Shown: piece by piece, positions 1 through 64,000 of the stretch
Layout of the letters: every line of letters begins with the position of its first letter
Numbering within the stretch: the first letter of the stretch is position 1
From: Candidatus Cottocaccamicrobium excrementipullorum
Lineage (GTDB): Bacteria > Bacillota > Clostridia > Lachnospirales > Lachnospiraceae
DNA: 64,000 nucleotides
Assembly (NCBI GenBank): GCA_018713255.1
Contig: DVFL01000009.1
Span: 227,742-291,741 of the forward strand
Direction of reading: 5' to 3'
Position numbers and translations under genes: made by a program
Notes under the pieces: model-generated
The model's input: the letters and a program-made list of their open reading frames with translations, nothing else
What the model was told of the DNA's origin: nothing
Database searches by the model: none

Positions 1-577
1 TCATATTGATCATATTGGCGCCTGCAGAACGATGAAGGAGCTGACGGGAGCGAAGGTTTATCTGGGAGAGCGGGATTTGATGTTCCTCCATGAACGGAAA
101 GATCTGATCATGAACGACGGCGGGTATACCTGCGGTGAGTTCGAGCCGGATGAACTGTATGCTGACGATAAGCCGATTGTTCAGGGAAATGTGACCATTC
201 ACACAGTTTCTACGCCAGGTCATACCCCGGGATGCACCTCCTTCTTCTTTGAAGTGCAGGATGAGACGGGAAAGAAATATAAGTGCGGAATGCACGGCGG
301 TCTTGGGCTGCTGTGGAACAGTAAAAAGCAGTTTGAGGAGATCGGCCTTCCCTTCTCTCTCATGGAAGAATTTGTGGATGGGTTGAAGAAGCTGGATCAG
401 CGGGAGGTGGATATTTGCCTTCCATCACATACTAATCAGGTGGGTATCCTTCTGCTGAAGGATCAGATTCGGAATGATTTTAATCCCTACTATGATCCCT
501 CTATCTGGCACGAGCTGATGCAGGAACGGCTGGAGCGGGCTCAGAAGATTCTGGATCGGGCCAAGGCTGAAGAATAA
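1..577 (+). CDS. MBL-fold metallo-hydrolase, 5' end outside window (copy 1)
   Basis: Zinc-dependent hydrolase of the metallo-beta-lactamase fold; the substrate is unknown. The reading frame is open from base 2, and by comparison with the complete copy at 2390-3250 the first 94 residues lie upstream of the window. The window opens inside the HxHxDH metal motif (HIDHIG), and the later ligands are present in PGHTPG and PSHTNQ, as in subclass B3-like enzymes. It ends in a TAA followed by a strong terminator. It differs from copy 2 at only a few residues, and its first ~165 nt are almost identical at DNA level, which points to duplication with recent gene conversion. Both copies flank an SLC13-type transporter, so substrate uptake and hydrolysis may be linked (inference). 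Confidence 0.85.
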   Translation, partial: HIDHIGACRTMKELTGAKVYLGERDLMFLHERKDLIMNDGGYTCGEFEPDELYADDKPIVQGNVTIHTVSTPGHTPGCTSFFFEVQDETGKKYKCGMHGGLGLLWNSKKQFEEIGLPFSLMEEFVDGLKKLDQREVDICLPSHTNQVGILLLKDQIRNDFNPYYDPSIWHELMQERLERAQKILDRAKAEE

Positions 578-592
578 AAATATCTTAACCCC

Positions 593-646
593 AAAAAGCG
601 TTTATTCCTTTCGGTTTTATATCAGGAAAGGAAAAAGCGCTTTTTT
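593..646 (+). terminator. Rho-independent terminator after MBL copy 1
   Basis: A two-part stem (AAAAAGCG with CGCTTTTTT, and TTCCTTTC with GAAAGGAA) closes on a 13-nt loop and runs into six Ts, 16 bp after the stop codon. Confidence 0.85.
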
Positions 647-1049
647 GCGTGTAAAAGCCTCAAATTACTTTTTTTGACGTTCTTTACAAAAATAAATTAA
701 TTAAATGAGCAAGATTTCTCTTTACCGCAGAAATGACCTTTCTGATATTGTGCAAAATTTATAAAAAGAGCAGTGGGGGTTTCTATAGACTAAAAAAAAA
801 TAAGAAAAACTTAGAAAAATAATAAGTTGAATGGATATGTTTGTTTGATTATAATAATTTCAATGGCAATAATCTAAAAAAATACTTAAAATGACGAAAG
901 TTGTGCTCATGGCCATGAGGAAAAAGTGAAGCTAAGATCATTGCTATTGGGATTATTTATTCAATATGCACTGGATGAGTAAATGATCGCAGGAAAAACA
1001 CATTAAAAACTGTACAAATCTTACAAAAAACAAAGAGGGGGAACATCTC
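647..1049. other. AT-rich intergenic leader of the transporter
   Basis: About 400 bp without a credible gene. It is A/T-rich, with A-tracts around 790-830. It holds a perfect 14-bp palindrome CTCATGGCCATGAG at 906-919, a plausible operator about 130 bp before the transporter start. I could not identify a convincing sigma-A or sigma-54 promoter. Confidence 0.5.
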
Positions 1050-2327
1050 ATGGATATGTACATTGTTTTAGCTGTCGCTATTTTTATGATGGTCATGTTC
1101 GTCTGGCACAAAGTTCCGTTCGGATTGACAACGATGACCTGCTGTATTATTCTGACGTTAACCGGCGTGATCGATGTAGGGACAGCTTTCAGTGGATTTG
1201 GCAACAAGATCGTGGTTCTGGTTGCGCCCATGCTGGCGTTAGGAACGGTATTGGGAAGAACCAGCATGGTAGGTAAGATTCGCGGTGTAATGGAGAATAT
1301 GAAAGGCAGCCGCGGATATTTGATGGTACTTACCTTATTCTTCTTTACTGCTCTTCTTGCACAGTTTATTCCGTCAACTGCAGTTATGGCGATTATGGTT
1401 GTCTTTGCAGCACAGATTGGAAACAGCGGAGAGATTACTCCTACCAGAGTTATTCTTCCTATGCTGGGCGTTGCATCCTGCTTTAAGTTCCGTTTTCCGG
1501 TCAGTGCAGGTGCGGCAAACTTTGCGACGATCAATGCTCTTTATGAAGGAATTATTACTGATCCGGCATATCATCTGACCATGCTGGAACCGTTTTTCTT
1601 CTGCATTATCCCCATGACTATGGTTGGCCTTTTCTGCATTTTCGGCTGGAAGTTAATGCCTAAGTCAGAAGGCAACCTGAATCAGGATGCAGTAAATGCG
1701 AAAACCCAGACCAGCACCATGACTCCTGGACAGGAAAAAATCGTTTACATCGTGTTTATTCTGGCAATGGTTATTATGATCACCAATGTAGGCGGTCTCC
1801 TGTATCTTGCTCCTGCTATTGCAGTTGCTCTGTTAATCTGGACGGGTGTACTTGATGCAAAAGAAGCCTCCAAGCTGATGACCACCGACACCATCTGGAT
1901 GATGGCTGGTGTACTGGTTGTATCTGATGCACTGGGAACTTCCGGCGCCAGCGAAGCCATCGGAAATCTTCTGTTAAATGCAGTAGGTGAGAATCCAAGC
2001 TCTTTCATGATTATGCTGCTGTTCTCTGCAGTTACCGTTATTATGACCAACTTCCTGTCCAATGCGGCAACCCAGACGGTTATCGTGCCTCTGGCAGCTT
2101 CCTTAGCTCTGGCAGGCGGATGGGATCCGAGAGGTCTGGTTCTGATTGCTGGTATTGCCAATATGGCTGACGTTGCTCTTCCCTCTGGTTCCGGCGAGGC
2201 GGCAGTTGCCTTTGCGGCAGGCGGATACAACCCGGCTAAGGTGCTCCGGTTTACGATACCTTATATGGCAGTGAGTATTCTGGGATATGCAATCTCCGCA
2301 CAGCTTTTGTATCCTTTGTATGGATAA
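1050..2327 (+). CDS. SLC13/DASS-like membrane transporter
   Basis: A 425-residue integral membrane protein with about 11 hydrophobic segments, read as a member of the SLC13/DASS (ion transporter superfamily) permeases, which import anions such as di- or tricarboxylates or sulfate with a cation. The family-like signature is the small-residue loop SNAATQTVIVPLA near residue 335, matching the SNTATA-type substrate/sodium site, plus an N-terminal partner loop near residue 110 (IPSTAVMAIMV). The start follows AGAGGGGG with good spacing. It sits between two nearly identical MBL-fold hydrolases, 62 bp before the second, so the transporter and hydrolase may be co-transcribed. The substrate cannot be read from sequence. 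Confidence 0.75.
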   Translation: MDMYIVLAVAIFMMVMFVWHKVPFGLTTMTCCIILTLTGVIDVGTAFSGFGNKIVVLVAPMLALGTVLGRTSMVGKIRGVMENMKGSRGYLMVLTLFFFTALLAQFIPSTAVMAIMVVFAAQIGNSGEITPTRVILPMLGVASCFKFRFPVSAGAANFATINALYEGIITDPAYHLTMLEPFFFCIIPMTMVGLFCIFGWKLMPKSEGNLNQDAVNAKTQTSTMTPGQEKIVYIVFILAMVIMITNVGGLLYLAPAIAVALLIWTGVLDAKEASKLMTTDTIWMMAGVLVVSDALGTSGASEAIGNLLLNAVGENPSSFMIMLLFSAVTVIMTNFLSNAATQTVIVPLAASLALAGGWDPRGLVLIAGIANMADVALPSGSGEAAVAFAAGGYNPAKVLRFTIPYMAVSILGYAISAQLLYPLYG

Positions 2328-2389
2328 GACAGAAGCGGATTCAGCACTGATTTTAGAGAAAATATGGAACCGAAAAGGAGGAAGGAAGA

Positions 2390-3250
2390 ATGCCATTAAA
2401 CAGCACATCACTGACCAGTCCGCCGGCTCCGGTTCTCATGGAGCACTGCTGCAGACAACCTTGGGAAACGTATCTTGAACCGCTGAAAATGGCTCCTGGG
2501 GTGTGGTATGTGTCAGGGAACAACTGGGTTGCCTGTTATCTCATTGATACAGGAGACGGTCTTATTCTCATTGATACGGCAATGCATGAGACGGCTTATT
2601 TAATGATTGAAAATATCCGAAAACTGGGATATGAGCTGACGGATATCAAGAAAATCTTATTGAGCCATGCTCATATTGATCATATTGGCGCCTGCAGAAC
2701 GATGAAGGAGCTGACGGGAGCGAAGGTTTATCTGGGAGAACGGGATTTGATGTTCCTCCATGAACGGAAAGATCTGATCATGAACGACGGCGGGTATACC
2801 TGCGGTGAGTTCGAGCCAGATGAACTGTATGATGATCATAAGCCCATTGTTCAGGGAAATGTGACGATCCATACCGTTTCCACGCCAGGTCATACCCCTG
2901 GATGCACCTCCTTCTTCTTTGAGGTACAGGACGAAAAGGGGAAAAGGTTTAAGTGCGGCATGCACGGCGGTCTGGGCTTGCTGTGGAACACGAAAAAGCA
3001 GTTTGAAGAAATTGGACTTCCCTTCTCGCTGATGGAGGAATTTGTGGAAGGACTGAAGAAACTGGATCAGCGGGAAGTAGATATCTGTCTTCCTTCCCAT
3101 ACGAACCAGGTGGGAATCCTTCTCCTGAAGGATCAGGTCCGGGATGACTTTAATCCCTATTATGATCCTTCCATCTGGCACGAACTGATGCAGGAAAGAC
3201 TTGAGCGGGCGCAGAAGATTCTGGACCGGGCAAAAACTGAGGAAGAATAA
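2390..3250 (+). CDS. MBL-fold metallo-hydrolase, B3-like (copy 2)
   Basis: Complete 286-residue zinc hydrolase of the metallo-beta-lactamase fold. The metal site reads HAHIDH at residues 93-98 (first and second zinc ligands), His168 in PGHTPG and His237 in PSHTNQ, the arrangement of subclass B3-like enzymes. No signal peptide is evident, so it probably acts in the cytoplasm, unlike true secreted B3 beta-lactamases. The start has a strong ribosome binding site (AAAAGGAGGAAGGAAG). It lies 62 bp after the SLC13-type transporter and is a close duplicate of the gene at the window start. Lactonase, amidohydrolase or glyoxalase-type activity are all possible; antibiotic resistance should not be assumed. 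Confidence 0.85.
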   Translation: MPLNSTSLTSPPAPVLMEHCCRQPWETYLEPLKMAPGVWYVSGNNWVACYLIDTGDGLILIDTAMHETAYLMIENIRKLGYELTDIKKILLSHAHIDHIGACRTMKELTGAKVYLGERDLMFLHERKDLIMNDGGYTCGEFEPDELYDDHKPIVQGNVTIHTVSTPGHTPGCTSFFFEVQDEKGKRFKCGMHGGLGLLWNTKKQFEEIGLPFSLMEEFVEGLKKLDQREVDICLPSHTNQVGILLLKDQVRDDFNPYYDPSIWHELMQERLERAQKILDRAKTEEE

Positions 3251-3268
3251 ATTACTTTATCCAACAAG

Positions 3269-3320
3269 AAAATCCGGCTTCTTTTGGACACGGATATGTG
3301 TCAGGAGAAGCCGGATTTTT
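3269..3320. terminator. Bidirectional terminator between MBL copy 2 and ridA
   Basis: Perfect stem AAAATCCGGCTTCT / AGAAGCCGGATTTTT; T-rich on both strands, serving the two convergent genes. Confidence 0.85.
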
Positions 3321-3325
3321 GTATC

Positions 3326-3706
3326 TTATTCTGTTACTGCAATCGCTTCAATTTCTACCAGCGCGTCTTTGGGAAGTCTTGCTACTTCTACCGCAGCTCT
3401 TGCAGGATAAGGATCGGCAAAAAACTCGCCGTAAACAGCATTCATGTCGCCGAACATGTTCATATCCTTTAAAAATACTCCTACCCGGACAACCTGATCC
3501 ATGGATACGCCCTGGCTGGCCAGAATATTCTTAATGTTGGTCAAGGACTGGCGGGTCTGAGACTGAATATCTTCTCCTGCAAAGGCTCCTGTTGCAGGAT
3601 CGATGGGAAGCTGGCCAGATACGAAAACGGTATTGCCTGCCTGAATTGCCTGAGAATAAGGGCCGATTGCTCCTGGTGCGTTGGTGGTTGCATATGCTTT
3701 TTTCAT
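3326..3706 (-). CDS. ridA: RidA family reactive-intermediate deaminase
   Basis: 126-residue RidA/YjgF protein, a trimeric cytosolic enzyme that hydrolyses reactive enamine/imine intermediates (for example 2-aminoacrylate) released by PLP enzymes. Family features are the N-terminal [11 protein letters not shown] segment, the VSGQLPIDP strand, and the C-terminal [12 protein letters not shown] segment with the substrate-binding Arg, followed by VEIEAIA. Length is exactly typical. The gene lies 59 bp downstream of the malic enzyme on the same strand and is probably its operon partner. The ribosome binding site AAGGAGGAATTTCC precedes the ATG. Confidence 0.93.
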
Positions 3707-3765
3707 TGGAAATTCCTCCTTAATATTGATTTGCCCTGAAAAGGGATTTTTTTAAAAAGACGAAA

Positions 3766-4950
3766 TCAGGGGTTTTCAGGTAAAACCCGGGCGATTCCTT
3801 CTTGAATCGCAGTTTCAGCGACTGCTTTGGCCACAGTGTTGGCCACAGATTTGTCCAGAGGAGAGGGAATAATATTTTCCGGTCCCAGCTCTGATTCGGG
3901 AATCATGGAAGCAATGGCGAAAGCCGCCTTCTGCTTCATGGATTCGGTGATTTCTCTGGCCCGAACAGACAGCGCCCCTTTGAAAATTCCGGGGAAGACT
4001 AAAACATTGTTGATCTGGTTGGGGAAATCGGACCGTCCAGTGCCGACCACTGCCGCTCCGCCTGCCTTTGCTTCATCGGGCATAATTTCAGGCGTAGGAT
4101 TTGCCATGGCAAATACAATTCCCTGATTCATAGAGGCTACCATTTCCCGGGTTACCAGATTGGGGCGGGATACACCGACAAAGGCGTCTGCTCCCTTCAT
4201 GGCGTCAGCCAATGTACCATGGATCTTTTCTAAGTTGCTGATATGGGAAATCTCCTCCTGGCCGGGATTTAATCCCTCATCGCCTTCGCAGATAATGCCG
4301 TGAATATCGCACATAATCACGTTGCCGAAGCCCATGCTGATTAACAGCTTGCCGATGGCAATGCCTGCGGCGCCGGCGCCGTTGATGACGATCTTCATTT
4401 TGCCCATTTCTTTTCCTGTTACTTTCATGGCGTTGATCATGGCAGCGGCGACTACGATGGCGGTGCCGTGCTGGTCGTCATGAAAAACCGGAATGTCGCA
4501 GCGTTCTTTCAGACACCGTTCAATCTCAAAGCATCTTGGAGCGGCAATGTCCTCCAGATTGATGCCGCCGAAGCTTTTGGAGATCAGGGCGATGGTGTTG
4601 ACGATGGTATCTGTATCCTTGGAGTCAATGCACAGCGGAAAAGCGTCTACATCGGCGAACTCTTTAAAGAGAGCGCATTTACCTTCCATCACCGGCATGC
4701 CTGCGGCGGGACCGATATCTCCCAGACCTAATACGGCAGTTCCATCAGTAATGACAGCCACCAGATTGGAACGGCGGGTAAGCTGGAAGGATTTCTCATA
4801 GTCAGCAGCAATCTGCCGGCATGGTTCAGCTACGCCAGGGGTGTATAAAAGGGAAAGATCTTCACGGGTGGTAATGGACTTGCGGGAGATCACTTCGATC
4901 TTGCCTTTTAATTCATAATGAAGTTTTAAAGATTCTTGATTAATGTCCAT
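3766..4950 (-). CDS. Malic enzyme (oxaloacetate-decarboxylating malate dehydrogenase)
   Basis: 394-residue short bacterial malic enzyme, converting malate to pyruvate and CO2 with reduction of NAD(P). It shows the family sequence TPGVAEPC near residue 38, the metal-site block FHDDQHGTA, and a Rossmann dinucleotide motif [14 protein letters not shown] place the start at the ATG at 4950 (MDINQ...) because AAAGGAGTACATT sits immediately upstream; a longer frame reaching 4992 lacks a ribosome site. Length fits short-form enzymes without a phosphotransacetylase tail. It is divergent from the str operon and upstream of ridA. Cofactor preference (NAD versus NADP) is not decidable here. Confidence 0.93.
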
Positions 4951-5147
4951 AATGTACTCCTTTCGATCAATATCTAATGTATAATGTACCATAAATCCCC
5001 AGGGTGTACAAGAAAAACTGTTTGGTTAAGACCGTTGCTTCCTATATTATAAGCCGCAAAAAGGCGGATTTCCTGTGCTGAATTGAGGGGGAGCAAGGAA
5101 AAAACAGGGGAAAGGGGGAAAAATACGGTAAATCCAAAGAAAAGGAC

Positions 5148-5176
5148 TTGACAGGATGAGACACCGTGGATATAAT
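5148..5176 (+). promoter_or_regulatory. Consensus sigma-A promoter of the str operon
   Basis: TTGACA, 17-bp spacer, TATAAT: a perfect match, ~80 bp before rpsL. It gives the operon its own strong promoter independent of any rpoBC genes. Confidence 0.93.
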
Positions 5177-5264
5177 GAGAAAGTGTGCGAAAATGCGGCT
5201 TATTTTCGTGCGCAGAAAAGCTGAACCACAGCAACCACAGTCAATATCACAGGAGGTGAAAAGA

Positions 5265-5687
5265 ATGCCAACATTTAACCAGTTAGTGAGAAAGGGAAGA
5301 CAGACCAGCGTTAAGAAATCTACCGCTCCGGCTCTGCAGAAGGGATTCAATTCTTTACAGAAGAAGGCCACCAACATTTCTTCTCCTCAGAAGAGAGGCG
5401 TGTGCACCGCAGTAAAGACCGCTACCCCGAAGAAGCCGAACTCCGCTCTGCGTAAAATCGCCAGAGTTCGTCTTTCCAACGGAATCGAGGTTACCAGCTA
5501 TATTCCTGGTGAGGGACACAACTTACAGGAGCACAGCGTGGTATTAATCCGTGGCGGAAGAGTAAAAGACCTTCCCGGTACCAGATACCACATCGTAAGA
5601 GGAACCCTGGATACCGCTGGCGTAGCCAACAGAAAGCAGGCTCGTTCCAAGTACGGTGCCAAGAGACCGAAAGCTGCTAAGAAGTAA
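5265..5687 (+). CDS. rpsL: 30S ribosomal protein S12
   Basis: 140-residue S12 of the 30S decoding centre. Diagnostic blocks are [17 protein letters not shown] and the [21 protein letters not shown] loop region; these contain the lysines whose mutation gives streptomycin resistance in other bacteria, here wild type. The start is the ATG at 5265 after AGGAGGTGAAAAGA; a longer in-frame extension upstream overlaps the promoter and is not real. First gene of rpsL-rpsG-fusA-tuf. Unlike in many Firmicutes, rpoB/rpoC are not immediately upstream; a divergent malic enzyme is. Confidence 0.98.
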
Positions 5688-5883
5688 TCAGGCAGCAGTC
5701 ATGAAATAGGAAAATGCCGGAATGATGATATTGAACCTGTAGGTTGCAGGAGATAGAGATTGATCACTGTTTGACGGTGATTCCGAGCATGAACGCACAG
5801 AACGGGAGACCGGAATGTGCGAGTACCTATGAATTAATGTATACGGAAAAGTATTCCGTACCATAATTAAGGAGGGAAGTAAC
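5688..5883 (+). promoter_or_regulatory. Structured rpsL-rpsG spacer (possible S7 autoregulatory leader)
   Basis: 196-bp spacer rich in inverted repeats: AACCT/AGGTT (5734-5745), ATCAC/GTGAT (5763-5781), GCACA...TGTGC enclosing CGG-GAGA-CCG (5795-5820), and TACGGAA-AAGTA-TTCCGTA (5842-5860) just before the rpsG ribosome site. No promoter or terminator is clear. By analogy with the E. coli S12-S7 spacer, where S7 represses its own translation, this may be a translational control element (inference). Confidence 0.45.
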
Positions 5884-6354
5884 GTGCCACGTAAAGGACA
5901 TACGCAGAAAAGAGATGTACTGGCAGACCCGATTTACAACAATAAGGTTGTAACCAAGCTGGTGAACAACATCATGCTGGACGGCAAGAAGGGTGTTGCA
6001 CAGAAGATCGTTTACGGCGCATTTGACCGGGTAGCAGAAAAGACCGGCAAGGACGCTGTTGAAGTATTTGAAGAGGCAATGAACAACATCATGCCCGTAT
6101 TAGAGGTAAAGGCAAAACGTATCGGCGGTGCTACCTATCAGGTGCCCATCGAGGTTAAGCCTGAGAGAAGACAGGCTCTGGCACTTCGCTGGCTGACTCA
6201 GTACTCCCGCAAGAGAGGCGAGAAGACCCAGGAAGAGAGACTGGCAAATGAAATTATGGATGCAGCAAACAATACCGGCGCATCTGTAAAGAAGAAAGAA
6301 GATATGCATAAGATGGCAGAGGCAAACAAAGCATTCTCCCATTACCGCTTCTAA
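5884..6354 (+). CDS. rpsG: 30S ribosomal protein S7
   Basis: 156-residue S7, the primary 16S rRNA binding protein that nucleates assembly of the 30S head. It begins [19 protein letters not shown] and contains the conserved GGATYQVP and [15 protein letters not shown] segments; length is typical. It starts with GTG at 5884 behind AAGGAGGGAAGTAAC. It is the second gene of the str operon, 196 bp after rpsL and 54 bp before fusA. The structured spacer upstream may control its translation. Confidence 0.98.
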
Positions 6355-6408
6355 TTTTCGAAGGCGGCTGCTTGATTGCTTTGACAACTTATTAAGGAGG
6401 AAAAAGCC

Positions 6409-8532
6409 TTGGCTGGAAGAGAATATCCCTTGGAGAGAACCAGAAATATTGGTATTATGGCTCACATCGATGCGGGTAAAACCACATTGACTGAGCGTAT
6501 CCTTTATTACACTGGTGTAAACTATAAAATCGGTGATACTCACGAAGGCACTGCGACCATGGACTGGATGGAGCAGGAGCAGGAGCGTGGTATTACCATT
6601 ACTTCTGCAGCAACTACCTGCCATTGGACTCTGCAGGAGCACTGCAAGAAGAAACCTGGTGCCCTGGAGCATCGTATTAACATTATTGATACTCCTGGAC
6701 ACGTTGACTTTACGGTAGAGGTTGAGCGTTCCCTGCGTGTACTGGACGGCGCTGTAGGCGTGTTCTGTGCAAAGGGCGGTGTTGAGCCTCAGTCCGAGAA
6801 TGTATGGCGTCAGGCTGACACCTACAACGTACCTCGTATGGCTTTCATTAATAAGATGGACATTCTGGGTGCAAACTTCTACGGCGCCGTAGATCAGATC
6901 CGCACCCGTCTGGGTAAGAACGCGATCTGTCTGCAGCTGCCCATCGGCAAGGAAGATGAATTCAAGGGAATCATCGACCTGTTTGAGATGCAGGCGTATA
7001 TTTATAATGATGAGAAGGGCGAGGATATTTCCATCGTTGATATCCCTGAGGATATGAAGGATGAGGCTGAGCTGTATCACACCGAGTTAATCGAGAAGAT
7101 CTGCGAGCTGGACGATGATCTGATGATGGAGTATCTGGAGGGAGAAGAGCCTTCTGTTGACTCATTAAAGGCAGCCTTAAGAAAGGCAACCTGCGAGTGC
7201 AAGGCGATCCCTGTTTGCTGCGGTTCTGCATACCGCAACAAGGGCGTGCAGAAGCTTCTGGATGCAATCCTGGAGTACATGCCTGCTCCTACCGACATCC
7301 CGCCGATCAAAGGCGTTGATCTGGACGGCAACGAAGTAGTAAGACATTCCTCTGACGAGGAGCCTTTCTCTGCTCTGGCTTTCAAGATCATGACTGATCC
7401 TTTCGTTGGAAAGCTGGCTTTCTTCCGCGTATATTCCGGAACCATGAATTCCGGTTCTTACGTGCTGAATGCCACCAAGGGCAAGAAAGAGCGTGTTGGC
7501 CGTATCCTTCAGATGCATGCCAACAAGAGAGCCGAGCTGGATAAGGTTTACTCCGGCGACATCGCCGCTGCAGTAGGCTTTAAGGTAACCACCACCGGCG
7601 ACACCATCTGCGATGAGCAGCATCCAGTTATTTTGGAGTCTATGGAGTTCCCTGAGCCGGTTATTGATATCGCCATCGAGCCTAAGACCAAGGCTGGTCA
7701 GGATAAGATGGGCGTTGCTCTGGCAAAGCTTGCAGAAGAAGATCCTACTTTCCGAGTACACACCGACAGCGAGACTGGTCAGACCATTATTTCTGGTATG
7801 GGCGAGCTTCATCTGGAGATTATTGTAGACCGTCTGCTTCGTGAGTTTAATGTAGAGGCTAATGTAGGCGCTCCTCAGGTTGCCTACAAGGAGACCTTTA
7901 CGAAGGAAGTTTCTGTTGACAGCAAGTACGCAAGACAGTCCGGCGGACGTGGTCAGTACGGTCATTGTAAGGTTATCTTTACGCCAATGGATCCCAATGG
8001 CGAGGAGACCTTCAAGTTTGAGTCTACCGTTGTGGGCGGTGCTATTCCTAAAGAGTATATCCCTGCTATTGGCGAGGGTATCGAGGAAGCAGCTAAGTCC
8101 GGCGTTCTGGCTGGATTCCCTGTACTGGGCGTTCATGCTAACGTATACGACGGTTCCTATCATGAGGTTGACTCCTCTGAAATGGCATTCCACATTGCCG
8201 GTTCTATGGCATTTAAGGAAGCAATGCAGAAGGGCAATCCGGTGCTCTTAGAGCCCATCATGAAGGTTGAGGTTACCATGCCGGAAGAGTATATGGGCGA
8301 TGTAATCGGTGATATTAATGCTCGCCGCGGCCGAATTGAGGGCATGGAAGACATCGGCGGCGGAAAGATGGTAAAAGGTTACGTTCCGCTGGCAGAGATG
8401 TTCGGCTATTCCACCGACTTACGTTCCAAGACTCAGGGCCGTGGAAACTACTCTATGTTCTTTGAACGCTACGAGCAGGTTCCGAAGTCCGTTCAGGAGA
8501 AAGTAATTGCTGCGCAGAAGGGAAATAAATAA
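6409..8532 (+). CDS. fusA: Elongation factor G
   Basis: 707-residue translocation GTPase EF-G. G-motifs are AHIDAGKTT (P-loop), the GITI switch I, DTPGHVD, and NKMD. Domains II-V follow at normal length. The initiation codon is TTG at 6409, the only sensible start given AAGGAGGAAAAAGCC just upstream and the conserved [16 protein letters not shown]-terminus. Third gene of the str operon. After its stop lies a 12-bp GC-rich hairpin and then a separate promoter for tuf. Confidence 0.98.
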
Positions 8533-8560
8533 GCCTTTTGCAGTCGAAAATTAAGTTCCT

Positions 8561-8589
8561 CTTATCCGGCGGTTTTGCCGCCGGATAAG
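8561..8589 (+). terminator. Strong hairpin between fusA and tuf, no U-tract
   Basis: Perfect 12-bp stem CTTATCCGGCGG / CCGCCGGATAAG with loop TTTTG. The following bases (CAAGAATAGG) are not U-rich, so it may be a processing site or an mRNA 3'-end stabiliser rather than a true terminator. Confidence 0.6.
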
Positions 8590-8600
8590 CAAGAATAGGC

Positions 8601-8629
8601 TTGAAAAATCCAGGTAAATCACATATAAT
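8601..8629 (+). promoter_or_regulatory. tuf promoter
   Basis: TTGAAA, 17-bp spacer, TATAAT, 65 bp before the tuf start; allows EF-Tu to be made in excess over the rest of the operon. Confidence 0.85.
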
Positions 8630-8694
8630 GGAAACTAGCCTGATATAAACCATAATAGCCCGAAGAAGGCGCAAATTAAGGAGGACGTTATAAA

Positions 8695-9888
8695 ATGGCA
8701 AAAGCTAAGTTTGAAAGAACTAAACCACATTGTAACATTGGTACCATTGGACACGTTGACCATGGCAAAACTACGTTAACCGCTGCTATTACCAAGGTTT
8801 TACACGAGAGATATGGCACCGGTGAGTCTGTTGCATTCGAGAACATCGACAAGGCTCCCGAGGAGAGAGAGCGTGGTATCACCATCTCTACCGCTCACGT
8901 TGAGTATGAGACTCCAAAGAGACACTATGCACACGTTGACTGCCCAGGCCATGCTGACTACGTTAAGAACATGATCACCGGCGCTGCTCAGATGGATGGT
9001 GCTATCCTGGTTGTAGCTGCTACCGACGGTGTTATGGCTCAGACTCGTGAGCACATCCTGTTATCCCGTCAGGTAGGCGTACCTTATATCGTAGTATTCA
9101 TGAACAAGTGCGACATGGTTGACGATCCTGAGCTGTTAGAGCTGGTTGAGATGGAGATCCGTGACCTGTTAAACGAGTATGAGTTCCCAGGCGATGACAC
9201 CCCAATCATTCAGGGTTCTGCTCTGAAGGCTCTGGAAGATCCAATGGGCGAGTGGGGCGATAAGATCATCGAGCTGATGGAGGCTGTTGATGATTATATT
9301 CCGGATCCTGTACGTGATACCGATAAGCCTTTCCTGATGCCTGTAGAGGACGTATTCTCTATCACTGGCCGTGGTACTGTTGCTACCGGTAGAGTAGAGC
9401 GTGGTACTCTGCATCTGTCTGATGAGGTTGAGATCGTTGGTATCCATGAGGAGACCCGTAAGGTAGTTGTTACCGGTATCGAGATGTTCCGTAAGCTGTT
9501 AGACGAGGCAGTAGCTGGCGATAACATCGGCGCTCTGCTGCGTGGTGTTCAGAGAAACGAGATCGAGAGAGGCCAGTGTCTGGTTAAGCCCGGTTCCGTT
9601 AAGTGCCACAACAAGTTCACCGCTCAGGTATACGTTCTGACCAAGGACGAGGGCGGCCGTCATACTCCTTTCTTCAACAACTATCGTCCTCAGTTCTACT
9701 TCAGAACCACCGACGTTACCGGCGTTTGCGAGCTGCCCGAGGGCACCGAGATGTGCATGCCTGGTGACAACGTAGAGATGACCGTAGAGCTGATCCATCC
9801 AGTAGCAATGGAGCAGGGCTTACGTTTCGCTATCCGTGAGGGCGGCAGAACCGTAGGTTCCGGTAGAGTTGTTTCTATCTTAGAGTAA
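8695..9888 (+). CDS. tuf: Elongation factor Tu
   Basis: 397-residue EF-Tu, the GTPase delivering aminoacyl-tRNA to the ribosome. G-motifs are [17 protein letters not shown], and NKCD, with domains II and III complete and the usual C-terminal [10 protein letters not shown]. The start follows AAGGAGGACGTTATAAA. It has its own promoter at 8601-8629 in addition to possible readthrough from fusA, and a strong terminator. rpsJ does not follow, so the S10 operon is located elsewhere. Confidence 0.98.
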
Positions 9889-9930
9889 TTATCTGACTGA
9901 CAGATTAAATTAAATATGACCAAGCGCAGG

Positions 9931-9966
9931 AACCCCCCAGGCTTTGCCGCCTGAGGGGTTTCTTTA
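9931..9966 (+). terminator. Terminator after tuf
   Basis: AACCCC-C-CAGGC stem with GCCTG-A-GGGGTT, loop TTTGCC, followed by TCTTT. Confidence 0.85.
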
Positions 9967-9983
9967 TGTTGGAGGAGAAGATG

Positions 9984-10466
9984 ATGAAGCTGACTACTCT
10001 TTGTTATATTGAACAGAATGGTTCATATTTGATGCTCCACCGGACAAAAAAGGAAATTGATCCTAATAAAGACAAGTGGATTGCTCCCGGGGGGAAGTTT
10101 CTTGAAGGCGAGACGCCGGAGGAATGTATGCTTCGAGAAGTGAAAGAAGAGACGGGGCTTACCCTCAAGGATTATCGCCTCCGGGGGATAGTAACCTTTT
10201 TGTCTGATCAGTGGGAAGGAGAATATATGTTTCTGTATACAGCAGATCAGTTTGAGGGAAAGCTGGAAACAGAGTCCTGCGATGAGGGAGAATTGAGATG
10301 GGTGAAGAAAGAAGAAATTCTCAGCCTTACCCTTTGGGAAGGAGATAAGATTTTTTTAAAATATCTGATGGAGGGCGGAGAGTATTTTTCCTTAAAACTT
10401 CGGTATCAGGGGGAACATTTGGCTGAAGTTCAGGAGACCTTCCCCAAAATTGGAAATAATCCTTAA
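9984..10466 (+). CDS. NUDIX hydrolase (MutT-like)
   Basis: 160-residue Nudix pyrophosphohydrolase. The Nudix box Gx5Ex7REUxEExGU is complete: Gly37, Glu43, then REVKEETGL at 51-59. The fold and length resemble 8-oxo-dGTP diphosphatases of the MutT/MTH1 group, so nucleotide-pool cleaning is likely, but the substrate is not provable. An ATG exists at 9966, but GGAGGA at 9971 points to initiation at 9981 or 9984; I chose 9984. It begins immediately after the tuf terminator and may depend on readthrough, as no clear promoter of its own is visible. Confidence 0.85.
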   Translation: MKLTTLCYIEQNGSYLMLHRTKKEIDPNKDKWIAPGGKFLEGETPEECMLREVKEETGLTLKDYRLRGIVTFLSDQWEGEYMFLYTADQFEGKLETESCDEGELRWVKKEEILSLTLWEGDKIFLKYLMEGGEYFSLKLRYQGEHLAEVQETFPKIGNNP

Positions 10467-10616
10467 CTTTTCTTACATTTCCAGCAGGTGTCTTGCCTTC
10501 TTTTCGGCTTTGTGGTACATCTATAATCGTCACCATTAATTCTGTGTCAGGTTCGGGGCTGGAAAAACAGAGCCGTCCTGGCGGAGACCTTTATGATGTA
10601 ATTAAGGGGAAAAGAC

Positions 10617-12026
10617 ATGAAGAATTGGACGAGATCGGGGAAGGCTGTTGTATTTGCTGCTGTGACAGCGATAATGACGGCCGTTTCAGGGGTTACTGCC
10701 TTTGCAGAGGATGAGACAGCATTTGTAGTTGGGACACAGGTAAACGGCATCGGCATCGGGGGAATGACCGTGGAGCAGGCGAAAGCACAGATTGAATCCT
10801 TTTATGCTGGAAATTATACGCTGACGTTGATTGAGCAGGGCGGTAAAGAGGAAGAAATTAAGGGAAATGAGATTGGATTTAAGGTTTCTCTTCCTGAAGG
10901 ACTGCAGGGAATTCTGGATGAGCAGAATGCATCTGGGAGAAATTTTGGCCCCAGCGTGGATAACAGTCATACAATGACGATGGAAAACGTGTATGATCAG
11001 GCGCTCTTAGATCAGGCGATAGATGGGCTTTCGGCGGTGAGCGGATCGGATATTGTGATGACTGCCAACGCTTATGTGACTTCCTATGAGGAAGGTCAGC
11101 CTTTCCGAATTGTAGAGGAAGTGTATGGCAATAATCTGGATTTGGATAAGACCAGGGCAGCGATCCGCCAGGCAGTAGCTGCAGGGCAGGAGGAGCTTAA
11201 TCTGGAGCAGGCCGGCTGTTATGCGGCGGTAACAGTTACTGCAGATAATGAGGCGTTGAAGGCGCAGTGCGCTGTGATGAACCAGTGCAGAGAGATGGAA
11301 GTTACGTATGTGTTTGGCAATGACACCAGAGTGCTGGATGGAGAGACGATCTGCTCTTGGATTACCTCTCAGGCGGATGGTACCATCGGCGTAGATCAGA
11401 ACAAGGCGGCGGCTTTTGTATCGGAGCTGGCAGCGGCTTACGATACGGCTGGCACCGAGAGGACCTTCATGACTGCTTCAAACACGGCAGTAACCCTGAC
11501 AGGTCCTTATGGCTGGAAGATTGATCAGGCAGCGGAAACTGCTGCTTTAGTGGGAATAATCCAGACTGGTCAGTCTCAAACCAGGGAGCCTGTCTATTCC
11601 CAGTCAGCAGCCAGCCGAACGGAATCAGACTGGGGCGGTACCTATGTGGAAGTAGATATGGGAAACCAGCATGTTTACATGGTGAAGGATCATACCTTGG
11701 TGTGGGACGCGCCTTGTGTGACGGGAAATGTATCTAAAAATTACACAACTCCTGAAGGAATTTACAGTCTGGCATATAAGCAGAAAGACAGAATCCTCAG
11801 GGGAGCAAAGCAGGCGGACGGTACCTATGAGTATGAGAGTCACGTGGATTACTGGATGCCCTTTAACGGGGGAATCGGCCTTCATGATGCAGACTGGCGC
11901 AGCAGCTTCGGCGGTTCTATCTACAAGACGAATGGAAGCCATGGCTGTATTAACCTGCCTCCAGATAAGGCGGCAGCGCTTTATGATTTGATTGATAAGG
12001 GAACGCCGGTAATCTGTCATAATTGA
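10617..12026 (+). CDS. Exported L,D-transpeptidase (YkuD) with peptidoglycan-binding domains
   Basis: 469-residue cell-wall enzyme forming 3-3 peptidoglycan cross-links. An N-terminal signal peptide (positively charged start, hydrophobic 10-25, AFA-type cleavage near residue 30) precedes one or two PG_binding_4-like regions (about 55-310) and a C-terminal YkuD domain (about 345-469). The catalytic motif is complete: His in GIGLHDADW and SHGCINLP with Cys444. In Clostridia such enzymes give beta-lactam-tolerant cross-linking. It stands alone, after a nudix gene and before the tRNA-Arg unit. The start follows AAGGGGAAAAGAC. Confidence 0.93.
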   Translation: MKNWTRSGKAVVFAAVTAIMTAVSGVTAFAEDETAFVVGTQVNGIGIGGMTVEQAKAQIESFYAGNYTLTLIEQGGKEEEIKGNEIGFKVSLPEGLQGILDEQNASGRNFGPSVDNSHTMTMENVYDQALLDQAIDGLSAVSGSDIVMTANAYVTSYEEGQPFRIVEEVYGNNLDLDKTRAAIRQAVAAGQEELNLEQAGCYAAVTVTADNEALKAQCAVMNQCREMEVTYVFGNDTRVLDGETICSWITSQADGTIGVDQNKAAAFVSELAAAYDTAGTERTFMTASNTAVTLTGPYGWKIDQAAETAALVGIIQTGQSQTREPVYSQSAASRTESDWGGTYVEVDMGNQHVYMVKDHTLVWDAPCVTGNVSKNYTTPEGIYSLAYKQKDRILRGAKQADGTYEYESHVDYWMPFNGGIGLHDADWRSSFGGSIYKTNGSHGCINLPPDKAAALYDLIDKGTPVICHN

Positions 12027-12103
12027 CAGCTGCAGGGGATAGTATCTTCAGAAGGGAAGAACATTGATGCGCCGTCCTGAAATGATGGACAGGAAAGAAA
12101 ATT

Positions 12104-12140
12104 TTTTTGAAAAACAGCTTGACATTTTTGAAAAACAGCT
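12104..12140 (+). repeat. 16-bp direct repeat in the tRNA-Arg promoter
   Basis: TTTTTGAAAAACAGCT occurs at 12104-12119 and 12125-12140, offset by exactly 21 bp (two helical turns). The second copy fills the promoter spacer, and the first abuts the -35 box. Confidence 0.85.
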
Positions 12141-12147
12141 GTATACT
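12119..12147 (+). promoter_or_regulatory. tRNA-Arg promoter
   Basis: TTGACA, 17-bp spacer, TATACT, ending 33 bp before the mature tRNA 5' end. Confidence 0.9.
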
Positions 12148-12180
12148 TATTATCGCTGCTGAGGAATACAGCAGTGATAC

Positions 12181-12254
12181 GTGTGCGTAGCTCAGCTGGA
12201 TAGAGCACTTGGCTACGGACCAAGGTGTCGGGGGTTCGAATCCTCTCGCGCACG
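12181..12254 (+). tRNA. tRNA-Arg (anticodon ACG)
   Basis: Full cloverleaf: acceptor GTGTGCG/CGCGCAC (one G-U), D stem GCTC/GAGC, anticodon stem CTTGG/CCAAG with loop CTACGGA (ACG at 12215-12217), T arm GGGGG-TTCGAAT-CCTCT, discriminator G. CCA is not encoded. ACG would be edited to ICG by TadA to read CGU, CGC and CGA. Confidence 0.97.
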
Positions 12255-12262
12255 TTCATTGA

Positions 12263-12289
12263 AGCCGGATCGAAGGATCCGGCTTTTTT
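12263..12289 (+). terminator. Terminator of tRNA-Arg
   Basis: AGCCGGATC-GAAG-GATCCGGCT followed by TTTTT, nine bases after the tRNA. Confidence 0.9.
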
Positions 12290-12338
12290 CGTTTTGGAGA
12301 AATTTGATCAGAAGATGACAAAGGGGAAAGGAAAAGGA

Positions 12339-12367
12339 TTGCAGTTTTCGGATTGGTGTGGTATGAT
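12339..12367 (+). promoter_or_regulatory. Likely promoter of the peptide importer operon
   Basis: TTGCAG, 17-bp spacer, TATGAT, ~140 bp before the binding-protein start. Confidence 0.6.
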
Positions 12368-12508
12368 TAAGTCTAAATAATTTATTACATTGGAAAAGAT
12401 GATCGCAAGGGCGCAGTAGAGTACTCACTGTGTCTTTTTTTGCAGTATGACCGGAAGTTAGGGCAGACAAGAAGGCAGGCGAGAGGCTTTTCAAAGGAGG
12501 TTGAGCTG

Positions 12509-14188
12509 ATGAGAAAAAGAAGGAGTCTGGTATTGGCAGCAGTGCTTGCCGCATCTTTGGCGGCATGGGGATGCAGTGGAGGAAGTAAAGGAGAAAGCGG
12601 AGGAGCTGAGACGGGAAGCGAAGCCCAGGATACTCAGGCGGCAGCTGCCGGAGAGACTAATGACACAGGAGATACGGCAGGATTTATGAATGTGGCTCTG
12701 GGAGCAGACATCCAGACGGCAGATGTACATAAAACCACCAAGGATTATCAGATCCCCATTAATATTTTTGACCGCCTGGTGGATGTGGAAGTTAAGGACG
12801 ACGGTTCTTCCGAGATCGTGCCTTCACTGGCAGAGAGCTGGGAGATCAGCGACGATGCTCTGACTTATACCTTCCATCTGCGTCAGGGAGTGAAATTCCA
12901 CAATGGAGAGGAACTGACAGCGGACGATGTGGAATACAGCTTTACCAGACAGCTCAGTGTAGAAGGAGCAGTGAACACGGACTTTTTGGCTCAGGTAAAA
13001 GGGGCGGATGAGCTGATTGCCGGTACGGCGGATACTCTTGAAGGATTCAATGTGCTGGATGATTATACCTTTACCATTACCTTGAAAGAACCTTATGCTG
13101 GTTTTCTGGCCTGCCTTTCCGTGCCGGGCTGCTCGATTTACAATCGGGAAGCCACAGAAGCGGCAGGAGATCAGTTTGGCTTGGACCCGGCCCTTACCAT
13201 AGGAACCGGCCCCTTTAAGTTTACCAGCTGGACCATCAATGACCGCCTGGTACTGACCAGAAATGAGGACTACTGGAACGGCGCTTCTGCGCTGCCGGGA
13301 GTGGTGATCCGCATTGTGCCGGATACAGAAACCCAGCGAATGATGTTTGAAAGCGGGGAATTGGATCTTCTGGATCTGGAGAATATGCCTGATGCAGTAG
13401 ATGATCTGACTGCCAGCTATCCTGACCAGATTGTTTCCGGACCTCGGGTAGGTACTACATACTTTGCGTTGAATGAGAATGTGGAGCCCCTGGGCGATGT
13501 AAGAGTGAGAAAAGCCCTGCAGCAGGCCATTGACCGCCAGGCGATTCTGGATGCATTATTCGGCGGCCAGGGACAGTTGGAGAACGGCATCTTCCCTCAC
13601 GGACTTTACGGATTTAATGAAGATCTGCCGGCAATCTCTTATGATCCAGAGGCGGCCAAGGCTCTTTTAGAGGAAGCTGGATACGGCGGAGGGTTTGATA
13701 TGGTAATTGCGGCAGATTCTTCCGCATCCACTTCTACGACCCAGGCGATTGAGATTATTGCGGCTCAGTTAGGAGAGATCGGTGTGAATGCACAGATTCA
13801 GAATATGGACGAGGCTACCTGGCTGGCCACTCGAAATTCTGGAGAGATGGTTTCTTATATGTCTACTTGGTCTGCAGATTATAACGATCCGGACAACTTT
13901 ATTTACACTTTCTTCGGCAGCGAGGAAAATACGAAGCTTAGATCTTTGAATTACAAGGATCAGGAGGTAATTGACCGGGTACAGCAGGCAAGATCCATTG
14001 TGGATCCGGATGCGCGGATTCAGGAGTATCACGACCTGGAGGAGAAGCTCATTACGGAGGACGCAGCGTGGATTCCCATGTATTCCCGCCTTCACAGTTT
14101 TGCGGTAGGAAAGAGGGTACAGGGATTTGAAGTTCCCTGGAACGGATTAAGCGACTGCTACTTCTACGGGCTTTCCATCAGCGAATAG
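12509..14188 (+). CDS. Peptide ABC transporter substrate-binding lipoprotein (family 5)
   Basis: 559-residue solute-binding protein of the DppA/OppA/NikA family, anchored outside the membrane as a lipoprotein: charged MRKRR, hydrophobic stretch, lipobox AAWGC with Cys22, then a Gly/Ser/Glu-rich linker. The mature part has the SBP_bac_5 pattern (PSLAESWEISDDALTYTFHLR, VKFHNGEELTADDV). The start at 12509 has AAAGGAGGTTGAGCTG upstream; a longer frame from 12440 has no ribosome site. It is the first of five co-directional genes making a complete importer. A hairpin after its stop probably keeps it in excess over the membrane parts. The ligand may be peptides, nickel chelates or glutathione-like compounds. 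Confidence 0.92.
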   Translation: MRKRRSLVLAAVLAASLAAWGCSGGSKGESGGAETGSEAQDTQAAAAGETNDTGDTAGFMNVALGADIQTADVHKTTKDYQIPINIFDRLVDVEVKDDGSSEIVPSLAESWEISDDALTYTFHLRQGVKFHNGEELTADDVEYSFTRQLSVEGAVNTDFLAQVKGADELIAGTADTLEGFNVLDDYTFTITLKEPYAGFLACLSVPGCSIYNREATEAAGDQFGLDPALTIGTGPFKFTSWTINDRLVLTRNEDYWNGASALPGVVIRIVPDTETQRMMFESGELDLLDLENMPDAVDDLTASYPDQIVSGPRVGTTYFALNENVEPLGDVRVRKALQQAIDRQAILDALFGGQGQLENGIFPHGLYGFNEDLPAISYDPEAAKALLEEAGYGGGFDMVIAADSSASTSTTQAIEIIAAQLGEIGVNAQIQNMDEATWLATRNSGEMVSYMSTWSADYNDPDNFIYTFFGSEENTKLRSLNYKDQEVIDRVQQARSIVDPDARIQEYHDLEEKLITEDAAWIPMYSRLHSFAVGKRVQGFEVPWNGLSDCYFYGLSISE

Positions 14189-14206
14189 TCTGATTTGACC
14201 GCAGAG

Positions 14207-14236
14207 AACGGGCTGCTTTCAGAGCAGCCCGTTTTG
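14207..14236 (+). terminator. Intra-operon hairpin after the binding-protein gene
   Basis: Perfect 11-bp stem AACGGGCTGCT / AGCAGCCCGTT, loop TTCAG, short T run. Probably a partial terminator or 3' stabiliser that raises binding-protein mRNA over permease mRNA. Confidence 0.7.
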
Positions 14237-14288
14237 TGGTCCAGGCCGAAAAGGCGGAAACAAGAGAGAAAAGAAAGGAGAATACCCT

Positions 14289-15212
14289 GTGATCAAACAT
14301 ATTCTAAAGAGAATCCTGATTGCCATTCCGGTATTATTCTGTGTGATTCTGGTGATCTTTATTATGCTCAGGGTGCTGCCGGGCAACCCGGCAGAAACCA
14401 TGGTGGGTGAGCATGTGAGCCAGGCGGTGATTGATAAGATCAGCCGGGAGATGGGACTGGATGAACCTCTTTATCTTCAGTTTTTCCGATATGTAGGAAA
14501 TGCCATTCGCGGAGATTTCGGCACTTCTTACCGGCTGAACCGAAATGTCACCAATATTATTCTGGAGGCTTTCCCCAACACAGTGAAGCTGTCCCTTTGC
14601 GCGGCAGTGATTGCCTGGGTGATTGGTATCAGTGCAGGCTTAATATCGGCGATCTATCGAAACCGGATTTTGGATCGTTTGTTCATGGGAACGGCGCTCA
14701 TGGGAGTATCCATGCCGGTGTTTATGATTGCTCTGGTGCTGCAGTATGTGTTTGCCTTTAAGCTGGAGCTTTTCCCTGTATCGGGATATGATTCTATGAA
14801 AGCGATGGTTCTTCCCGCCATTGCCTTGGGCTGGAATTCTGCCGGCAGCATTGCCCGGATGACCAGATCTAATCTGGTGGAAGTGATGCAGGACGATTAT
14901 ATCCGTACTGCCAGGGCCAAGGGACTGATGGAAGGCGGAGTGATTCTTCACCATGCGCTGAAAAATGCCATGCTTCCTGTGGTGACAATGATGGCCCTTC
15001 AGGTATCCAGCATGCTTTCTGGAGCGGTGCTGACAGAGAGCGTATTCGGTATTCCAGGCATTGGACGGCTGGCGGTTAACGCCATTGAGACCAGAGATAT
15101 GCCCCTTTTGCAGGGCACAGTGGTATTTACCACAATCTTAGTGATTATCGGAAACCTGGCGGCGGATCTTCTTTATTCCGTCCTTGACCCGAGAATCCGG
15201 GAGGAGGCGTAA
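14289..15212 (+). CDS. Peptide ABC transporter permease (DppB-like)
   Basis: 307-residue inner-membrane permease of the DppB/OppB class. It has the N-terminal anchor ILKRILIAIPVLF, the class signature LPGNPAE near residue 35, and the EAA-loop region ARAKGLMEGGVILHHALKN that couples to the ATPases. Initiation is at GTG 14289 after AGAAAGGAGAATACCCT. Its TAA is one base from the next gene's start codon, so translation of the two permeases is coupled. It works with the proteins encoded at 12509 and 15214-18127. Confidence 0.93.
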   Translation: MIKHILKRILIAIPVLFCVILVIFIMLRVLPGNPAETMVGEHVSQAVIDKISREMGLDEPLYLQFFRYVGNAIRGDFGTSYRLNRNVTNIILEAFPNTVKLSLCAAVIAWVIGISAGLISAIYRNRILDRLFMGTALMGVSMPVFMIALVLQYVFAFKLELFPVSGYDSMKAMVLPAIALGWNSAGSIARMTRSNLVEVMQDDYIRTARAKGLMEGGVILHHALKNAMLPVVTMMALQVSSMLSGAVLTESVFGIPGIGRLAVNAIETRDMPLLQGTVVFTTILVIIGNLAADLLYSVLDPRIREEA

Positions 15213-15213
15213 G

Positions 15214-16137
15214 ATGGAAGAAAGAAGAGAATGGATTAAAGAAGAAGGCGGAAGCCTGGAGGCGTACATCCAGGCGGAACAGCTTGGAGAAGAGGAAACC
15301 TGGAAGGATCAGGTAAAGAAGCTGGTTCGTCAAAATAAGCTGGCGGTATTTTCTGCTGTGGTGATTGTTCTGATTCTTCTTGCTGCAGTGTTTGCGCCTC
15401 TGGTGGCGCCTTACGACCCTTATCAGCAGGTTCTTCAGGACCGGCTTCTGTCTCCGGGAGCGGAGCATTGGCTGGGCACTGACGAGCTGGGCCGAGATGT
15501 GCTCAGCCGGATTATTTACGGCGCCAGGATTTCTCTGGCCATTGGTTTGATTCCCACCACCATTTCCATGGTGCTGGGAACGATTCTGGGCCTTGTTGCC
15601 GGATACTACGGAGGAAAAGTGGATTTCCTGATCATGCGTCTGGCAGATGTAATGCTGGCTTTCCCCTCCCTCCTTTTGGCCATGGTAGTGATGTATACCA
15701 TGGGAGGAGGGCTGGTGAACATTTTTATTGCGCTGAGTCTGGTAAACTGGGCGGGGACCGCCAGAATTGTTCGTGCCCAGACCTTGTCCTTGAAGGAAAC
15801 AGAGTATGTGGAGGCTGCCAGATCCATGGGAGTGAAAAGCTGGAAGATTCTTTACCGCCATATTCTGCCCAACTGTCTGCCCTCGCTGATTGTTTTGTTT
15901 ACTTTGAATATTCCTTCGGCGATTTTGTCTGAGGCATCCCTAAGCTTTCTGGGAGTAGGAGCCCAGCCTCCTTCTGCCAGCTGGGGCCTGGCGGTGGTTA
16001 GGGGAAAAACCTATCTGTTTTCGGAACCATGGCTTTCCATTGCGCCCTGCGTGGCGATTATGATCGTGGTGCTGGCCTTTAACTTTCTGGGAGATGGCTT
16101 AAGAGATGTATTGGATCCCTATCTTAAGGAACAGTAA
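15214..16137 (+). CDS. Peptide ABC transporter permease (DppC-like)
   Basis: 307-residue permease of the DppC/OppC class, with a cytosolic N-terminal ~40 residues, a first membrane segment (about 48-72) and the BPD_transp_1 core. The EAA motif is EAARSMGVKSWKILYRHILPN-like, and the segment HWLGTDELGRDVLSR is typical of DppC. The chosen start at 15214 uses the GGAGG contained in the end of the preceding gene; a longer frame from 15184 is unlikely. It forms the heteromeric channel with the DppB-like protein. Confidence 0.93.
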   Translation: MEERREWIKEEGGSLEAYIQAEQLGEEETWKDQVKKLVRQNKLAVFSAVVIVLILLAAVFAPLVAPYDPYQQVLQDRLLSPGAEHWLGTDELGRDVLSRIIYGARISLAIGLIPTTISMVLGTILGLVAGYYGGKVDFLIMRLADVMLAFPSLLLAMVVMYTMGGGLVNIFIALSLVNWAGTARIVRAQTLSLKETEYVEAARSMGVKSWKILYRHILPNCLPSLIVLFTLNIPSAILSEASLSFLGVGAQPPSASWGLAVVRGKTYLFSEPWLSIAPCVAIMIVVLAFNFLGDGLRDVLDPYLKEQ

Positions 16138-16151
16138 GGAGGAGAGAGAAG

Positions 16152-17159
16152 ATGACAAAAGAAACGAAGCAGGAAAGAGAAACGGAAGAGATGGTGCTTC
16201 AGCTGTCAGATCTGCGCTCCTGGTTCTTTACGGCCAAAGGAACGGCGCCTGCGGTGGACGGGGTATCTATTGATGTGCCCCGGGGAAAGATTGTAGGGTT
16301 GGTAGGGGAATCCGGCTGCGGAAAGAGCATGACGGCAATGTCCATTATGGGACTGGTAAAGCGCCCGGGGAAAGTGGTGGGAGGAACCATTACTTTGGAA
16401 GGCAGGGACATTACCCACTTATCGAAGCGGGAGCTGTCCAAGATGAGAGGCAATGAGATTTCCATGATTTTTCAGGAGCCTATGACCTCCTTAAATCCGG
16501 TGTATCCGGTGGGGCGGCAGGTTCAGGAGGCAATTCTGCTGCACCAGAAGGTGTCAAAAGAAGAGGCAAAAAATCAGGTGATTGAGATTTTCCGCCAGGT
16601 AGGCATTCCAGAACCGGAGAAGCGGTATCGGTCCTATCCCCATCAGCTTTCTGGAGGTCTTCGGCAGCGGGTGATGATTGGAATGGCCATGGTATGCCGT
16701 CCGAAGGTACTGATTGCAGATGAACCCACAACGGCCTTGGATGTGACCATTGAGGCCCAGATTCTCCAGCTGATGAAGAAGCTGAGGGATGAGTATGGAA
16801 CCTCCATCATTCTCATTACCCATAATATGGGAGTGGTGGCTGAGGTTTGTGATAATGTGTATGTAATGTATGCGGGAAAAGTGATGGAGCAGGCAGAGAC
16901 ATTCAGCCTCTTTGAGCGGCCGGGCCATCCTTATACCCAGGGCCTGCTTCAGTCCATTCCGCGGCTGGATAAGCAGGAGAAACGCCTTTATGCCATAAAG
17001 GGAGTGGTGCCGAATCTTCTTCATCTTCCCAAGGGATGCAGTTTCTGCACTCGATGCCCTCTGGCAGAGGAGCGGTGTTTTACAGAACGGCCGGAATTGT
17101 ATAATGTGGGAGAAGAACATAAAATCCGCTGTTTTCGGTATGAGAAAGGAGGAGAATGA
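16152..17159 (+). CDS. Peptide ABC transporter ATPase (DppD-like)
   Basis: 335-residue ATP-binding subunit. Walker A is GESGCGKS, the signature LSGGLRQRV, Walker B VLIADEPTTALD, and the switch His lies in ILITHNMG. A C-terminal oligopeptide/dipeptide-transporter extension carries the CSFCTRCPLAEERC cysteine cluster, which in DppD homologues can hold an iron-sulfur cluster. The gene is preceded by AAGGAGGAGAGAGAAG, and its stop overlaps the next start in ATGA, giving tight coupling with its partner ATPase. Confidence 0.94.
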   Translation: MTKETKQERETEEMVLQLSDLRSWFFTAKGTAPAVDGVSIDVPRGKIVGLVGESGCGKSMTAMSIMGLVKRPGKVVGGTITLEGRDITHLSKRELSKMRGNEISMIFQEPMTSLNPVYPVGRQVQEAILLHQKVSKEEAKNQVIEIFRQVGIPEPEKRYRSYPHQLSGGLRQRVMIGMAMVCRPKVLIADEPTTALDVTIEAQILQLMKKLRDEYGTSIILITHNMGVVAEVCDNVYVMYAGKVMEQAETFSLFERPGHPYTQGLLQSIPRLDKQEKRLYAIKGVVPNLLHLPKGCSFCTRCPLAEERCFTERPELYNVGEEHKIRCFRYEKGGE

Positions 17160-18127
17160 TGGAGAAACCAGTTCTTTTAGAAGCGAAGCATCTGGTGAAG
17201 GAATTTCCTCTGGTGAATGGAAGAAAAAAGCAGACGGTGCATGCAGTTTCCGATGTGAGTCTGACCATCCGCCAGGGGGAGACATTAGCTCTGGTGGGAG
17301 AATCTGGCTGCGGGAAAAGCACTCTTGGCCGTACATTGATTCGCCTTCTGCCGGCTACCTCTGGAACTGTGGAATTTGAAGGGAAAGACATTACTTCCAT
17401 GAGCAGCCGGGAGTTCGCCCCTTACCGAAGACAGATGCAGATTATTTTCCAGGACCCGTACGCCTCCTTAAATCCCAGAATGACTCTCCGCCAGATTATC
17501 GGAGAACCTTTGGAGACTTATCATACAGCGGCCAGCCGACAGGAATTGACAAAGCAGGTGGGAGCCTTGATGGACTTGGTGGGAATTCCCAGAGAATTTA
17601 TGAACCGGTACCCCCATCAGTTTTCCGGCGGACAGCGCCAGCGAATCGGTATTGCCAGGGCTATTGCCCTTGAACCGAAGCTGATTGTCTGCGATGAGCC
17701 GGTGTCGGCGCTGGATGTGTCCATCCAGTCCCAGGTGCTGAATCTGCTTAAGGATCTTCAGGAAAAAAGAGGACTGACCTACTTATTTATTTCTCATGAT
17801 CTGGGAGTAGTGCGGTTTATTGCAGACCGAGTATGCGTAATGTTTTTAGGAATGGTATGTGAAACTGGACCAACGAATCAGCTGTATGAGCGTCCTCTTC
17901 ATCCATATACCAGATTTCTGCTGGAGGCGATTCCTCAGCCGGATCCTAATCTTCGCAGTCAGGAGAAGCAGCTTCTTTCCGGGGAGATTCCCAGTCCGGT
18001 GAATCCGCCTTCAGGATGCCGTTTTCACACAAGATGTCCTTACGCCAAAGAAATTTGCAGCAGCCAGACTCCGCCCTGTACAGATAGGGGAGAACGGCAG
18101 GTATACTGCCATTTTCCCTTGGCATAA
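17156..18127 (+). CDS. Peptide ABC transporter ATPase (DppF-like)
   Basis: 323-residue second ATPase of the importer. Walker A is GESGCGKST, the signature FSGGQRQRIGIARA, Walker B LIVCDEPVSALD, and the switch His is in LFISHDLG; the C-terminal CRFHTRCPYAKEIC cluster matches the family extension. The start is in an ATGATGG overlap with the preceding gene, so either ATG (17156 or 17159) may be used. Last gene of the operon; no hairpin terminator is evident before the next promoter. Confidence 0.94.
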   Translation: MMEKPVLLEAKHLVKEFPLVNGRKKQTVHAVSDVSLTIRQGETLALVGESGCGKSTLGRTLIRLLPATSGTVEFEGKDITSMSSREFAPYRRQMQIIFQDPYASLNPRMTLRQIIGEPLETYHTAASRQELTKQVGALMDLVGIPREFMNRYPHQFSGGQRQRIGIARAIALEPKLIVCDEPVSALDVSIQSQVLNLLKDLQEKRGLTYLFISHDLGVVRFIADRVCVMFLGMVCETGPTNQLYERPLHPYTRFLLEAIPQPDPNLRSQEKQLLSGEIPSPVNPPSGCRFHTRCPYAKEICSSQTPPCTDRGERQVYCHFPLA

Positions 18128-18150
18128 CAGAGAATCTGAAAAATAAAGCA

Positions 18151-18179
18151 TTTCCTTGTTTCTGATTATTTGTTATAAT
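18151..18179 (+). promoter_or_regulatory. Extended -10 promoter of the STAS/alarmone cassette
   Basis: TGTTATAAT (extended -10 with perfect TATAAT at 18174-18179); the -35 region TTTCCT is weak, 17 bp upstream. Confidence 0.6.
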
Positions 18180-18255
18180 TGGAACGTAGCAGGCTTGGCA
18201 TTAAGCTGCAAAGAAGTCTTAAGAAAGCAGTTCGGAGGAAATGGAGGATAAGGAC

Positions 18256-18555
18256 ATGACGATAACAACAAAGCGTGAAGGAAGCAGCCTGACGATTACT
18301 CTGGCAGGAAGATTGGATACAACCACGGCGCCTCAGCTGGAAGCAGAGCTTAAACGTTCTGCGGACGGGATAAATTTGCTGGTTTTTGATTTTTCGGCGC
18401 TGGATTATATTTCTTCCGCAGGCCTGCGGATTTTGCTGAATATGCAGAAGCAGATGAACAAGCAGGGAACCATGATTATCCGACATGTGAATAATGTAAT
18501 TGCTGATATTTTTGATATTACCGGTTTTGCCGATATTCTTACCATAGAGGAATAG
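18256..18555 (+). CDS. STAS-domain anti-anti-sigma-factor-like protein 1
   Basis: 99-residue single STAS domain, resembling SpoIIAA/RsbV antagonists that bind an anti-sigma kinase and are switched off by serine phosphorylation. The phosphorylation-site loop reads YISSAGLRILL with Ser53/Ser54 (Ser54 aligning with SpoIIAA Ser58). A short frame extension to 18241 exists, but GGAGG at 18244-18248 and the N-terminus of its paralogue favour 18256. It is clearly paralogous to the STAS protein at 20238 (shared QGTM, DITGF and DILT blocks). It heads a cassette with alarmone synthetase- and hydrolase-like genes. No cognate kinase or sigma factor gene lies within the window. Confidence 0.88.
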   Translation: MTITTKREGSSLTITLAGRLDTTTAPQLEAELKRSADGINLLVFDFSALDYISSAGLRILLNMQKQMNKQGTMIIRHVNNVIADIFDITGFADILTIEE

Positions 18556-18583
18556 GGACTGCAGGGAAAGGCGGAAACAGAAA

Positions 18584-19657
18584 ATGAATTTAAAAAACAG
18601 GATGATTATAGAAGAGTACAGAGCGGAAAGGCCGGATTTTGTCCGTCTTGGGGACTTGGTTTCCGGAATGCTGAAGCAAGGTGTTCGGAGTCTGGGCACT
18701 GAGGTTCTCGCGGTGGAGCACCGGGTTAAGGAGGAACAAAGCCTGGTGGGCAAGCTGGAGCTGAAAGGTGAAAAGTATCGTTCTCTGGGAGATATTACCG
18801 ATATTTTAGGTGCGAGAGTAATCTGCTTTTTTTCCGATGATGTGGATAAAGTGGCGGCAATCATCGAAAAGATGTTTGTGATCGACTGGGAAAATTCCGT
18901 AGACAAAAGAGCCCAGCTGGATCCCGATGCTTTCGGCTACTTGTCTCTTCATTATATTTGTTCTCTTCCGGAGAATGAGGGATATCCAAAAGAGCTTTGC
19001 GGAAAACGGTTTGAAATTCAGATCCGCTCAACACTGCAGCATACCTGGGCGGCAATTAATCATGATCTGGGGTATAAAAGCGAGTTCGGCGTTCCACGGA
19101 ATATTGTAAGAGAGTTTTCCCGACTGGCAGGTCTTTTGGAAATTGCTGATGAACGATTTGTTGATATCCGCGACAATCTCCACCGGTATGGCGATGAGAT
19201 CCGCGCGCAGATCGCAGAGAACAGGGCAGATAATGTGCCGTTGGATTTGGTGTCGCTTAAAGAGTTTGCAGCTCATAATAAGGCGCTTCGGGCGTTTATG
19301 GAGGAGATGGCAGCAATCTGCGGAGCAGAGATTCAGGATATTAATCCAGAAAATTATCTGCAGCAGTTTGCATGGCTGGGAAAGAAAACTCTGGGAGACC
19401 TTCAGGAGATGTTAAGGGAAGACGGGCCTTTGGCTCTGGCTTTAGCCAGATATACTTTGGAACGCACCGATTTGGATATCCTTTCTTCCAATGCGGCGCT
19501 CCGTTATTTGTGCCGGGCGGAACTGATCAACCGGGGATATTCAGAAGATAAGATTGCAGAGTTTTTGGCGCTCACTGCCAACAACCCCAAACGGGCTTTG
19601 CGGCAGGCCAAGCATCTGCTGGACGTATACAGCAAAGTAAAAGGCGGCCAGGCATGA
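18584..19657 (+). CDS. Small alarmone synthetase-like RelA/SpoT-domain protein with C-terminal extension
   Basis: 357-residue protein whose first ~200 residues match the RelP/RelQ-type nucleotidyl(pyrophospho)transferase domain. Visible motifs: HRVKEEQSLVGK (46-57, the R-x-K...S...K nucleotide site), DILGARVICFFSDD (73-86, with the metal Asp73), GYLSLHY (118-124), and FEIQIRS with Glu144. All key residues seem intact, so pppGpp synthesis or pyrophosphate transfer to another acceptor, as in toxSAS enzymes, is plausible. Residues ~200-357 are a helical extension I do not recognise. It lacks the HD, TGS and ACT parts of long Rel. The stop overlaps the start of an HD hydrolase gene (ATGA), and STAS genes flank the pair. 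Confidence 0.82.
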   Translation: MNLKNRMIIEEYRAERPDFVRLGDLVSGMLKQGVRSLGTEVLAVEHRVKEEQSLVGKLELKGEKYRSLGDITDILGARVICFFSDDVDKVAAIIEKMFVIDWENSVDKRAQLDPDAFGYLSLHYICSLPENEGYPKELCGKRFEIQIRSTLQHTWAAINHDLGYKSEFGVPRNIVREFSRLAGLLEIADERFVDIRDNLHRYGDEIRAQIAENRADNVPLDLVSLKEFAAHNKALRAFMEEMAAICGAEIQDINPENYLQQFAWLGKKTLGDLQEMLREDGPLALALARYTLERTDLDILSSNAALRYLCRAELINRGYSEDKIAEFLALTANNPKRALRQAKHLLDVYSKVKGGQA

Positions 19658-20241
19658 CGGCCCGGGAGAGGTATGACAGGGCTTTAGCCTTTGCCATGAA
19701 AAAGCATGAAGGGCAGTTTCGCATTGGAGGAGAACCTTATATTACCCATCCGGTGGCGGTGGCAGAACTGATAAGAGAGAAAGGATTGGGTCTGGATTAT
19801 CAGATTACCGCCTTGTTCCACGACCTTTTGGAAGATACGGATGCTTCGGAGGAGGAGATTTTGGAGCTGGGAGGAAGTCAGGTACTGGAAGCAGTGAAGC
19901 TTCTTACCAAGGAAAAAGGATATTCCATGGCGGACTATATTGCGGGAATTAAGGCTAATCCTATGGCGTTTGCGGTAAAGGCGGCGGACCGGCTTCACAA
20001 TCTCCGCTGCGCGATTCATACTGACAATGAGTTTAAGCGTCGGTATATTTTGGAATCTGTAGACTGGTATCTGGATTTTTCTCCTGAAATTTTAGCGGCG
20101 GTGAAGGATTTGGTTCAGACGATGGACAGACCGCTTTCAGAACTGTCCTTTTTGTACGAACCGGTGGAAACTTGGAAATTAAACCGCCAGGAGGAAAACA
20201 AGGATATTCATCATAAGCAAAACAGGGAGGAAATCAAATGA
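19654..20241 (+). CDS. Small alarmone hydrolase-like HD-domain protein
   Basis: 195-residue stand-alone HD hydrolase of the RelA/SpoT N-domain / Mesh1 type, expected to remove the 3' pyrophosphate of (p)ppGpp or reverse a related modification. The metal site is complete: His32 in YITHP, HD at 56-57, catalytic ED at 60-61, and Asp112 in ADRLHNLR. It overlaps the synthetase-like gene by ATGA at its start and the second STAS gene by ATGA at its end, so the four products are probably made in fixed proportion. Synthetase followed by hydrolase as separate overlapping genes resembles toxSAS/hydrolase-antitoxin pairs such as FaRel/ATfaRel (family knowledge; equivalence is inference). Confidence 0.85.
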   Translation: MTARERYDRALAFAMKKHEGQFRIGGEPYITHPVAVAELIREKGLGLDYQITALFHDLLEDTDASEEEILELGGSQVLEAVKLLTKEKGYSMADYIAGIKANPMAFAVKAADRLHNLRCAIHTDNEFKRRYILESVDWYLDFSPEILAAVKDLVQTMDRPLSELSFLYEPVETWKLNRQEENKDIHHKQNREEIK

Positions 20242-20534
20242 CCATTCAGAAAACAACAGAAAACAAAACCGTCACTTTAACTGTTTCCGGCAGGTTGGAT
20301 ACTGCATCTGCTCCGGAGCTGGAAAAAGAACTGGAAACATGCCTGGAAGGTACAGAACAGCTGATTTTTGATTTAAAGGATTTGCTCTATACTTCCTCTG
20401 CAGGCCTTCGCGTGCTGTTAAAGGCCCAGAAAATTATGGATAAGCAGGGAACCATGAAATTGATTCATGTAAATGATGATGTGATGGAAGTATTTGATAT
20501 TACCGGCTTTTTGGATATTCTCACCGTTGAGTAA
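20238..20534 (+). CDS. STAS-domain anti-anti-sigma-factor-like protein 2
   Basis: 98-residue single STAS domain, paralogue of the protein at 18256 with about half of positions identical. The phospho-loop is YTSSAGLRVLL with Ser53/Ser54, and the C-terminal VFDITGFLDILTV is nearly the same as in copy 1. Its ATG overlaps the stop of the hydrolase-like gene, and GGAGG precedes it. Copy 2 has Leu where copy 1 has Asp50. The pair brackets the alarmone genes, suggesting tandem duplication around an inserted module, or two antagonists with distinct partners. The partner protein is not encoded nearby. Confidence 0.87.
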   Translation: MTIQKTTENKTVTLTVSGRLDTASAPELEKELETCLEGTEQLIFDLKDLLYTSSAGLRVLLKAQKIMDKQGTMKLIHVNDDVMEVFDITGFLDILTVE

Positions 20535-20627
20535 AACAGCTGCCCATAAGAGGAATCGGCTGTCTGTGGAATACAGGCCTGGTTGATGGATGAGACGGAA
20601 AGAAAGAACAGAGAAAGGAAGTCGTTC

Positions 20628-22355
20628 ATGAGCAGAACGCAGTGGCTGATTCAAGCAAAAAAGGCAGATTTTAATTCGATTGGCGCAGCATTTGGAATCA
20701 GCCCGGTGACGGCCAGGCTGATACGGAACCGGGATGTGGTGGGAATGGACGCGGTGTATCAGTACTTAAACGGCACCGTGGAGGATCTTTATGAGCCGGC
20801 TCTTTTGCCGGATATGGGACGGTGCCTTCAGGTGCTTCAGGAAAAAATCCAGGGCAAAAAAAGGATTCGGATTGTAGGCGATTATGACATTGACGGGATT
20901 TGTTCCACCTATCTGCTTTACCAGGCTCTTACCCGTGTGGGAGCTTGTGTAGATTATGAGATTCCCGACCGGATTAAGGATGGATACGGCATTAACCAGT
21001 CTATTATTCAGGCGGCGGCAGAGGATGGAATTGATACGATTCTGACCTGCGACAACGGGATTGCTGCTGTGGAGCAGGCCGGCATGGCTGCTGAACTGGG
21101 GATGACTATGCTGATTACAGACCATCATGATATCCGGCAGAGTGAAGAGGGAAAAGACATCCTTCCTCTGGCGGCAGCGGTGGTGAATCCTAAGCGCCAG
21201 GACAGCAGGTATCCCTATCCTGAAATCTGCGGCGCAATGGTGGCTTATAAGCTGGTGCTGGGGCTCTACCGGATTTTCGGCGTGCCGGAGGAAGAATGGC
21301 TGGACATGATGGAATTTGCAGCCATTGCCACGGTGGGAGATGTGATGAAGCTGCAGGATGAGAATCGGATTGTGGTAAAGGAAGGCCTTAAGCGAATCGG
21401 CCGCACCAGGAATCTGGGGCTTCGCAGCCTGATTGAGAAGAACAACCTAGATCCGGAAAAGATAACAGCTTATCAGATCGGTTTCGTCATCGGCCCTTGT
21501 TTAAACGCCAGCGGCCGGCTGGAAACGGCAAAACTGGCGTTGACCATGCTCCTTTCACAGGATGAAAAGGAGGCGGGGGCTCTGGCAGATCATTTGAAGG
21601 AGCTGAACGATCTGCGCAAGGATATGACGGCCAAGGGAGTGGAGGAGGCTGCCCTCCAGGTGGAGAGCCAGTGGAGTGAAGATTGGGTGCTGGTGATTTA
21701 TCTTCCCCATTGTCATGAGTCTCTGGCAGGAATTGTGGCAGGCCGTATTCGGGAGCGCTATCATAAGCCGGCCATTGTGCTGACGCCCGGGGAAGAGGCG
21801 GTAAAAGGCTCTGGACGGTCCATTGAGACCTACCATATGTTTCAGGCGCTGACAGAGGCGGATGATCTTTTGCTGAAGTACGGGGGGCATCCCATGGCGG
21901 CAGGGCTGTCCTTGAAGGAGGAAAATATCCCTGCTTTTCGGCGGAGACTGAATGAAAAGGCCAGAGAGAAGCTGACGGAGAAGGATTTCATTGAAAAGAT
22001 CTGGATCGATGTGGCCCTTCCCTTTGAGTACATCAGCGAGCCCTTTATCCAGGAGCTGAAGCGGCTGGAACCCTTTGGTCAGGGCAACGAAAAGCCCCAA
22101 TTTGCTCAGCGCAGGCTGAAGATCCGCAGGGCCAGAGTGGCGGGAAAAAACAGAAATGTGGTGATGCTTTCTCTGGCAGCGGAAAATGGCGTGACGATGG
22201 AAGCCAGGTGGTTTGGGGATGGCGACAGCTTTATGGAAGAGATGGGAAGGAATCAGTACATGGATGTGGTGTATTATCCGGAAATCAATGAATACAACGG
22301 AAACCGGAGCATACAGATTGTGATCCGCCAGTACCGCTTCCCGGAAATTCCTTGA
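20628..22355 (+). CDS. recJ: Single-stranded-DNA exonuclease RecJ
   Basis: 575-residue DHH-family 5'-3' ssDNA exonuclease used in recombination and repair. DHH phosphoesterase motifs are DYDIDG (85-90), DNG (141-143) and TDHHD (163-167); the DHHA1 part includes GGHPMAAG and is followed by an OB-like domain ending near [11 protein letters not shown]. Length matches short Firmicutes RecJ. I chose the ATG at 20628 because AGAAAGGAAG precedes it; a longer frame from 20583 adds only charged residues. It follows the STAS/alarmone cassette by 93 bp, and its stop overlaps the glyA promoter. Confidence 0.92.
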
Positions 22356-22379
22356 CTTTCCACTTTAACATGGTAAAAT
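22352..22379 (+). promoter_or_regulatory. glyA promoter, overlapping the recJ stop codon
   Basis: TTGACT, 16-bp spacer, TAAAAT. The -35 box shares bases with the recJ TGA. Confidence 0.7.
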
Positions 22380-22423
22380 GTAACTATTCAAGGCGGAAAA
22401 AGGTTAATCAACTTGAAAACTGG

Positions 22424-22462
22424 CGCCGGTGTACAGATAGCGTGTTTTGCTGTACGCCGGCG
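22424..22462 (+). promoter_or_regulatory. 13-bp hairpin in the glyA 5' leader
   Basis: CGCCGGTGTACAG pairs with CTGTACGCCGGCG (one T-G), loop of 13 nt. No T-tract follows and the ribosome site lies ~20 nt downstream, so it is a possible mRNA-level control element; it does not match a riboswitch I know. Confidence 0.55.
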
Positions 22463-22501
22463 TTAGGGAAATCTGCAGAAAAAAGGAGGAACGAAGGAAA
22501 G

Positions 22502-23752
22502 ATGGTAAATCAGGTAATGGATTTTATCACCAGATACGATAAGGAAGTGGGGGAAGCCATTCAGGCGGAAGCTTCCAGACAGAGAAGAAATCTGGAGCTG
22601 ATTGCTTCTGAAAACATTGTATCTGAACCGGTAATGATGGCCATGGGTACGGTGCTGACCAATAAATATGCAGAAGGATATTCTGGAAAGCGGTATTACG
22701 GCGGCTGCCAGTGTGTGGATGTGGTGGAGAATATCGCCATTGAGAGGGCGAAGAAGCTGTTTGGCTGCGATTATGCCAACGTACAGCCCCATTCCGGTGC
22801 GCAGGCCAATATGGCGGTGTTTATTGCAATGCTGGAGCCGGGAGATACGGTGATGGGCATGAGTCTGGACTGCGGCGGTCATTTGACTCACGGTTCACCG
22901 GTGAATTTCTCTGGAAAGTATTTCCATATCGTTCCTTACGGTGTCAATGACGAGGGATATATTGATTATGATGAAGTAGAAAAGCTGGCGATGGAGAATC
23001 ATCCTAAGCTGATTATCGCCGGAGCCAGTGCTTATGCCCGGATTATTGATTTTAAGCGTTTCCGGGAGATTGCAGATAAGTGCGGAGCATATCTGATGGT
23101 AGATATGGCTCACATTGCCGGATTGGTAGCCGCGGGGGTTCATCCTAGTCCGATCCCTTACGCTCATGTGGTAACCACCACTACCCACAAGACCTTGAGA
23201 GGTCCGAGAGGCGGCTTGATTCTGGCCAATAAAGAGGCTGCAGACAAATTTAACTTTAATAAAGCGATTTTCCCGGGAACTCAGGGCGGTCCTTTAGAGC
23301 ATATCATCGCAGGAAAGGCAGTGTGCTTTGGGGAGGCCTTAAAGCCGGAGTTTAAAACTTACCAGGAGCAGGTAGTTAAAAACGCCAAGGCTTTGGCGGC
23401 TGCCTTGGAGAAACAGGGCTTTAAGATTCTTACCGGAGGCACAGACAATCACTTAATGCTGGTGGATTTAAGAGGCATGGAAGTGTCTGGCAAGGATCTG
23501 CAGAACCGGTGCGATGAGGTATTTATCACCTTAAATAAGAATACTGTTCCCAACGATCCCAGAAGTCCTTTTGTTACTTCCGGCGTGCGGATCGGCACTC
23601 CGGCCGTGACCACCAGAGGTCTGGTGGAGCAGGACATGGATAAGATTGCAGAGTGCATTTGGCTGGCGGCTACGGATTTTGAGGCGAAGGCCGATTATAT
23701 TCGAGGAGAAGTGGAGAAGATCTGCAGCAAATATCCGATTTATGAAGATTAA
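22502..23752 (+). CDS. glyA: Serine hydroxymethyltransferase
   Basis: 416-residue PLP enzyme interconverting serine plus tetrahydrofolate and glycine plus methylene-THF. Signatures are LIASENIVS, the cofactor-site Lys in [14 protein letters not shown], and GKRYYGGCQ; the length is standard. The start at 22502 follows AAAAGGAGGAACGAAGGAAAG; the frame extending to 22352 runs through the promoter and leader hairpin and is not coding. It has its own promoter and a long hairpin terminator shared with the convergent DUF3842 gene. Confidence 0.97.
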
Positions 23753-23779
23753 AACAGAATAAATCCCTGAAAACAGGGA

Positions 23780-23826
23780 AAATCCCTTTCGGGTCCTGAA
23801 AAATCAGGAACCTGAAAGGGATTTTT
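23780..23826. terminator. Bidirectional terminator between glyA and DUF3842 gene
   Basis: Long stem with arms AAATCCCTTTC / GAAAGGGATTT and inner TCCTGA / TCAGGA, T-rich at both ends. The last codons and stop of the minus-strand gene are encoded inside the right arm. Confidence 0.88.
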
Positions 23827-24250
23827 TGGTTTGACCGGCAATTCTTGCAGCCACTTCCTGGCATACCTGCCGAAGATATTCGCTTAAGGGGGCGTCCTGA
23901 CAGCCCACAATCATATGGCTGCACTTTTTCACCGGAATGAGAATTTTATAGGCGGGGCTGGAGCCCACTGCAGCAGCCATCTCCGGCGTGATTTCCCCCA
24001 GCAGGGAATCTGCAATGATAATTCCAATAGGGCCGATGATTAAGTCGGCGTCCCGGGCGTTGACAATAATGGGATTAGCTCCGGTGGCCCCATAGTCGGC
24101 CCCGGCCTTAATCATGGCCAGGGTGGCTGTGCTGTTGGTGCCCAGGGCATATAAGGTATACAGTTGTTCATCAGGACAGCTTTTTCGGATCTGCTCGATG
24201 ATGGATTTTCCCATTCTTCCCCCCTGGCCGTCGATGACCACTATTTTCAT
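23804..24250 (-). CDS. DUF3842 family protein
   Basis: 148-residue protein matching what I know as DUF3842, a small Rossmann-like family of anaerobic Firmicutes. It starts with a nucleotide-binding-like MKIVVIDGQGGRMGKSI (glycine-rich loop), has conserved GTNSTATLAMIKAGA and a GPIGIIIADSLLGEITP block, and two conserved cysteines around CSHMIVGC. The function is unknown. It is encoded 34 bp after the large activase-like gene on the same strand, so a role alongside that protein is likely (inference). Confidence 0.8.
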   Translation of the reverse strand: MKIVVIDGQGGRMGKSIIEQIRKSCPDEQLYTLYALGTNSTATLAMIKAGADYGATGANPIIVNARDADLIIGPIGIIIADSLLGEITPEMAAAVGSSPAYKILIPVKKCSHMIVGCQDAPLSEYLRQVCQEVAARIAGQTKKSLSGS

Positions 24251-24284
24251 GGCAGATTTCCCCTTTCTTTTATGATGTGCAGTA

Positions 24285-27200
24285 TTATGCGTCTTTTTTC
24301 TGGTTCAGATTTTTCTGTGCTGTGGCCAGCATCAGCTTAATTCGGTTTAACTGATTTACTTCGCTGGCTCCAGGATCGTAATCTACGGCAATAATGTTGG
24401 CTTCAGGATGACTGTTCCGCAGCTCTTTGATGACGCCTTTGCCTACAATATGGTTGGGCAGACAGCCGAAAGGCTGAGTGCAGACGATGTTGTTTACACC
24501 GTTATGAATTAGCTCCAGCATTTCTCCAGTAAGAAACCATCCTTCGCCGGTCTGGTTGCCCAGAGAAACATAATCTTTGGCCATGTCTGCAAGGTTGCGG
24601 ATTCGGGCCTGAGGACCGAAATGCCGGCTCTTTTCCAGTTCTTTTCTGGCAGTTTTCCGGAAAAATTCCAGAAGAGAGATTCCCATATTGCAGATCCATG
24701 CAGTGGACCGTTTTCCGCCAAGGTGGTCCGCCTTGAAGTTGCTGTTATAGAAGCAATAAAGAAGGAAATCCATAAGATCCGGCATTACAGCTTCAGCTCC
24801 TTCTGACTCCAGCAGATCTACAATATGATTGTTGGCCAGAGGAGAGAATTTTACCAGGATTTCTCCCACAATTCCTACCTTAGGCTTCTTGATATCCAGC
24901 ATGGGAAGAGCGTCAAAATCCCGGATAATTCCCCGGATATTTCGTGCAAAGCCCATGATATCCGGATTTTTCTGAGATAAAGCATGGATGCAGCGGCGGC
25001 GCCATTTCTCATGAAGGGAATTAGCGCTTCCCGGCACCTGCTCATAGGGTCTGGTGGCATAGAGCACCCGCATGAAAACATCTCCGTAAACCACTGCCTG
25101 GAGTCCCTTGATCAACAGAGGAAGCGTGATGGTAAAGCCGGGATTCGTTTCCATGCCGTTGGCATTTACGGAAATAACCGGGATCTGGCCCATTCCGGCT
25201 TTCTCCAGGGCGCGGCGGATAAATCCGATATAGTTGGAAGCCCGGCAGCCGCCTCCTGTCTGGCTCATGAAGATTGCCGTGTGGTCCAGATCATACTTTC
25301 CGGAGAGAAGAGCTTCCATGATCTGGCCTACTACAATGAGGGAGGGATAGCAGGCGTCATTATTGACATATTTTAATCCCACATCAATGGCAGAGCGGTT
25401 GTTGTTCTGCAGCACTTCAATCTTGTAGCCGCAGGAGCGGATCGCCGGTTCCAGCAGATCAAAGTGGATAGGGGACATTTGGGGGCAGAGGATGGTGTAA
25501 TCCTTGCGCATGTCCTTGGTGAAGAGCACCCGGTTGTAGGCGCTGGATACCACCTTATGCTGGTAATGTTTCTTATCCCGCACCTTCAGGGCGGCGATAA
25601 GAGAACGGATTCGGATTCTGGCGGCGCCAAGATTGTTTACTTCGTCAATCTTTAATACGGTGTAAATCTTTCCAGATTTTGTGAGAATCTCACTTACCTG
25701 ATCGGTGGTAACGGCGTCCAGTCCGCAGCCAAAGGAGTTTAACTGGATTAAATCCAGATCTTTTCTGGATTTCACAAAGGTAGCTGCCCGGTAAAGCCTG
25801 GAATGATACATCCACTGGTCTGTTACCACCAGAGGGCGGTCTGCATCAGTGAGATGGGAAACGGAGTCCTCTGTAAGCACAGCAAAGCCGTAGGAGGTAA
25901 TCAGCTCCGGGATACCGTGATGGATTTCCGGGTCCACATGGTAAGGACGTCCGGCCAGAACGATGCCGTGTCCGTGATGCTCCTTGATCCACTCCAGGGT
26001 TTCTTCCCCTTTCTTTTCAATATCATGACGGGAGGCTTCCAGTTCCAGCCAGGCGGCGTGAGCAGCCTTGGCAATTTCTTCCCGGGTCATGGGGTGTTCC
26101 GTCTTGGCGTGGGGGCCGAAGGCATTTAAAAATTCACGGATCAGGGCATTGGTCAGAATCTCCTCATTGGTAAAGGCCAGGAAGGGATTCATAAAGTTTA
26201 CCTGCTCAGTGACCAGCTCCTCCACGTTGTTTTTAATATTTTCAGCGTAGGAGGTGACCATGGGGCAGTTGTAATGGTTTCCTGCATTTGGCGTTTCATT
26301 CCGCTCGTAAGGAATGCAGGGGTAGAAAATAAATTTTAATCCTTTCCGGATAAGCCAGGATACGTGACCGTGAGCAATTTTTGCCGGGTAGCATTCCGAT
26401 TCACTGGGAATGGATTCGATGCCCAGCTCATAAATCTGCCGTGAGGACTGAGGAGAAAGGATTGTGGAAAAGCCCAGCTCGCGGAAGAAAACTGCCCAGA
26501 AGGGATAATTTTCGTACATATTAAGGACTCTGGGAATTCCCACCTGTCCCCGGAAAGCCTGATCGGCAGGAAGGGGATCATAATCAAACATCCGATGGTA
26601 CTTGTAGTCAAAAAGATTGGGAATTTCCTTTTTGGCTTTATGCTGGCCCAGACCGCGCTCGCACCGGTTGCCGGTGATGAACTGTCTTCCTCCGTCAAAT
26701 TGATTGATGGTGAGAACACAGTGGTTTAAGCAGCCCTGACATCTGGTCATCACTGTCCGGTAGGTCAGCGAGAGGATCCGGTCAATGGGAAGCATGGAAG
26801 TTTTCTTGGAGGCGTCGTAACGCTCTCTGGCAATAAGGGCGGCGCCGAAAGCACCCATAATGCCGGCGATATCAGGCCGAACAGCATTGCAGCCGGAAAT
26901 CTTTTCAAAACTGCGGAGCACGGCGTCGTTGTAGAAGGTGCCTCCCTGAACGACCACATGAGATCCCAGGTCAGAGGGGCTGGTAATTTTGATTACCTTA
27001 TACAGCGCATTTTTAATGACTGAGTAAGCCAGACCGGCGGAAATATCTGCCACAGAGGCGCCTTCCTTCTGGGCCTGCTTTACATTGGAATTCATAAATA
27101 CAGTGCAGCGGGTGCCCAGATCTGTAGGGTTCTCAGCAAAAAGGGCCTCTTTGGCAAAGTCTTCCACACTGTAATTTAAGGATTTGGCAAAAGTTTCAAT

Positions 27201-28556
27201 AAAGGAACCGCAGCCGGAGGAGCAGGCCTCATTTAACTGCACGCTGTCTACGGTGCCGTCCTTGATGCGGATACATTTCATGTCCTGACCGCCGATGTCC
27301 AGGATACAGTCGACATCCGGCTCAAAGAAAGCGGCGGCATAGTAATGGGCAATGGTTTCCACTTCTCCCTCGTCCAGCATAAGCGCGGACTTCAGAAGGG
27401 CCTCCCCATATCCCGTGGAGCAGGACCAGGCGATGTGGGCGGTAGGCGGAAGCTGTTTGCTGATTTCCTTCATAGCCTGAATGGCTGTGGCCAGAGGGCT
27501 TCCGTTGTTGTTGCTGTAAAAGCGGTAGAGGAGCTTGCCGTCTTCTGCTACCAAGGCTACCTTGGTAGTGGTGGAGCCGGCGTCAATGCCCAGATAGCAG
27601 TTGCCGCTGTATGTAGCCAGATCACCCGTTTCCACTCGGCTTTCATTGTGCCGCCGGCAGAATTCATCATATTCTTCCTGGCTTGCGAAAAGGGGCTCCA
27701 TCCGCTTAACTTCAATATCCATCTGCACACCGTGTTCCAAAGTGTCGATCAAGGTGTCAAGAGCCTGGGGACGATCCCCTTCCTTTGTATTCATGGCAGC
27801 GCCAATGGCGGCAAACAAATGAGAATGGTCCGGGGCGATGATCTGCTCTTTGGTTAAATGGAGGGTGCGGATAAAGGCGTTGCGCAGCTCCGGCAGAAAG
27901 TGAAGAGGACCGCCTAGAAAGGCTACATTGCCTCGGATTGGCTTTCCGCAGGCCAGGCCGCTGATGGTCTGATTTACCACCGCCTGGAAGATGGATGCCG
28001 CCAGGTCTTCTCTGGTGGCACCTTCATTGATCAGCGGCTGAATATCTGATTTGGCGAAGACGCCGCAGCGGGCGGCAATGGGATAGATAGCTTTGTAATG
28101 CGCGGCATATTCATTCAGCCCTGCCGCATCGGTCTGAAGAAGAGAAGCCATCTGGTCAATAAAAGAGCCGGTGCCGCCGGCGCAGATTCCATTCATCCGC
28201 TGGTCGATTCCATTGGAGAAATAAATGATTTTTGCGTCCTCGCCTCCCAGCTCAATGGCCACATCAGTCTGGGGAGCGTAGTCCTGAAGAGAGGTGGCCA
28301 CGGCCACCACTTCCTGAACAAAGTTTACATGAAGATGACCGGAGAGGGTAAGACCTCCGGAACCTGTAATGGAGGGAACCACCTCCAGGGGACCCAGTTT
28401 TTCTCTGGCTTCTTTTAAAAGTTTTGCCAGAGTTTCCTGAATATTTGCATAATGCCTTTGATAATCGGAAAATAATATATGAGAGTCCGGGTCCAAAATG
28501 GCAATTTTAACTGTAGTAGAACCGATATCGATTCCAAGGGTATGTGGTTTTGTCAT
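24285..28556 (-). CDS. Fused 2-hydroxyacyl-CoA dehydratase activase-like protein (BcrA/BadF ATPase x2 + DUF2229 + HgdB-like)
   Basis: 1423-residue fusion. Two ASKHA ATPase domains of the BadF/BadG/BcrA/BcrD activator type lie at about 5-260 and 325-585: [15 protein letters not shown] with [10 protein letters not shown] (Cys125), and [16 protein letters not shown] with [10 protein letters not shown]. These resemble activases whose dimer bridges a [4Fe-4S] cluster and fires electrons into 2-hydroxyacyl-CoA dehydratases. Then come [10 protein letters not shown] (possible cluster ligands), a DUF2229-like region and an HgdB-like C-terminal half. Such fusions are widespread in Clostridia, with no settled function. 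The start at 28556 matches the conserved N-terminus. Followed by DUF3842, 34 bp away. Confidence 0.85.
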
Positions 28557-28583
28557 ATCTTTGGGGTATCCCCCATACCTCCT
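28557..28583 (-). promoter_or_regulatory. Ribosome site separated from the activase start by a mini-hairpin
   Basis: On the minus strand AAGGAGG is followed by TAT, then GGGG-GATA-CCCC, then AAAGAT and the ATG at 28556. Linear spacing is ~21 nt, too far, but if the GGGG/CCCC hairpin folds the effective spacing is about 9 nt. Confidence 0.5.
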
Positions 28584-28660
28584 TTGCATAGAAGATGCAA
28601 TATCCTTTGCCAGAAAATGCCGGTTTTCACGCCGGCTTGAACTTGTTACAGTGATATAAT

Positions 28661-28689
28661 AAAATAGGAAGAAATTGCATCTGTGTAAA
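28661..28689 (-). promoter_or_regulatory. Possible promoter of the activase operon
   Basis: Reading leftward: TTTACA, 17-bp spacer, TATTTT. The leader then contains a short hairpin GCCGG/CCGGC (28619-28636) followed by ATTTTCT, a possible attenuator. Confidence 0.45.
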
Positions 28690-28811
28690 GCATAATGAAA
28701 CGATTTTTAGTTTACCATAATCTATTCCAGAAAACAATTGGTATTGAGTGTTAAAAATAAGTAAAATATAAGAAAAAAATATGTAGAAAAAGGAAAACAA
28801 AGCCATTTCGT

Positions 28812-28840
28812 TTGACAAACGCAAGGACAGAAATTATAAT
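28812..28840 (+). promoter_or_regulatory. Consensus promoter of the corA-rhomboid-pyk operon
   Basis: TTGACA, 17-bp spacer, TATAAT, 77 bp before the corA-like start. Confidence 0.92.
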
Positions 28841-28917
28841 GGTAGCGTCGGTGCAGAAGGGGAACAGATGCCCCACGCAGGCGCAAAATGCAATTCTGGA
28901 AAAGGAGGCCTGGCGGT

Positions 28918-29859
28918 ATGATACAGATTTTTAAAACGGAAGAAGGCGTTATTCATCAGACCGATGAACGGCTTCCAGGTTCTTGGATTGCCTTGACGAA
29001 TCCTACTGCCACGGAAATCCTGGAAATTGCCGATGCATACCAGATCGACAGCGACCATCTGCGGGCGCCTCTGGATGAGGAGGAGCGCTCCCGTATTGAA
29101 GTGGAGGACAGCTACACCCTTTTGGTGGTGGATATTCCTTCTATCGAAGAAAGAGGTGGAAAGGACTGGTATGTGACCATTCCTCTTGGTATTATTATGA
29201 CAGAGGATGTGATTATTACCACCTGCCTGGAAGAGAATCCGGTAATCTCGGCTTTTATGGACGGACGGGTGAGGGATTTCCATACCTTTATGAAAACAAG
29301 ATTCATTCTGCAGATTTTGTATAAGAACGCATCTCTTTATCTGCAGTACCTGCGGGTGATCGACAAGAAAAGCGAGGTAATTGAGCGGAAGCTGCATCAG
29401 TCCCAGCGGAACCAGGAGCTTTTGGAGCTTCAGGAGCTGGAAAAGAGTCTTCTGTACTTTACCACCTCACTTCGGTCCAACGAAGTGGTTTTGGAGAAGC
29501 TTCTGAAAAGTGAACGGATTAAGAAATATCCAGAGGATGAAGATCTGTTGGAGGACGTCATCATCGAGAATAAGCAGGCCATTGAGATGTCAAATATCTA
29601 CAGCGGCGTGTTATCCGGGACCATGGATGTTTTTGCTTCGGTGATCTCTAATAATCTGAACATTTCCATGAAGTTTCTGGCGACCATCACCATTGTACTG
29701 TCTATTCCCACCATGGTGGCAAGTTTTTACGGCATGAATGTGAATCTGAAGGGTCTGCCTTTTGCAGACAGTCCTTACGGCTTTGTCATTGTGCTGGGCT
29801 TTGCTGCTCTGCTTTCCCTTCTTGTAGCATGGATTTTCTGGAAGAAGGACTTATTTTAA
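28918..29859 (+). CDS. CorA-family divalent cation transporter
   Basis: 313-residue CorA-type Mg2+ channel. There is a cytoplasmic alpha/beta domain (about 1-150), a long helical stalk rich in Glu/Lys (about 150-245) and two C-terminal membrane segments, the first ending in the signature YGMNVNL. The start at 28918 (ATG after AAGGAGGCCTGGCGGT) gives the usual CorA N-terminus; a frame from 28888 is longer by ten residues and lacks a site. It is transcribed from a perfect promoter, with a rhomboid-like gene 18 bp later and pyk overlapping that. Confidence 0.92.
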   Translation: MIQIFKTEEGVIHQTDERLPGSWIALTNPTATEILEIADAYQIDSDHLRAPLDEEERSRIEVEDSYTLLVVDIPSIEERGGKDWYVTIPLGIIMTEDVIITTCLEENPVISAFMDGRVRDFHTFMKTRFILQILYKNASLYLQYLRVIDKKSEVIERKLHQSQRNQELLELQELEKSLLYFTTSLRSNEVVLEKLLKSERIKKYPEDEDLLEDVIIENKQAIEMSNIYSGVLSGTMDVFASVISNNLNISMKFLATITIVLSIPTMVASFYGMNVNLKGLPFADSPYGFVIVLGFAALLSLLVAWIFWKKDLF

Positions 29860-29877
29860 CGGCTGGAGGCATCTGTT

Positions 29878-30771
29878 ATGAAATGGTTTTATCGATTGGA
29901 ACAGAAATTTGGACGTCTCGCCATTTCCGATCTTTCACGGTATATTGTGGGGATGTATTTGATTGGCATGGTGATTCAGCTGATTAATCCTTATCTGTAT
30001 TATCTGTTTTTGTGTCTGGATGGAAGAGCGCTGCTTCACGGACAGATCTGGCGGATTATCACGTTTATGTTTTATCCGTTGGTGGGAATCAACGGATATA
30101 TGGATTTTTTCAGCATTTTTCTTAATCTTCTGGTTGCCCTTACTTACTATCGTCTGGGCAGCGCACTGGAGCGGGTTTGGGGAGCGTTCCGCTTTAATGT
30201 ATATTTCCTTTTAGGGATAATCGGTCATGTGGCGGGAGCCATTGCTGTTTATCTGATAACGGGAAGCAGCGTATTGATTACTCCTGTTTTCCTGAATTTT
30301 TCATTATTTATGGCATTTGCTTTGATTTTTCCAGATATGGAGTTTTATATCTGGGGCCTGATTCCCATTAAGGTAAAGTACCTGGCAATCGCCGAGACGG
30401 CGATTTATGTTTACCTTTTTATTGCGGGATCGTTGGCCAGCAAGCTGGAGATTGGTCTCTCTCTTCTGAATGTGATTGTGTTCTTCTTGGCAACGCGGAG
30501 AACTGCCGTTCAGCGCTTTTCTCCTAAAGAGATCCGGCGCAAGCAGGAGTTCAAGACCAAGATAAAAATCAAGCCTGCGGGGCAGACGAGACATCGCTGC
30601 GCCGTGTGCGGCAGGACTGAGGCGGACGGTCCGCAAATGGAATTCCGCTACTGCTCAAAATGCGTGGGCAGTTATGAGTATTGCCAGGATCATTTATACA
30701 CGCATCAGCATGTTACTGGAAATCCTGCGGATTTCCCACACAAAGAAAATGAAGATGGATTTGGAGGATGA
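29878..30771 (+). CDS. Rhomboid-like membrane protein with C-terminal zinc ribbon
   Basis: 297-residue protein. About six membrane helices over residues 20-210 follow the rhomboid layout (IWRIITFMFYP entry, a central hydrophobic region, the FPDMEFYIWGLIPIKVKYLA strand-like segment common in bacterial rhomboid-like proteins). The catalytic GxSG is not evident (GSSV occurs instead), so it may be an inactive pseudoprotease. Residues ~235-285 hold a zinc-ribbon-like CAVCGR...CSKCVGSYEYC. It sits 18 bp after the corA-like gene, and its stop overlaps an ATG near pyk. Function unknown. Confidence 0.65.
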   Translation: MKWFYRLEQKFGRLAISDLSRYIVGMYLIGMVIQLINPYLYYLFLCLDGRALLHGQIWRIITFMFYPLVGINGYMDFFSIFLNLLVALTYYRLGSALERVWGAFRFNVYFLLGIIGHVAGAIAVYLITGSSVLITPVFLNFSLFMAFALIFPDMEFYIWGLIPIKVKYLAIAETAIYVYLFIAGSLASKLEIGLSLLNVIVFFLATRRTAVQRFSPKEIRRKQEFKTKIKIKPAGQTRHRCAVCGRTEADGPQMEFRYCSKCVGSYEYCQDHLYTHQHVTGNPADFPHKENEDGFGG

Positions 30772-30776
30772 AAAGC

Positions 30777-32213
30777 ATGAAGAAGACAAAAATTATCTGC
30801 ACCATGGGTCCCAACACCAATGATCCCGAGATTATGCGCGGATTAGCAGAAAACGGAATGGATGTGGCTCGCTTTAATTTCTCCCACGGAGACTATGCAG
30901 AGCATAGAGGACGTCTGGAACTGTTAAAGAAGGTGCGCAAGGAATTAAACCGTCCTATTGCTGCACTTCTGGATACCAAGGGACCGGAGATTCGTACCGG
31001 CCTGTTAAAAGACGGGAAGAAGATCACGTTGAAAGAAGGCCAGGAGTATATTCTGACCACCAGAGACGTAGTGGGCGATGATAAGATCTGCCATATTAAT
31101 TACGGCGGATTAAATGAGGATGTGGAAGCAGGAAATATTATCCTGATTGACGACGGCCTGATTGAGCTGAAGGTTAAGGAAGTAAAAGGCACCGACATTA
31201 TCTGTCAGGTAGATAACGGCGGAGAGCTGGGCGAGAAGAAGGGCGTTAACGTGCCTAACGTAAAGATCAAGCTGCCTGCACTGACGGATAAGGATAAAGA
31301 GGATATCCGTTTCGGAATCAAGGAAGGCTTTGATTTTATTGCCGCTTCCTTTGTCCGCACGGCTGACGCCATCCGGGAGATTCGTCAGATCCTGGAAGAG
31401 GAGGGCGCTAACCTGCAGATTATTGCCAAGATTGAGAATGCAGAAGGCATTGAAAATCTGGATGAGATCATCGAAGCAGCAGATGGCATTATGGTTGCCA
31501 GAGGAGATATGGGTGTGGAGATTCCGCCGGAGAAGGTTCCTTATATCCAGAAGACCATTATCCGCAAGTGCAACGAGGCCTGCAAGGTAGTAATTACCGC
31601 TACCCAGATGCTGGATTCCATGATCCGCAATCCTCGTCCGACCAGAGCAGAGGTAACGGATGTGGCTAACGCAGTATATGACGGAACGGATGCTGTAATG
31701 CTTTCTGGCGAGACCGCCATGGGCAAGTATCCCATCGAAGCATTAAAGATGATGGCAACCATTGTGGAAGATACAGAGTCTCATCTGGATTACAGCTCTT
31801 ATCGGGGCCGTAAGGTATCTGCTGTGGAAGATCACAATATTTCCAACGCAGTATGCTACTCTTCTGTGGCCACAGCTCACGATTTGAAGGCTAAGGTGAT
31901 TGTGGCTCCCAGTATCTCCGGCTATACCACAAAGATGCTGTCTAAATGGCGTCCTGGATGTCCCATTATCGGAATGTCTCCAAGTGCGTCTTCTGTGCGT
32001 CAGATGATGCTGTACTGGGGTGTGACTCCTATCTGGTCAAAAAGAGCAGATTCTACAGATGAGCTGGTAGAGTCCTCTGTGGAAGAGTTAAAAGAACTGG
32101 GCATTGTGAGCCCAGGCGATATTGCAGTTATTACTGCAGGTATGGTAACTTACGCCAGCCGTAATCTGCCGGCTACCCAGACCAACAGCATGCGGGTGGT
32201 ATCCATTAAATAA
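30777..32213 (+). CDS. pyk: Pyruvate kinase
   Basis: 478-residue glycolytic enzyme converting PEP plus ADP to pyruvate plus ATP. It begins MKKTKIICTMGPNTNDPE, has the active-site blocks LDTKGPEIRTG and IMVARGDMGVEIP and the C-terminal regulatory domain, but lacks the extra PEP-utilising domain found in Bacillus enzymes. GGAGG at 30763-30767 is nine bases before the ATG at 30777, which I prefer over the overlapping ATG at 30768. It is the last gene of the corA-rhomboid-pyk unit, with a very strong terminator. Confidence 0.97.
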   Translation: MKKTKIICTMGPNTNDPEIMRGLAENGMDVARFNFSHGDYAEHRGRLELLKKVRKELNRPIAALLDTKGPEIRTGLLKDGKKITLKEGQEYILTTRDVVGDDKICHINYGGLNEDVEAGNIILIDDGLIELKVKEVKGTDIICQVDNGGELGEKKGVNVPNVKIKLPALTDKDKEDIRFGIKEGFDFIAASFVRTADAIREIRQILEEEGANLQIIAKIENAEGIENLDEIIEAADGIMVARGDMGVEIPPEKVPYIQKTIIRKCNEACKVVITATQMLDSMIRNPRPTRAEVTDVANAVYDGTDAVMLSGETAMGKYPIEALKMMATIVEDTESHLDYSSYRGRKVSAVEDHNISNAVCYSSVATAHDLKAKVIVAPSISGYTTKMLSKWRPGCPIIGMSPSASSVRQMMLYWGVTPIWSKRADSTDELVESSVEELKELGIVSPGDIAVITAGMVTYASRNLPATQTNSMRVVSIK

Positions 32214-32243
32214 TTTTGCAGCAATAGAAATACTGGACAAAGG

Positions 32244-32301
32244 AGTCCTTTATCAGGTACAATGAGCCCCAGAGGCATTGTGCCTGTTAAAGGGCTTTTT
32301 T
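32244..32301 (+). terminator. Terminator after pyk
   Basis: About 20 paired bases in arms AGTCCTTTA/TAAAGGGCT and CAGGTACAATG/CATTGTGCCTG, then TTTTTT. Confidence 0.9.
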
Positions 32302-32365
32302 CTTAAAAGTTTGTTACGAAGGTTATGCCGCCGGAGGACGGCAGGAAAAAGGAAGGAGAACTACT

Positions 32366-33631
32366 GTGGAAAAGAAACCATTTGTGACGCTGGAACAAAT
32401 TCAGGAGATCACGAAAACTTACCCCACCCCGTTTTATCTGTATGATGAGAAAGGAATTCGGGAGAATGCCAGAAAGCTTTTTCAGGCTTTTTCCTGGAAC
32501 AAGGGATTTAAAGAGTACTTTGCGGTGAAGGCAACTCCCAATCCCTTTATTTTAAAAATCCTCAAAGAGGAAGGCTGCGGCACGGACTGCTCTTCCATGA
32601 CGGAATTAATGATGTCAGAGGCCTGCGGATTTTCAGGAAGCCAGATTATGTTTTCCTCCAATGACACGCCGCCGGCAGAGTTTGCCTTTGCGGCAAAGCT
32701 GGGGGCCATCATTAATTTGGATGATTTTACCCATATTCAGTGTCTGGAGGATACTTTAGGCTATATTCCAGAAACCATCAGCTGCCGGTTTAATCCTGGA
32801 GGAACTTTCCAGATCAGCAATGATATTATGGATAATCCTGGAGAGGCAAAATATGGCATGACGGAGGAGCAGATCACTCAGGCGTTCTCCATTTTAAAAG
32901 AAAAAGGCGCCAAATACTTTGGCATCCACGCATTCTTGGCCAGCAACACCGTCACCAACGAATATTATCCTGTGCTGGCAAAAACCTTGTTTGAGCTGGC
33001 TGTACGCCTGAAGGAAAAGACAGGAGCAGACATCCGGTTTATTAATCTGTCCGGCGGCGTAGGCATTCCCTACCGCCCAGACCAGGAGCCCAATGATATT
33101 CTGGCGATCGGCGAAGGGGTAAGAAAGGTTTATGAGCAAGTTCTGGTTCCTGCCGGGATGGGAGATGTTTCTCTGTGCACAGAGCTTGGCCGTTTTATGT
33201 TAGGGCCGTATGGCTGTCTGGTGACGAAAGCGATTCATGAGAAGCACACCTATAAAGAGTATATCGGGGTAGATGCCTGCGCGGTAAACCTGATGCGTCC
33301 GGCGATGTATGGGGCTTATCATCATATTACAGTAGCGGGAAAGGAAGACTGGCCCTTAGATCATAAATATGATGTAACCGGATCTCTTTGCGAAAATAAC
33401 GATAAATTCGCCATTGACCGGATGCTTCCGGAGATTAAGATGGGCGATTATCTGATTATCCATGATACTGGTGCTCACGGATTTGCTATGGGTTACAATT
33501 ACAATGGAAAGCTTAAATCAGCGGAGCTTCTCTTAAAGGAGGATGGTTCTGTGGAGATGATCCGGAGAGCGGAAACGCCGAAGGATTATTTCGCCACTTT
33601 TGATTTTTGCGATTTATTAAAGAAGTACTAA
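32366..33631 (+). CDS. lysA: Diaminopimelate decarboxylase family protein
   Basis: 421-residue fold-III PLP decarboxylase. The PLP lysine is in EYFAVKATPNP near residue 52; glycine-rich phosphate-binding NLSGGVGIPY, TELGRFMLGPYG, and a CENNDKFA segment containing the catalytic Cys follow. Expected reaction: meso-diaminopimelate to lysine, the last step of lysine synthesis, although some fold-III homologues act on other diamino acids. It starts with GTG at 32366 after AGGAAGGAGAACTACT. It stands alone between the pyk terminator and its own. Confidence 0.88.
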   Translation: MEKKPFVTLEQIQEITKTYPTPFYLYDEKGIRENARKLFQAFSWNKGFKEYFAVKATPNPFILKILKEEGCGTDCSSMTELMMSEACGFSGSQIMFSSNDTPPAEFAFAAKLGAIINLDDFTHIQCLEDTLGYIPETISCRFNPGGTFQISNDIMDNPGEAKYGMTEEQITQAFSILKEKGAKYFGIHAFLASNTVTNEYYPVLAKTLFELAVRLKEKTGADIRFINLSGGVGIPYRPDQEPNDILAIGEGVRKVYEQVLVPAGMGDVSLCTELGRFMLGPYGCLVTKAIHEKHTYKEYIGVDACAVNLMRPAMYGAYHHITVAGKEDWPLDHKYDVTGSLCENNDKFAIDRMLPEIKMGDYLIIHDTGAHGFAMGYNYNGKLKSAELLLKEDGSVEMIRRAETPKDYFATFDFCDLLKKY

Positions 33632-33649
33632 ATAACAGAGAATAAATAA

Positions 33650-33695
33650 CAGAGGGTAGCAAAGAAACGTTAATCTTTGCTGCCCTGTTGTTTTG
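33650..33695 (+). terminator. Terminator after lysA
   Basis: CAGAGGGTAGCAAAGA pairs with TCTTTGCTGCCCTG, loop AACGTTAA, then TTGTTTTG. Confidence 0.75.
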
Positions 33696-33734
33696 CGGTG
33701 GGAGAGGAAGAATGTCTGTCCTAGCTGATGACAG

Positions 33735-33768
33735 AAAAAACCCCGTGTGTGACGTCACGGGGCTGCTT
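33735..33768 (-). terminator. Terminator of the HIT-SseB operon
   Basis: CCCCGTG / CACGGGG stem, followed on the minus strand by TTTTTTCTG. Confidence 0.8.
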
Positions 33769-33941
33769 TTCTTTAGGATTTTCAATTTCAAAAAGGATTT
33801 TAAGGATTGTTTCTGTGCATTTCTTATGGTCTTAGTATAGCACAGGATGCTGGAAAATGTTTGAATGTTCCTTAAATAGATTATGAAGATTTTCTTAATT
33901 TCTTACTTTTTCTCCTTCAAAATCCTTTCGCTCAGGAAAAT

Positions 33942-34739
33942 TTAGAAAAAATCCTGTATGATTCGTTTAATCTGATCTGCTGTCAGCACCAGATTTACAC
34001 TGGCGGGATTGAGCACATAGCCTTTAGACTGCTTAATCAGGAACCGGGGAAGCTGTTTAAAGGTCAAGGTAGACATCCGCTGTTTCTGCCCCTTCTGTCC
34101 GGTGTATTTCCGGAATTCAGAAAAGTCCGTGTAGAGAGGCTGATAAATGTCTCCCTCCTTGGTTTTTACAAAAGGAATGCGGACATTTTTAATGTTTACC
34201 TTTTCTGGATCAGTGTTTTCCTCGTCGTTAATGGTTTCGATTCCCAGAATAAAGGTAGACTTTACCAGATTGGCGATCATTTCCTCCTCAAGCTCTCTTA
34301 AATGAGCCATTTCATGGGGAGCCTGACGGCGAAGTTCCTGAAGGAAATAAATCATTGTCAGGGTCAGACGCGGGTTAATCACCGGAATCTTGGAGGAGGT
34401 AAGTTTTTCCATATCTGGGCGTTTCACCAGATCTTCCAGGGCAATGATGGTCTTGCCGGCTCCATCGTCAAAGAGCACGGCGTTTACATCCAGAGCGTAG
34501 AGGCTGTTCAAGAAAACGTTCAGCTGAGACTGAAGAATTTTCAGGGCGGAAGCCGGTGTCTTTTCCTCATTTAAGGTTTTAATATATGCCCGGCAGTCCT
34601 CTTCCTGGGCGAAGAGATAAATCTCATCATCAAAAGTTTCCGGGTCGCAGGCTACATAAGGCATGCGGGTGAGGGGGGAGAATACCACAAAGGATTCTTC
34701 CAGCTTCTGAAGCTTTTTGATTGCAAATTTGTTATCCAT
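33942..34739 (-). CDS. SseB family protein
   Basis: 265-residue cytosolic protein with the look of the SseB family: an N-terminal SseB domain (about 10-150, VFSPLTRMPYVA and FAQEEDCRAYI) and a C-terminal region ending KGYVLNPASVNLVLTADQIKRII, which fits the family's G-x-V-x-NP pattern. SseB was named for serine sensitivity in E. coli; the biochemical role is unknown. It lies 42 bp downstream of a HIT protein gene on the same strand and shares its terminator. Confidence 0.65.
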   Translation of the reverse strand: MDNKFAIKKLQKLEESFVVFSPLTRMPYVACDPETFDDEIYLFAQEEDCRAYIKTLNEEKTPASALKILQSQLNVFLNSLYALDVNAVLFDDGAGKTIIALEDLVKRPDMEKLTSSKIPVINPRLTLTMIYFLQELRRQAPHEMAHLRELEEEMIANLVKSTFILGIETINDEENTDPEKVNIKNVRIPFVKTKEGDIYQPLYTDFSEFRKYTGQKGQKQRMSTLTFKQLPRFLIKQSKGYVLNPASVNLVLTADQIKRIIQDFF

Positions 34740-34781
34740 AGATTTACGTTGGGTCCCTTCTCATTATAGAATTGTAAGGCC

Positions 34782-35210
34782 TTACTGCTGGGCCAGAGCC
34801 TGGCGCAGCGCTTCTGCCATCTCCTCATATTCAGCATCTGTGAGGGTTACCTTTTCCGGATTCATCTGGAAGGTTCCGCCCCACTCGTCGCCGCCCTTGT
34901 ACTTGGGAACAATATGGAAATGCAGGTGGCAGCCGGTGTCGCCGTAAGCGCCGTAGTTTACCTTGTCTGGATGGAAAACTTTATGGACAGCTCTGGAAAC
35001 CGCTGCTACGTCAGCGAAGAACTCATTCCGCTCTTCGTCAGTCAGGTCGATAAGCTCGCTTACATGCTTATTGTGGGCCAGGATTACCCGGCCTTTTTTG
35101 CTCTGTTCTTTGAAGATGTAAAGGTATCCGGTTTTCATCTGGCAGACGGGATAAGCGAACTTTGCCACCAATTCTCCCTGCATGCAGTATGCACAGTTTT
35201 GATCTTTCAT
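34782..35210 (-). CDS. HIT family hydrolase
   Basis: 142-residue histidine-triad protein, probably a nucleotide phosphoramidase or dinucleoside polyphosphate hydrolase. The HIT motif is HLHFHIVP, preceded by the usual NYGAYGDTGCH. The N-terminal CAYC is a possible half metal site. The ribosome site GAAAGGAGAATCCTAGAA lies before the ATG at 35210. First gene of a two-gene operon with the SseB-like protein. Confidence 0.9.
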   Translation of the reverse strand: MKDQNCAYCMQGELVAKFAYPVCQMKTGYLYIFKEQSKKGRVILAHNKHVSELIDLTDEERNEFFADVAAVSRAVHKVFHPDKVNYGAYGDTGCHLHFHIVPKYKGGDEWGGTFQMNPEKVTLTDAEYEEMAEALRQALAQQ

Positions 35211-35386
35211 TTCTAGGATTCTCCTTTCTAAATAGCCGGTTCAGACAGGAAAGCTCTGCCTGAATATCCGAAATCTATCTTATACTTTATCACGATATGA
35301 ACGTAAATTCAATGAAAAAAGGCGAACCTGGAATAGGAAGGAGGAATATCTTAAGGGGAGAAGGACCCGCAGGAGGAAAAGGCGGC

Positions 35387-36280
35387 ATGGATCGTGTGAA
35401 AAAGCAGATTAACTGGGGCGACAGTTTCCAGGAAGGTCTTACGGGAAAAGGGGTGGGAGTGGCGGTGTTAGACACAGGAGTGTACCTTCACGAGGATATC
35501 CGCGACCGGGTGGCGGCCTTTTGCGATATGGTCCGGGGGAAAGAGGAAGCTTATGATGATAATTCCCATGGGACCCATGTCTGCGGAATTATCGGGGGAA
35601 GCGGGATGGCTTCCGAAGGCCGGTTTCAGGGAATGGCGCCGGAATGCAGGCTGATCTGCGTAAAAGTGCTGGACCGAAAGGGAAATGGGTATGCCTCAGA
35701 TGTACTGTCTGGTCTTCGCTGGGTGAGGGAACACCGAAAAGAGTATGGAATCCGCATTGTGAATATTTCAGTAGGTTCTTTCAGCCGGAAGGTAATGAAT
35801 GAAAACTCTGTTCTGGTGCGGGGAGTAGATGCGGCCTGGGACGATGGGCTGGTAATGGTAATCGCTGCAGGAAACCAGGGGCCCAGGGCCATGAGCATCA
35901 CCACTCCGGGAATCAGCCGGAAGGTCATTACGGTAGGCAGCTCAGATGATAATCTGGCAGTGACCGTAATGGGAAACCGGATGGTGGATTATTCTGGGCG
36001 GGGGCCCACTGCCGCTTGTATTCTTAAGCCTGATGTGGTGGCGCCGGGTTCCAGGATTGTGAGCTGTTCTAACTGTTCAAAAAAATATCAGATTAAAAGC
36101 GGCACCAGCATGAGCACCCCTCTGGTGACTGGGGCGATTGCTCTCCTTTTGGAGAAGTATCCGGAGATGAGCAATAAGGAGGTAAAGCTGAGGCTGCGGG
36201 AACGGTGCCGGGATCTTGGCCTTCCCCACAATCAGCAGGGCTGGGGGCTTTTGGATGTAAGGCGGCTTTTGGAGGATTGA
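35387..36280 (+). CDS. Intracellular subtilisin-like serine protease (S8)
   Basis: 297-residue subtilase. The catalytic triad is complete: Asp29 in VAVLDTGV, His61 in NSHGTHVCG, Ser241 in SGTSMSTP, with the oxyanion Asn in IAAGNQGP. No signal peptide is present, so it is likely cytoplasmic, like Bacillus ISP. The frame is open to ATGs at 35297 and 35312, but neither has a ribosome site; AGGAGG at 35371 supports 35387. If the longer form is used, residues before it would be a short basic prosegment. It is divergent from the HIT-SseB operon. Confidence 0.9.
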   Translation: MDRVKKQINWGDSFQEGLTGKGVGVAVLDTGVYLHEDIRDRVAAFCDMVRGKEEAYDDNSHGTHVCGIIGGSGMASEGRFQGMAPECRLICVKVLDRKGNGYASDVLSGLRWVREHRKEYGIRIVNISVGSFSRKVMNENSVLVRGVDAAWDDGLVMVIAAGNQGPRAMSITTPGISRKVITVGSSDDNLAVTVMGNRMVDYSGRGPTAACILKPDVVAPGSRIVSCSNCSKKYQIKSGTSMSTPLVTGAIALLLEKYPEMSNKEVKLRLRERCRDLGLPHNQQGWGLLDVRRLLED

Positions 36281-36304
36281 ACAGAGGAAACCGCAAAGTC
36301 TGGA

Positions 36305-36334
36305 TTGTCAGATGGGAGGGAGGCATGATATAAT
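36305..36334 (+). promoter_or_regulatory. Promoter of the MBOAT operon
   Basis: TTGTCA, 18-bp spacer, extended -10 TGATATAAT. Confidence 0.75.
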
Positions 36335-36369
36335 ATGAGCGCTTAACGATACAGAAAGGATACCTTGAC

Positions 36370-37779
36370 ATGCTGTTTAGTTCTCTGGTTTTTATCTGGT
36401 ATTTTCTTCCAGCAGTATTTATTCTTTATCATTTGATCCCGTGGAAAAACGGAAAAAACGGCGTGCTGCTGGCGGCCAGCTTGTTTTTTTACGGGTGGGG
36501 AGAGCCGAAATATATTTTTCTTATGCTTCTTTCCGTGTCTATGAATTATCTGTTTGGCCTATGGATTTCCGTTTTAAGCAAAAAACGGATTAAACAGCTG
36601 GTGATGGCCCTTTGCCTGGCGGTAAATATGGGACTTCTGGGGTATTTTAAATATTTTAATTTCCTGGGAGAGCTGGTGAATTACCTGCTGGGAAACGGAA
36701 CAGTGGCCATGCGGGAGATTAGCCTTCCCATTGGAATCTCCTTCTACACCTTCCAGGCGCTTTCTTATGTAATTGACGTTTACCGGAAGGATATTGGCGT
36801 GCAGAAGAATCCCTTTTATCTGGCGCTGTACATTTCCTTCTTTCCTCAGCTGATTGCCGGCCCCATTGTAAAGTACCATGATATTGAGGCCCAGATTGCC
36901 CAGCGCCGATGCACGCTTTCTATGCAGGCCTATGGCATCAAACGATTTGTTTATGGCTTAGGCAAGAAGGTGATTCTGGCCAATGCTTTTGCACAGGCAG
37001 CAGACCGGATTTTTGCCCTTCCCGGTCAGGATCTGGGAACAGCGATTACCTGGTTTGCAGTGGCTGTCTATGCCCTGCAGATTTATTTTGATTTTTCTGG
37101 TTATTCGGATATGGCTATCGGGTTGGGGAAAATGTTCGGTTTTCATTTTATGGAGAATTTCAATTATCCCTATCTTTCTTCATCGGTGTCGGAATTCTGG
37201 CGCCGATGGCATATTTCTCTTTCCACCTGGTTTCGGGAGTATTTATACATTCCCCTTGGAGGAAACCGAAAAGGGCTTTTTCGTACCTGCCTGAACTTAT
37301 TTATTGTCTTTTTCGCCACTGGATTATGGCACGGCGCCAGCATCAGTTTCGTCCTCTGGGGAGTGTACTATGGAATTTTAGTGGTGGCAGAACGGCTGTT
37401 TTTGGGAAAATGGCTGGAGAAGAATCCATGGAAATGGGTTAATCATGGATACGCCATGTTTGCCGTGCTCTTTGGCTGGATGCTGTTTAGGGCTGAGCAT
37501 ATGAGCGTGGCGAAGGAGCTGCTGATCAATATGTTTACCCTGAAAAAGGGGATTTATCCGATTCTCATGTACGCCGATCTTCGTCTGTTCGTGCTGATGG
37601 CGGTGGGAGTAATCCTTTGCGGGCCTTTGCAGCAGTGCTTTCCTTCTCTGAAGGCAAGGTTGTACCGGGAAGACCGGGTGGATGCGGCAGATGTGGTGAT
37701 GATGGGAGCTATTTTGTTTTACTGCACCATGCTTTTGGTCAGCAACACCTACAATCCTTTCATTTACTTTAGGTTCTAA
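36370..37779 (+). CDS. MBOAT family O-acyltransferase (AlgI/DltB-like)
   Basis: 469-residue polytopic membrane-bound O-acyltransferase with about 11 hydrophobic segments. It begins MLFSSLVFIWYFLPAVF, has the SVSEFWRRWHISLSTWFREYLYIPLGGN block and the invariant His in ATGLWHGASISF. The family passes acyl groups (usually acetyl) across the membrane to surface polysaccharide, teichoic acid or peptidoglycan. The adjacent SGNH/DHHW-like gene is the expected extracytoplasmic partner, as in AlgI-AlgJ/X systems. RBS AGAAAGGATACCTTGAC. The acceptor polymer is unknown. Confidence 0.92.
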   Translation: MLFSSLVFIWYFLPAVFILYHLIPWKNGKNGVLLAASLFFYGWGEPKYIFLMLLSVSMNYLFGLWISVLSKKRIKQLVMALCLAVNMGLLGYFKYFNFLGELVNYLLGNGTVAMREISLPIGISFYTFQALSYVIDVYRKDIGVQKNPFYLALYISFFPQLIAGPIVKYHDIEAQIAQRRCTLSMQAYGIKRFVYGLGKKVILANAFAQAADRIFALPGQDLGTAITWFAVAVYALQIYFDFSGYSDMAIGLGKMFGFHFMENFNYPYLSSSVSEFWRRWHISLSTWFREYLYIPLGGNRKGLFRTCLNLFIVFFATGLWHGASISFVLWGVYYGILVVAERLFLGKWLEKNPWKWVNHGYAMFAVLFGWMLFRAEHMSVAKELLINMFTLKKGIYPILMYADLRLFVLMAVGVILCGPLQQCFPSLKARLYREDRVDAADVVMMGAILFYCTMLLVSNTYNPFIYFRF

Positions 37780-37816
37780 AGACAGTCATTGAATGGAGAA
37801 AGAGGAACAATTGCAT

Positions 37817-38923
37817 ATGAAAAAATGGATGATAGGGGTCTTTTGGGGGATTTTGCTTCTTCCTAACCTGGTCTGGCCGGCGGTCTCTCCTTTTATGGAA
37901 ACGGAGAATACAGAAAACCGAACCATGGCAGAGCTTCCCCCCTTGACCCGGGAAAATTTTACAGAGTATCCGGCGCTGGTGGAGGATTATATTAATGACC
38001 ATGCGGCCTTCCGAAGTCAGCTGTTAAGCTTGAACGCGGGAATTAATCTGGGCGTTTTTCATTCTGTGGACAACCCGGAGGTGATTCTGGGAAAGGATGG
38101 CTGGTACTTTTATAACGGCGGTTCCAGTGTGGCGGATTATCGGGGGCAGAATCTTTATTCCGAGGAGGAGCTGGAGGAGATTGCCCAGGCAGTGGAGCGG
38201 GCACGGCTGTATTTTGAAAGTCAGGGCATTGAATTTGCTGTGATTTTAGCGCCGAACAAGGAGGAAGTTTACAGTGAATATATGCCGGACTGGTATACTC
38301 GGCTGTCAGAGATTACCCGGTATGATCAGATGGAAGGGTGTCTGCGGGAAAAAACGGAAGTTCCGGTGATCGCGCCCCTCTCTTATTTCCTGGAAAACCG
38401 GGAGCGGCTGTGGTATTTTAAGACCGATACCCACTGGAATGAGGCGGGAGGCTTTGTGGCTGGACAGATGCTGGTGGACGCTCTGGGGGGACAGGCAGTT
38501 TCTCTGGACCAGGTGGTGATTCCTTATGATTATCGGGGGCCGGGGGATCTGGCTTTGCTGTTTCATATGCCGGAATGCTTTCTGGAGGATTACTTCTGCA
38601 CGGTGAACGGATATTACGACCAGGTAAAGGTGGAAACCGTAGATCCGGTGGGGGACGGCATGGTGATCCGCACCAGCGCCCCGGAGGCGCCGGATGAGCG
38701 AAGGGTGGCCTTTTACCGGGATTCTTTTGCCACCGTGATGATGGACAAGATTTCCCGGTATTTTAAGAAGATGGATTTTTATCATTGGCAGGGCTTTGAT
38801 CCAGTTTATCTGGAGGAGAATCCGCCGGATGTGGTAGTTTATGAAGTGGTGGAGCGGGAGTTTGAACGGGTGATTGAGGACATGAACAAACTGGTTCCTC
38901 AGTCTTTCGACCCCGCTCAATAG
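37817..38923 (+). CDS. AlgX/AlgJ-like SGNH (DHHW) acetylation partner
   Basis: 368-residue extracytoplasmic protein with one N-terminal membrane anchor (about 5-22). The core resembles the AlgX/AlgJ/DHHW family that completes O-acetyl transfer: GKDGWYFYNGG, a VILAPNKEEVYSEYMP strand, and KTDTHWNEAGG carrying the Asp/His pair; a nucleophile candidate lies in FYRDSFA. The start at 37817 has AGAGGA ten bases upstream; a frame from 37793 is longer by eight residues without a site. It lies 37 bp after the MBOAT gene, forming a two-gene surface-polymer acetylation module. Confidence 0.8.
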   Translation: MKKWMIGVFWGILLLPNLVWPAVSPFMETENTENRTMAELPPLTRENFTEYPALVEDYINDHAAFRSQLLSLNAGINLGVFHSVDNPEVILGKDGWYFYNGGSSVADYRGQNLYSEEELEEIAQAVERARLYFESQGIEFAVILAPNKEEVYSEYMPDWYTRLSEITRYDQMEGCLREKTEVPVIAPLSYFLENRERLWYFKTDTHWNEAGGFVAGQMLVDALGGQAVSLDQVVIPYDYRGPGDLALLFHMPECFLEDYFCTVNGYYDQVKVETVDPVGDGMVIRTSAPEAPDERRVAFYRDSFATVMMDKISRYFKKMDFYHWQGFDPVYLEENPPDVVVYEVVEREFERVIEDMNKLVPQSFDPAQ

Positions 38924-38946
38924 AGAAAAGGAGACAAGGACAGTTT

Positions 38947-39543
38947 ATGAGGACAGTGCCATTCATTTTGGCCTCCGCCTCTCCCAGGCGGAAGCAGCTG
39001 ATGGAGCAGATCGGCCTTAAGCCGGAGATTATGCCCAGCTTTGCAGAGGAAAAAGTAGAAAGTACAGATCCAAGGCAGGTGGTTTTAAGTCTTTCTGCGC
39101 AGAAAGCGGAAGAGACAGCTTCTCGGACAGAAGGGCCGGCTGTGGTAATTGGAGCCGATACAGTAGTGGCAGCAGAGGGAAGGATTCTGGGAAAGCCAGG
39201 TTCTTTCCAGGAGGCAGAGGAGATGCTCACCCTTCTCCAGGACAATGTGCATGAGGTTTACACCGGCGTCACGGTGATCTGGAAGGGAGAACAGGAGAAA
39301 CGAATTTCCTTTGCAGAGGAGACTCGGGTAAAGGTATATCCCATGTCAAAAGAGGAAATCAGGGCGTACATTGCCACCAAAGATCCCATGGATAAAGCCG
39401 GGGCTTACGGGATTCAGGGCCCGTTTGCCGCCTATATTCAGGGGATAAAAGGGGACTACAACAATGTGGTAGGACTTCCGGTGGGGCGGCTTTATCAGGA
39501 ACTGAAGAGACTTGGATGCATAGAGGAGGAAAAAAATGATTAA
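38947..39543 (+). CDS. maf: Maf family nucleotide pyrophosphatase
   Basis: 198-residue Maf/YhdE protein, a house-cleaning pyrophosphatase for dTTP/UTP or modified nucleotides. It has the N-terminal LASASPRRKQL substrate loop, IGADTVV with the catalytic Asp, and DKAGAYGIQG. Length is typical. It overlaps the following HAD gene by eight bases, implying coupled translation. The gene begins 23 bp after the AlgX-like gene. Confidence 0.93.
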   Translation: MRTVPFILASASPRRKQLMEQIGLKPEIMPSFAEEKVESTDPRQVVLSLSAQKAEETASRTEGPAVVIGADTVVAAEGRILGKPGSFQEAEEMLTLLQDNVHEVYTGVTVIWKGEQEKRISFAEETRVKVYPMSKEEIRAYIATKDPMDKAGAYGIQGPFAAYIQGIKGDYNNVVGLPVGRLYQELKRLGCIEEEKND

Positions 39544-40321
39544 ACTGATTGTGACAGATATTGACGGGACTTTGGTGCCTGACGGGGCTAACGAGGTAAA
39601 TCCGGAGCTTTTTGATCTGATTGTCAAACTCAGAGAGAAGGGAATCCAGTTTGCCGCCGCCAGCGGCAGACAATGGCGAAGCATCGAGCGTCTGTTTGCG
39701 CCGATTAAAGAAAAAATCTTTTATATCTCAGATAATGGTGCCTATGTGGGCTGCCGGGGACGAAATCTTTTTCTGACTCCTGTGGATCGTCAAGTGGTCA
39801 TGGATATGGTGAGAGATGTGCGGGAATGTCCGGAGCTGGATATTATGATCAGCGGACCTGATGTGGTATATATGGAAACAAAGAATCAGGAGTTTGTGGA
39901 CTGGATGGTGGACAGCTACCGCTTTGAGGTAAGACAGGTGGAAGATCTTACCAAGGTAGAAGATTCTTTTATCAAAGTATCTGTTTATAAAAAGCATGGC
40001 ATAGAGCAGGCGGCTTCTGCCATCCGGGAGAAATATCAGGACCGGCTTAAAATCACAATTTCCGGAGACATGTGGATGGACTGTATGAATCAGTCGGTGA
40101 ATAAAGGCGCAGCTATCCGGGAGATCCAAGAGAGCCTGGAGATCCTCCCAGAAGAAACGATGGCCTTCGGCGATCAGCTGAACGATTTAGAAATGCTGGG
40201 ACGGGCCTATTACAGCTACGCCATTGGAAATGCAAGGCCGGAGATTAAAAAGGCTGCCCGTTTTCAGGCGGATACCAATGTGAACGATGGCGTGCTTAAG
40301 ATTCTTAAGCTCTTGATCTGA
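39536..40321 (+). CDS. Cof-type HAD-IIB phosphatase
   Basis: 261-residue HAD-superfamily phosphatase. Motif I is VTDIDGTLV (nucleophile Asp and acid Asp), motif II lies in FAAASGRQ, and motif IV in AFGDQLNDLEML; the cap is C2-type as in Cof/YidA proteins. It probably dephosphorylates sugar phosphates, FMN or PLP-like molecules, but substrate assignment from sequence is unreliable. Its start overlaps the end of maf, with GGAGGAAAAAA in front. Confidence 0.92.
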   Translation: MIKLIVTDIDGTLVPDGANEVNPELFDLIVKLREKGIQFAAASGRQWRSIERLFAPIKEKIFYISDNGAYVGCRGRNLFLTPVDRQVVMDMVRDVRECPELDIMISGPDVVYMETKNQEFVDWMVDSYRFEVRQVEDLTKVEDSFIKVSVYKKHGIEQAASAIREKYQDRLKITISGDMWMDCMNQSVNKGAAIREIQESLEILPEETMAFGDQLNDLEMLGRAYYSYAIGNARPEIKKAARFQADTNVNDGVLKILKLLI

Positions 40322-40342
40322 GAGAGAACAGAGGGGTTGTGA

Positions 40343-41314
40343 ATGAAAAAAGGAATTAACATCATTAAAGTTTGGCTGGGGATTCTTGGTGGAATGCTTT
40401 GCCTGTCCGGCTGTGCCGGTGAAACCTCTGCAGGAGCCGGAGGGGAGATGGTGGAAAGCCTTAGCCGGGGGGAGGCTATGCTTCTGGTAGCCACAGAGAG
40501 AAACCGGTATGAACAGCTTTATACAGATCAGATCTGGAACGTAACCATGCCGGAAGAAGGAAATTCCTTTGGTGATTTCCTTCTTCAGCAGGTTAAGCAG
40601 TTTGCCGGGGATATCAAAGTTGTGGACCAGATGGCCGGGGAGTACGGCATTGAACTGGACAGCAGCGAAAATGAACAGCTGAGAAGATTATCTGAGGATT
40701 ATTACAGTCAGCTTTCCCAGGCAGATTTGGAGTATACTGGAGCAACCCAGGAGGACGCCTTTCAGCTATATCAGGATTACCATTTGGCCTGCAAAACGGT
40801 GGATCAGCTGACCCGGGCTTCTGATTTGGAGATCAGCGACAGCCAGGCTCAGGTTATTGAAATCCGTCAAATTGTTCTGGAGGATGAGGCGGAAGCTTCT
40901 CAGGTGCTGTCGCTGGTTCAGGAGGAGGGAGCGGACTTCGCCTCGATTGCCCAGGAATACAGCACGGAGGACGAGATCAGCCTGGAGATTGGAAGAGGGG
41001 AGACGGATGCGGCCATTGAGACGGCGGCCTTTTCCCTGGAGGAAGGAGAAATCAGTCCCATAATTTCTGCAGGAGGAAAATATTATCTTATCCAGTGCGT
41101 TAATCCCTATGATCAGGAGGCGACGCGGGAGAGGAAAGAAGAAATGACTCTTTTAAAGAAGGACGAAGCCTTTCGGAAAATTTATGATGAGTTTCTTGAA
41201 GCACATCCCCTGGTGACAGATGACCAGGTGTGGACGGGAATCAGCTGTGAAACAGATTTGGATACTACTACAGTGAATTTCTTCTCTTTATATGAGGAAT
41301 ATTTCCCGGAATAG
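40343..41314 (+). CDS. PrsA-like peptidyl-prolyl isomerase lipoprotein
   Basis: 323-residue exported lipoprotein. The signal ends in the lipobox LSGC (Cys24). A SurA/PrsA-type N-terminal helical region is followed by a parvulin-like domain (about 172-260: VIEIRQIVLEDEAEA, DFASIAQEYSTE, EEGEISPIISAGGKYYLIQCV) and a C-terminal helix. It is likely a foldase for secreted proteins at the membrane surface. It follows the HAD gene by 21 bp and ends at a strong bidirectional terminator. Confidence 0.85.
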   Translation: MKKGINIIKVWLGILGGMLCLSGCAGETSAGAGGEMVESLSRGEAMLLVATERNRYEQLYTDQIWNVTMPEEGNSFGDFLLQQVKQFAGDIKVVDQMAGEYGIELDSSENEQLRRLSEDYYSQLSQADLEYTGATQEDAFQLYQDYHLACKTVDQLTRASDLEISDSQAQVIEIRQIVLEDEAEASQVLSLVQEEGADFASIAQEYSTEDEISLEIGRGETDAAIETAAFSLEEGEISPIISAGGKYYLIQCVNPYDQEATRERKEEMTLLKKDEAFRKIYDEFLEAHPLVTDDQVWTGISCETDLDTTTVNFFSLYEEYFPE

Positions 41315-41324
41315 AAGGGAACAG

Positions 41325-41386
41325 AAAAAATGCCGGAGCAATAAGGCGCTGAAAGAATACAGCCCTTGATTGCTCCGGCATTTTTG
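41325..41386. terminator. Bidirectional terminator between prsA-like and aminopeptidase genes
   Basis: AAAAATGCCGGAGCAAT pairs with ATTGCTCCGGCATTTTT; T-tract on both strands. Confidence 0.9.
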
Positions 41387-41425
41387 CAAGGATTAAATTC
41401 GTCTATGCGGCCTGGTATGCTGACC

Positions 41426-42748
41426 TTAACCCTGGAAGAACGCGCGGGTGAGGTTTTCTAAGGCGGCCTGATCCGCCTGGTGAAGAATTTCCCGGGAGGA
41501 GTGCATGGATAAAATGGGCACGCCTGCATCAACGGTGGGCATATTCAGCCGGGCGGAAGAGATGCTTCCCAGGGTGGAACCGCCGCGGATATCTGAACGG
41601 TTGGAAAATTTCCGATAGGGAATCTGATGCTTGCGGCAGAGACCCTCGATTACGCTGACATAAGAAGCATCGGTGGCATAGGCCTGGCTGGCGGCCAGCT
41701 TTAAGGCTGCGCCGTCTCCCATGACAATCTGGTTTTTAATGTCGCATTTTTCCGGATAGTTAGGATGCATGGCGTGGGCCACATCCAGAGAAAGCATCAG
41801 GCCGCCCATGAGACTGTCTAAGAGGGATTCCCGGCCCAGTCCAAGGGAGAGGAACAGCTTTTCCAGAACCCGCTCAAGAAGCATGGAATCAGCGCCCTGT
41901 TTGGTGAAGCTGCCCACTTCTTCATTATCATAAAGGATAATCCCGCAGATTCCTTCCGAGCAGCCGCCTTCTATCAGTCCTGTAAGGCAGGCCTGAACAG
42001 AGGTAAGATTGTCCAGCCGGGGCGCGGAGAGAAATTCGCCGGAGAGTCCCAGGATGGCCGGCTCATCGGCATTATACAGGTAAATCTCGTAATCCAGGAT
42101 TTCTTCAGGGGCACAGCCGGCTTCCTGGGCCAAGAAGTTCAGGAAGAAATGATCCCGATCCAGTTCCTGCGTAAGAATCGCGGCCAGAGGAAGCATGTCC
42201 TTCTGAGGATTTAAGGCTACGCCGTTGTTTACCTCCCGGTTCATGTGGATTGCAAGACTGGGAATGGTGAACAGCGGGCGGCTGCTGCGGATATAGATGG
42301 TTCTGGGGGCAAAGGGATCGCTGGTGAGAACGCAGACTTTTCCTGCAGCAGAGAGGGGACGGTCCATCCATGTGCTTAAAATGGGACCGCCGTAAACTTC
42401 CACGTTCAGTTTTCCATACCGGTCAGTGGAAACTTCCGGAGAAGGTTTAACTTTGAAGCAGGGCCAGTCAGTATGAGCGGCAGCCAGTTTTAGCCGGGGA
42501 GCGGAGGAAATCTGGCCGGAGAGCAGTTCCGGACCCAGAACAAAGGCCAAAAGAGTAGAACCGAAGGCGTTGATCAGATAGCGCTGACCTCCCGTCAAGG
42601 TCCAGGGCTCGGTGAGGGAGAGCGTCTGGAAGCCGGCCTGGGAAAGCTGGGATTGGGCTTCCAAAATACAGTGATATGGGGAGACTGAAGCCTCCAGAGT
42701 CTGGCAGAGCCGCTGGATTACAGGGGATGCAAAGGATTGTTGTTTCAT
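41426..42748 (-). CDS. apeB: M18 family aminopeptidase
   Basis: 440-residue M18 zinc aminopeptidase (aspartyl aminopeptidase group), a cytosolic dodecameric enzyme trimming N-terminal, mainly acidic, residues. Metal and catalytic motifs are AAHTDWP, SAPRLDNL, YDNEEVGS and MHPNYPEK. The length fits bacterial M18 enzymes. The ATG at 42748 follows GGGAGGAAATATCC. Its upstream region has a perfect 13-bp tandem repeat (42770-42795) on the way to its promoter. Confidence 0.93.
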   Translation of the reverse strand: MKQQSFASPVIQRLCQTLEASVSPYHCILEAQSQLSQAGFQTLSLTEPWTLTGGQRYLINAFGSTLLAFVLGPELLSGQISSAPRLKLAAAHTDWPCFKVKPSPEVSTDRYGKLNVEVYGGPILSTWMDRPLSAAGKVCVLTSDPFAPRTIYIRSSRPLFTIPSLAIHMNREVNNGVALNPQKDMLPLAAILTQELDRDHFFLNFLAQEAGCAPEEILDYEIYLYNADEPAILGLSGEFLSAPRLDNLTSVQACLTGLIEGGCSEGICGIILYDNEEVGSFTKQGADSMLLERVLEKLFLSLGLGRESLLDSLMGGLMLSLDVAHAMHPNYPEKCDIKNQIVMGDGAALKLAASQAYATDASYVSVIEGLCRKHQIPYRKFSNRSDIRGGSTLGSISSARLNMPTVDAGVPILSMHSSREILHQADQAALENLTRAFFQG

Positions 42749-42769
42749 GGATATTTCCTCCCTTAATTC

Positions 42770-42795
42770 AATGGTTGTTCATAATGGTTGTTCAT
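42770..42795. repeat. 13-bp perfect tandem duplication upstream of the M18 gene
   Basis: AATGGTTGTTCAT occurs twice head to tail at 42770-42782 and 42783-42795, in the 5' leader of the aminopeptidase gene. Possible operator or a slippage product. Confidence 0.85.
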
Positions 42796-42970
42796 GAAAT
42801 GTCAGTTAACGATATCCTAGTATACTACAATTCAGGGGGAAAGGGAATAAGGGGAGAGGGACGATTGACAGAGAAAATCCGGCTTGGTATAGTAAGAGAC
42901 AGGAATTCTTTCTCCCAGGGGCGCGCGAAAAAGAGAGACGCGGTGAGCAGGGAGAGAAAGGCGGAAGAAA

Positions 42971-43477
42971 ATGACGGCTTTGCAGATCGAAGAGATAGGC
43001 GCGTTTACGCGGAAGTTGTTTCTGGAAACGGCATTTGACGGATTTTGGGTCAAAGAGGCAGTGATTGTTACGTTCAACCGGTTTTCCATTGACGGCCGTA
43101 TCCGGCCGGGATTTTTTAATGAAGAAGAGCTGGAAGAAATGGGGATAACAGAATATGCTTTGTGGCGGCAGCTTCGTCCCATCTGTTTTTCACTGATTAA
43201 AGGGAAACGTCTCCCGGAAAGTTTTCAGATTACTTTGCAGCTTCCGAAGAATCAGGAAGAGATTTTCCTGAAGGAAAAAGGTCTTGAGCATTACCGCCCG
43301 GAGCAGATTTCAGGATTATATCTTCATATCCGGTATGAAGGGGGAGATCTTAAATGTGTTACCGGAACTTCTTTGACAGTATTTACCATGGACAGAGCGC
43401 TGGAGCAAGGATGGGATGAATATGCTGCAGAACTGCTGAAATCCATGGGGATTGCAGCGATTACTAGCACTCAATAA
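42971..43477 (+). CDS. Uncharacterised protein resembling DUF5721
   Basis: 168-residue soluble protein without a domain I can assign to a function. It resembles a family of Lachnospiraceae proteins that I recall as DUF5721 (moderate certainty). Residues such as DGFWVKEAVIVTFNRFSIDGRI and WRQLRPICFSLIKGKRLP suggest a compact alpha/beta fold. Its last codons overlap the left half of a CIRCE operator serving htpG. The start is only weakly supported by GGCGGAAGAAA, the best site nearby. Confidence 0.6.
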   Translation: MTALQIEEIGAFTRKLFLETAFDGFWVKEAVIVTFNRFSIDGRIRPGFFNEEELEEMGITEYALWRQLRPICFSLIKGKRLPESFQITLQLPKNQEEIFLKEKGLEHYRPEQISGLYLHIRYEGGDLKCVTGTSLTVFTMDRALEQGWDEYAAELLKSMGIAAITSTQ

Positions 43478-43490
43478 AAATGAGTGCTAA
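43464..43490 (+). promoter_or_regulatory. CIRCE element (HrcA operator) of htpG
   Basis: CTAGCACTC, nine bases, GAGTGCTAA: the TTAGCACTC-N9-GAGTGCTAA consensus with a single outer mismatch (C for T). It overlaps the end of the preceding gene and lies just upstream of the htpG -35 box. Confidence 0.92.
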
Positions 43491-43497
43491 TTTTCTG

Positions 43498-43526
43498 TTG
43501 ACTTTTTGTTCTATTAGTATTAGAAT
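43498..43526 (+). promoter_or_regulatory. htpG promoter
   Basis: TTGACT, 17-bp spacer, TAGAAT, directly after the CIRCE element. The leader then carries a 12-bp hairpin (43552-43587). Confidence 0.85.
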
Positions 43527-43625
43527 AAGTGACGAAGAAATGAAAAAGCCAAAAACCGGAAGAATCAGTGAGAGATCTTCTGGTTTTCTCAACATAGGAC
43601 AGAGAAGAAGAAGGAGAGGATTTCT

Positions 43626-45638
43626 ATGGCAAAGACAGGCAGTTTAACCATTAACAGCGAAAATATTTTTCCCATTATCAAAAAATGGCTGTATTCAGAT
43701 CATGATATTTTCTACCGTGAACTGATTTCTAATGGCTGTGATGCCATTACCAAACTGAAGAAGCTGGAATTAATGGGAGAATTTCAGAAGCCTGAGGACT
43801 GTGAGTATAAGATTCAGGTAACGGTAAATCCCAATGATAAAACCATTGTGGTGGAAGATAATGGTCTTGGCATGACGGAAGCTGAGGTGGAGGAGTATAT
43901 TAATCAGATCGCTTTCTCCGGCGCTCAGGCTTTTATGGAGAAATATAAGGATAAGGCCAATGAAGACCAGATTATCGGACATTTCGGCCTTGGTTTTTAT
44001 TCTGCATTTATGGTGGCAGACAAGGTGACCATTGATACGCTGTCCTATCAGAAGGATGCAGTTCCGGTACACTGGGAGTCTGACGGCGGCACCTCCTACG
44101 AGATGACCGATGGCACCAAGGAAGGGTTTGGTACAAAAATTACCTTGTATTTAAATGACGACAGCACGGAATTTGCCAATGAATACCGGGCGAGAGAAGT
44201 CATTGAAAAGTACTGCTCCTTTATGCCGGTGCCTATTTACCTGACCAACAGTGCAGAAGGTCCGCAGTATGAGACCATTGAGAAGGACGAACTGACGGAC
44301 AAGGATACAATTGTAGAAACCATTGTAGAGGAAGCAAAGACAGAGGAGAGAGAGAAAGAAGACGGCACCAAGGAGACGGTGGAGGTTTCTCCGGCAAAGG
44401 AGAAATATAAGATCTTAAAGCGTCCAGTTCCCTTAAATGACATTCATCCTCTGTGGAACAAGCATCCGAATGAATGTACAGAAGAAGAATATAAGGCCTT
44501 TTACCGGAAAGTATTCATGGATTACAAGGAGCCCCTTTTCTGGATCCATCTGAATATGGATTATCCATTTAATTTAAAGGGAATTCTGTACTTCCCCAAG
44601 ATTAATATGGAGTATGACAGCCTGGAAGGAGTAATTAAACTTTATAACAATCAGGTATTTATTGCCGACAACATTAAAGAAGTAATTCCTGAATTCCTGA
44701 TGCTGTTAAAAGGCGTGATCGACTGCCCGGATCTGCCGCTGAATGTATCTCGTTCCGCTTTGCAGAATGACGGTTTTGTAAAGAAAATTTCGGATTACAT
44801 TACCAAGAAAGTGGCGGATAAGCTCTCCGGCATGTGCAAGACTGACCGGGAAAATTACGAAAAATACTGGGATGATATCAATCCTTTCATCAAGTACGGA
44901 TGCATTAAGGATGAAAAATTCCAGGAGAAGATGAAGGACTATATTATCTTCAAGAATCTGGAGGGCAAGTATCTTACCCTGCCGGAGTGCCTTGAGGAGA
45001 ATAAGGAGAAGCATCCCAACACGGTATTCTATGTGACCGATGAGAAGGAGCAGAGCCAGTATATCAATATGTTTAAGAAAGAAGGCATGGACGCAGTTAT
45101 CCTGTCTCATAATATTGATACGCCCTTCATTGGACAGCTGGAGCAGAAGAATGAGAATCTGAAGTTTATCCGCATTGACGCCGATGTGACCGATCTGTTC
45201 AAGGAAGAGGGAGAGGAAGATGCAGATAAGGCCAAGGAAGAGACCGAAGCGCTTACAGAGATTTTCCGCAAGGCTTTAAATAATGATAAACTGGAAGTTA
45301 AGGCAGAAAAGCTGAAGGACGCATCAGTGGCTGCGATGATCACCGTATCAGAGGAGTCCAGAAGAATGCAGGATATGATGAAGATGTACAATATGTACGG
45401 CATGGATCCTTCGATGTTCGGAAGCCAGGGAGAAAGTCTGGTGCTGAACCGGAATCATCCTTTGGTGCAGTATGTGCTGAACCACAAGGACGGACAGCAT
45501 ACGGCTCAGTTCTGCCAGCAGCTTTACGATCTGGCGAAATTAAGCCATGGCAGCCTGACTCCAGAGCGAATGACAGACTTTATTGCCAGAAGCAATGAGA
45601 TTATGATGGTGCTGGCTGAAGAGGAAAAAAATAATTAA
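43626..45638 (+). CDS. htpG: Chaperone HtpG (Hsp90)
   Basis: 670-residue bacterial Hsp90. The GHKL ATPase domain shows ELISNGCDAITKL (catalytic Glu and Asn), DNGLGMT, and GHFGLGFYSAFMV; middle and C-terminal dimer domains follow. A Glu/Lys-rich charged linker near 230-255 separates the N-terminal and middle domains and is longer than in E. coli HtpG. The CIRCE element and promoter immediately upstream indicate direct control by the HrcA repressor, in contrast to B. subtilis htpG. RBS GAAGGAGAGGATTTCT; ends with a strong terminator. Confidence 0.96.
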   Translation: MAKTGSLTINSENIFPIIKKWLYSDHDIFYRELISNGCDAITKLKKLELMGEFQKPEDCEYKIQVTVNPNDKTIVVEDNGLGMTEAEVEEYINQIAFSGAQAFMEKYKDKANEDQIIGHFGLGFYSAFMVADKVTIDTLSYQKDAVPVHWESDGGTSYEMTDGTKEGFGTKITLYLNDDSTEFANEYRAREVIEKYCSFMPVPIYLTNSAEGPQYETIEKDELTDKDTIVETIVEEAKTEEREKEDGTKETVEVSPAKEKYKILKRPVPLNDIHPLWNKHPNECTEEEYKAFYRKVFMDYKEPLFWIHLNMDYPFNLKGILYFPKINMEYDSLEGVIKLYNNQVFIADNIKEVIPEFLMLLKGVIDCPDLPLNVSRSALQNDGFVKKISDYITKKVADKLSGMCKTDRENYEKYWDDINPFIKYGCIKDEKFQEKMKDYIIFKNLEGKYLTLPECLEENKEKHPNTVFYVTDEKEQSQYINMFKKEGMDAVILSHNIDTPFIGQLEQKNENLKFIRIDADVTDLFKEEGEEDADKAKEETEALTEIFRKALNNDKLEVKAEKLKDASVAAMITVSEESRRMQDMMKMYNMYGMDPSMFGSQGESLVLNRNHPLVQYVLNHKDGQHTAQFCQQLYDLAKLSHGSLTPERMTDFIARSNEIMMVLAEEEKNN

Positions 45639-45653
45639 GGGTACCAGAATGAT

Positions 45654-45693
45654 ACCGCCGCGGCAGGTGTAGTCACTGCTGCGGCGGTTTTTA
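45654..45693 (+). terminator. Terminator after htpG
   Basis: ACCGCCGC-GGCAG / CTGC-GCGGCGGT stem followed by TTTTTATT. Confidence 0.88.
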
Positions 45694-45732
45694 TTCTTTA
45701 TCCAAATGGATGAAAAATATATGATGAAGTAA

Positions 45733-45761
45733 TTGAAAAGGAGAAGGGATACTGTTATAAT
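45733..45761 (+). promoter_or_regulatory. degV-family gene promoter
   Basis: TTGAAA, 17-bp spacer, TATAAT with extended -10 TGT. Confidence 0.85.
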
Positions 45762-45807
45762 AAGTAGTAATCAAAACTACATCATACGGAAATCATGGAG
45801 GCACATT

Positions 45808-46644
45808 ATGACATATAAAATTATTGGGGACAGTTGTCTGGATCTGACCAGAGAATTAAAGAAAGATCCGCATTTTCAAACGGTGCCCCTGACCCTTCAG
45901 GTAGGGCAGGTTACCGTAACCGACGACGAGCAGTTTGACCAGAAAGCCTTTATCCAGCTGATGAAGAACAGTCCGGAGTGCCCGAAGACGGCCTGCCCTT
46001 CTCCAGAGCGGTTTAAGGAAGCCTATGCTTGTCCGGAAGAAAACGTTTTTGTGATTTGTCTATCTGAGCATTTAAGCGGAACCTACAGCAGCGCCTGCCT
46101 GGGGAAAAAGCTGTATGAGGAAGAATACGGAAAGAAAAATATCTGCGTGCTGAGCTCCGATTCTGCTGCTGCTGGAGAACTTAATTTGGCGCTGTATATC
46201 CGGGATCTCTGCGAACAGAGTGTGCCCTTTGAGGAGATCGTAAAAAGAGCCAGCGCTTATCGGGATGATATGAAAACGTATTTCGTCCTGGAGTCTTTGG
46301 ATTACCTGCGCAAAAACGGACGGCTCAGCGGACTTCAGGCATTCTTCGCCACCACATTAAACATTAAGCCGGTGATGGCTGGAGACAAAGGCGTGATTGT
46401 AAAGGTGGATCAGGCCAGAGGAATCACGAAGGCGCTGCAGCGTATGTGCGATCATGCTGTTCGAGCGGTGGGAGATACGAGAGAGCGGACCTTGGTGATT
46501 TCTCACTGCAACTGCCCGGAGCGGGCCCAATTTGTGAAAGAAGAGATGGAGAAGCGGGGAAGCTACCGGGATGTGGTAATTACAGAAGGCGCCGGAGTTA
46601 CTACGGTGTATGCCAATGACGGAGGCATTGTCATTGCTCTTTAA
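45808..46644 (+). CDS. DegV family fatty-acid-binding protein
   Basis: 278-residue DegV protein, a FakB-type carrier that holds a fatty acid for phosphorylation by FakA. It shows the N-terminal KIIGDSCLDL strand, the SEHLSGTYSSA loop typical of the acyl-carboxylate site, and LDYLRKNGRLSG. The start at 45808 follows GGAGGCACATT, and the promoter lies upstream; a frame from 45733 would begin inside that promoter. Monocistronic, with its own terminator. Confidence 0.9.
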   Translation: MTYKIIGDSCLDLTRELKKDPHFQTVPLTLQVGQVTVTDDEQFDQKAFIQLMKNSPECPKTACPSPERFKEAYACPEENVFVICLSEHLSGTYSSACLGKKLYEEEYGKKNICVLSSDSAAAGELNLALYIRDLCEQSVPFEEIVKRASAYRDDMKTYFVLESLDYLRKNGRLSGLQAFFATTLNIKPVMAGDKGVIVKVDQARGITKALQRMCDHAVRAVGDTRERTLVISHCNCPERAQFVKEEMEKRGSYRDVVITEGAGVTTVYANDGGIVIAL

Positions 46645-46692
46645 CCCTTTGCCATGAGAACATTTGAAGGATCATTAAAGCCCGGTTTTCAG

Positions 46693-46733
46693 AGGCCGCA
46701 GCCAGATCGAGAAAGATCGCTGCGGCCTTTTTT
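46693..46733 (+). terminator. Terminator after the degV-family gene
   Basis: AGGCCGCAGC / GCTGCGGCCT stem followed by TTTTT. Confidence 0.88.
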
Positions 46734-46806
46734 GGCGGCGCTGGGGAGCGGATGAAGGCGGCAGAGAATGTGAATGGGCGGAGGCTTCATCTGCAAAAAG
46801 TATGAC

Positions 46807-46835
46807 TTGATTCGCCTTTCAGCCAATGCTAAAAT
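46807..46835 (+). promoter_or_regulatory. capA-like gene promoter
   Basis: TTGATT, 17-bp spacer, TAAAAT. Confidence 0.75.
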
Positions 46836-46921
46836 GAAAAGCAATACGTGAGCTTGGCGTGCAGGGCGGCATTGCGCGTGCACCTGTACGCAGCGCTGCA
46901 GAAAGGCTGGGAAAAGATGAA

Positions 46922-48118
46922 ATGAACGGACGGAATAAAAAACGAGGAAGCGTCCTGATCTGGCTTTGTCTTCTTGTGGCTGCAGGTATGGTGGCAGCAT
47001 CGGTGTTTGCTCTTTCTGGAACGGGAAGGGCTTCCGGCTTCTCTTTGGCAGAAGAAACGGAGGAGAGCAGCCAGAAAATTCAGATTTGGACAGAGGAAAA
47101 GGAAAGTCCAGCGATTGTGATTCGCCAGGACACAGAAGGAGAAGCAGAAGAGAAGGGGGAGGAAGGGGAAAATCTGGAAGCAGCGGAGGAGATTCATCTG
47201 GCCTTCGGCGGGGATGTGTACCTTTCAGATCATGTGCTGAAGGCATATCAGCAGGGCGGCATCGGCGGAGTGCTGGGAGAGAGTCTGCGCCGGCAGGCAG
47301 AGGCGGCAGATCTGTTTATGGTCAATGAAGAATTTCCCTTCAGTCTCCGGGGGGAGCCTGCGCCAGATAAACAGTACACCTTCCGCCTTCCGCCGGATAA
47401 AGTTTCCCTATTTCAGGAGATGGGCATTGACCTGGTGACTTTGGCCAATAACCACGGCTTGGATTACGGAAGAGAGGCGCTGCTGGACTCCCTGGAAACG
47501 CTTGACGGCGCAGGAATTGCCTGGGTAGGGGCAGGAGAAAATCTGGACCAGGCAAAAGCCATGAAAACCTTTGAAATCAAAGGAAAAACGCTGGGATTTT
47601 TAGGGGCGACCCGGGTGATTCCTGTGGCAGATTGGGCGGCTTCTTCTTCCAGGCCGGGAATGCTCAGCGCTTATGATCCTTCTCTTCTTCTGGAAGAGAT
47701 TCGGAAGGGGAAGGAAAATTGTGATTTCTTGGTGGTGTATCTTCACTGGGGGCTGGAGCAGAAGGAAATGCCGGAAGAGTATCAGCGCCAGATGGGGCGT
47801 CAGTGCATTGAGGCTGGAGCGGATCTGGTGATCGGCAGCCATCCTCATGTGCTTCAGGGACTGGAATATTACCAAGGAAAGCCCATTGTTTATAGTCTGG
47901 GGAATTATGTGTTTGGAAGCAGTATTCCTCGAACAGTACTGTTGACCGCAGTGCTTGGGGAGGAGGGGCTTTCTCTCCAGGTTATTCCGGCGACTTCCAG
48001 CGCCGGCTATACCCGCGAGATCACAGAGGAGAGCAGACGTCAGGAGCTGTTTTCTTATCTGGAATCAATTTCCTTTGGCGTTGCAGTGGATGAAGAGGGA
48101 AGGATTTCTCCGTCCTGA
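46922..48118 (+). CDS. CapA family (PGA_cap) metallophosphatase-like protein
   Basis: 398-residue membrane-anchored protein with one N-terminal segment (about 9-30), a Glu/Ser-rich linker (about 38-85) and a CapA-type calcineurin-like domain: LAFGGDVYLSDH, LANNHGLDYG, VVYLHWGLEQ and GSHPHVLQGLEYY, giving the metal-binding Asp, Asn and His residues. CapA is part of poly-gamma-glutamate capsule export in Bacillus, but lone homologues as here are widespread with unknown roles. The start at 46922 has only a weak ribosome site (GAAAAGATGAA), so initiation is less certain. Confidence 0.85.
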   Translation: MNGRNKKRGSVLIWLCLLVAAGMVAASVFALSGTGRASGFSLAEETEESSQKIQIWTEEKESPAIVIRQDTEGEAEEKGEEGENLEAAEEIHLAFGGDVYLSDHVLKAYQQGGIGGVLGESLRRQAEAADLFMVNEEFPFSLRGEPAPDKQYTFRLPPDKVSLFQEMGIDLVTLANNHGLDYGREALLDSLETLDGAGIAWVGAGENLDQAKAMKTFEIKGKTLGFLGATRVIPVADWAASSSRPGMLSAYDPSLLLEEIRKGKENCDFLVVYLHWGLEQKEMPEEYQRQMGRQCIEAGADLVIGSHPHVLQGLEYYQGKPIVYSLGNYVFGSSIPRTVLLTAVLGEEGLSLQVIPATSSAGYTREITEESRRQELFSYLESISFGVAVDEEGRISPS

Positions 48119-48171
48119 TTTTAGATGGGAAAGAAAATCCATGGAAGCCGGTAGGCAAAAAATGGGAATTA

Positions 48172-48180
48172 TGATATAAT
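48172..48180 (+). promoter_or_regulatory. Extended -10 promoter of the 88-residue protein gene
   Basis: TGATATAAT, perfect extended -10; the -35 is not recognisable. Confidence 0.5.
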
Positions 48181-48235
48181 TGGAACAAGCACAAAACGTG
48201 GAGAAACGATGGGTTGACAGAAAGGAGATGGACGG

Positions 48236-48502
48236 ATGGAAGAGAATACCTGGATTACTTATGAAAACAGCAGCGAAGCAGCCCGCAAGCGGGTAGAAGC
48301 AGGACAGATTCTGGTGAATCTGACGCTGCATCGGATTGGAGAGAATGCTTATAATTTAATGATTGAAGCCGGCATTGAGTCGGTTTCCGTTACCCTTCAC
48401 AGCACCAGCCTGGAGGCTGCCTTCGGAGAGGCAGACCAGTTTGCCAAAGATTATTTCCTGGAGCGGGCCAGATTGCTGGAAGAGATTGCAGACAGAATAT
48501 GA
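48236..48502 (+). CDS. Small uncharacterised protein, 88 residues
   Basis: Coding support comes from a good ribosome site (AAAGGAGATGGACGG), an upstream extended -10 promoter and its own terminator. The product is acidic and soluble; predicted order is a short strand/helix, two strands (QILVNLTLHRIG, SVSVTLHST) and a C-terminal helix (FAKDYFLERARLLEEIADRI). No known domain recognised, and neighbours give no functional hint. Confidence 0.7.
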   Translation: MEENTWITYENSSEAARKRVEAGQILVNLTLHRIGENAYNLMIEAGIESVSVTLHSTSLEAAFGEADQFAKDYFLERARLLEEIADRI

Positions 48503-48517
48503 GTTTTGCTGCAGGAC

Positions 48518-48583
48518 AAAGAAAACAGCGGTGAAAAGAAAGGGTTCTGATGAAACCTTTCGATTCACCGCTGTTTTCTTTTA
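48518..48583. terminator. Bidirectional terminator before the MATE gene
   Basis: AAAGAAAACAGCGGTGAA pairs with TTCACCGCTGTTTTCTTT, T-rich on both strands. Confidence 0.85.
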
Positions 48584-48662
48584 TCTGACGCAGGAAAGAA
48601 AAACGGCGTCAGGAATGCTGAAGGACAGAAGTCCTTTGCCCTTGAAAATGATCGGCTGATGT

Positions 48663-50048
48663 TCAGGCGTTTCTGGAGGAAATCGGCGCCAGAATTTTCT
48701 TAATGTTAATCATAAACATTGTGACGGTGGTGATAATGGATAAAATATCCGATATGGGCTCCGCAATAAACAAGCCGTTGGTGCCAAGGCCGCCGATCTG
48801 GGGAAGGATAATCGCAAGGGGAATCAGCAGGATTACCTTACGCAGCAGGGCCAGAAACATGGAGATTTTGGCCTGCCCCAGAGCGATGAAAGTTTGCTGA
48901 CAGGCACATTGAGCACCGAAGAACAGGAAGCCGAAGGTATAAATCCGAATTCCATAAGAACCGATACGGATAATTTCCGGATCATTGGAAAACATGGAAA
49001 TAAAGGCATGAGGGAACAGCAGGATAATTCCTGTAGCGCAGAAGGAAAAGATCACGGATGCAGTAAGCATCAGCCGAAACGCCTTTTTTACTCTCTGCGG
49101 ATTTCCTGCGCCGTAGTTGTAGCTGATGATCGGAGTGGCACCTTGGGATAATCCCTGCATAGGCAGAAACAGCATCTGAGATACAGAGAACAAGATGGTC
49201 ATGGCTCCCACGTAATAGTCGTTGCCGTAGCGCTGCATCCCAGTGTTGAAGGTAAGCTGCACCAGACATTCTGTGGCCTGCATAATAAAGGGGGACAGTC
49301 CCAGGGCCAGCACAGGCTTTAAGATTTTCGGATCCAGGCGGATGGTAGAGAGTCTGAGCTTCAAGATGGATTTCTTTCCGCAGAGGAAGAGAAATACCCA
49401 TACAGCCGATACGGTTTGGCTGAGAATAGTGGCCCAGGCAGCTCCTTTTACGCCCATATGAAATACGTAGATGAAAATCGGGTCCAGAATGATGTTTAAC
49501 ACAGCGCCGATCAGCACGGTGACCATGCTGGTTTTTGCAAAGCCCTGACAGGAGATAAACTGATTCAGGCCTAAGGAGATCTGGACGGAAATAGTTCCCA
49601 GCAGGTAGATTTTTAAGTAATCGTCCGCGTAGGGAAGGGTAGTTTCGCTGGCGCCGAACATCATCAGCACAGGACGCCGGATAACCCAAAAGACAGCGAA
49701 CAGGGATATTGCCAGGAGAATCAAGAAGGCGGTGGAATTGCCCAGAATTTCATTGGCTTTCTTGTAGTCCTTTTGACCCATGGCAATAGATGCCTGGGGA
49801 GCGCCGCCCATGCCGACCAGGGCGGCGAAGGCGGAGATCAGCAGAATAATGGGGAAGGATACTCCTAGTCCGGCCAAAGCCACAGAACCGGTTTCCGGAA
49901 TTCTCCCCACATAAATTCGATCCACCATATTGTACAATAAGTTTACAATTTGCGCCAGAACGGTTGGTACCGCAAGCTGAAGCATCAGACGACCCAAAGG
50001 CGCAGTGGCCAGTCGGGTTGCATCTTGAGATGGAGTATTATCTGCCAT
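48663..50048 (-). CDS. MATE family multidrug efflux transporter
   Basis: 461-residue MATE antiporter with 12 predicted membrane segments; it starts with the typical PLGRLMLQLAVPTVLAQIVNLLYNMVDRIYVG and has the mid-protein QGLSQGATPIISYNYGA. It likely exports cationic drugs or metabolites using Na+ or H+ gradients. I use the ATG at 50048, nine bases after AGAGG; the frame could extend to a TTG two codons earlier. Its start lies inside the end of the upstream marR-like gene (11-bp overlap), so regulator and pump are translated together. Confidence 0.93.
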   Translation of the reverse strand: MADNTPSQDATRLATAPLGRLMLQLAVPTVLAQIVNLLYNMVDRIYVGRIPETGSVALAGLGVSFPIILLISAFAALVGMGGAPQASIAMGQKDYKKANEILGNSTAFLILLAISLFAVFWVIRRPVLMMFGASETTLPYADDYLKIYLLGTISVQISLGLNQFISCQGFAKTSMVTVLIGAVLNIILDPIFIYVFHMGVKGAAWATILSQTVSAVWVFLFLCGKKSILKLRLSTIRLDPKILKPVLALGLSPFIMQATECLVQLTFNTGMQRYGNDYYVGAMTILFSVSQMLFLPMQGLSQGATPIISYNYGAGNPQRVKKAFRLMLTASVIFSFCATGIILLFPHAFISMFSNDPEIIRIGSYGIRIYTFGFLFFGAQCACQQTFIALGQAKISMFLALLRKVILLIPLAIILPQIGGLGTNGLFIAEPISDILSIITTVTMFMINIKKILAPISSRNA

Positions 50049-50550
50049 TGTCAAAAACCTCTTTTCTGTGAGAATTTCGGGAAGAACTGGAAGATATTTC
50101 CAGTTTTTCCATTAGTTTGTTTAAGGAAGTAAGCGTGCTGTCCAGGCAGTCGATTTCTTCTGGATTAAGATTAGAAATAGACTGGAGAGTGGTGGCAAGC
50201 ATCTCCTCCTTCATCTGAAACAGAAGCTGCCGGCCCCGGGGAGTGATGGAGATATTTACCAGACGCCGGTTGGTTTTGTCATGAAATCGTTCTACCAGCT
50301 GTTTTTCCTCCAGATCATTCACCAGTTTGGTCAGCTGCTGCTTCGTGATCCGCAGGTTATCGGCAAGTTCAGACATGGTCAGCCAGGATTTCTCCGGTTC
50401 CAGGTGATTTAAATCCATAAGCGCCTGGAAGGCAAGAGAATTGGCCTTGATCATGTTTTCATGCCGGTACATGCCCTTGGCCACGGTAAAAAACAGGATG
50501 GTAAAATCCAGGAATTTTTTTCCTGCTTCCTGTTTCTTTTCTTCGTCCAT
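50038..50550 (-). CDS. MarR family transcriptional regulator
   Basis: 170-residue winged-helix regulator of the MarR type. The helix-turn-helix region is LTMSELADNLRITKQQLTKLVNDLEEKQLVER, followed by the wing HDKTNRRLVNISITPRG; N- and C-terminal helices would form the dimer. The start at 50550 follows AAAAGGAGGCATTTC; a frame extending to 50628 crosses inverted repeats and is not coding. It probably represses its own MATE operon and perhaps the divergent ftsH gene from palindromes at 50565-50679, with drug-like ligands relieving repression. Confidence 0.9.
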   Translation of the reverse strand: MDEEKKQEAGKKFLDFTILFFTVAKGMYRHENMIKANSLAFQALMDLNHLEPEKSWLTMSELADNLRITKQQLTKLVNDLEEKQLVERFHDKTNRRLVNISITPRGRQLLFQMKEEMLATTLQSISNLNPEEIDCLDSTLTSLNKLMEKLEISSSSSRNSHRKEVFDNGR

Positions 50551-50564
50551 GAAATGCCTCCTTT

Positions 50565-50629
50565 TGTGATAAAATAAATTCTGTGCAGCGGTTTTACACC
50601 GCTGCAGGTCTATACAGTTATTTATCACA
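50565..50629. promoter_or_regulatory. Nested inverted repeats in the marR leader
   Basis: Outer arms TGTGATAAA / TTTATCACA (50565-50573, 50621-50629) enclose a perfect TGCAGCGGT-TTTAC-ACCGCTGCA hairpin (50584-50606). In marR mRNA this would fold just before the ribosome site; as DNA it may be an operator. Confidence 0.6.
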
Positions 50630-50649
50630 TTTCGTTCACAAAGTCAACA

Positions 50650-50679
50650 AATATTAAAAGTAAATAAATATTTAATATT
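50650..50679. promoter_or_regulatory. Candidate MarR operator before ftsH
   Basis: AATATTAAA / TTTAATATT inverted repeat with 12-bp spacer that itself contains TAAATA-AA-TATTTA, ending five bases before the ftsH -35 box. Confidence 0.55.
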
Positions 50680-50684
50680 AATGA

Positions 50685-50713
50685 TTGACAAAGGAAGAAA
50701 ACTGTATTATTCT
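50685..50713 (+). promoter_or_regulatory. ftsH promoter
   Basis: TTGACA, 17-bp spacer, TATTCT. Confidence 0.75.
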
Positions 50714-50744
50714 ACAGATGACTAACCGAAAGGAGAGAATTGGT

Positions 50745-52595
50745 ATGGGTGTAAAAAATACAGATGACAATAAAAACCAAAGAAAGCCTTATCTGTATTA
50801 TTACCTGATTGTGCTTGTGGTGGTGCTTTTGCTGAATGCCTTCCTGTTTCCCAGCATGATGGAACGGACGGTAATGGAGATCAGCTACAATCAATTCCTG
50901 GATTTTGTAGATGAAGGAAAAGTAGATCAGGTTTATCGGGATAATACGGAGCTTGTCTTTACGTTAAAAGACGATGCGGAGCAGAGAAATTGGGGTGTAA
51001 CTGCCTATAAGACCGGTTTGTGGCCAGATGCAGATTTGACGGAGCGTCTCCGGGAGGCAGGGGTTGAGTTCTCAGAGGAGATTCCCACTCAGGCGTCTCC
51101 CATTGTAACGTTCCTGGTGCAGTGGATTGTACCGATCCTGATGTTTGTGGTGATCGGCCAGCTGTTAGGCCGAATGATGCAGAAGCGGATGGGCGGAATG
51201 GGAGGCCCTGCCATGACCTTCGGCAAGGCTAATGCCAAGATCTATGCGGAGACAGAGACGGGGATTACCTTTGCCGATGTGGCCGGAGAGGAAGAAGCGA
51301 AAGAGGCTTTAAAGGAGATTGTGGATTTCCTTCATAATCCTCAGAAATACGCGGATATCGGCGCCACCCTTCCTAAAGGAGCCCTGCTGGTAGGCCCTCC
51401 TGGAACGGGAAAAACCCTTCTTGCCAGGGCAGTAGCCGGAGAGGCTCACGTTCCATTCTTCTCCATCTCAGGTTCTGAATTTGTGGAGATGTTCGTAGGA
51501 ATGGGAGCGGCCAAGGTAAGAGATTTGTTTAAGCAGGCCAATGAAAAGGCGCCTTGCATTGTGTTTATTGATGAGATTGATACTATCGGAAAGAAGAGAG
51601 ATGGAAGCGGATTCAGCGGAAATGATGAGCGGGAGCAGACCTTAAATCAGCTGCTGACAGAGATGGATGGATTCGACGGCAAAAAAGGCGTAGTGATCTT
51701 AGCTGCCACCAACCGTCCGGAGTCCCTGGACAAAGCTCTGCTGCGTCCTGGCCGGTTTGACCGCAGGATTCCAGTGGAACTGCCAGATTTAAAAGGACGG
51801 GAAGCTATCCTGAAGGTTCACGGCAAAAAGGTGAAGCTGGACAGTTCTGTGGATTTCAACGCTGTTGCCCGTGCTACGGCAGGAGCCAGCGGCGCGGAGC
51901 TGGCTAATATTGTGAATGAAGCAGCTCTTCGGGCAGTTCGGATGGGACGGAGCGTAGTGAACCAGTCTGATCTGGAGGAAAGCGTTGAAGTGGTTATTGC
52001 CGGCTATCAGAAGAAGGATGCTTCTGTATCTAAGAACGAACGGCGGATTGTGGCTTATCATGAGATCGGCCATGCATTGGTGGCGGCTTGTCAGAGTCAT
52101 TCGGCGCCGGTGCACAAAATTACCATTATTCCCCGAACTTCCGGTGCCCTTGGATATACCATGCAGGTAGAGGAAGGGGAACGGGTCCTTATGAGCAAGG
52201 AAGAGGCGCTGAATAAGATTGCCACCTTAACCGGCGGCCGTGCAGCAGAGGAATTTATTTTCCACTCCATTACCACGGGAGCTTCCAATGATATTGAGCA
52301 GGCAACGAAGCTGGCCCGGGCGATGATCACCCGATATGGCATGAGCGATCAGTTCGGCATGGTGGCCTTGGAAACGGTAACGAACCAGTATTTAGGCGGA
52401 GACACTTCGATGGTGTGCTCACCGGAAACGGCTAAAGCCATTGATGATGAAGTGATTGCAACCGTAAAGCAGCAGTATGAGAAGGCTATGGGCATTCTGA
52501 AGGATCATGCGGCGAAACTGACGGAGCTGGCGGAATATCTTCTGGAACGGGAGACCATTACCGGCGAGGAATTTATGGAGATTCTGCAGCGGTAG
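50745..52595 (+). CDS. ftsH: ATP-dependent zinc metalloprotease FtsH
   Basis: 616-residue membrane AAA+ protease. There are two N-terminal membrane segments (about 16-36 and 120-142) around a small extracytoplasmic domain, then an AAA module (Walker A GPPGTGKT, Walker B IVFIDEIDTIG, second region of homology ATNRPESLDKALLRPGRFDR) and an M41 peptidase with HEIGH zinc motif. It degrades misfolded membrane proteins and short-lived regulators. It is not beside tilS/hpt as often found, but divergent from a MarR-MATE operon, so it may be an additional, inducible copy. RBS AAAGGAGAGAATTGGT. Confidence 0.95.
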   Translation: MGVKNTDDNKNQRKPYLYYYLIVLVVVLLLNAFLFPSMMERTVMEISYNQFLDFVDEGKVDQVYRDNTELVFTLKDDAEQRNWGVTAYKTGLWPDADLTERLREAGVEFSEEIPTQASPIVTFLVQWIVPILMFVVIGQLLGRMMQKRMGGMGGPAMTFGKANAKIYAETETGITFADVAGEEEAKEALKEIVDFLHNPQKYADIGATLPKGALLVGPPGTGKTLLARAVAGEAHVPFFSISGSEFVEMFVGMGAAKVRDLFKQANEKAPCIVFIDEIDTIGKKRDGSGFSGNDEREQTLNQLLTEMDGFDGKKGVVILAATNRPESLDKALLRPGRFDRRIPVELPDLKGREAILKVHGKKVKLDSSVDFNAVARATAGASGAELANIVNEAALRAVRMGRSVVNQSDLEESVEVVIAGYQKKDASVSKNERRIVAYHEIGHALVAACQSHSAPVHKITIIPRTSGALGYTMQVEEGERVLMSKEEALNKIATLTGGRAAEEFIFHSITTGASNDIEQATKLARAMITRYGMSDQFGMVALETVTNQYLGGDTSMVCSPETAKAIDDEVIATVKQQYEKAMGILKDHAAKLTELAEYLLERETITGEEFMEILQR

Positions 52596-52619
52596 AAAAG
52601 AGTAAAAACAGGATAAGCG

Positions 52620-52663
52620 AAAGGGCTGCTTTCTTCGAAGGAGAAGAGAGCAGCCCTTTTTTG
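52620..52663 (+). terminator. Terminator after ftsH
   Basis: AAAGGGCTGCT / AGCAGCCCTTT stem with inner paired TCTTC/GAAGA, followed by TTTTTT; convergent with the MATE pseudogene. Confidence 0.85.
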
Positions 52664-52684
52664 CAGAGCTGGAAGCAAGAAAGG

Positions 52685-54009
52685 TCAGGCGGTGCATTTC
52701 CGCACTGAGGCGGTGCGGCGGTAGAAGGTCCAAGCGGCAGCCAGAGAAAGAATTTCTGTGACAGGAAAAACCAGCCACAAGCCAAGGGTGCCCCACCGAT
52801 TGGCAAAGAGGGCGGCAAGAGGAATGGGGAGCAGAAAACCGCGGAGAGCAGCCAGAACCTGAGCAGGAAAAGAACGGCCGGTGGCAGTAAAATACATTGA
52901 CAGAATAATGTTTATTCCTGCAAACGGACAGGCCAGGAAAGCCATGTGAATGCCCTCTTCTGCCAGAGATTGGAGAAGAGGATCCTGCTGGAGATTAAAA
53001 AGCCCGGCGATCCAGGGAGCTGCAGCATCCAGAAAAAAGTATAAACTAAGAGCAAGAACACTGGTCAGTCCCAGGGATAAAAGAAGAAGGCGGCGCAGAT
53101 TTCCGAAATGTTTTCCGCCGTAATATCGGCTGAGAAGAGGCTGAACGCCTTGGGCTACGCCGTTAAATACCGCCAGAATCACGAGGAAAAGGTTGGCTAC
53201 AATGCCGTAAGCGGCGACTCCGGTATTTCCCTTAAGCTGGAGAAAAACCGAGTTAAACAAAACGATCAGCAGTCCGGCGGAGAGCTCTGCTCCCAGGGAA
53301 GGAAGACCACAGGAAAGAATTTTTCCTGCGCCTTGGAGAGAAAAGGAAAGTTTCGTCAGATGAAAATGATTTTTCTGCTTCCAGAAAAAGGGAAGAAGAA
53401 AGAGCAGTCCAAGGGCAGGAGCAAGGCCGGTGGCCAGGACGGCTCCTGCAATTCCCATGTTCAAAGGAAAGATAAACAGGTAATCCAGAAAAATATTGGA
53501 AAGGCTGCTTCCCAGCATAGCGGCCATGGCCAGCTGAGGCGCGCCATCGTTGCGGATGAAGCAGAGCAGCAGATGATTCAGCAGAAAGAGAGGCGCAAAT
53601 AGAAGAACCAGCTGCAGATAGATTCGGGTCATGGATAACACCTCTTGTTTAGCGCCTAAAAACCTGGCCAGAGGAAGTGAGAAAAAAGACCGCAGATCAG
53701 ATAAATCAGGCTGAAAGCAGAAAGAAGAAGGAGGGACTGGGTAAACACCAGATCGCCTCCGCCGTTTGCTTTCTGGCCTTTTTGAATAGAGTACCAGGAA
53801 GCGCCTCCGATTCCAGTCATCAGGCCGGTTCCGTTGATCAGACTGTAGATGGGAACCGCCAGATTAAGGGCTGCCAGTCCTTGGGCTCCCAGGCCTCTGG
53901 CAATAAACAAAGTATCTGCCAGAATATAACAAGAAAGTCCGGTCATGCCCAGCACGTTAAGGGAGACGTATCGGATGAATTCAGGAAAAACAGAACCTGA
54001 TTTTGCCAT
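52685..54009 (-). pseudogene. MATE family transporter, frameshifted in a homopolymer
   Basis: Two adjacent frames on the minus strand encode one MATE protein. The first (54009-53656) gives 117 residues, from MAKSGSVFPEFIRY to LICGLF, then leaves frame and stops. The second frame resumes exactly with the expected LARFLGAKQEVLSMTRIYLQ and continues to 52685. Adding one base to the six-A tract at 53682-53687 (T-run on the coding strand) restores a single ~442-residue reading frame, the normal MATE length. It could be a true pseudogene, a phase-variable gene, or a sequencing slip. The ribosome site AAAAAAGGAGGGATTTT remains intact. It is convergent with ftsH. Confidence 0.85.
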
Positions 54010-54151
54010 AAAATCCCTCCTTTTTTATGATCTTGCAGTCAGTATCCTGTACATTGACGCTAACATGAAGAGAGGGAAAATTCAAGGCGGCTTAAGCTGT
54101 GATTTTCTGGAAAATCAGCGCTGCCCGGCAGGAAAATAAAATCGCCGGCGG

Positions 54152-54165
54152 TAAACGTTTGTTCG
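54152..54165 (+). promoter_or_regulatory. LexA (SOS) box of uvrA
   Basis: On the minus strand CGAACAAACGTTTA matches the Gram-positive LexA/DinR consensus CGAACRNRYGTTYC at 13 of 14 positions. It lies seven bases before the uvrA -35 box. Confidence 0.88.
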
Positions 54166-54172
54166 AAAATAG

Positions 54173-54201
54173 TTGAATCTGAAAATGGGGTATGCTATAC
54201 T
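54173..54201 (+). promoter_or_regulatory. uvrA promoter
   Basis: TTGAAT, 17-bp spacer, TATACT with extended -10 (TGC). Confidence 0.85.
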
Positions 54202-54230
54202 GAAGCTACTTTTTACAATGAGGTATAATT

Positions 54231-57101
54231 ATGGGAAAGCAATATATTAAAATACGCGGTGCCAATGAGCATAATCTGAAAAATATTTCCCTGGACATTC
54301 CCAGAGATGAGCTGGTGGTGCTGACCGGCCTTTCTGGTTCAGGAAAATCCTCCTTGGCCTTTGATACCATTTATGCGGAAGGGCAGCGGCGATATATGGA
54401 ATCGCTGTCCTCCTATGCCAGACAGTTCCTGGGACAGATGGAGAAACCGGATGTGGAGAGCATCGAAGGACTGTCTCCAGCTATTTCCATCGACCAGAAA
54501 TCCACCAATCGGAACCCTCGCTCAACGGTGGGGACGGTGACGGAGATTTACGATTATATGCGTCTTCTTTACGCCCGGGTGGGCATTCCTCATTGCCCCA
54601 AGTGCGGCAAGGAGATTCGCAAGCAGACGGTGGATCAGATGGTAGACCAGCTGATGGCGCTTCCTGAGCGCACCAGGCTCCAGCTTCTGGCCCCTGTGGT
54701 TAGGGGAAGAAAGGGAGAACATGTAAAGATTCTGGATCAGGCCAGGAAAAGCGGATATGTGAGAGTTAGGATTGACGGCAATCTTTATGAACTTTCGGAA
54801 GAGATTAAGCTGGAAAAGAACATTAAACACAACATCGAAATCGTAGTGGACCGTCTTGTAGTCCGCCCGGGAATCGAGAAACGTCTTACTGACTCCATTG
54901 AGACGGTGATGGCCTTGTCCGGCGGCCTTCTTCTGGTGGATACAGGGGAAGGAGAGCCTCTCCGGTTTTCACAGAATTTTTCCTGCCCGGACTGCGGGAT
55001 CAGTGTGGAGGAAGTGGAACCCAGAAGCTTTTCTTTCAATAATCCCTTCGGCGCCTGTCCAGAGTGTTTCGGCCTGGGATATAAAATGGAATTTGACGAG
55101 GATCTGATGATTCCGGACAAATCTCTGAGCATTAACCAGGGAGCCATTGTGGTGCTGGGATGGCAGTCCTGTGCAGAGAAGGGCAGCTTTACCCGAGCCA
55201 TTCTTGACGCTCTTGCGAAAGAATACGGATTTGATCTGGATACGCCTTTTCAGGATTACCCCAAGAATATTCATGATGTGCTGATTTACGGAACTGGAGG
55301 GAAATCCCTGAAGGTGCACTATAAGGGGCAGAGAGGGGAAGGAGTTTACGATGTGGCCTTCGAGGGGCTGATTGAGAATGTGAATCGGCGCTACCGGGAA
55401 ACCTACTCGGAAGCGTCCAAGGCAGAATATGAAAGCTATATGCGGATTACTCCATGCCCGGTCTGCCACGGACAGCGGCTGAAAAAAGAATCTCTTGCCG
55501 TGACGGTGGGAGGACTGAATATTTACCAGGCCACCGATATGTCCATTGTAAAGTTCAGGGAATTTATTGATGATCTGAAGCTTACGCCTATGCAGGAAGC
55601 CATCGGCGGCTCCATTCTGAAAGAGATCCGGGCCAGAGTCAGCTTCCTCATCGATGTGGGGCTGGAGTACCTTTCCTTATCCCGGGCCACAGGCACCCTT
55701 TCTGGAGGAGAAGCTCAGCGAATCCGTCTTGCCACCCAGATCGGTTCCGGTTTAGTGGGAGTGGCCTATATTCTGGACGAACCCAGCATCGGCCTTCATC
55801 AGCGGGATAATGATAAACTGTTAAAAACTCTTCTTCATCTCCGGGATCTGGGAAACAGCGTGCTGGTGGTGGAGCATGACGAGGATACCATGCGGGCGGC
55901 GGACTGCATCATTGATATCGGGCCGGGAGCCGGAGAACATGGAGGCCAGGTAGTGGCAGTGGGAACGGCAGAGGAGATTATGGCCTGTCCTCAGTCCGTT
56001 ACAGGAGCTTATCTCAGCGGCAGAATACGCATCCCTGTGCCTAAGGAGAGAAAAAAGCCTGTAGGCTGGCTGAAGGTGAAGGGCGCGGCGGAAAATAACT
56101 TAAAAAAGATTAATGTGGACATTCCCCTTGGGGTGATGACCTGCGTCACCGGAGTGTCCGGCTCAGGAAAAAGTTCCCTGGTCAACGAGATTCTCTATAA
56201 AGCCTTAGCGAAGAAACTGAATCGGGCCAGAACTATTCCAGGAAAGTTTTCCGGCTTAGAGGGGGTTGAGCAGTTAGATAAGATCATTGCCATTGACCAG
56301 TCCCCCATCGGCCGTACTCCCCGGTCCAATCCGGCCACTTATACCGGCGTATTTGATTTGATCCGGGATCTTTTCGCTGCCACTACTGACGCGAAAACCA
56401 GAGGATACACCAAGGGACGGTTCAGTTTTAATGTAAAAGGCGGCCGGTGCGAGGCCTGCAGCGGCGACGGCATTATTAAGATTGAGATGCATTTCCTGCC
56501 GGATGTTTACGTTCCCTGCGAAGTTTGCGGTGGCAAACGGTATAACCGGGAAACCCTGGAGGTAAAATATAAGGGGAAGAGTATTTTTGACGTGCTGAAT
56601 ATGACGGTGGAGGAAGCGCTGAAGTTTTTTGAAAATGTGCCTTCGGTGGCCAGAAAGATCCAGACTCTTTATGATGTAGGACTGTCTTATGTAAAGCTGG
56701 GGCAGCCTTCCACCGAGCTTTCCGGCGGTGAGGCTCAGCGGATTAAGCTGGCGGCGGAGCTGAGCCGGAGAAGTACAGGAAAGACGATTTACATTCTGGA
56801 CGAACCTACTACAGGGCTGCATTTTGCTGATGTGCATAAATTGATTGAGATTCTCCATCGTCTGGCAGCAGGCGGAAATACCGTGGTGGTGATTGAGCAC
56901 AACCTGGATGTGATCAAGACTGCGGACTATATTATTGATATGGGACCGGAAGGAGGAGACCGGGGCGGCACGGTGATTGCCAAGGGTACGCCGGAGGAGG
57001 TGGCCCAGTGTCCCCAGTCCTATACTGGCCAGTATGTGAAGCGGTATTTGGAGAGAGAAAAAGAGCTGGAAGATGAAAATCGCGGAACGTTGACCAGATA
57101 A
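54231..57101 (+). CDS. uvrA: Excinuclease ABC subunit A
   Basis: 956-residue UvrA, damage sensor of nucleotide excision repair. It has two ABC ATPase halves (GLSGSGKSS near residue 32 and GVSGSGKSS near 645), signatures [12 protein letters not shown] and [12 protein letters not shown], and zinc modules CPKCGK/CPVCHG and [16 protein letters not shown]. Length is full. The ATG at 54231 has a modest GAGGT ribosome site. A LexA box and an extended -10 promoter lie just upstream, so it is DNA-damage inducible. uvrB is not adjacent, unlike the common uvrB-uvrA arrangement. Confidence 0.97.
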
Positions 57102-57133
57102 GCAAGAAAAAAGTGGTATTTTGTCAAAACCTC

Positions 57134-57162
57134 TTGCTATTTGCAGTAAGATTCGTTATAAT
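57134..57162 (+). promoter_or_regulatory. Promoter in the uvrA-guaA region
   Basis: TTGCTA, 17-bp spacer, TATAAT. Transcription would start about 57169, at the first TACGAAAGA copy. Confidence 0.75.
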
Positions 57163-57169
57163 AAGTTCA

Positions 57170-57623
57170 TACGAAAGAAAAAGAGAGATTGTGCCGAAGG
57201 GGTGCAATCTCTCTGATTTTCAGAAGAGAAAAGCTGGGCAATGCAGAGCTACATAGGTTTTCCTCCGCAGAGCCGCAGATGCTTCCCACATCTGATTTTA
57301 TGCTTCCATCGAAGCTGCCTGGCAGGATACAAAAGATGAACCCTTTCCGGTTAATGTTGTACGAAAGATAGTTTTTTCAGACGAGGACATACGAAAGATA
57401 ACTTTTAACTGTACAAAAGATTAAAAACAATACGAAAGAAACGTCTGCCGTAGATGCAGGAGCTTTTCCTGCAGTCCATGAAAGCACATATCCACAAAAC
57501 ACACGTCTGCAACAAAAGAGAAAACAATCACAGCATTAGCAGGAAAGCCTGCAGATTGAGAGTGAAAGGCTGCGGGACGGCATGAACGTACATAAGGGAA
57601 AGCGGCGCAGAAATACAAAAGAA
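57170..57623 (+). repeat. Seven dispersed TACRAAAGA motifs
   Basis: Copies begin at 57170 (TACGAAAGA), 57328 (TACAAAAGAT), 57360 and 57390 (TACGAAAGAT), 57412 (TACAAAAGAT), 57431 (TACGAAAGAA) and 57614 (TACAAAAGAA), all on the plus strand. Four central copies are spaced 19-30 bp. Confidence 0.8.
57184..57217 (+). terminator. Hairpin near the start of the guaA-side transcript
   Basis: AGAGAGATTGTGCC pairs with GGTGCAATCTCTCT (14 pairs, two G-T), loop GAAGG; followed by GATTTTC, so it may weakly terminate a ~60-nt RNA. Confidence 0.5.
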
Positions 57624-57673
57624 AAGCCCTGCTTGAAAACAAAAGAAGCAATTTTGCAAGGTACTAATGAGAA

Positions 57674-57705
57674 AAGCCGGTTTCATGTGAACCGGCTTAA
57701 TTTTT
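57674..57705 (+). terminator. Terminator-type hairpin in front of guaA
   Basis: AAGCCGGTT-TCATGTG-AACCGGCTT followed by AATTTTT, ending ~25 bp before the guaA start. Position suggests an attenuator. Confidence 0.75.
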
Positions 57706-57729
57706 GAAGGAACAGAAAAGGAGTTTCCC

Positions 57730-59271
57730 ATGAGCAGAGAGATGATTATCGTTCTGGATTTCGGCGGACAGTACAATCAGCTGATCGCCCGCCGGGTCCG
57801 CGAGTGCAGTGTCTACTGTGAAGTGCACCCCTACACTATGTCCCTGGATGCCATTAAGGAGATGAATCCCAAGGGCATTATCTTTACCGGCGGACCAAAC
57901 AGCGTATACCTGGAAGAATCCCCTCATATTGACAAGGCTATTTTTGAGCTGGGGATCCCCATTTTAGGCATTTGCTACGGCTCACAGCTGATGGCTTATG
58001 AGTTAGGCGGCCAGGTGGCTACTGCTCCGGTGAGCGAATACGGCAAAACCGAAGTAGAAGTGGACAAGAGTTCTCTTTTATTCAAAGATGTGGAGCCTGT
58101 TACCGTCTGCTGGATGAGCCATACGGATTATATCGCAAAGGCACCTGAAGGATTTAAGACAGTTGCCCACACGCCGGTCTGCCCCATTGCAGCGATGGAG
58201 TGCCCTGAACGGCGGCTTTACGCTACTCAGTTCCATCCTGAGGTAATGCATACTGTGGAAGGCATGAAAATGCTTCACGCTTTCGTTTATGATGTGTGCG
58301 GATGCAGCGGCGACTGGAAGATGGATTCCTTTGTCACCACAACTATCGAGTCTCTGCGGGAAAAGATTGGAAGCGGGAAGGTGCTCTGCGCCCTGTCCGG
58401 CGGCGTGGATTCTTCTGTGGCTGCCGTTCTGTTATCCAAGGCAGTAGGAAAACAGCTGACCTGTGTATTTGTTGATCACGGACTTCTTCGGAAAAATGAA
58501 GGAGACGAGGTGGAAGCCGTATTTGGACCAGAAGGGCCTTACGAGCTTAACTTTATCCGAGTAAACGCTCAGGAGCGGTTTTATGGAAAACTCGCCGGCG
58601 TAACTGAACCGGAAGAGAAGAGAAAGATTATTGGTGAAGAATTCATTCGGGTATTCGAAGAAGAGGCCAAGAAGATTGGCGCTGTGGATTTCCTGGTACA
58701 GGGAACCATTTATCCAGATGTGATTGAGTCCGGTCTGGGCAAATCTGCCGTGATCAAGTCTCACCATAATGTTGGAGGACTTCCAGATTATGTAGATTTT
58801 AAGGAGATCGTAGAGCCTCTGCGCCTCCTTTTCAAGGATGAGGTTCGCAAGGTAGGTCTGGAACTGGGAATTCCTGAATATCTGGTATTCCGTCAGCCAT
58901 TCCCCGGCCCTGGTCTGGGAATCCGGATCATTGGCGAAGTAACTGCGGAGAAAGTGCGGATCGTTCAGGACGCAGATGCCATCTACCGTGAAGAGATCGC
59001 CAAGGCCGGCGTGGACAAGCGGCTGGGCCAGTACTTTGCCGCTCTGACCAATATGCGGTCTGTAGGCGTGATGGGCGACTTCCGCACCTACGATTACGCC
59101 GTGGCCCTGCGTGCAGTGGAAACCTCCGACTTTATGACAGCCGAAGCAGCAGAGATTCCCTGGGAAGTGCTGCAGAAGGTGATGAACCGGATTGTGAACG
59201 AGGTGAAGGGAGTAAATCGGGTAATGTATGATCTGACTTCTAAGCCGCCGGGGACGATTGAGTTCGAATAG
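57730..59271 (+). CDS. guaA: GMP synthase (glutamine-hydrolysing)
   Basis: 513-residue GuaA, converting XMP to GMP with glutamine and ATP. It has an N-terminal class I glutaminase (GICYGSQLM with nucleophile Cys, ATQFHPEV His/Glu) and a C-terminal ATP pyrophosphatase ([12 protein letters not shown]) plus dimerisation domain ending KPPGTIEFE. The start follows AAAAGGAGTTTCCC. A terminator-type hairpin right in front suggests attenuation. The 3' end of guaA is a known integration site for genomic islands and ICEs in several bacteria, and here a mobile element begins within ~60 bp. Confidence 0.97.
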
Positions 59272-59276
59272 TAAAC

Positions 59277-59322
59277 AGAGAGCCGGGAAGCCGCATAAAC
59301 AGCGGACTTTCCGGCTCTTAGT
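59277..59322 (+). terminator. Hairpin after guaA
   Basis: AGAGAGCCGG-GAAG-CCGC pairs with GCGG-CTTT-CCGGCTCT; only TTA follows, so the T-tract may have been lost where the mobile element joins. Confidence 0.65.
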
Positions 59323-59330
59323 GTGTGGCG

Positions 59331-59349
59331 TGATACCTTTTTGATACCT
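59331..59349. repeat. TGATACCT direct repeats at the element's left edge
   Basis: TGATACCT at 59331-59338 and 59342-59349, 11-bp period, about 60 bp after the guaA stop. Placement suits arm-type integrase sites near attL (inference). Confidence 0.5.
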
Positions 59350-59372
59350 ATATACTTGAATGGAGATTATAA

Positions 59373-60923
59373 TTAGCTTCGTAGATTTGCTTCTTCGATA
59401 AATCTCAAATCAAGATATTCGTGAATAGCATTCTCGATATCAGGTATATCTTGGATAAGTGATTTGTTGTTTAATAAGTTTTCTTTATAAAATTCCATGT
59501 ATGTTGTTCTGCGACGAGTTGCTGATAACTTTTCGTTTGGTTTGGGGCGACATTCTTCAGGTATCAAATAGAGTAGTATACTATTTTCTAAATCTAATAA
59601 TAAGTCAGAAGAATATAGAATTAGATGATAGTTTTGAAACCAAAGTGATTCGTCCCTGTGAGTCTTTAAGATGGCAATGTCCTGTTCGGAAAATAAGCTT
59701 TTACTTAAATAATAAGATATTAATACCTGATTGTTGGATTTTAAAACCATATCAGCATAATCTTTTAATATATCTCCAAACCCGAACTCGTTAATTGCAT
59801 AATAATAGTAAAGTTGTTCTTCTTGAAATGGTGTGCTTAAAGCCTGATCAAATCGTATCTTGAAAAAATTTTTAACTTTCTCTTTATCAAAATTATTCAT
59901 ATGACTAAATATATCAACACTGTATAAAAGTGATTCTGGAGAAGTTCTAAAAATATAACATAATTGGTGGTAATCATATTTTTTAACAATGAATTTATTT
60001 AAGTCCAGAGTTCTAAAATATTTTGTTTTGAAAAAGTTATTTATAAAAACTTTTTTTTGCTTTTCGTCATGTAATTGAGATAGACGGTATACAATTTGAT
60101 TTATAAAAACCAGTTTGTTTTGATCATCATTGCGTCTATAATGTATATTACAATGAGCAATTAATTTTTTCCAATACCGTGCAATTACGTTATAAGAATT
60201 GAATTTTTCGTAATCCCATATTTCATATTTGTTTTCGTTTCCTTCTAAATCGAATTGATCCAAAACGGAATAAAATGTCTCTCTTATCTTACTATTGTTT
60301 TCCTTATTACAAAAGAAATAAAAATCATCTGAAAAATATGTAAAATCACAAGCAATGCTTTGTGCTGCAAATTCAGCTTCAAGAGCACTGCTTATTTTTG
60401 TTAAGTGTTGCTCAGCAAAATATAGAGATAAATAATTTCCCATAATCAGACCGTTTGTGGCACCACAATTCATATTTGTAATATAACGATCAGTTAAGCC
60501 ATTCCAGTCCAAATAGTGGGTATACAGTCGCCCATAAAAATCTTTTATATCTAACTTAATTAGATTATCATAGACACATAATTCTTCAAAATCTTTTTCT
60601 AATTGAGTATCATATTCACCAATTGCAAAATCGCCAGTATTTAATCTAGCTGATAATCGTTTATGGGAAATATCAAGTTGTTGTGGATCTTCAAAATGGG
60701 GAAAATTTTTAATATGCTCATAAGCACAAGTAAGAGCGATTATATTAGGTAATTTTAATGTACGAAATCTATCACCGCTCTTTTTTATAGTAAATTTAAT
60801 TGGTTTAGTCCAACAAGTATCATCAATGTCTATAGAACCTGGATCAGTTGGAAAAATTAAATTGTCTATATTGATAAAATGTCGAATAGGATTTTTAAAA
60901 TTATAAATGTTATTATAGTCCAT
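59373..60923 (-). CDS. Abi/UG-class reverse transcriptase, probable phage-defence gene
   Basis: 516-residue protein with a reverse transcriptase palm at about 50-260. Motif A is DIKDFYGRLYTH (125-136), the DIxxFYxxxYTH form characteristic of abortive-infection and unknown-group RTs; motif B GATNGLIMGNYLS (154-166) has TNG in place of the PQG of group II introns; motif C is YFSDD (196-200). The C-terminal half is helical and aromatic-rich, as in AbiK and Abi-P2. Many such RTs (DRT systems, AbiA, AbiK) stop phage by untemplated or ncRNA-templated DNA synthesis. The ATG at 60923 overlaps the XRE gene's TAA (TAATG). It is strongly AT-rich, indicating transfer. The exact RT class is not determined. 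Confidence 0.87.
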   Translation of the reverse strand: MDYNNIYNFKNPIRHFINIDNLIFPTDPGSIDIDDTCWTKPIKFTIKKSGDRFRTLKLPNIIALTCAYEHIKNFPHFEDPQQLDISHKRLSARLNTGDFAIGEYDTQLEKDFEELCVYDNLIKLDIKDFYGRLYTHYLDWNGLTDRYITNMNCGATNGLIMGNYLSLYFAEQHLTKISSALEAEFAAQSIACDFTYFSDDFYFFCNKENNSKIRETFYSVLDQFDLEGNENKYEIWDYEKFNSYNVIARYWKKLIAHCNIHYRRNDDQNKLVFINQIVYRLSQLHDEKQKKVFINNFFKTKYFRTLDLNKFIVKKYDYHQLCYIFRTSPESLLYSVDIFSHMNNFDKEKVKNFFKIRFDQALSTPFQEEQLYYYYAINEFGFGDILKDYADMVLKSNNQVLISYYLSKSLFSEQDIAILKTHRDESLWFQNYHLILYSSDLLLDLENSILLYLIPEECRPKPNEKLSATRRRTTYMEFYKENLLNNKSLIQDIPDIENAIHEYLDLRFIEEANLRS

Positions 60924-61486
60924 TATTTTCTCCAATCATAACTATTATTTTTCTTGTCATTCCCTTTTTCGTCAACATCACTACTGGTAGCAGGCCAGTT
61001 GATCTTCCATTCAAAATATTCGTCCTCTGATATTTCCTTGTTCTTTAACTGTTCTTTTCGCAAGCACCATTCACGCAGAAATTCATTCACAAGACCATAA
61101 TCAATCCACATTCCCACAGGAGCGTGAGCAGGCCAGTCATCACTGTCATTATACCGTACAGTATTATCATCAGAATTGTACTTGCCGGGATTAGGAACAA
61201 GCTGAAATAAATGGAAAGTATTACGGTTATCCTCGTCAAGCCAGAAAAACGTCTGCATAATATCTTCAGCGCAGCCGGGAGTCACAGTGATAAAATTGAT
61301 GTAATTGACATTTAAAATCTTTGCGATTTCCATAAGCGTATCTTTTTTAGGAACACGATAGCCGGACTCATATTGTGCAACACGGACATCGGCATTACGT
61401 TCTTCATATCCCAGTTTCAAGCCTAATTCCCGTTGTGTTAAGCCACGAAACGTGCGGATTCGCTTTATTCGTTCACCTAATATCAT
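60923..61486 (-). CDS. XRE family HTH regulator coupled to the reverse transcriptase
   Basis: 187-residue protein. Residues 1-60 are a Cro/CI-type helix-turn-helix (GERIKRIRTFRGLTQRELGLKLG, then RVAQYESGYRVPKKDTLMEIAKIL). The rest, with SDDWPAHAPVGMWIDYGLVNEFLREW, is an element-typical C-terminal region of unknown role. Its stop codon shares a base with the start of the RT gene (TAATG), so both are made from one mRNA. It may repress its own unit and the divergent xis-int promoter, or directly modulate the RT. RBS AAAGGATACTGAAT before the ATG at 61486. Confidence 0.88.
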   Translation of the reverse strand: MILGERIKRIRTFRGLTQRELGLKLGYEERNADVRVAQYESGYRVPKKDTLMEIAKILNVNYINFITVTPGCAEDIMQTFFWLDEDNRNTFHLFQLVPNPGKYNSDDNTVRYNDSDDWPAHAPVGMWIDYGLVNEFLREWCLRKEQLKNKEISEDEYFEWKINWPATSSDVDEKGNDKKNNSYDWRK

Positions 61487-61595
61487 ATTCAGTATCCTTT
61501 CTGAAAGATCGAGTAGAAGCAGATTATAGTCTGCTTTTAAAGTAGTCTTTTATCCCTTATAGTCTACCATGTTTTGAATAATACGACAACATAAA

Positions 61596-61703
61596 CTTAT
61601 CATAAATGCTAAATTTAATAAAAAAGATAAGCTTAACAAATATGCTATTGACAATAACGTAAATGTCAAGTATAATGCGAATATAAAACTTAACAAAAAA
61701 GCT
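61596..61703 (+). repeat. Three 15-bp iteron-like repeats between XRE and xis
   Basis: CTTATCATAAATGCT (61596-61610), CTTAACAAATATGCT (61632-61646) and CTTAACAAAAAAGCT (61689-61703), same orientation, flanking the xis-int promoter. Candidate binding sites for the XRE protein or Xis. Confidence 0.65.
61648..61676 (+). promoter_or_regulatory. Consensus promoter of xis-int-mob
   Basis: TTGACA, 17-bp spacer, TATAAT. TTGACA is also the left arm of an inverted repeat with TGTCAA (61664-61669), so a repressor bound there would block the promoter. Confidence 0.9.
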
Positions 61704-61726
61704 AAATAAAAAAGGAGGACATCTAT

Positions 61727-61915
61727 TTGAAGAATGATTTATTTGTAACAGCCGGTGAAGTTGCACAGGACTTGGGCGTTTCCAAACCATTTGCCTACAA
61801 ATTGGTGCGGCAGATGAATGAAGAACTGGAAGCAAAAGGATTTATTACAATCGCCGGAAGAGTAAGCAGAAAATACTATGAAGAAAAATTCTATGGTATG
61901 GCGCAGGCAAATTAA
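61727..61915 (+). CDS. xis: Excisionase-like small DNA-binding protein
   Basis: 62-residue protein starting at TTG (61727) behind AAAAGGAGGACATCTAT. The sequence LFVTAGEVAQDLGVSKPFAYKLVRQMNEEL is a MerR/excisionase-type helix-turn-helix, followed by GRVSRKYYEEKFYG, the common end of small Xis-like proteins. Placement directly before the integrase (15 bp gap) supports a role as recombination directionality factor. The symbol is by role, not by close identity. Confidence 0.75.
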   Translation: MKNDLFVTAGEVAQDLGVSKPFAYKLVRQMNEELEAKGFITIAGRVSRKYYEEKFYGMAQAN

Positions 61916-61930
61916 GAGGGAGGTGAAGTC

Positions 61931-63016
61931 ATGGCGGCGTACAAAGATGAAAAGCGTGGAACGTGGTATGTATCGTTTCACTATTATGACTGGACAGGAA
62001 AAAACTGTCGGAAAGTGAAAAGAGGTTTTAAGACCAAACGGGAAGCGACAGAATGGGAACGTCATTTCCGTATGAAAGAAGCTGCTGATCTGGATATGAC
62101 CTTTGGAGAGTTTGTAGAAGCCTACACCAGAGATATGAAGCCGAAACTGAAACACAATACCTGGCTGACAAAGGAACATATTCTGCGGACGAAGTTATTG
62201 CCATATTTTAAGGACAAGAAAATGCGTGACATTCGTGCAACAGATATTATCCAATGGCAAAATGAACAAATTTCTTATCGTGATGATAAAGGAAAACCTT
62301 ATGCTCCTACGTATCTGAAAACTCTGCAATCAGAATTAAGCGCTCTTTTCAATCACGCAGTGCGTTTCTATGAATTGAAAAATAATCCGGTTGTAAAAGC
62401 GGGCCCACTTGGAAAAGGGAAAGCAGAGGAAATGCTTTTCTGGACAAAAGAGGAATATTTAAAATTTATTGAAGCGGTAAAAGACAAGCCGTATTCCTAC
62501 CATGCATTCCAGATATTGTATTGGTGCGGATTGCGTGTGGGAGAACTGTTAGCTCTTACTCCGCAGGATATTGATTTTGATAACAAGGTCATTCGGATTA
62601 CAAAATCTTATCAGCGGTTAGAGGGGAAAGACGTAATTACAGACCCGAAGACTCCTAAAAGTAAACGAAATGTGAGTATGCCGGATTTCCTGTGTGACGA
62701 ACTGAAAGATTATATCAGCAGATTATATGGAATTCTTCCTACGGATCGTATCTTTCATCTGACAAAAAGTTTTCTGCACCATGAAATGACAAGAGGTGCA
62801 GAGAAAGCAGGGGTAAAGCGTATCAGAATTCATGATTTGAGACATTCGCATATTTCCCTGCTGATCAGTATGGGATTTTCGGCTGTATCAATCGGAAATC
62901 GAGTAGGGCATGAAAGCGTTGATATTACCTATCGCTATGCCCATATGTTTCCTACAGAGCAGACGAAAATGGCGAAGTTATTGAATGAAGAATTTAAGGA
63001 GGGCATGGAAGAATGA
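61931..63016 (+). CDS. int: Tyrosine recombinase (integrase)
   Basis: 361-residue phage-type integrase. The N-terminus (about 1-50: YKDEKRGTWYVSFHYYDW...GFKTKREATEWE) is an AP2-like arm-site-binding domain; a SAM-like core-binding domain spans ~55-155; the catalytic domain has Arg in CGLRVGELL, HDLRHSHIS (His and second Arg), GHESVDITYRYAH (third His and Tyr nucleophile). The R-H-R-H-Y set is complete, so it should be active. Its stop overlaps the next start in ATGA. It probably integrates the element at the guaA 3' end. Confidence 0.95.
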   Translation: MAAYKDEKRGTWYVSFHYYDWTGKNCRKVKRGFKTKREATEWERHFRMKEAADLDMTFGEFVEAYTRDMKPKLKHNTWLTKEHILRTKLLPYFKDKKMRDIRATDIIQWQNEQISYRDDKGKPYAPTYLKTLQSELSALFNHAVRFYELKNNPVVKAGPLGKGKAEEMLFWTKEEYLKFIEAVKDKPYSYHAFQILYWCGLRVGELLALTPQDIDFDNKVIRITKSYQRLEGKDVITDPKTPKSKRNVSMPDFLCDELKDYISRLYGILPTDRIFHLTKSFLHHEMTRGAEKAGVKRIRIHDLRHSHISLLISMGFSAVSIGNRVGHESVDITYRYAHMFPTEQTKMAKLLNEEFKEGMEE

Positions 63017-63402
63017 GTGGTACACACAAATATCCAACAATCAGCTTTCGTATTTCTCCCAGAGAACGTGAGGAAATTGAAGCGAAAATTCTTGTCAGTG
63101 GTATGAAGAAAAAAGATTATTTTGTTCGTTCCTGTATTTATAATCGTGTGTGCGTGGTAGGAAAGAAAGAGACTGTATATCAGATTGTAGAGAAATTGAA
63201 GGAAATGGAAAACCATCTGTTAGAGTTGGCAGAGCAGTTAAAGGACAAAAAGCCGGAGATTACTTCCGAAGAAATCCGGGAACTTCATACGGCTTATGAG
63301 GATATGTTAAAAGCAGTTCTCTGGATGTTGGACGGAGCAAAATATCTGTGGGAGGGAACTGATAAAAAATGCCCCGACAGCGGCAACTGTCAGAGCGTGT
63401 GA
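63013..63402 (+). CDS. MobC-like mobilization accessory protein
   Basis: 129-residue protein. Its N-terminal region (YPTISFRISPREREEIEAKILVSGMKKKDYFVRSCI) is a ribbon-helix-helix with the pattern of MobC/relaxosome proteins that assist a relaxase at oriT; the rest is a coiled-coil-prone helical part. It is coupled to the integrase gene by an ATGA overlap. A relaxase gene is expected further downstream but lies outside the window. Confidence 0.7.
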   Translation: MSGTHKYPTISFRISPREREEIEAKILVSGMKKKDYFVRSCIYNRVCVVGKKETVYQIVEKLKEMENHLLELAEQLKDKKPEITSEEIRELHTAYEDMLKAVLWMLDGAKYLWEGTDKKCPDSGNCQSV

Positions 63403-63407
63403 TAACG

Positions 63408-63454
63408 GAAACCTCTGTTATCAGTAATCACAATACGAGTATAGCAGAGGTTTC
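63408..63454 (+). terminator. Hairpin between mobC-like and ATPase genes
   Basis: GAAACCTCTG / CAGAGGTTTC, 10-bp stem with a 27-nt loop; the following TTTCG is a weak T-tract, so termination may be partial. Confidence 0.5.
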
Positions 63455-63491
63455 TTTCGTTGACAATGAGATTTTCAGAAACGGAGGTTAT

Positions 63492-64000
63492 ATGGAAGAA
63501 ACGAGAACAGAATTGCAGATGATTAAAATGTCGGAAATACAGTCAAAGGAAGTAGCATGGCTGTGGTATCCATTTATTCCATATGGAAAGCTGACAATTA
63601 TACAAGGCGATCCGGGAGACGGAAAAACAACGCTTGTACTTAATATAGCGGCAAAACTCTCAAAGGGTGAGGGCTTAGACAGCGACATGAAATTGACAGA
63701 GCCATTGACGGTAATCTACCAGAGTGCGGAGGATGGACTCGCCGATACGGTAAAACCACGCTTGGAAGCAGCAGGCGCAGATTGCGAGAATATTTCTATT
63801 ATTGATGAAAGTATAAAATCGCTTTCCATGATAGACGAACGTCTGGAGGAAGCAATTATAAAGACAAAGGCAAAACTTCTGATTTTAGACCCGATACAAG
63901 CCTATCTTGGAGGCAATATGGATATGAACCGTGCAAACGAAGCAAGGGACATGACAAAGAAACTTGCGGCTCTGGCAGAAAAATATCAATGTGCCATTGT
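63492..64000 (+). CDS. RepA-like AAA family ATPase, 3' end outside window
   Basis: The first 169 residues are visible. Walker A is GDPGDGKTT (about residues 39-47) and Walker B LLILDPIQAY, typical of the RepA/DnaB-like AAA_25 ATPases found in plasmid and element replication modules; the YQSAEDG segment between them fits. It is preceded by ACGGAGGTTAT. It suggests that the excised element can replicate or be processed as a circle. Truncated by the window. Confidence 0.8.
   Translation, partial: MEETRTELQMIKMSEIQSKEVAWLWYPFIPYGKLTIIQGDPGDGKTTLVLNIAAKLSKGEGLDSDMKLTEPLTVIYQSAEDGLADTVKPRLEAAGADCENISIIDESIKSLSMIDERLEEAIIKTKAKLLILDPIQAYLGGNMDMNRANEARDMTKKLAALAEKYQCAI

Follow-up and report, generated by a model that had tools for sequence, protein, structure and literature searches.

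A UG31 reverse transcriptase gene in an exchangeable cargo slot behind the predicted repressor gene of a guaA-targeting element

The element at guaA and its reverse transcriptase

The window, which is the whole 64,000-nucleotide stretch of DNA that was analysed, runs at its far end into a mobile element. The chromosomal target of the element is guaA, the GMP synthase gene (57730..59271, plus strand), and the element starts at the guaA 3′ end with a 79-bp terminus (59272..59350, no strand assigned) that consists of a GC-rich inverted repeat and paired GATACC sites. Two minus-strand genes come next: a reverse transcriptase (RT) of 516 aa with an RT-like domain and a helical domain (59373..60923), and an XRE-type helix-turn-helix (HTH) regulator of 187 aa (60923..61486). 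On the plus strand beyond the regulator are an excisionase-like protein of 62 aa (Xis, 61727..61915), a tyrosine integrase of 361 aa with an arm-binding domain (61931..63016), a NikA/MobC-like mobilization protein (63013..63402), and an ATPase gene that is cut by the contig end (63369..64000) and by eye resembles the AAA_25 protein of a sister element in genome G141. An earlier, sequence-only reading of the window had placed the gene pair at 59373..61486, described it as AT-rich cargo and named an integrase as its neighbour. All three observations hold, with a GC content of 0.33 in the RT-XRE region compared to about 0.48 around it.

The integrase, excisionase and mobilization protein are all present, although the excisionase match to the ICEBs1 Xis model (4.7e-12, 45.5 bits) falls under the curated cut-off of 100. 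The element is a guaA-targeting and predicted mobilizable one in which the XRE gene is a backbone gene facing xis-int across repeated operator-like sites. In the window the contig stops before the element is complete; the sister element in G141 encodes a Mob_Pre relaxase and is about 14 kb in length. The 79-bp end is common to seven elements (window, L001, G141, G013, G273, G262 and G481), with 65–75 of the 79 bases in the six sisters identical to the window. The guaA genes of the related genomes G111 and G127 have no such end behind them.

The RT reading frame is intact and open throughout. The RT_UG31 profile of PADLOC matched the protein over its full length at 320.8 bits, while the runner-up, Drt6, reached 86.5 bits. 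This profile comparison places the RT in the known UG31 group as an ordinary member, which settles the subclass that the sequence-only reading had left open. A retron or group II intron RT, a placement that would have spoken against that reading, was rejected since the best profile and fold matches lie in other classes. Of 7,998 candidates scored in a homologue search, 445 proteins matched at E ≤ 1e-3 (120 listed); thus, the reading frame is not a chance one. Residues D125, F197, S198, D199 and D200 are identical in 120/120 aligned homologues. The catalytic aspartates (D125, D199 and D200) are therefore intact, and the catalytic motif is FSDD, not the YxDD that had been read. The description of motif B as non-PQG was correct, with T156, N157 and G162 present in 120/120 and G158 in 118/120. 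A PDB sequence profile search with the RT returned one match, 26cz, titled as an RNA-directed DNA polymerase fused to SUMO. A literature search with the UG31 name and reverse transcriptase gave no related paper. No linked ncRNA was identified near the RT in an Rfam scan, which covers described families only; two weak, sub-threshold matches were located at 63357-63413. The slot around the RT gene leaves no flanking space for an ncRNA, and an RNA inside a gene would not show.

Matches to the RT were identified in 8/299 genomes of the family (one weak, one a broken copy), 4/392 of the order (one weak) and 5/398 of the phylum (three weak), the source genome being included in each count. Two comparisons of the genomes around G863 found the RT in G863 itself only (1/5 each). 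A search of viral contigs led to one locus (L021) and a search of genome contigs to two (L001 and L002), and no match was present in the annotated plasmids and annotated phages searched.

A structure model of the RT (pLDDT = 94.5) fits DRT6 (UG12), DRT4, AbiK and Abi-P2 across both the RT-like and the helical domains (model residues 1–495). The carboxy terminal half is helical in the model as had been proposed, with a pLDDT of 86–99 per ten-residue block from residue 261 on. In the Class 1 DRTs a single fold joins an RT-like domain to an all-helical repeat domain after it, and the model presents this feature. Since the fit extends over both domains, the RT may be considered to be of the Class 1 DRT type and is predicted to make protein-primed, untemplated DNA. 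The position of the priming tyrosine is reported to vary among known Class 1 members (PMC9508834, PMC11077055, PMC13174585). In the window RT the nearest N-terminal candidate is Y7, a tyrosine in 119/120 aligned homologues, and several other tyrosines are invariant among the 120.

The cargo slot behind the regulator gene

The XRE and RT genes meet in a TAATG stop-start overlap (60921..60925, minus strand) that couples them: the XRE stop codon TAA (60925-60923) shares its A with the RT start codon ATG (60923-60921), a one-base overlap. A Shine-Dalgarno-like GGAGA, read by eye, lies within the last XRE codons (60929..60933, minus strand), 5 nt ahead of the RT start. The two genes are coupled, not fused in frame. 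Of the translational fusion that had been proposed, the overlap stands and the in-frame joining does not, as these are separate genes.

Conservation of the XRE beside RT orthologues, a check that the sequence-only reading had suggested, was not observed beyond one lineage. The XRE adjoins the RT in three of the nine RT loci with a readable upstream region (window, L001 and L002). At the other six (L021, L024, L025, L026, L027 and L028), no XRE was found by tblastn in the 7.7–18 kb searched per locus. This count leaves out L023 in G127, whose upstream region runs off the contig, five weak matches (G084, G350, G834, G929 and G951), and G032, which is apparently the same record as L001, as both contigs have a length of 23,511. 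In a tree of the RTs, the window, L001 and L002 fall into one nine-row clade with P0004-P0009 (support 99/99). The P0004, P0006 and P0007 proteins start with MIGEN/RIMDYN, which corresponds to the out-of-frame 3′ end of the XRE gene and is also seen in L001 and L002; the clade therefore probably has this junction in common. A conserved two-gene XRE-RT system was rejected given the 3/9 loci in one lineage; from these comparisons, the XRE does not belong to a UG31 system and the three pair-bearing loci are all close relatives. UG31 RTs outside the window-type element have other neighbour genes. The UG31 RT genes of L027 (G149) and L002 are broken and split over two frames. Degradation also affects the guaA-inserted element of G149, which contains a SIR2 gene.

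Twelve elements were compared: those of the window, L001, L002, G141, G223, G013, G264, G273, G262, G149, G276 and G481. Inclusion was based on an XRE at least 78% identical over most of its length, with the addition of L002, whose XRE is cut by the contig start. Left out were G222 (84%, but over residues 79–170 alone), G250, G024 and further XRE matches that were partial or less similar. All 12 elements have a gene after the XRE in the same direction, whose earliest potential start codon lies no more than about 100 nt from the XRE stop; it overlaps the XRE in the window, L001, L002 and G273. On the other side of the XRE, xis and an integrase are present in 10/12 elements, degraded in G149 and with a multi-frame integrase in G481. 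The contigs of G276 and L002 start at the XRE, which places this side out of view. Downstream, guaA is found in 8/12 elements, about 4 kb off in the case of G149. G223 has a second, diverged element between the XRE-bearing element and guaA, G264 has a second element and a guaA-like gene downstream, and guaA is not in view downstream in G276 and L002.

In nine of the 12 elements, the cargo behind the same XRE is something other than an RT: SIR2, a HEC-01-like ATPase, a methyltransferase with a DUF1848 protein, a HEPN-like protein, and unknowns. In seven elements the slot terminates at the same 79-bp end beside guaA. Thus, from the varied cargo behind the same XRE and the shared end, the RT gene itself is exchangeable cargo, and of the claim that the XRE and RT form one unit only the stop-start overlap is retained. 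Ten aligned XRE tails diverge directly after SYxW(R/K); L065 and L090 missed the alignment anchor. Apart from the RT gene, the window slot has only 22 nt. In G076, where the XRE is 48% identical, the XRE stop and the end sites are just 56 nt apart, which amounts to an empty slot. The apparent swap points are the final XRE codons and, at the opposite border, the 79-bp element end. A single border is seen in G223, G264, G149, G276 and L002, as no 79-bp end was found beside their cargo. More distant XREs (46–53% identical; L070, L071, L073, L075 and L076) are followed by a gene on the opposite strand; the slot is thus a property of this element group and not of the whole XRE family. The main finding is this regulator-linked cargo slot, not a new RT class. 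No such slot was described in the literature searched, which was limited to open-licence papers.

Seven of the 13 non-RT slot proteins have a PADLOC match at 1e-5 or better: HEC-01A in G141 (3.7e-40), a C3a159 methyltransferase (3.6e-14) and RTasDUF1848 (1.2e-49) in G223, RTasHEPN in G264 (3.9e-9), PDC-M28C in G273 (1.0e-6), ThsA/SIR2 in G149 (1e-26), and PDC-S31 in the second G223 element (3e-6). The second G141 protein, those of G013, G262 and G276, and both G481 proteins have no match at this threshold. The G013 protein reaches mad8 at 5.4e-4, the G276 protein is weakly recombinase-like with a sub-threshold Pfam integrase match, and one G481 protein has a sub-threshold Pfam match to RiboL-PSP-HEPN. 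One more protein (the 14th), encoded in G264 on the opposite strand, has no PADLOC match. Among ten chromosomal neighbour proteins taken as a control, a hand-chosen and non-random set, one reached 1e-5. Generic domains are among the PADLOC profiles, and even the XRE has a match (6.3e-10); the labels of the slot proteins are therefore leads. The slot genes that have no confident family (L061:4187-6256, L064:7572-9002, L066:654-1613 and L090:5069-6179) are candidate unnamed defence genes, the L066 gene being weakly recombinase-like.

L091 and L092 (G223 and G264; with L060 and L062) contain two elements in tandem, the distal one nearer guaA or the guaA-like gene and differing from the window-like element with identities of about 54–59% for the integrase, 45% for Xis and 27–28% for the XRE. 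The distal element of L091 has an XRE followed by a DUF2971-like cargo gene; in that of L092, no ORF of at least 90 aa was seen between the XRE and the guaA-like gene. At L105:6877-17250 (G141) a second, more distant element adjoins with its own integrase, an XRE near its end and a slot that appears empty. One or two acetyltransferase-like genes, identified by eye, lie between xis and the XRE in L001:6938-7411, L059, L060-L064 and L090; the window element has none there. L098:7807-8977 (G032), in the element of an 81%-identical RT copy, seems to contain a Vsr-like endonuclease gene (by eye) past the relaxase, and thus defence cargo may not be confined to the slot.

The regulator and an operator-like array

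The XRE query matched 153/299 family genomes at E 1e-3, many through the HTH only, and 16/392 order genomes at 1e-40. The XRE model (pLDDT = 84.8) has a confident HTH. Pfam identified HTH families and no peptidase domain. A Foldseek search gave C.Csp231I (E = 1.3e-4) and BswR as the best matches, followed by ImmR and P22 c2 at E of about 0.01, and the best PADLOC profile was 'Control_protein' (6.3e-10). The protein is a predicted element repressor.

Four operator-like sites lie on the plus strand upstream of xis: TTATCATAAATGCTAA (61597..61612), TTAATAAAAAAGATAA (61615..61630), TTAACAAATATGCTAT (61633..61648) and TTAACAAAAAAGCTAA (61690..61705). The motif TTAACAAAWANGCKAA, derived from the window's own sites and searched with two mismatches allowed, has five matches in the window compared to 0.38 expected, and 0/100 shuffles reached five. 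Four of these matches are at 61597-61705, surrounding the xis-int promoter. Across 11 elements, 45 of 47 matches fall within 200 bp upstream of xis. Nine operator regions align closely; as these are close relatives, the conservation is partly descent. A consensus promoter, TTGACA-17-TATAAT (61648..61676, plus strand, 12/12 match), faces xis-int and its TTGACA is retained in 7/9 aligned elements. A promoter-like TTGACA-16-TAGCAT (61642..61669, minus strand, 10/12 match) overlaps it and faces XRE-RT. Among 13 regions scanned the latter occurs in the window only, and the promoter scan of the region gave 16 promoter-like matches, little above the 13.6 in shuffles.

At 19 XRE loci, TTAACAAAWANGCKAA forms an array in three (L065, L072 and L095), is single in three and is absent from 13, with most of the L066 upstream region not on the contig. 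A TTCGC...GCGAA variant of the repeat precedes XREs that are 51–54% identical in L069, L070, L071 and L094, and no xis was seen by tblastn at these four loci. Since the variant precedes an XRE where there is no xis match, the comparison favours the XRE over Xis as the candidate binder of the array. Serine recombinase genes (by eye) are located nearby in L070, L071 and L094. The element of G076 retains an operator-like array despite its empty slot.

Proposed role and relation to known systems

Building on the established class, modelled fold and catalytic residues of the RT, the gene overlap, the element end at guaA, the varied cargo and the repeat array, we consider it fairly likely that the UG31 polymerase, with its AbiK/DRT4/DRT6 fold, defends the host as cargo behind a predicted element repressor gene. 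The XRE protein would bind the repeated operator-like array and repress xis-int, and its transcript would run on into the RT gene, which would lead to RT production during quiet integration of the element. Phage infection may then trigger or stabilise a toxic DNA product, presumably the protein-primed, untemplated DNA synthesised by the UG31 RT, and the cell would abort. A broader proposal, which is tentative and stands a little below an even chance, is that the element family has a defence port, bounded by the final codons of the repressor gene and the element's end sequence, into which unrelated immune genes are swapped, to be expressed from the repressor transcript during integration. If so, the UG31 RT would be one plug-in among others and the unnamed slot ORFs of the sisters would be new defence genes. 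The overall interpretation of the sequence-only reading is thus supported in part: the coupling is real, but it is explained by an exchangeable slot and the RT class is the known UG31.

The XRE could instead act as a controller in the manner of restriction-modification C proteins, timing the cargo after entry and delaying a toxic RT, with control of xis-int being secondary. The match of its model to C.Csp231I with operators, the 'Control_protein' profile, and a regulator gene placed ahead of and overlapping an effector gene all agree with this. However, the C.Csp231I match spans only the HTH part (about 88 columns), with ImmR and P22 c2 next, and the operator-like array surrounds the xis-int promoter and is kept where the slot of G076 is empty. 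We regard a controller role as unlikely. An RT that serves the element itself, in maintenance or the exclusion of competing elements, would fit with its being borne by a mobile element and with the second elements of similar layout beside the XRE-bearing ones in G141, G223 and G264. This is quite improbable given that UG31 RTs elsewhere have other neighbours and that the modelled fold is that of tested anti-phage enzymes.

It is very unlikely that the XRE and RT make up a dedicated two-gene defence system, with the XRE as the sensor of infection or as an antitoxin-like neutraliser of the RT. The stop-start overlap, the retention of the pair in an RT clade 75–81% identical to the window (window, L001 and L002) and the out-of-frame XRE residues of P0004, P0006 and P0007 are what such a system would present, but six of nine RT loci lack an XRE by tblastn over 7.7–18 kb each, and nine of 12 elements have other cargo behind the same XRE. 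With exchangeable cargo as the preferred reading, a practical rule is to search between this regulator gene and guaA. Wherever both borders are in view the slot is sharply defined, which makes it a clean place to look for candidate defence genes of this bacterial family; in G013, G262, G276 and G481 it holds genes that could not be assigned to a family with confidence. The slot may also serve to test whether mobilizable elements couple immunity to their quiescent state, in the way that phages do through rexAB and hex. For UG31, the window RT adds an intact protein with a good model and numerous close relatives.

With respect to known RTs, the window protein resembles RT_UG31 (PADLOC PDLC03770, under DRT) in its full-length profile match and single RT gene and differs in its placement behind an element regulator gene. 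The fold that it shares in the model with DRT6 and DRT4/UG15 comes with a sequence identity of 12–13%, and DRT6 has a separate profile (86.5 compared to 320.8 bits for UG31). For AbiK and Abi-P2 the identity is 15–17%; the RT loop that seemingly corresponds to the Tyr44 loop of AbiK (residues 8–41) has no tyrosine. The likeness to DRT3b (UG8) is one of RT-motif sequence (NCBIfam Drt3b 6.1e-10, 38.4 bits; PADLOC Drt3b 43.7 bits). The RT falls far under the NCBIfam cut-off of 350 and is not a member, and no second RT gene or ncRNA was seen.

Integrative and mobilizable elements (IMEs) of E. coli are reported to carry defence genes at fixed hotspots (PMC10121019). Streptococcal IMEs share with the window element the use of a tyrosine integrase and the guaA site, and Mob_Pre (MobV) relaxases occur among IMEs (PMC5357655); no regulator-linked cargo slot was noted in that paper, whose main text does not use the word 'regulator'. 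The position of the window RT behind a predicted repressor gene is similar to that of rexAB and hex behind cI in λ and 434, respectively. The hex gene is reported to be on the 434 cI transcript, with an ORF that apparently overlaps the repressor gene in part (PMC3564112), and the defence genes of CarolAnn 45-44-43 to be co-expressed with the repressor (PMC6426596). The XRE-RT gene overlap fits a predicted one-transcript layout of the cI-rexAB/hex type. Whereas λ, 434 and CarolAnn are temperate phages, the slot described here is in a predicted mobilizable element, with unrelated cargo that differs from one element to the next.
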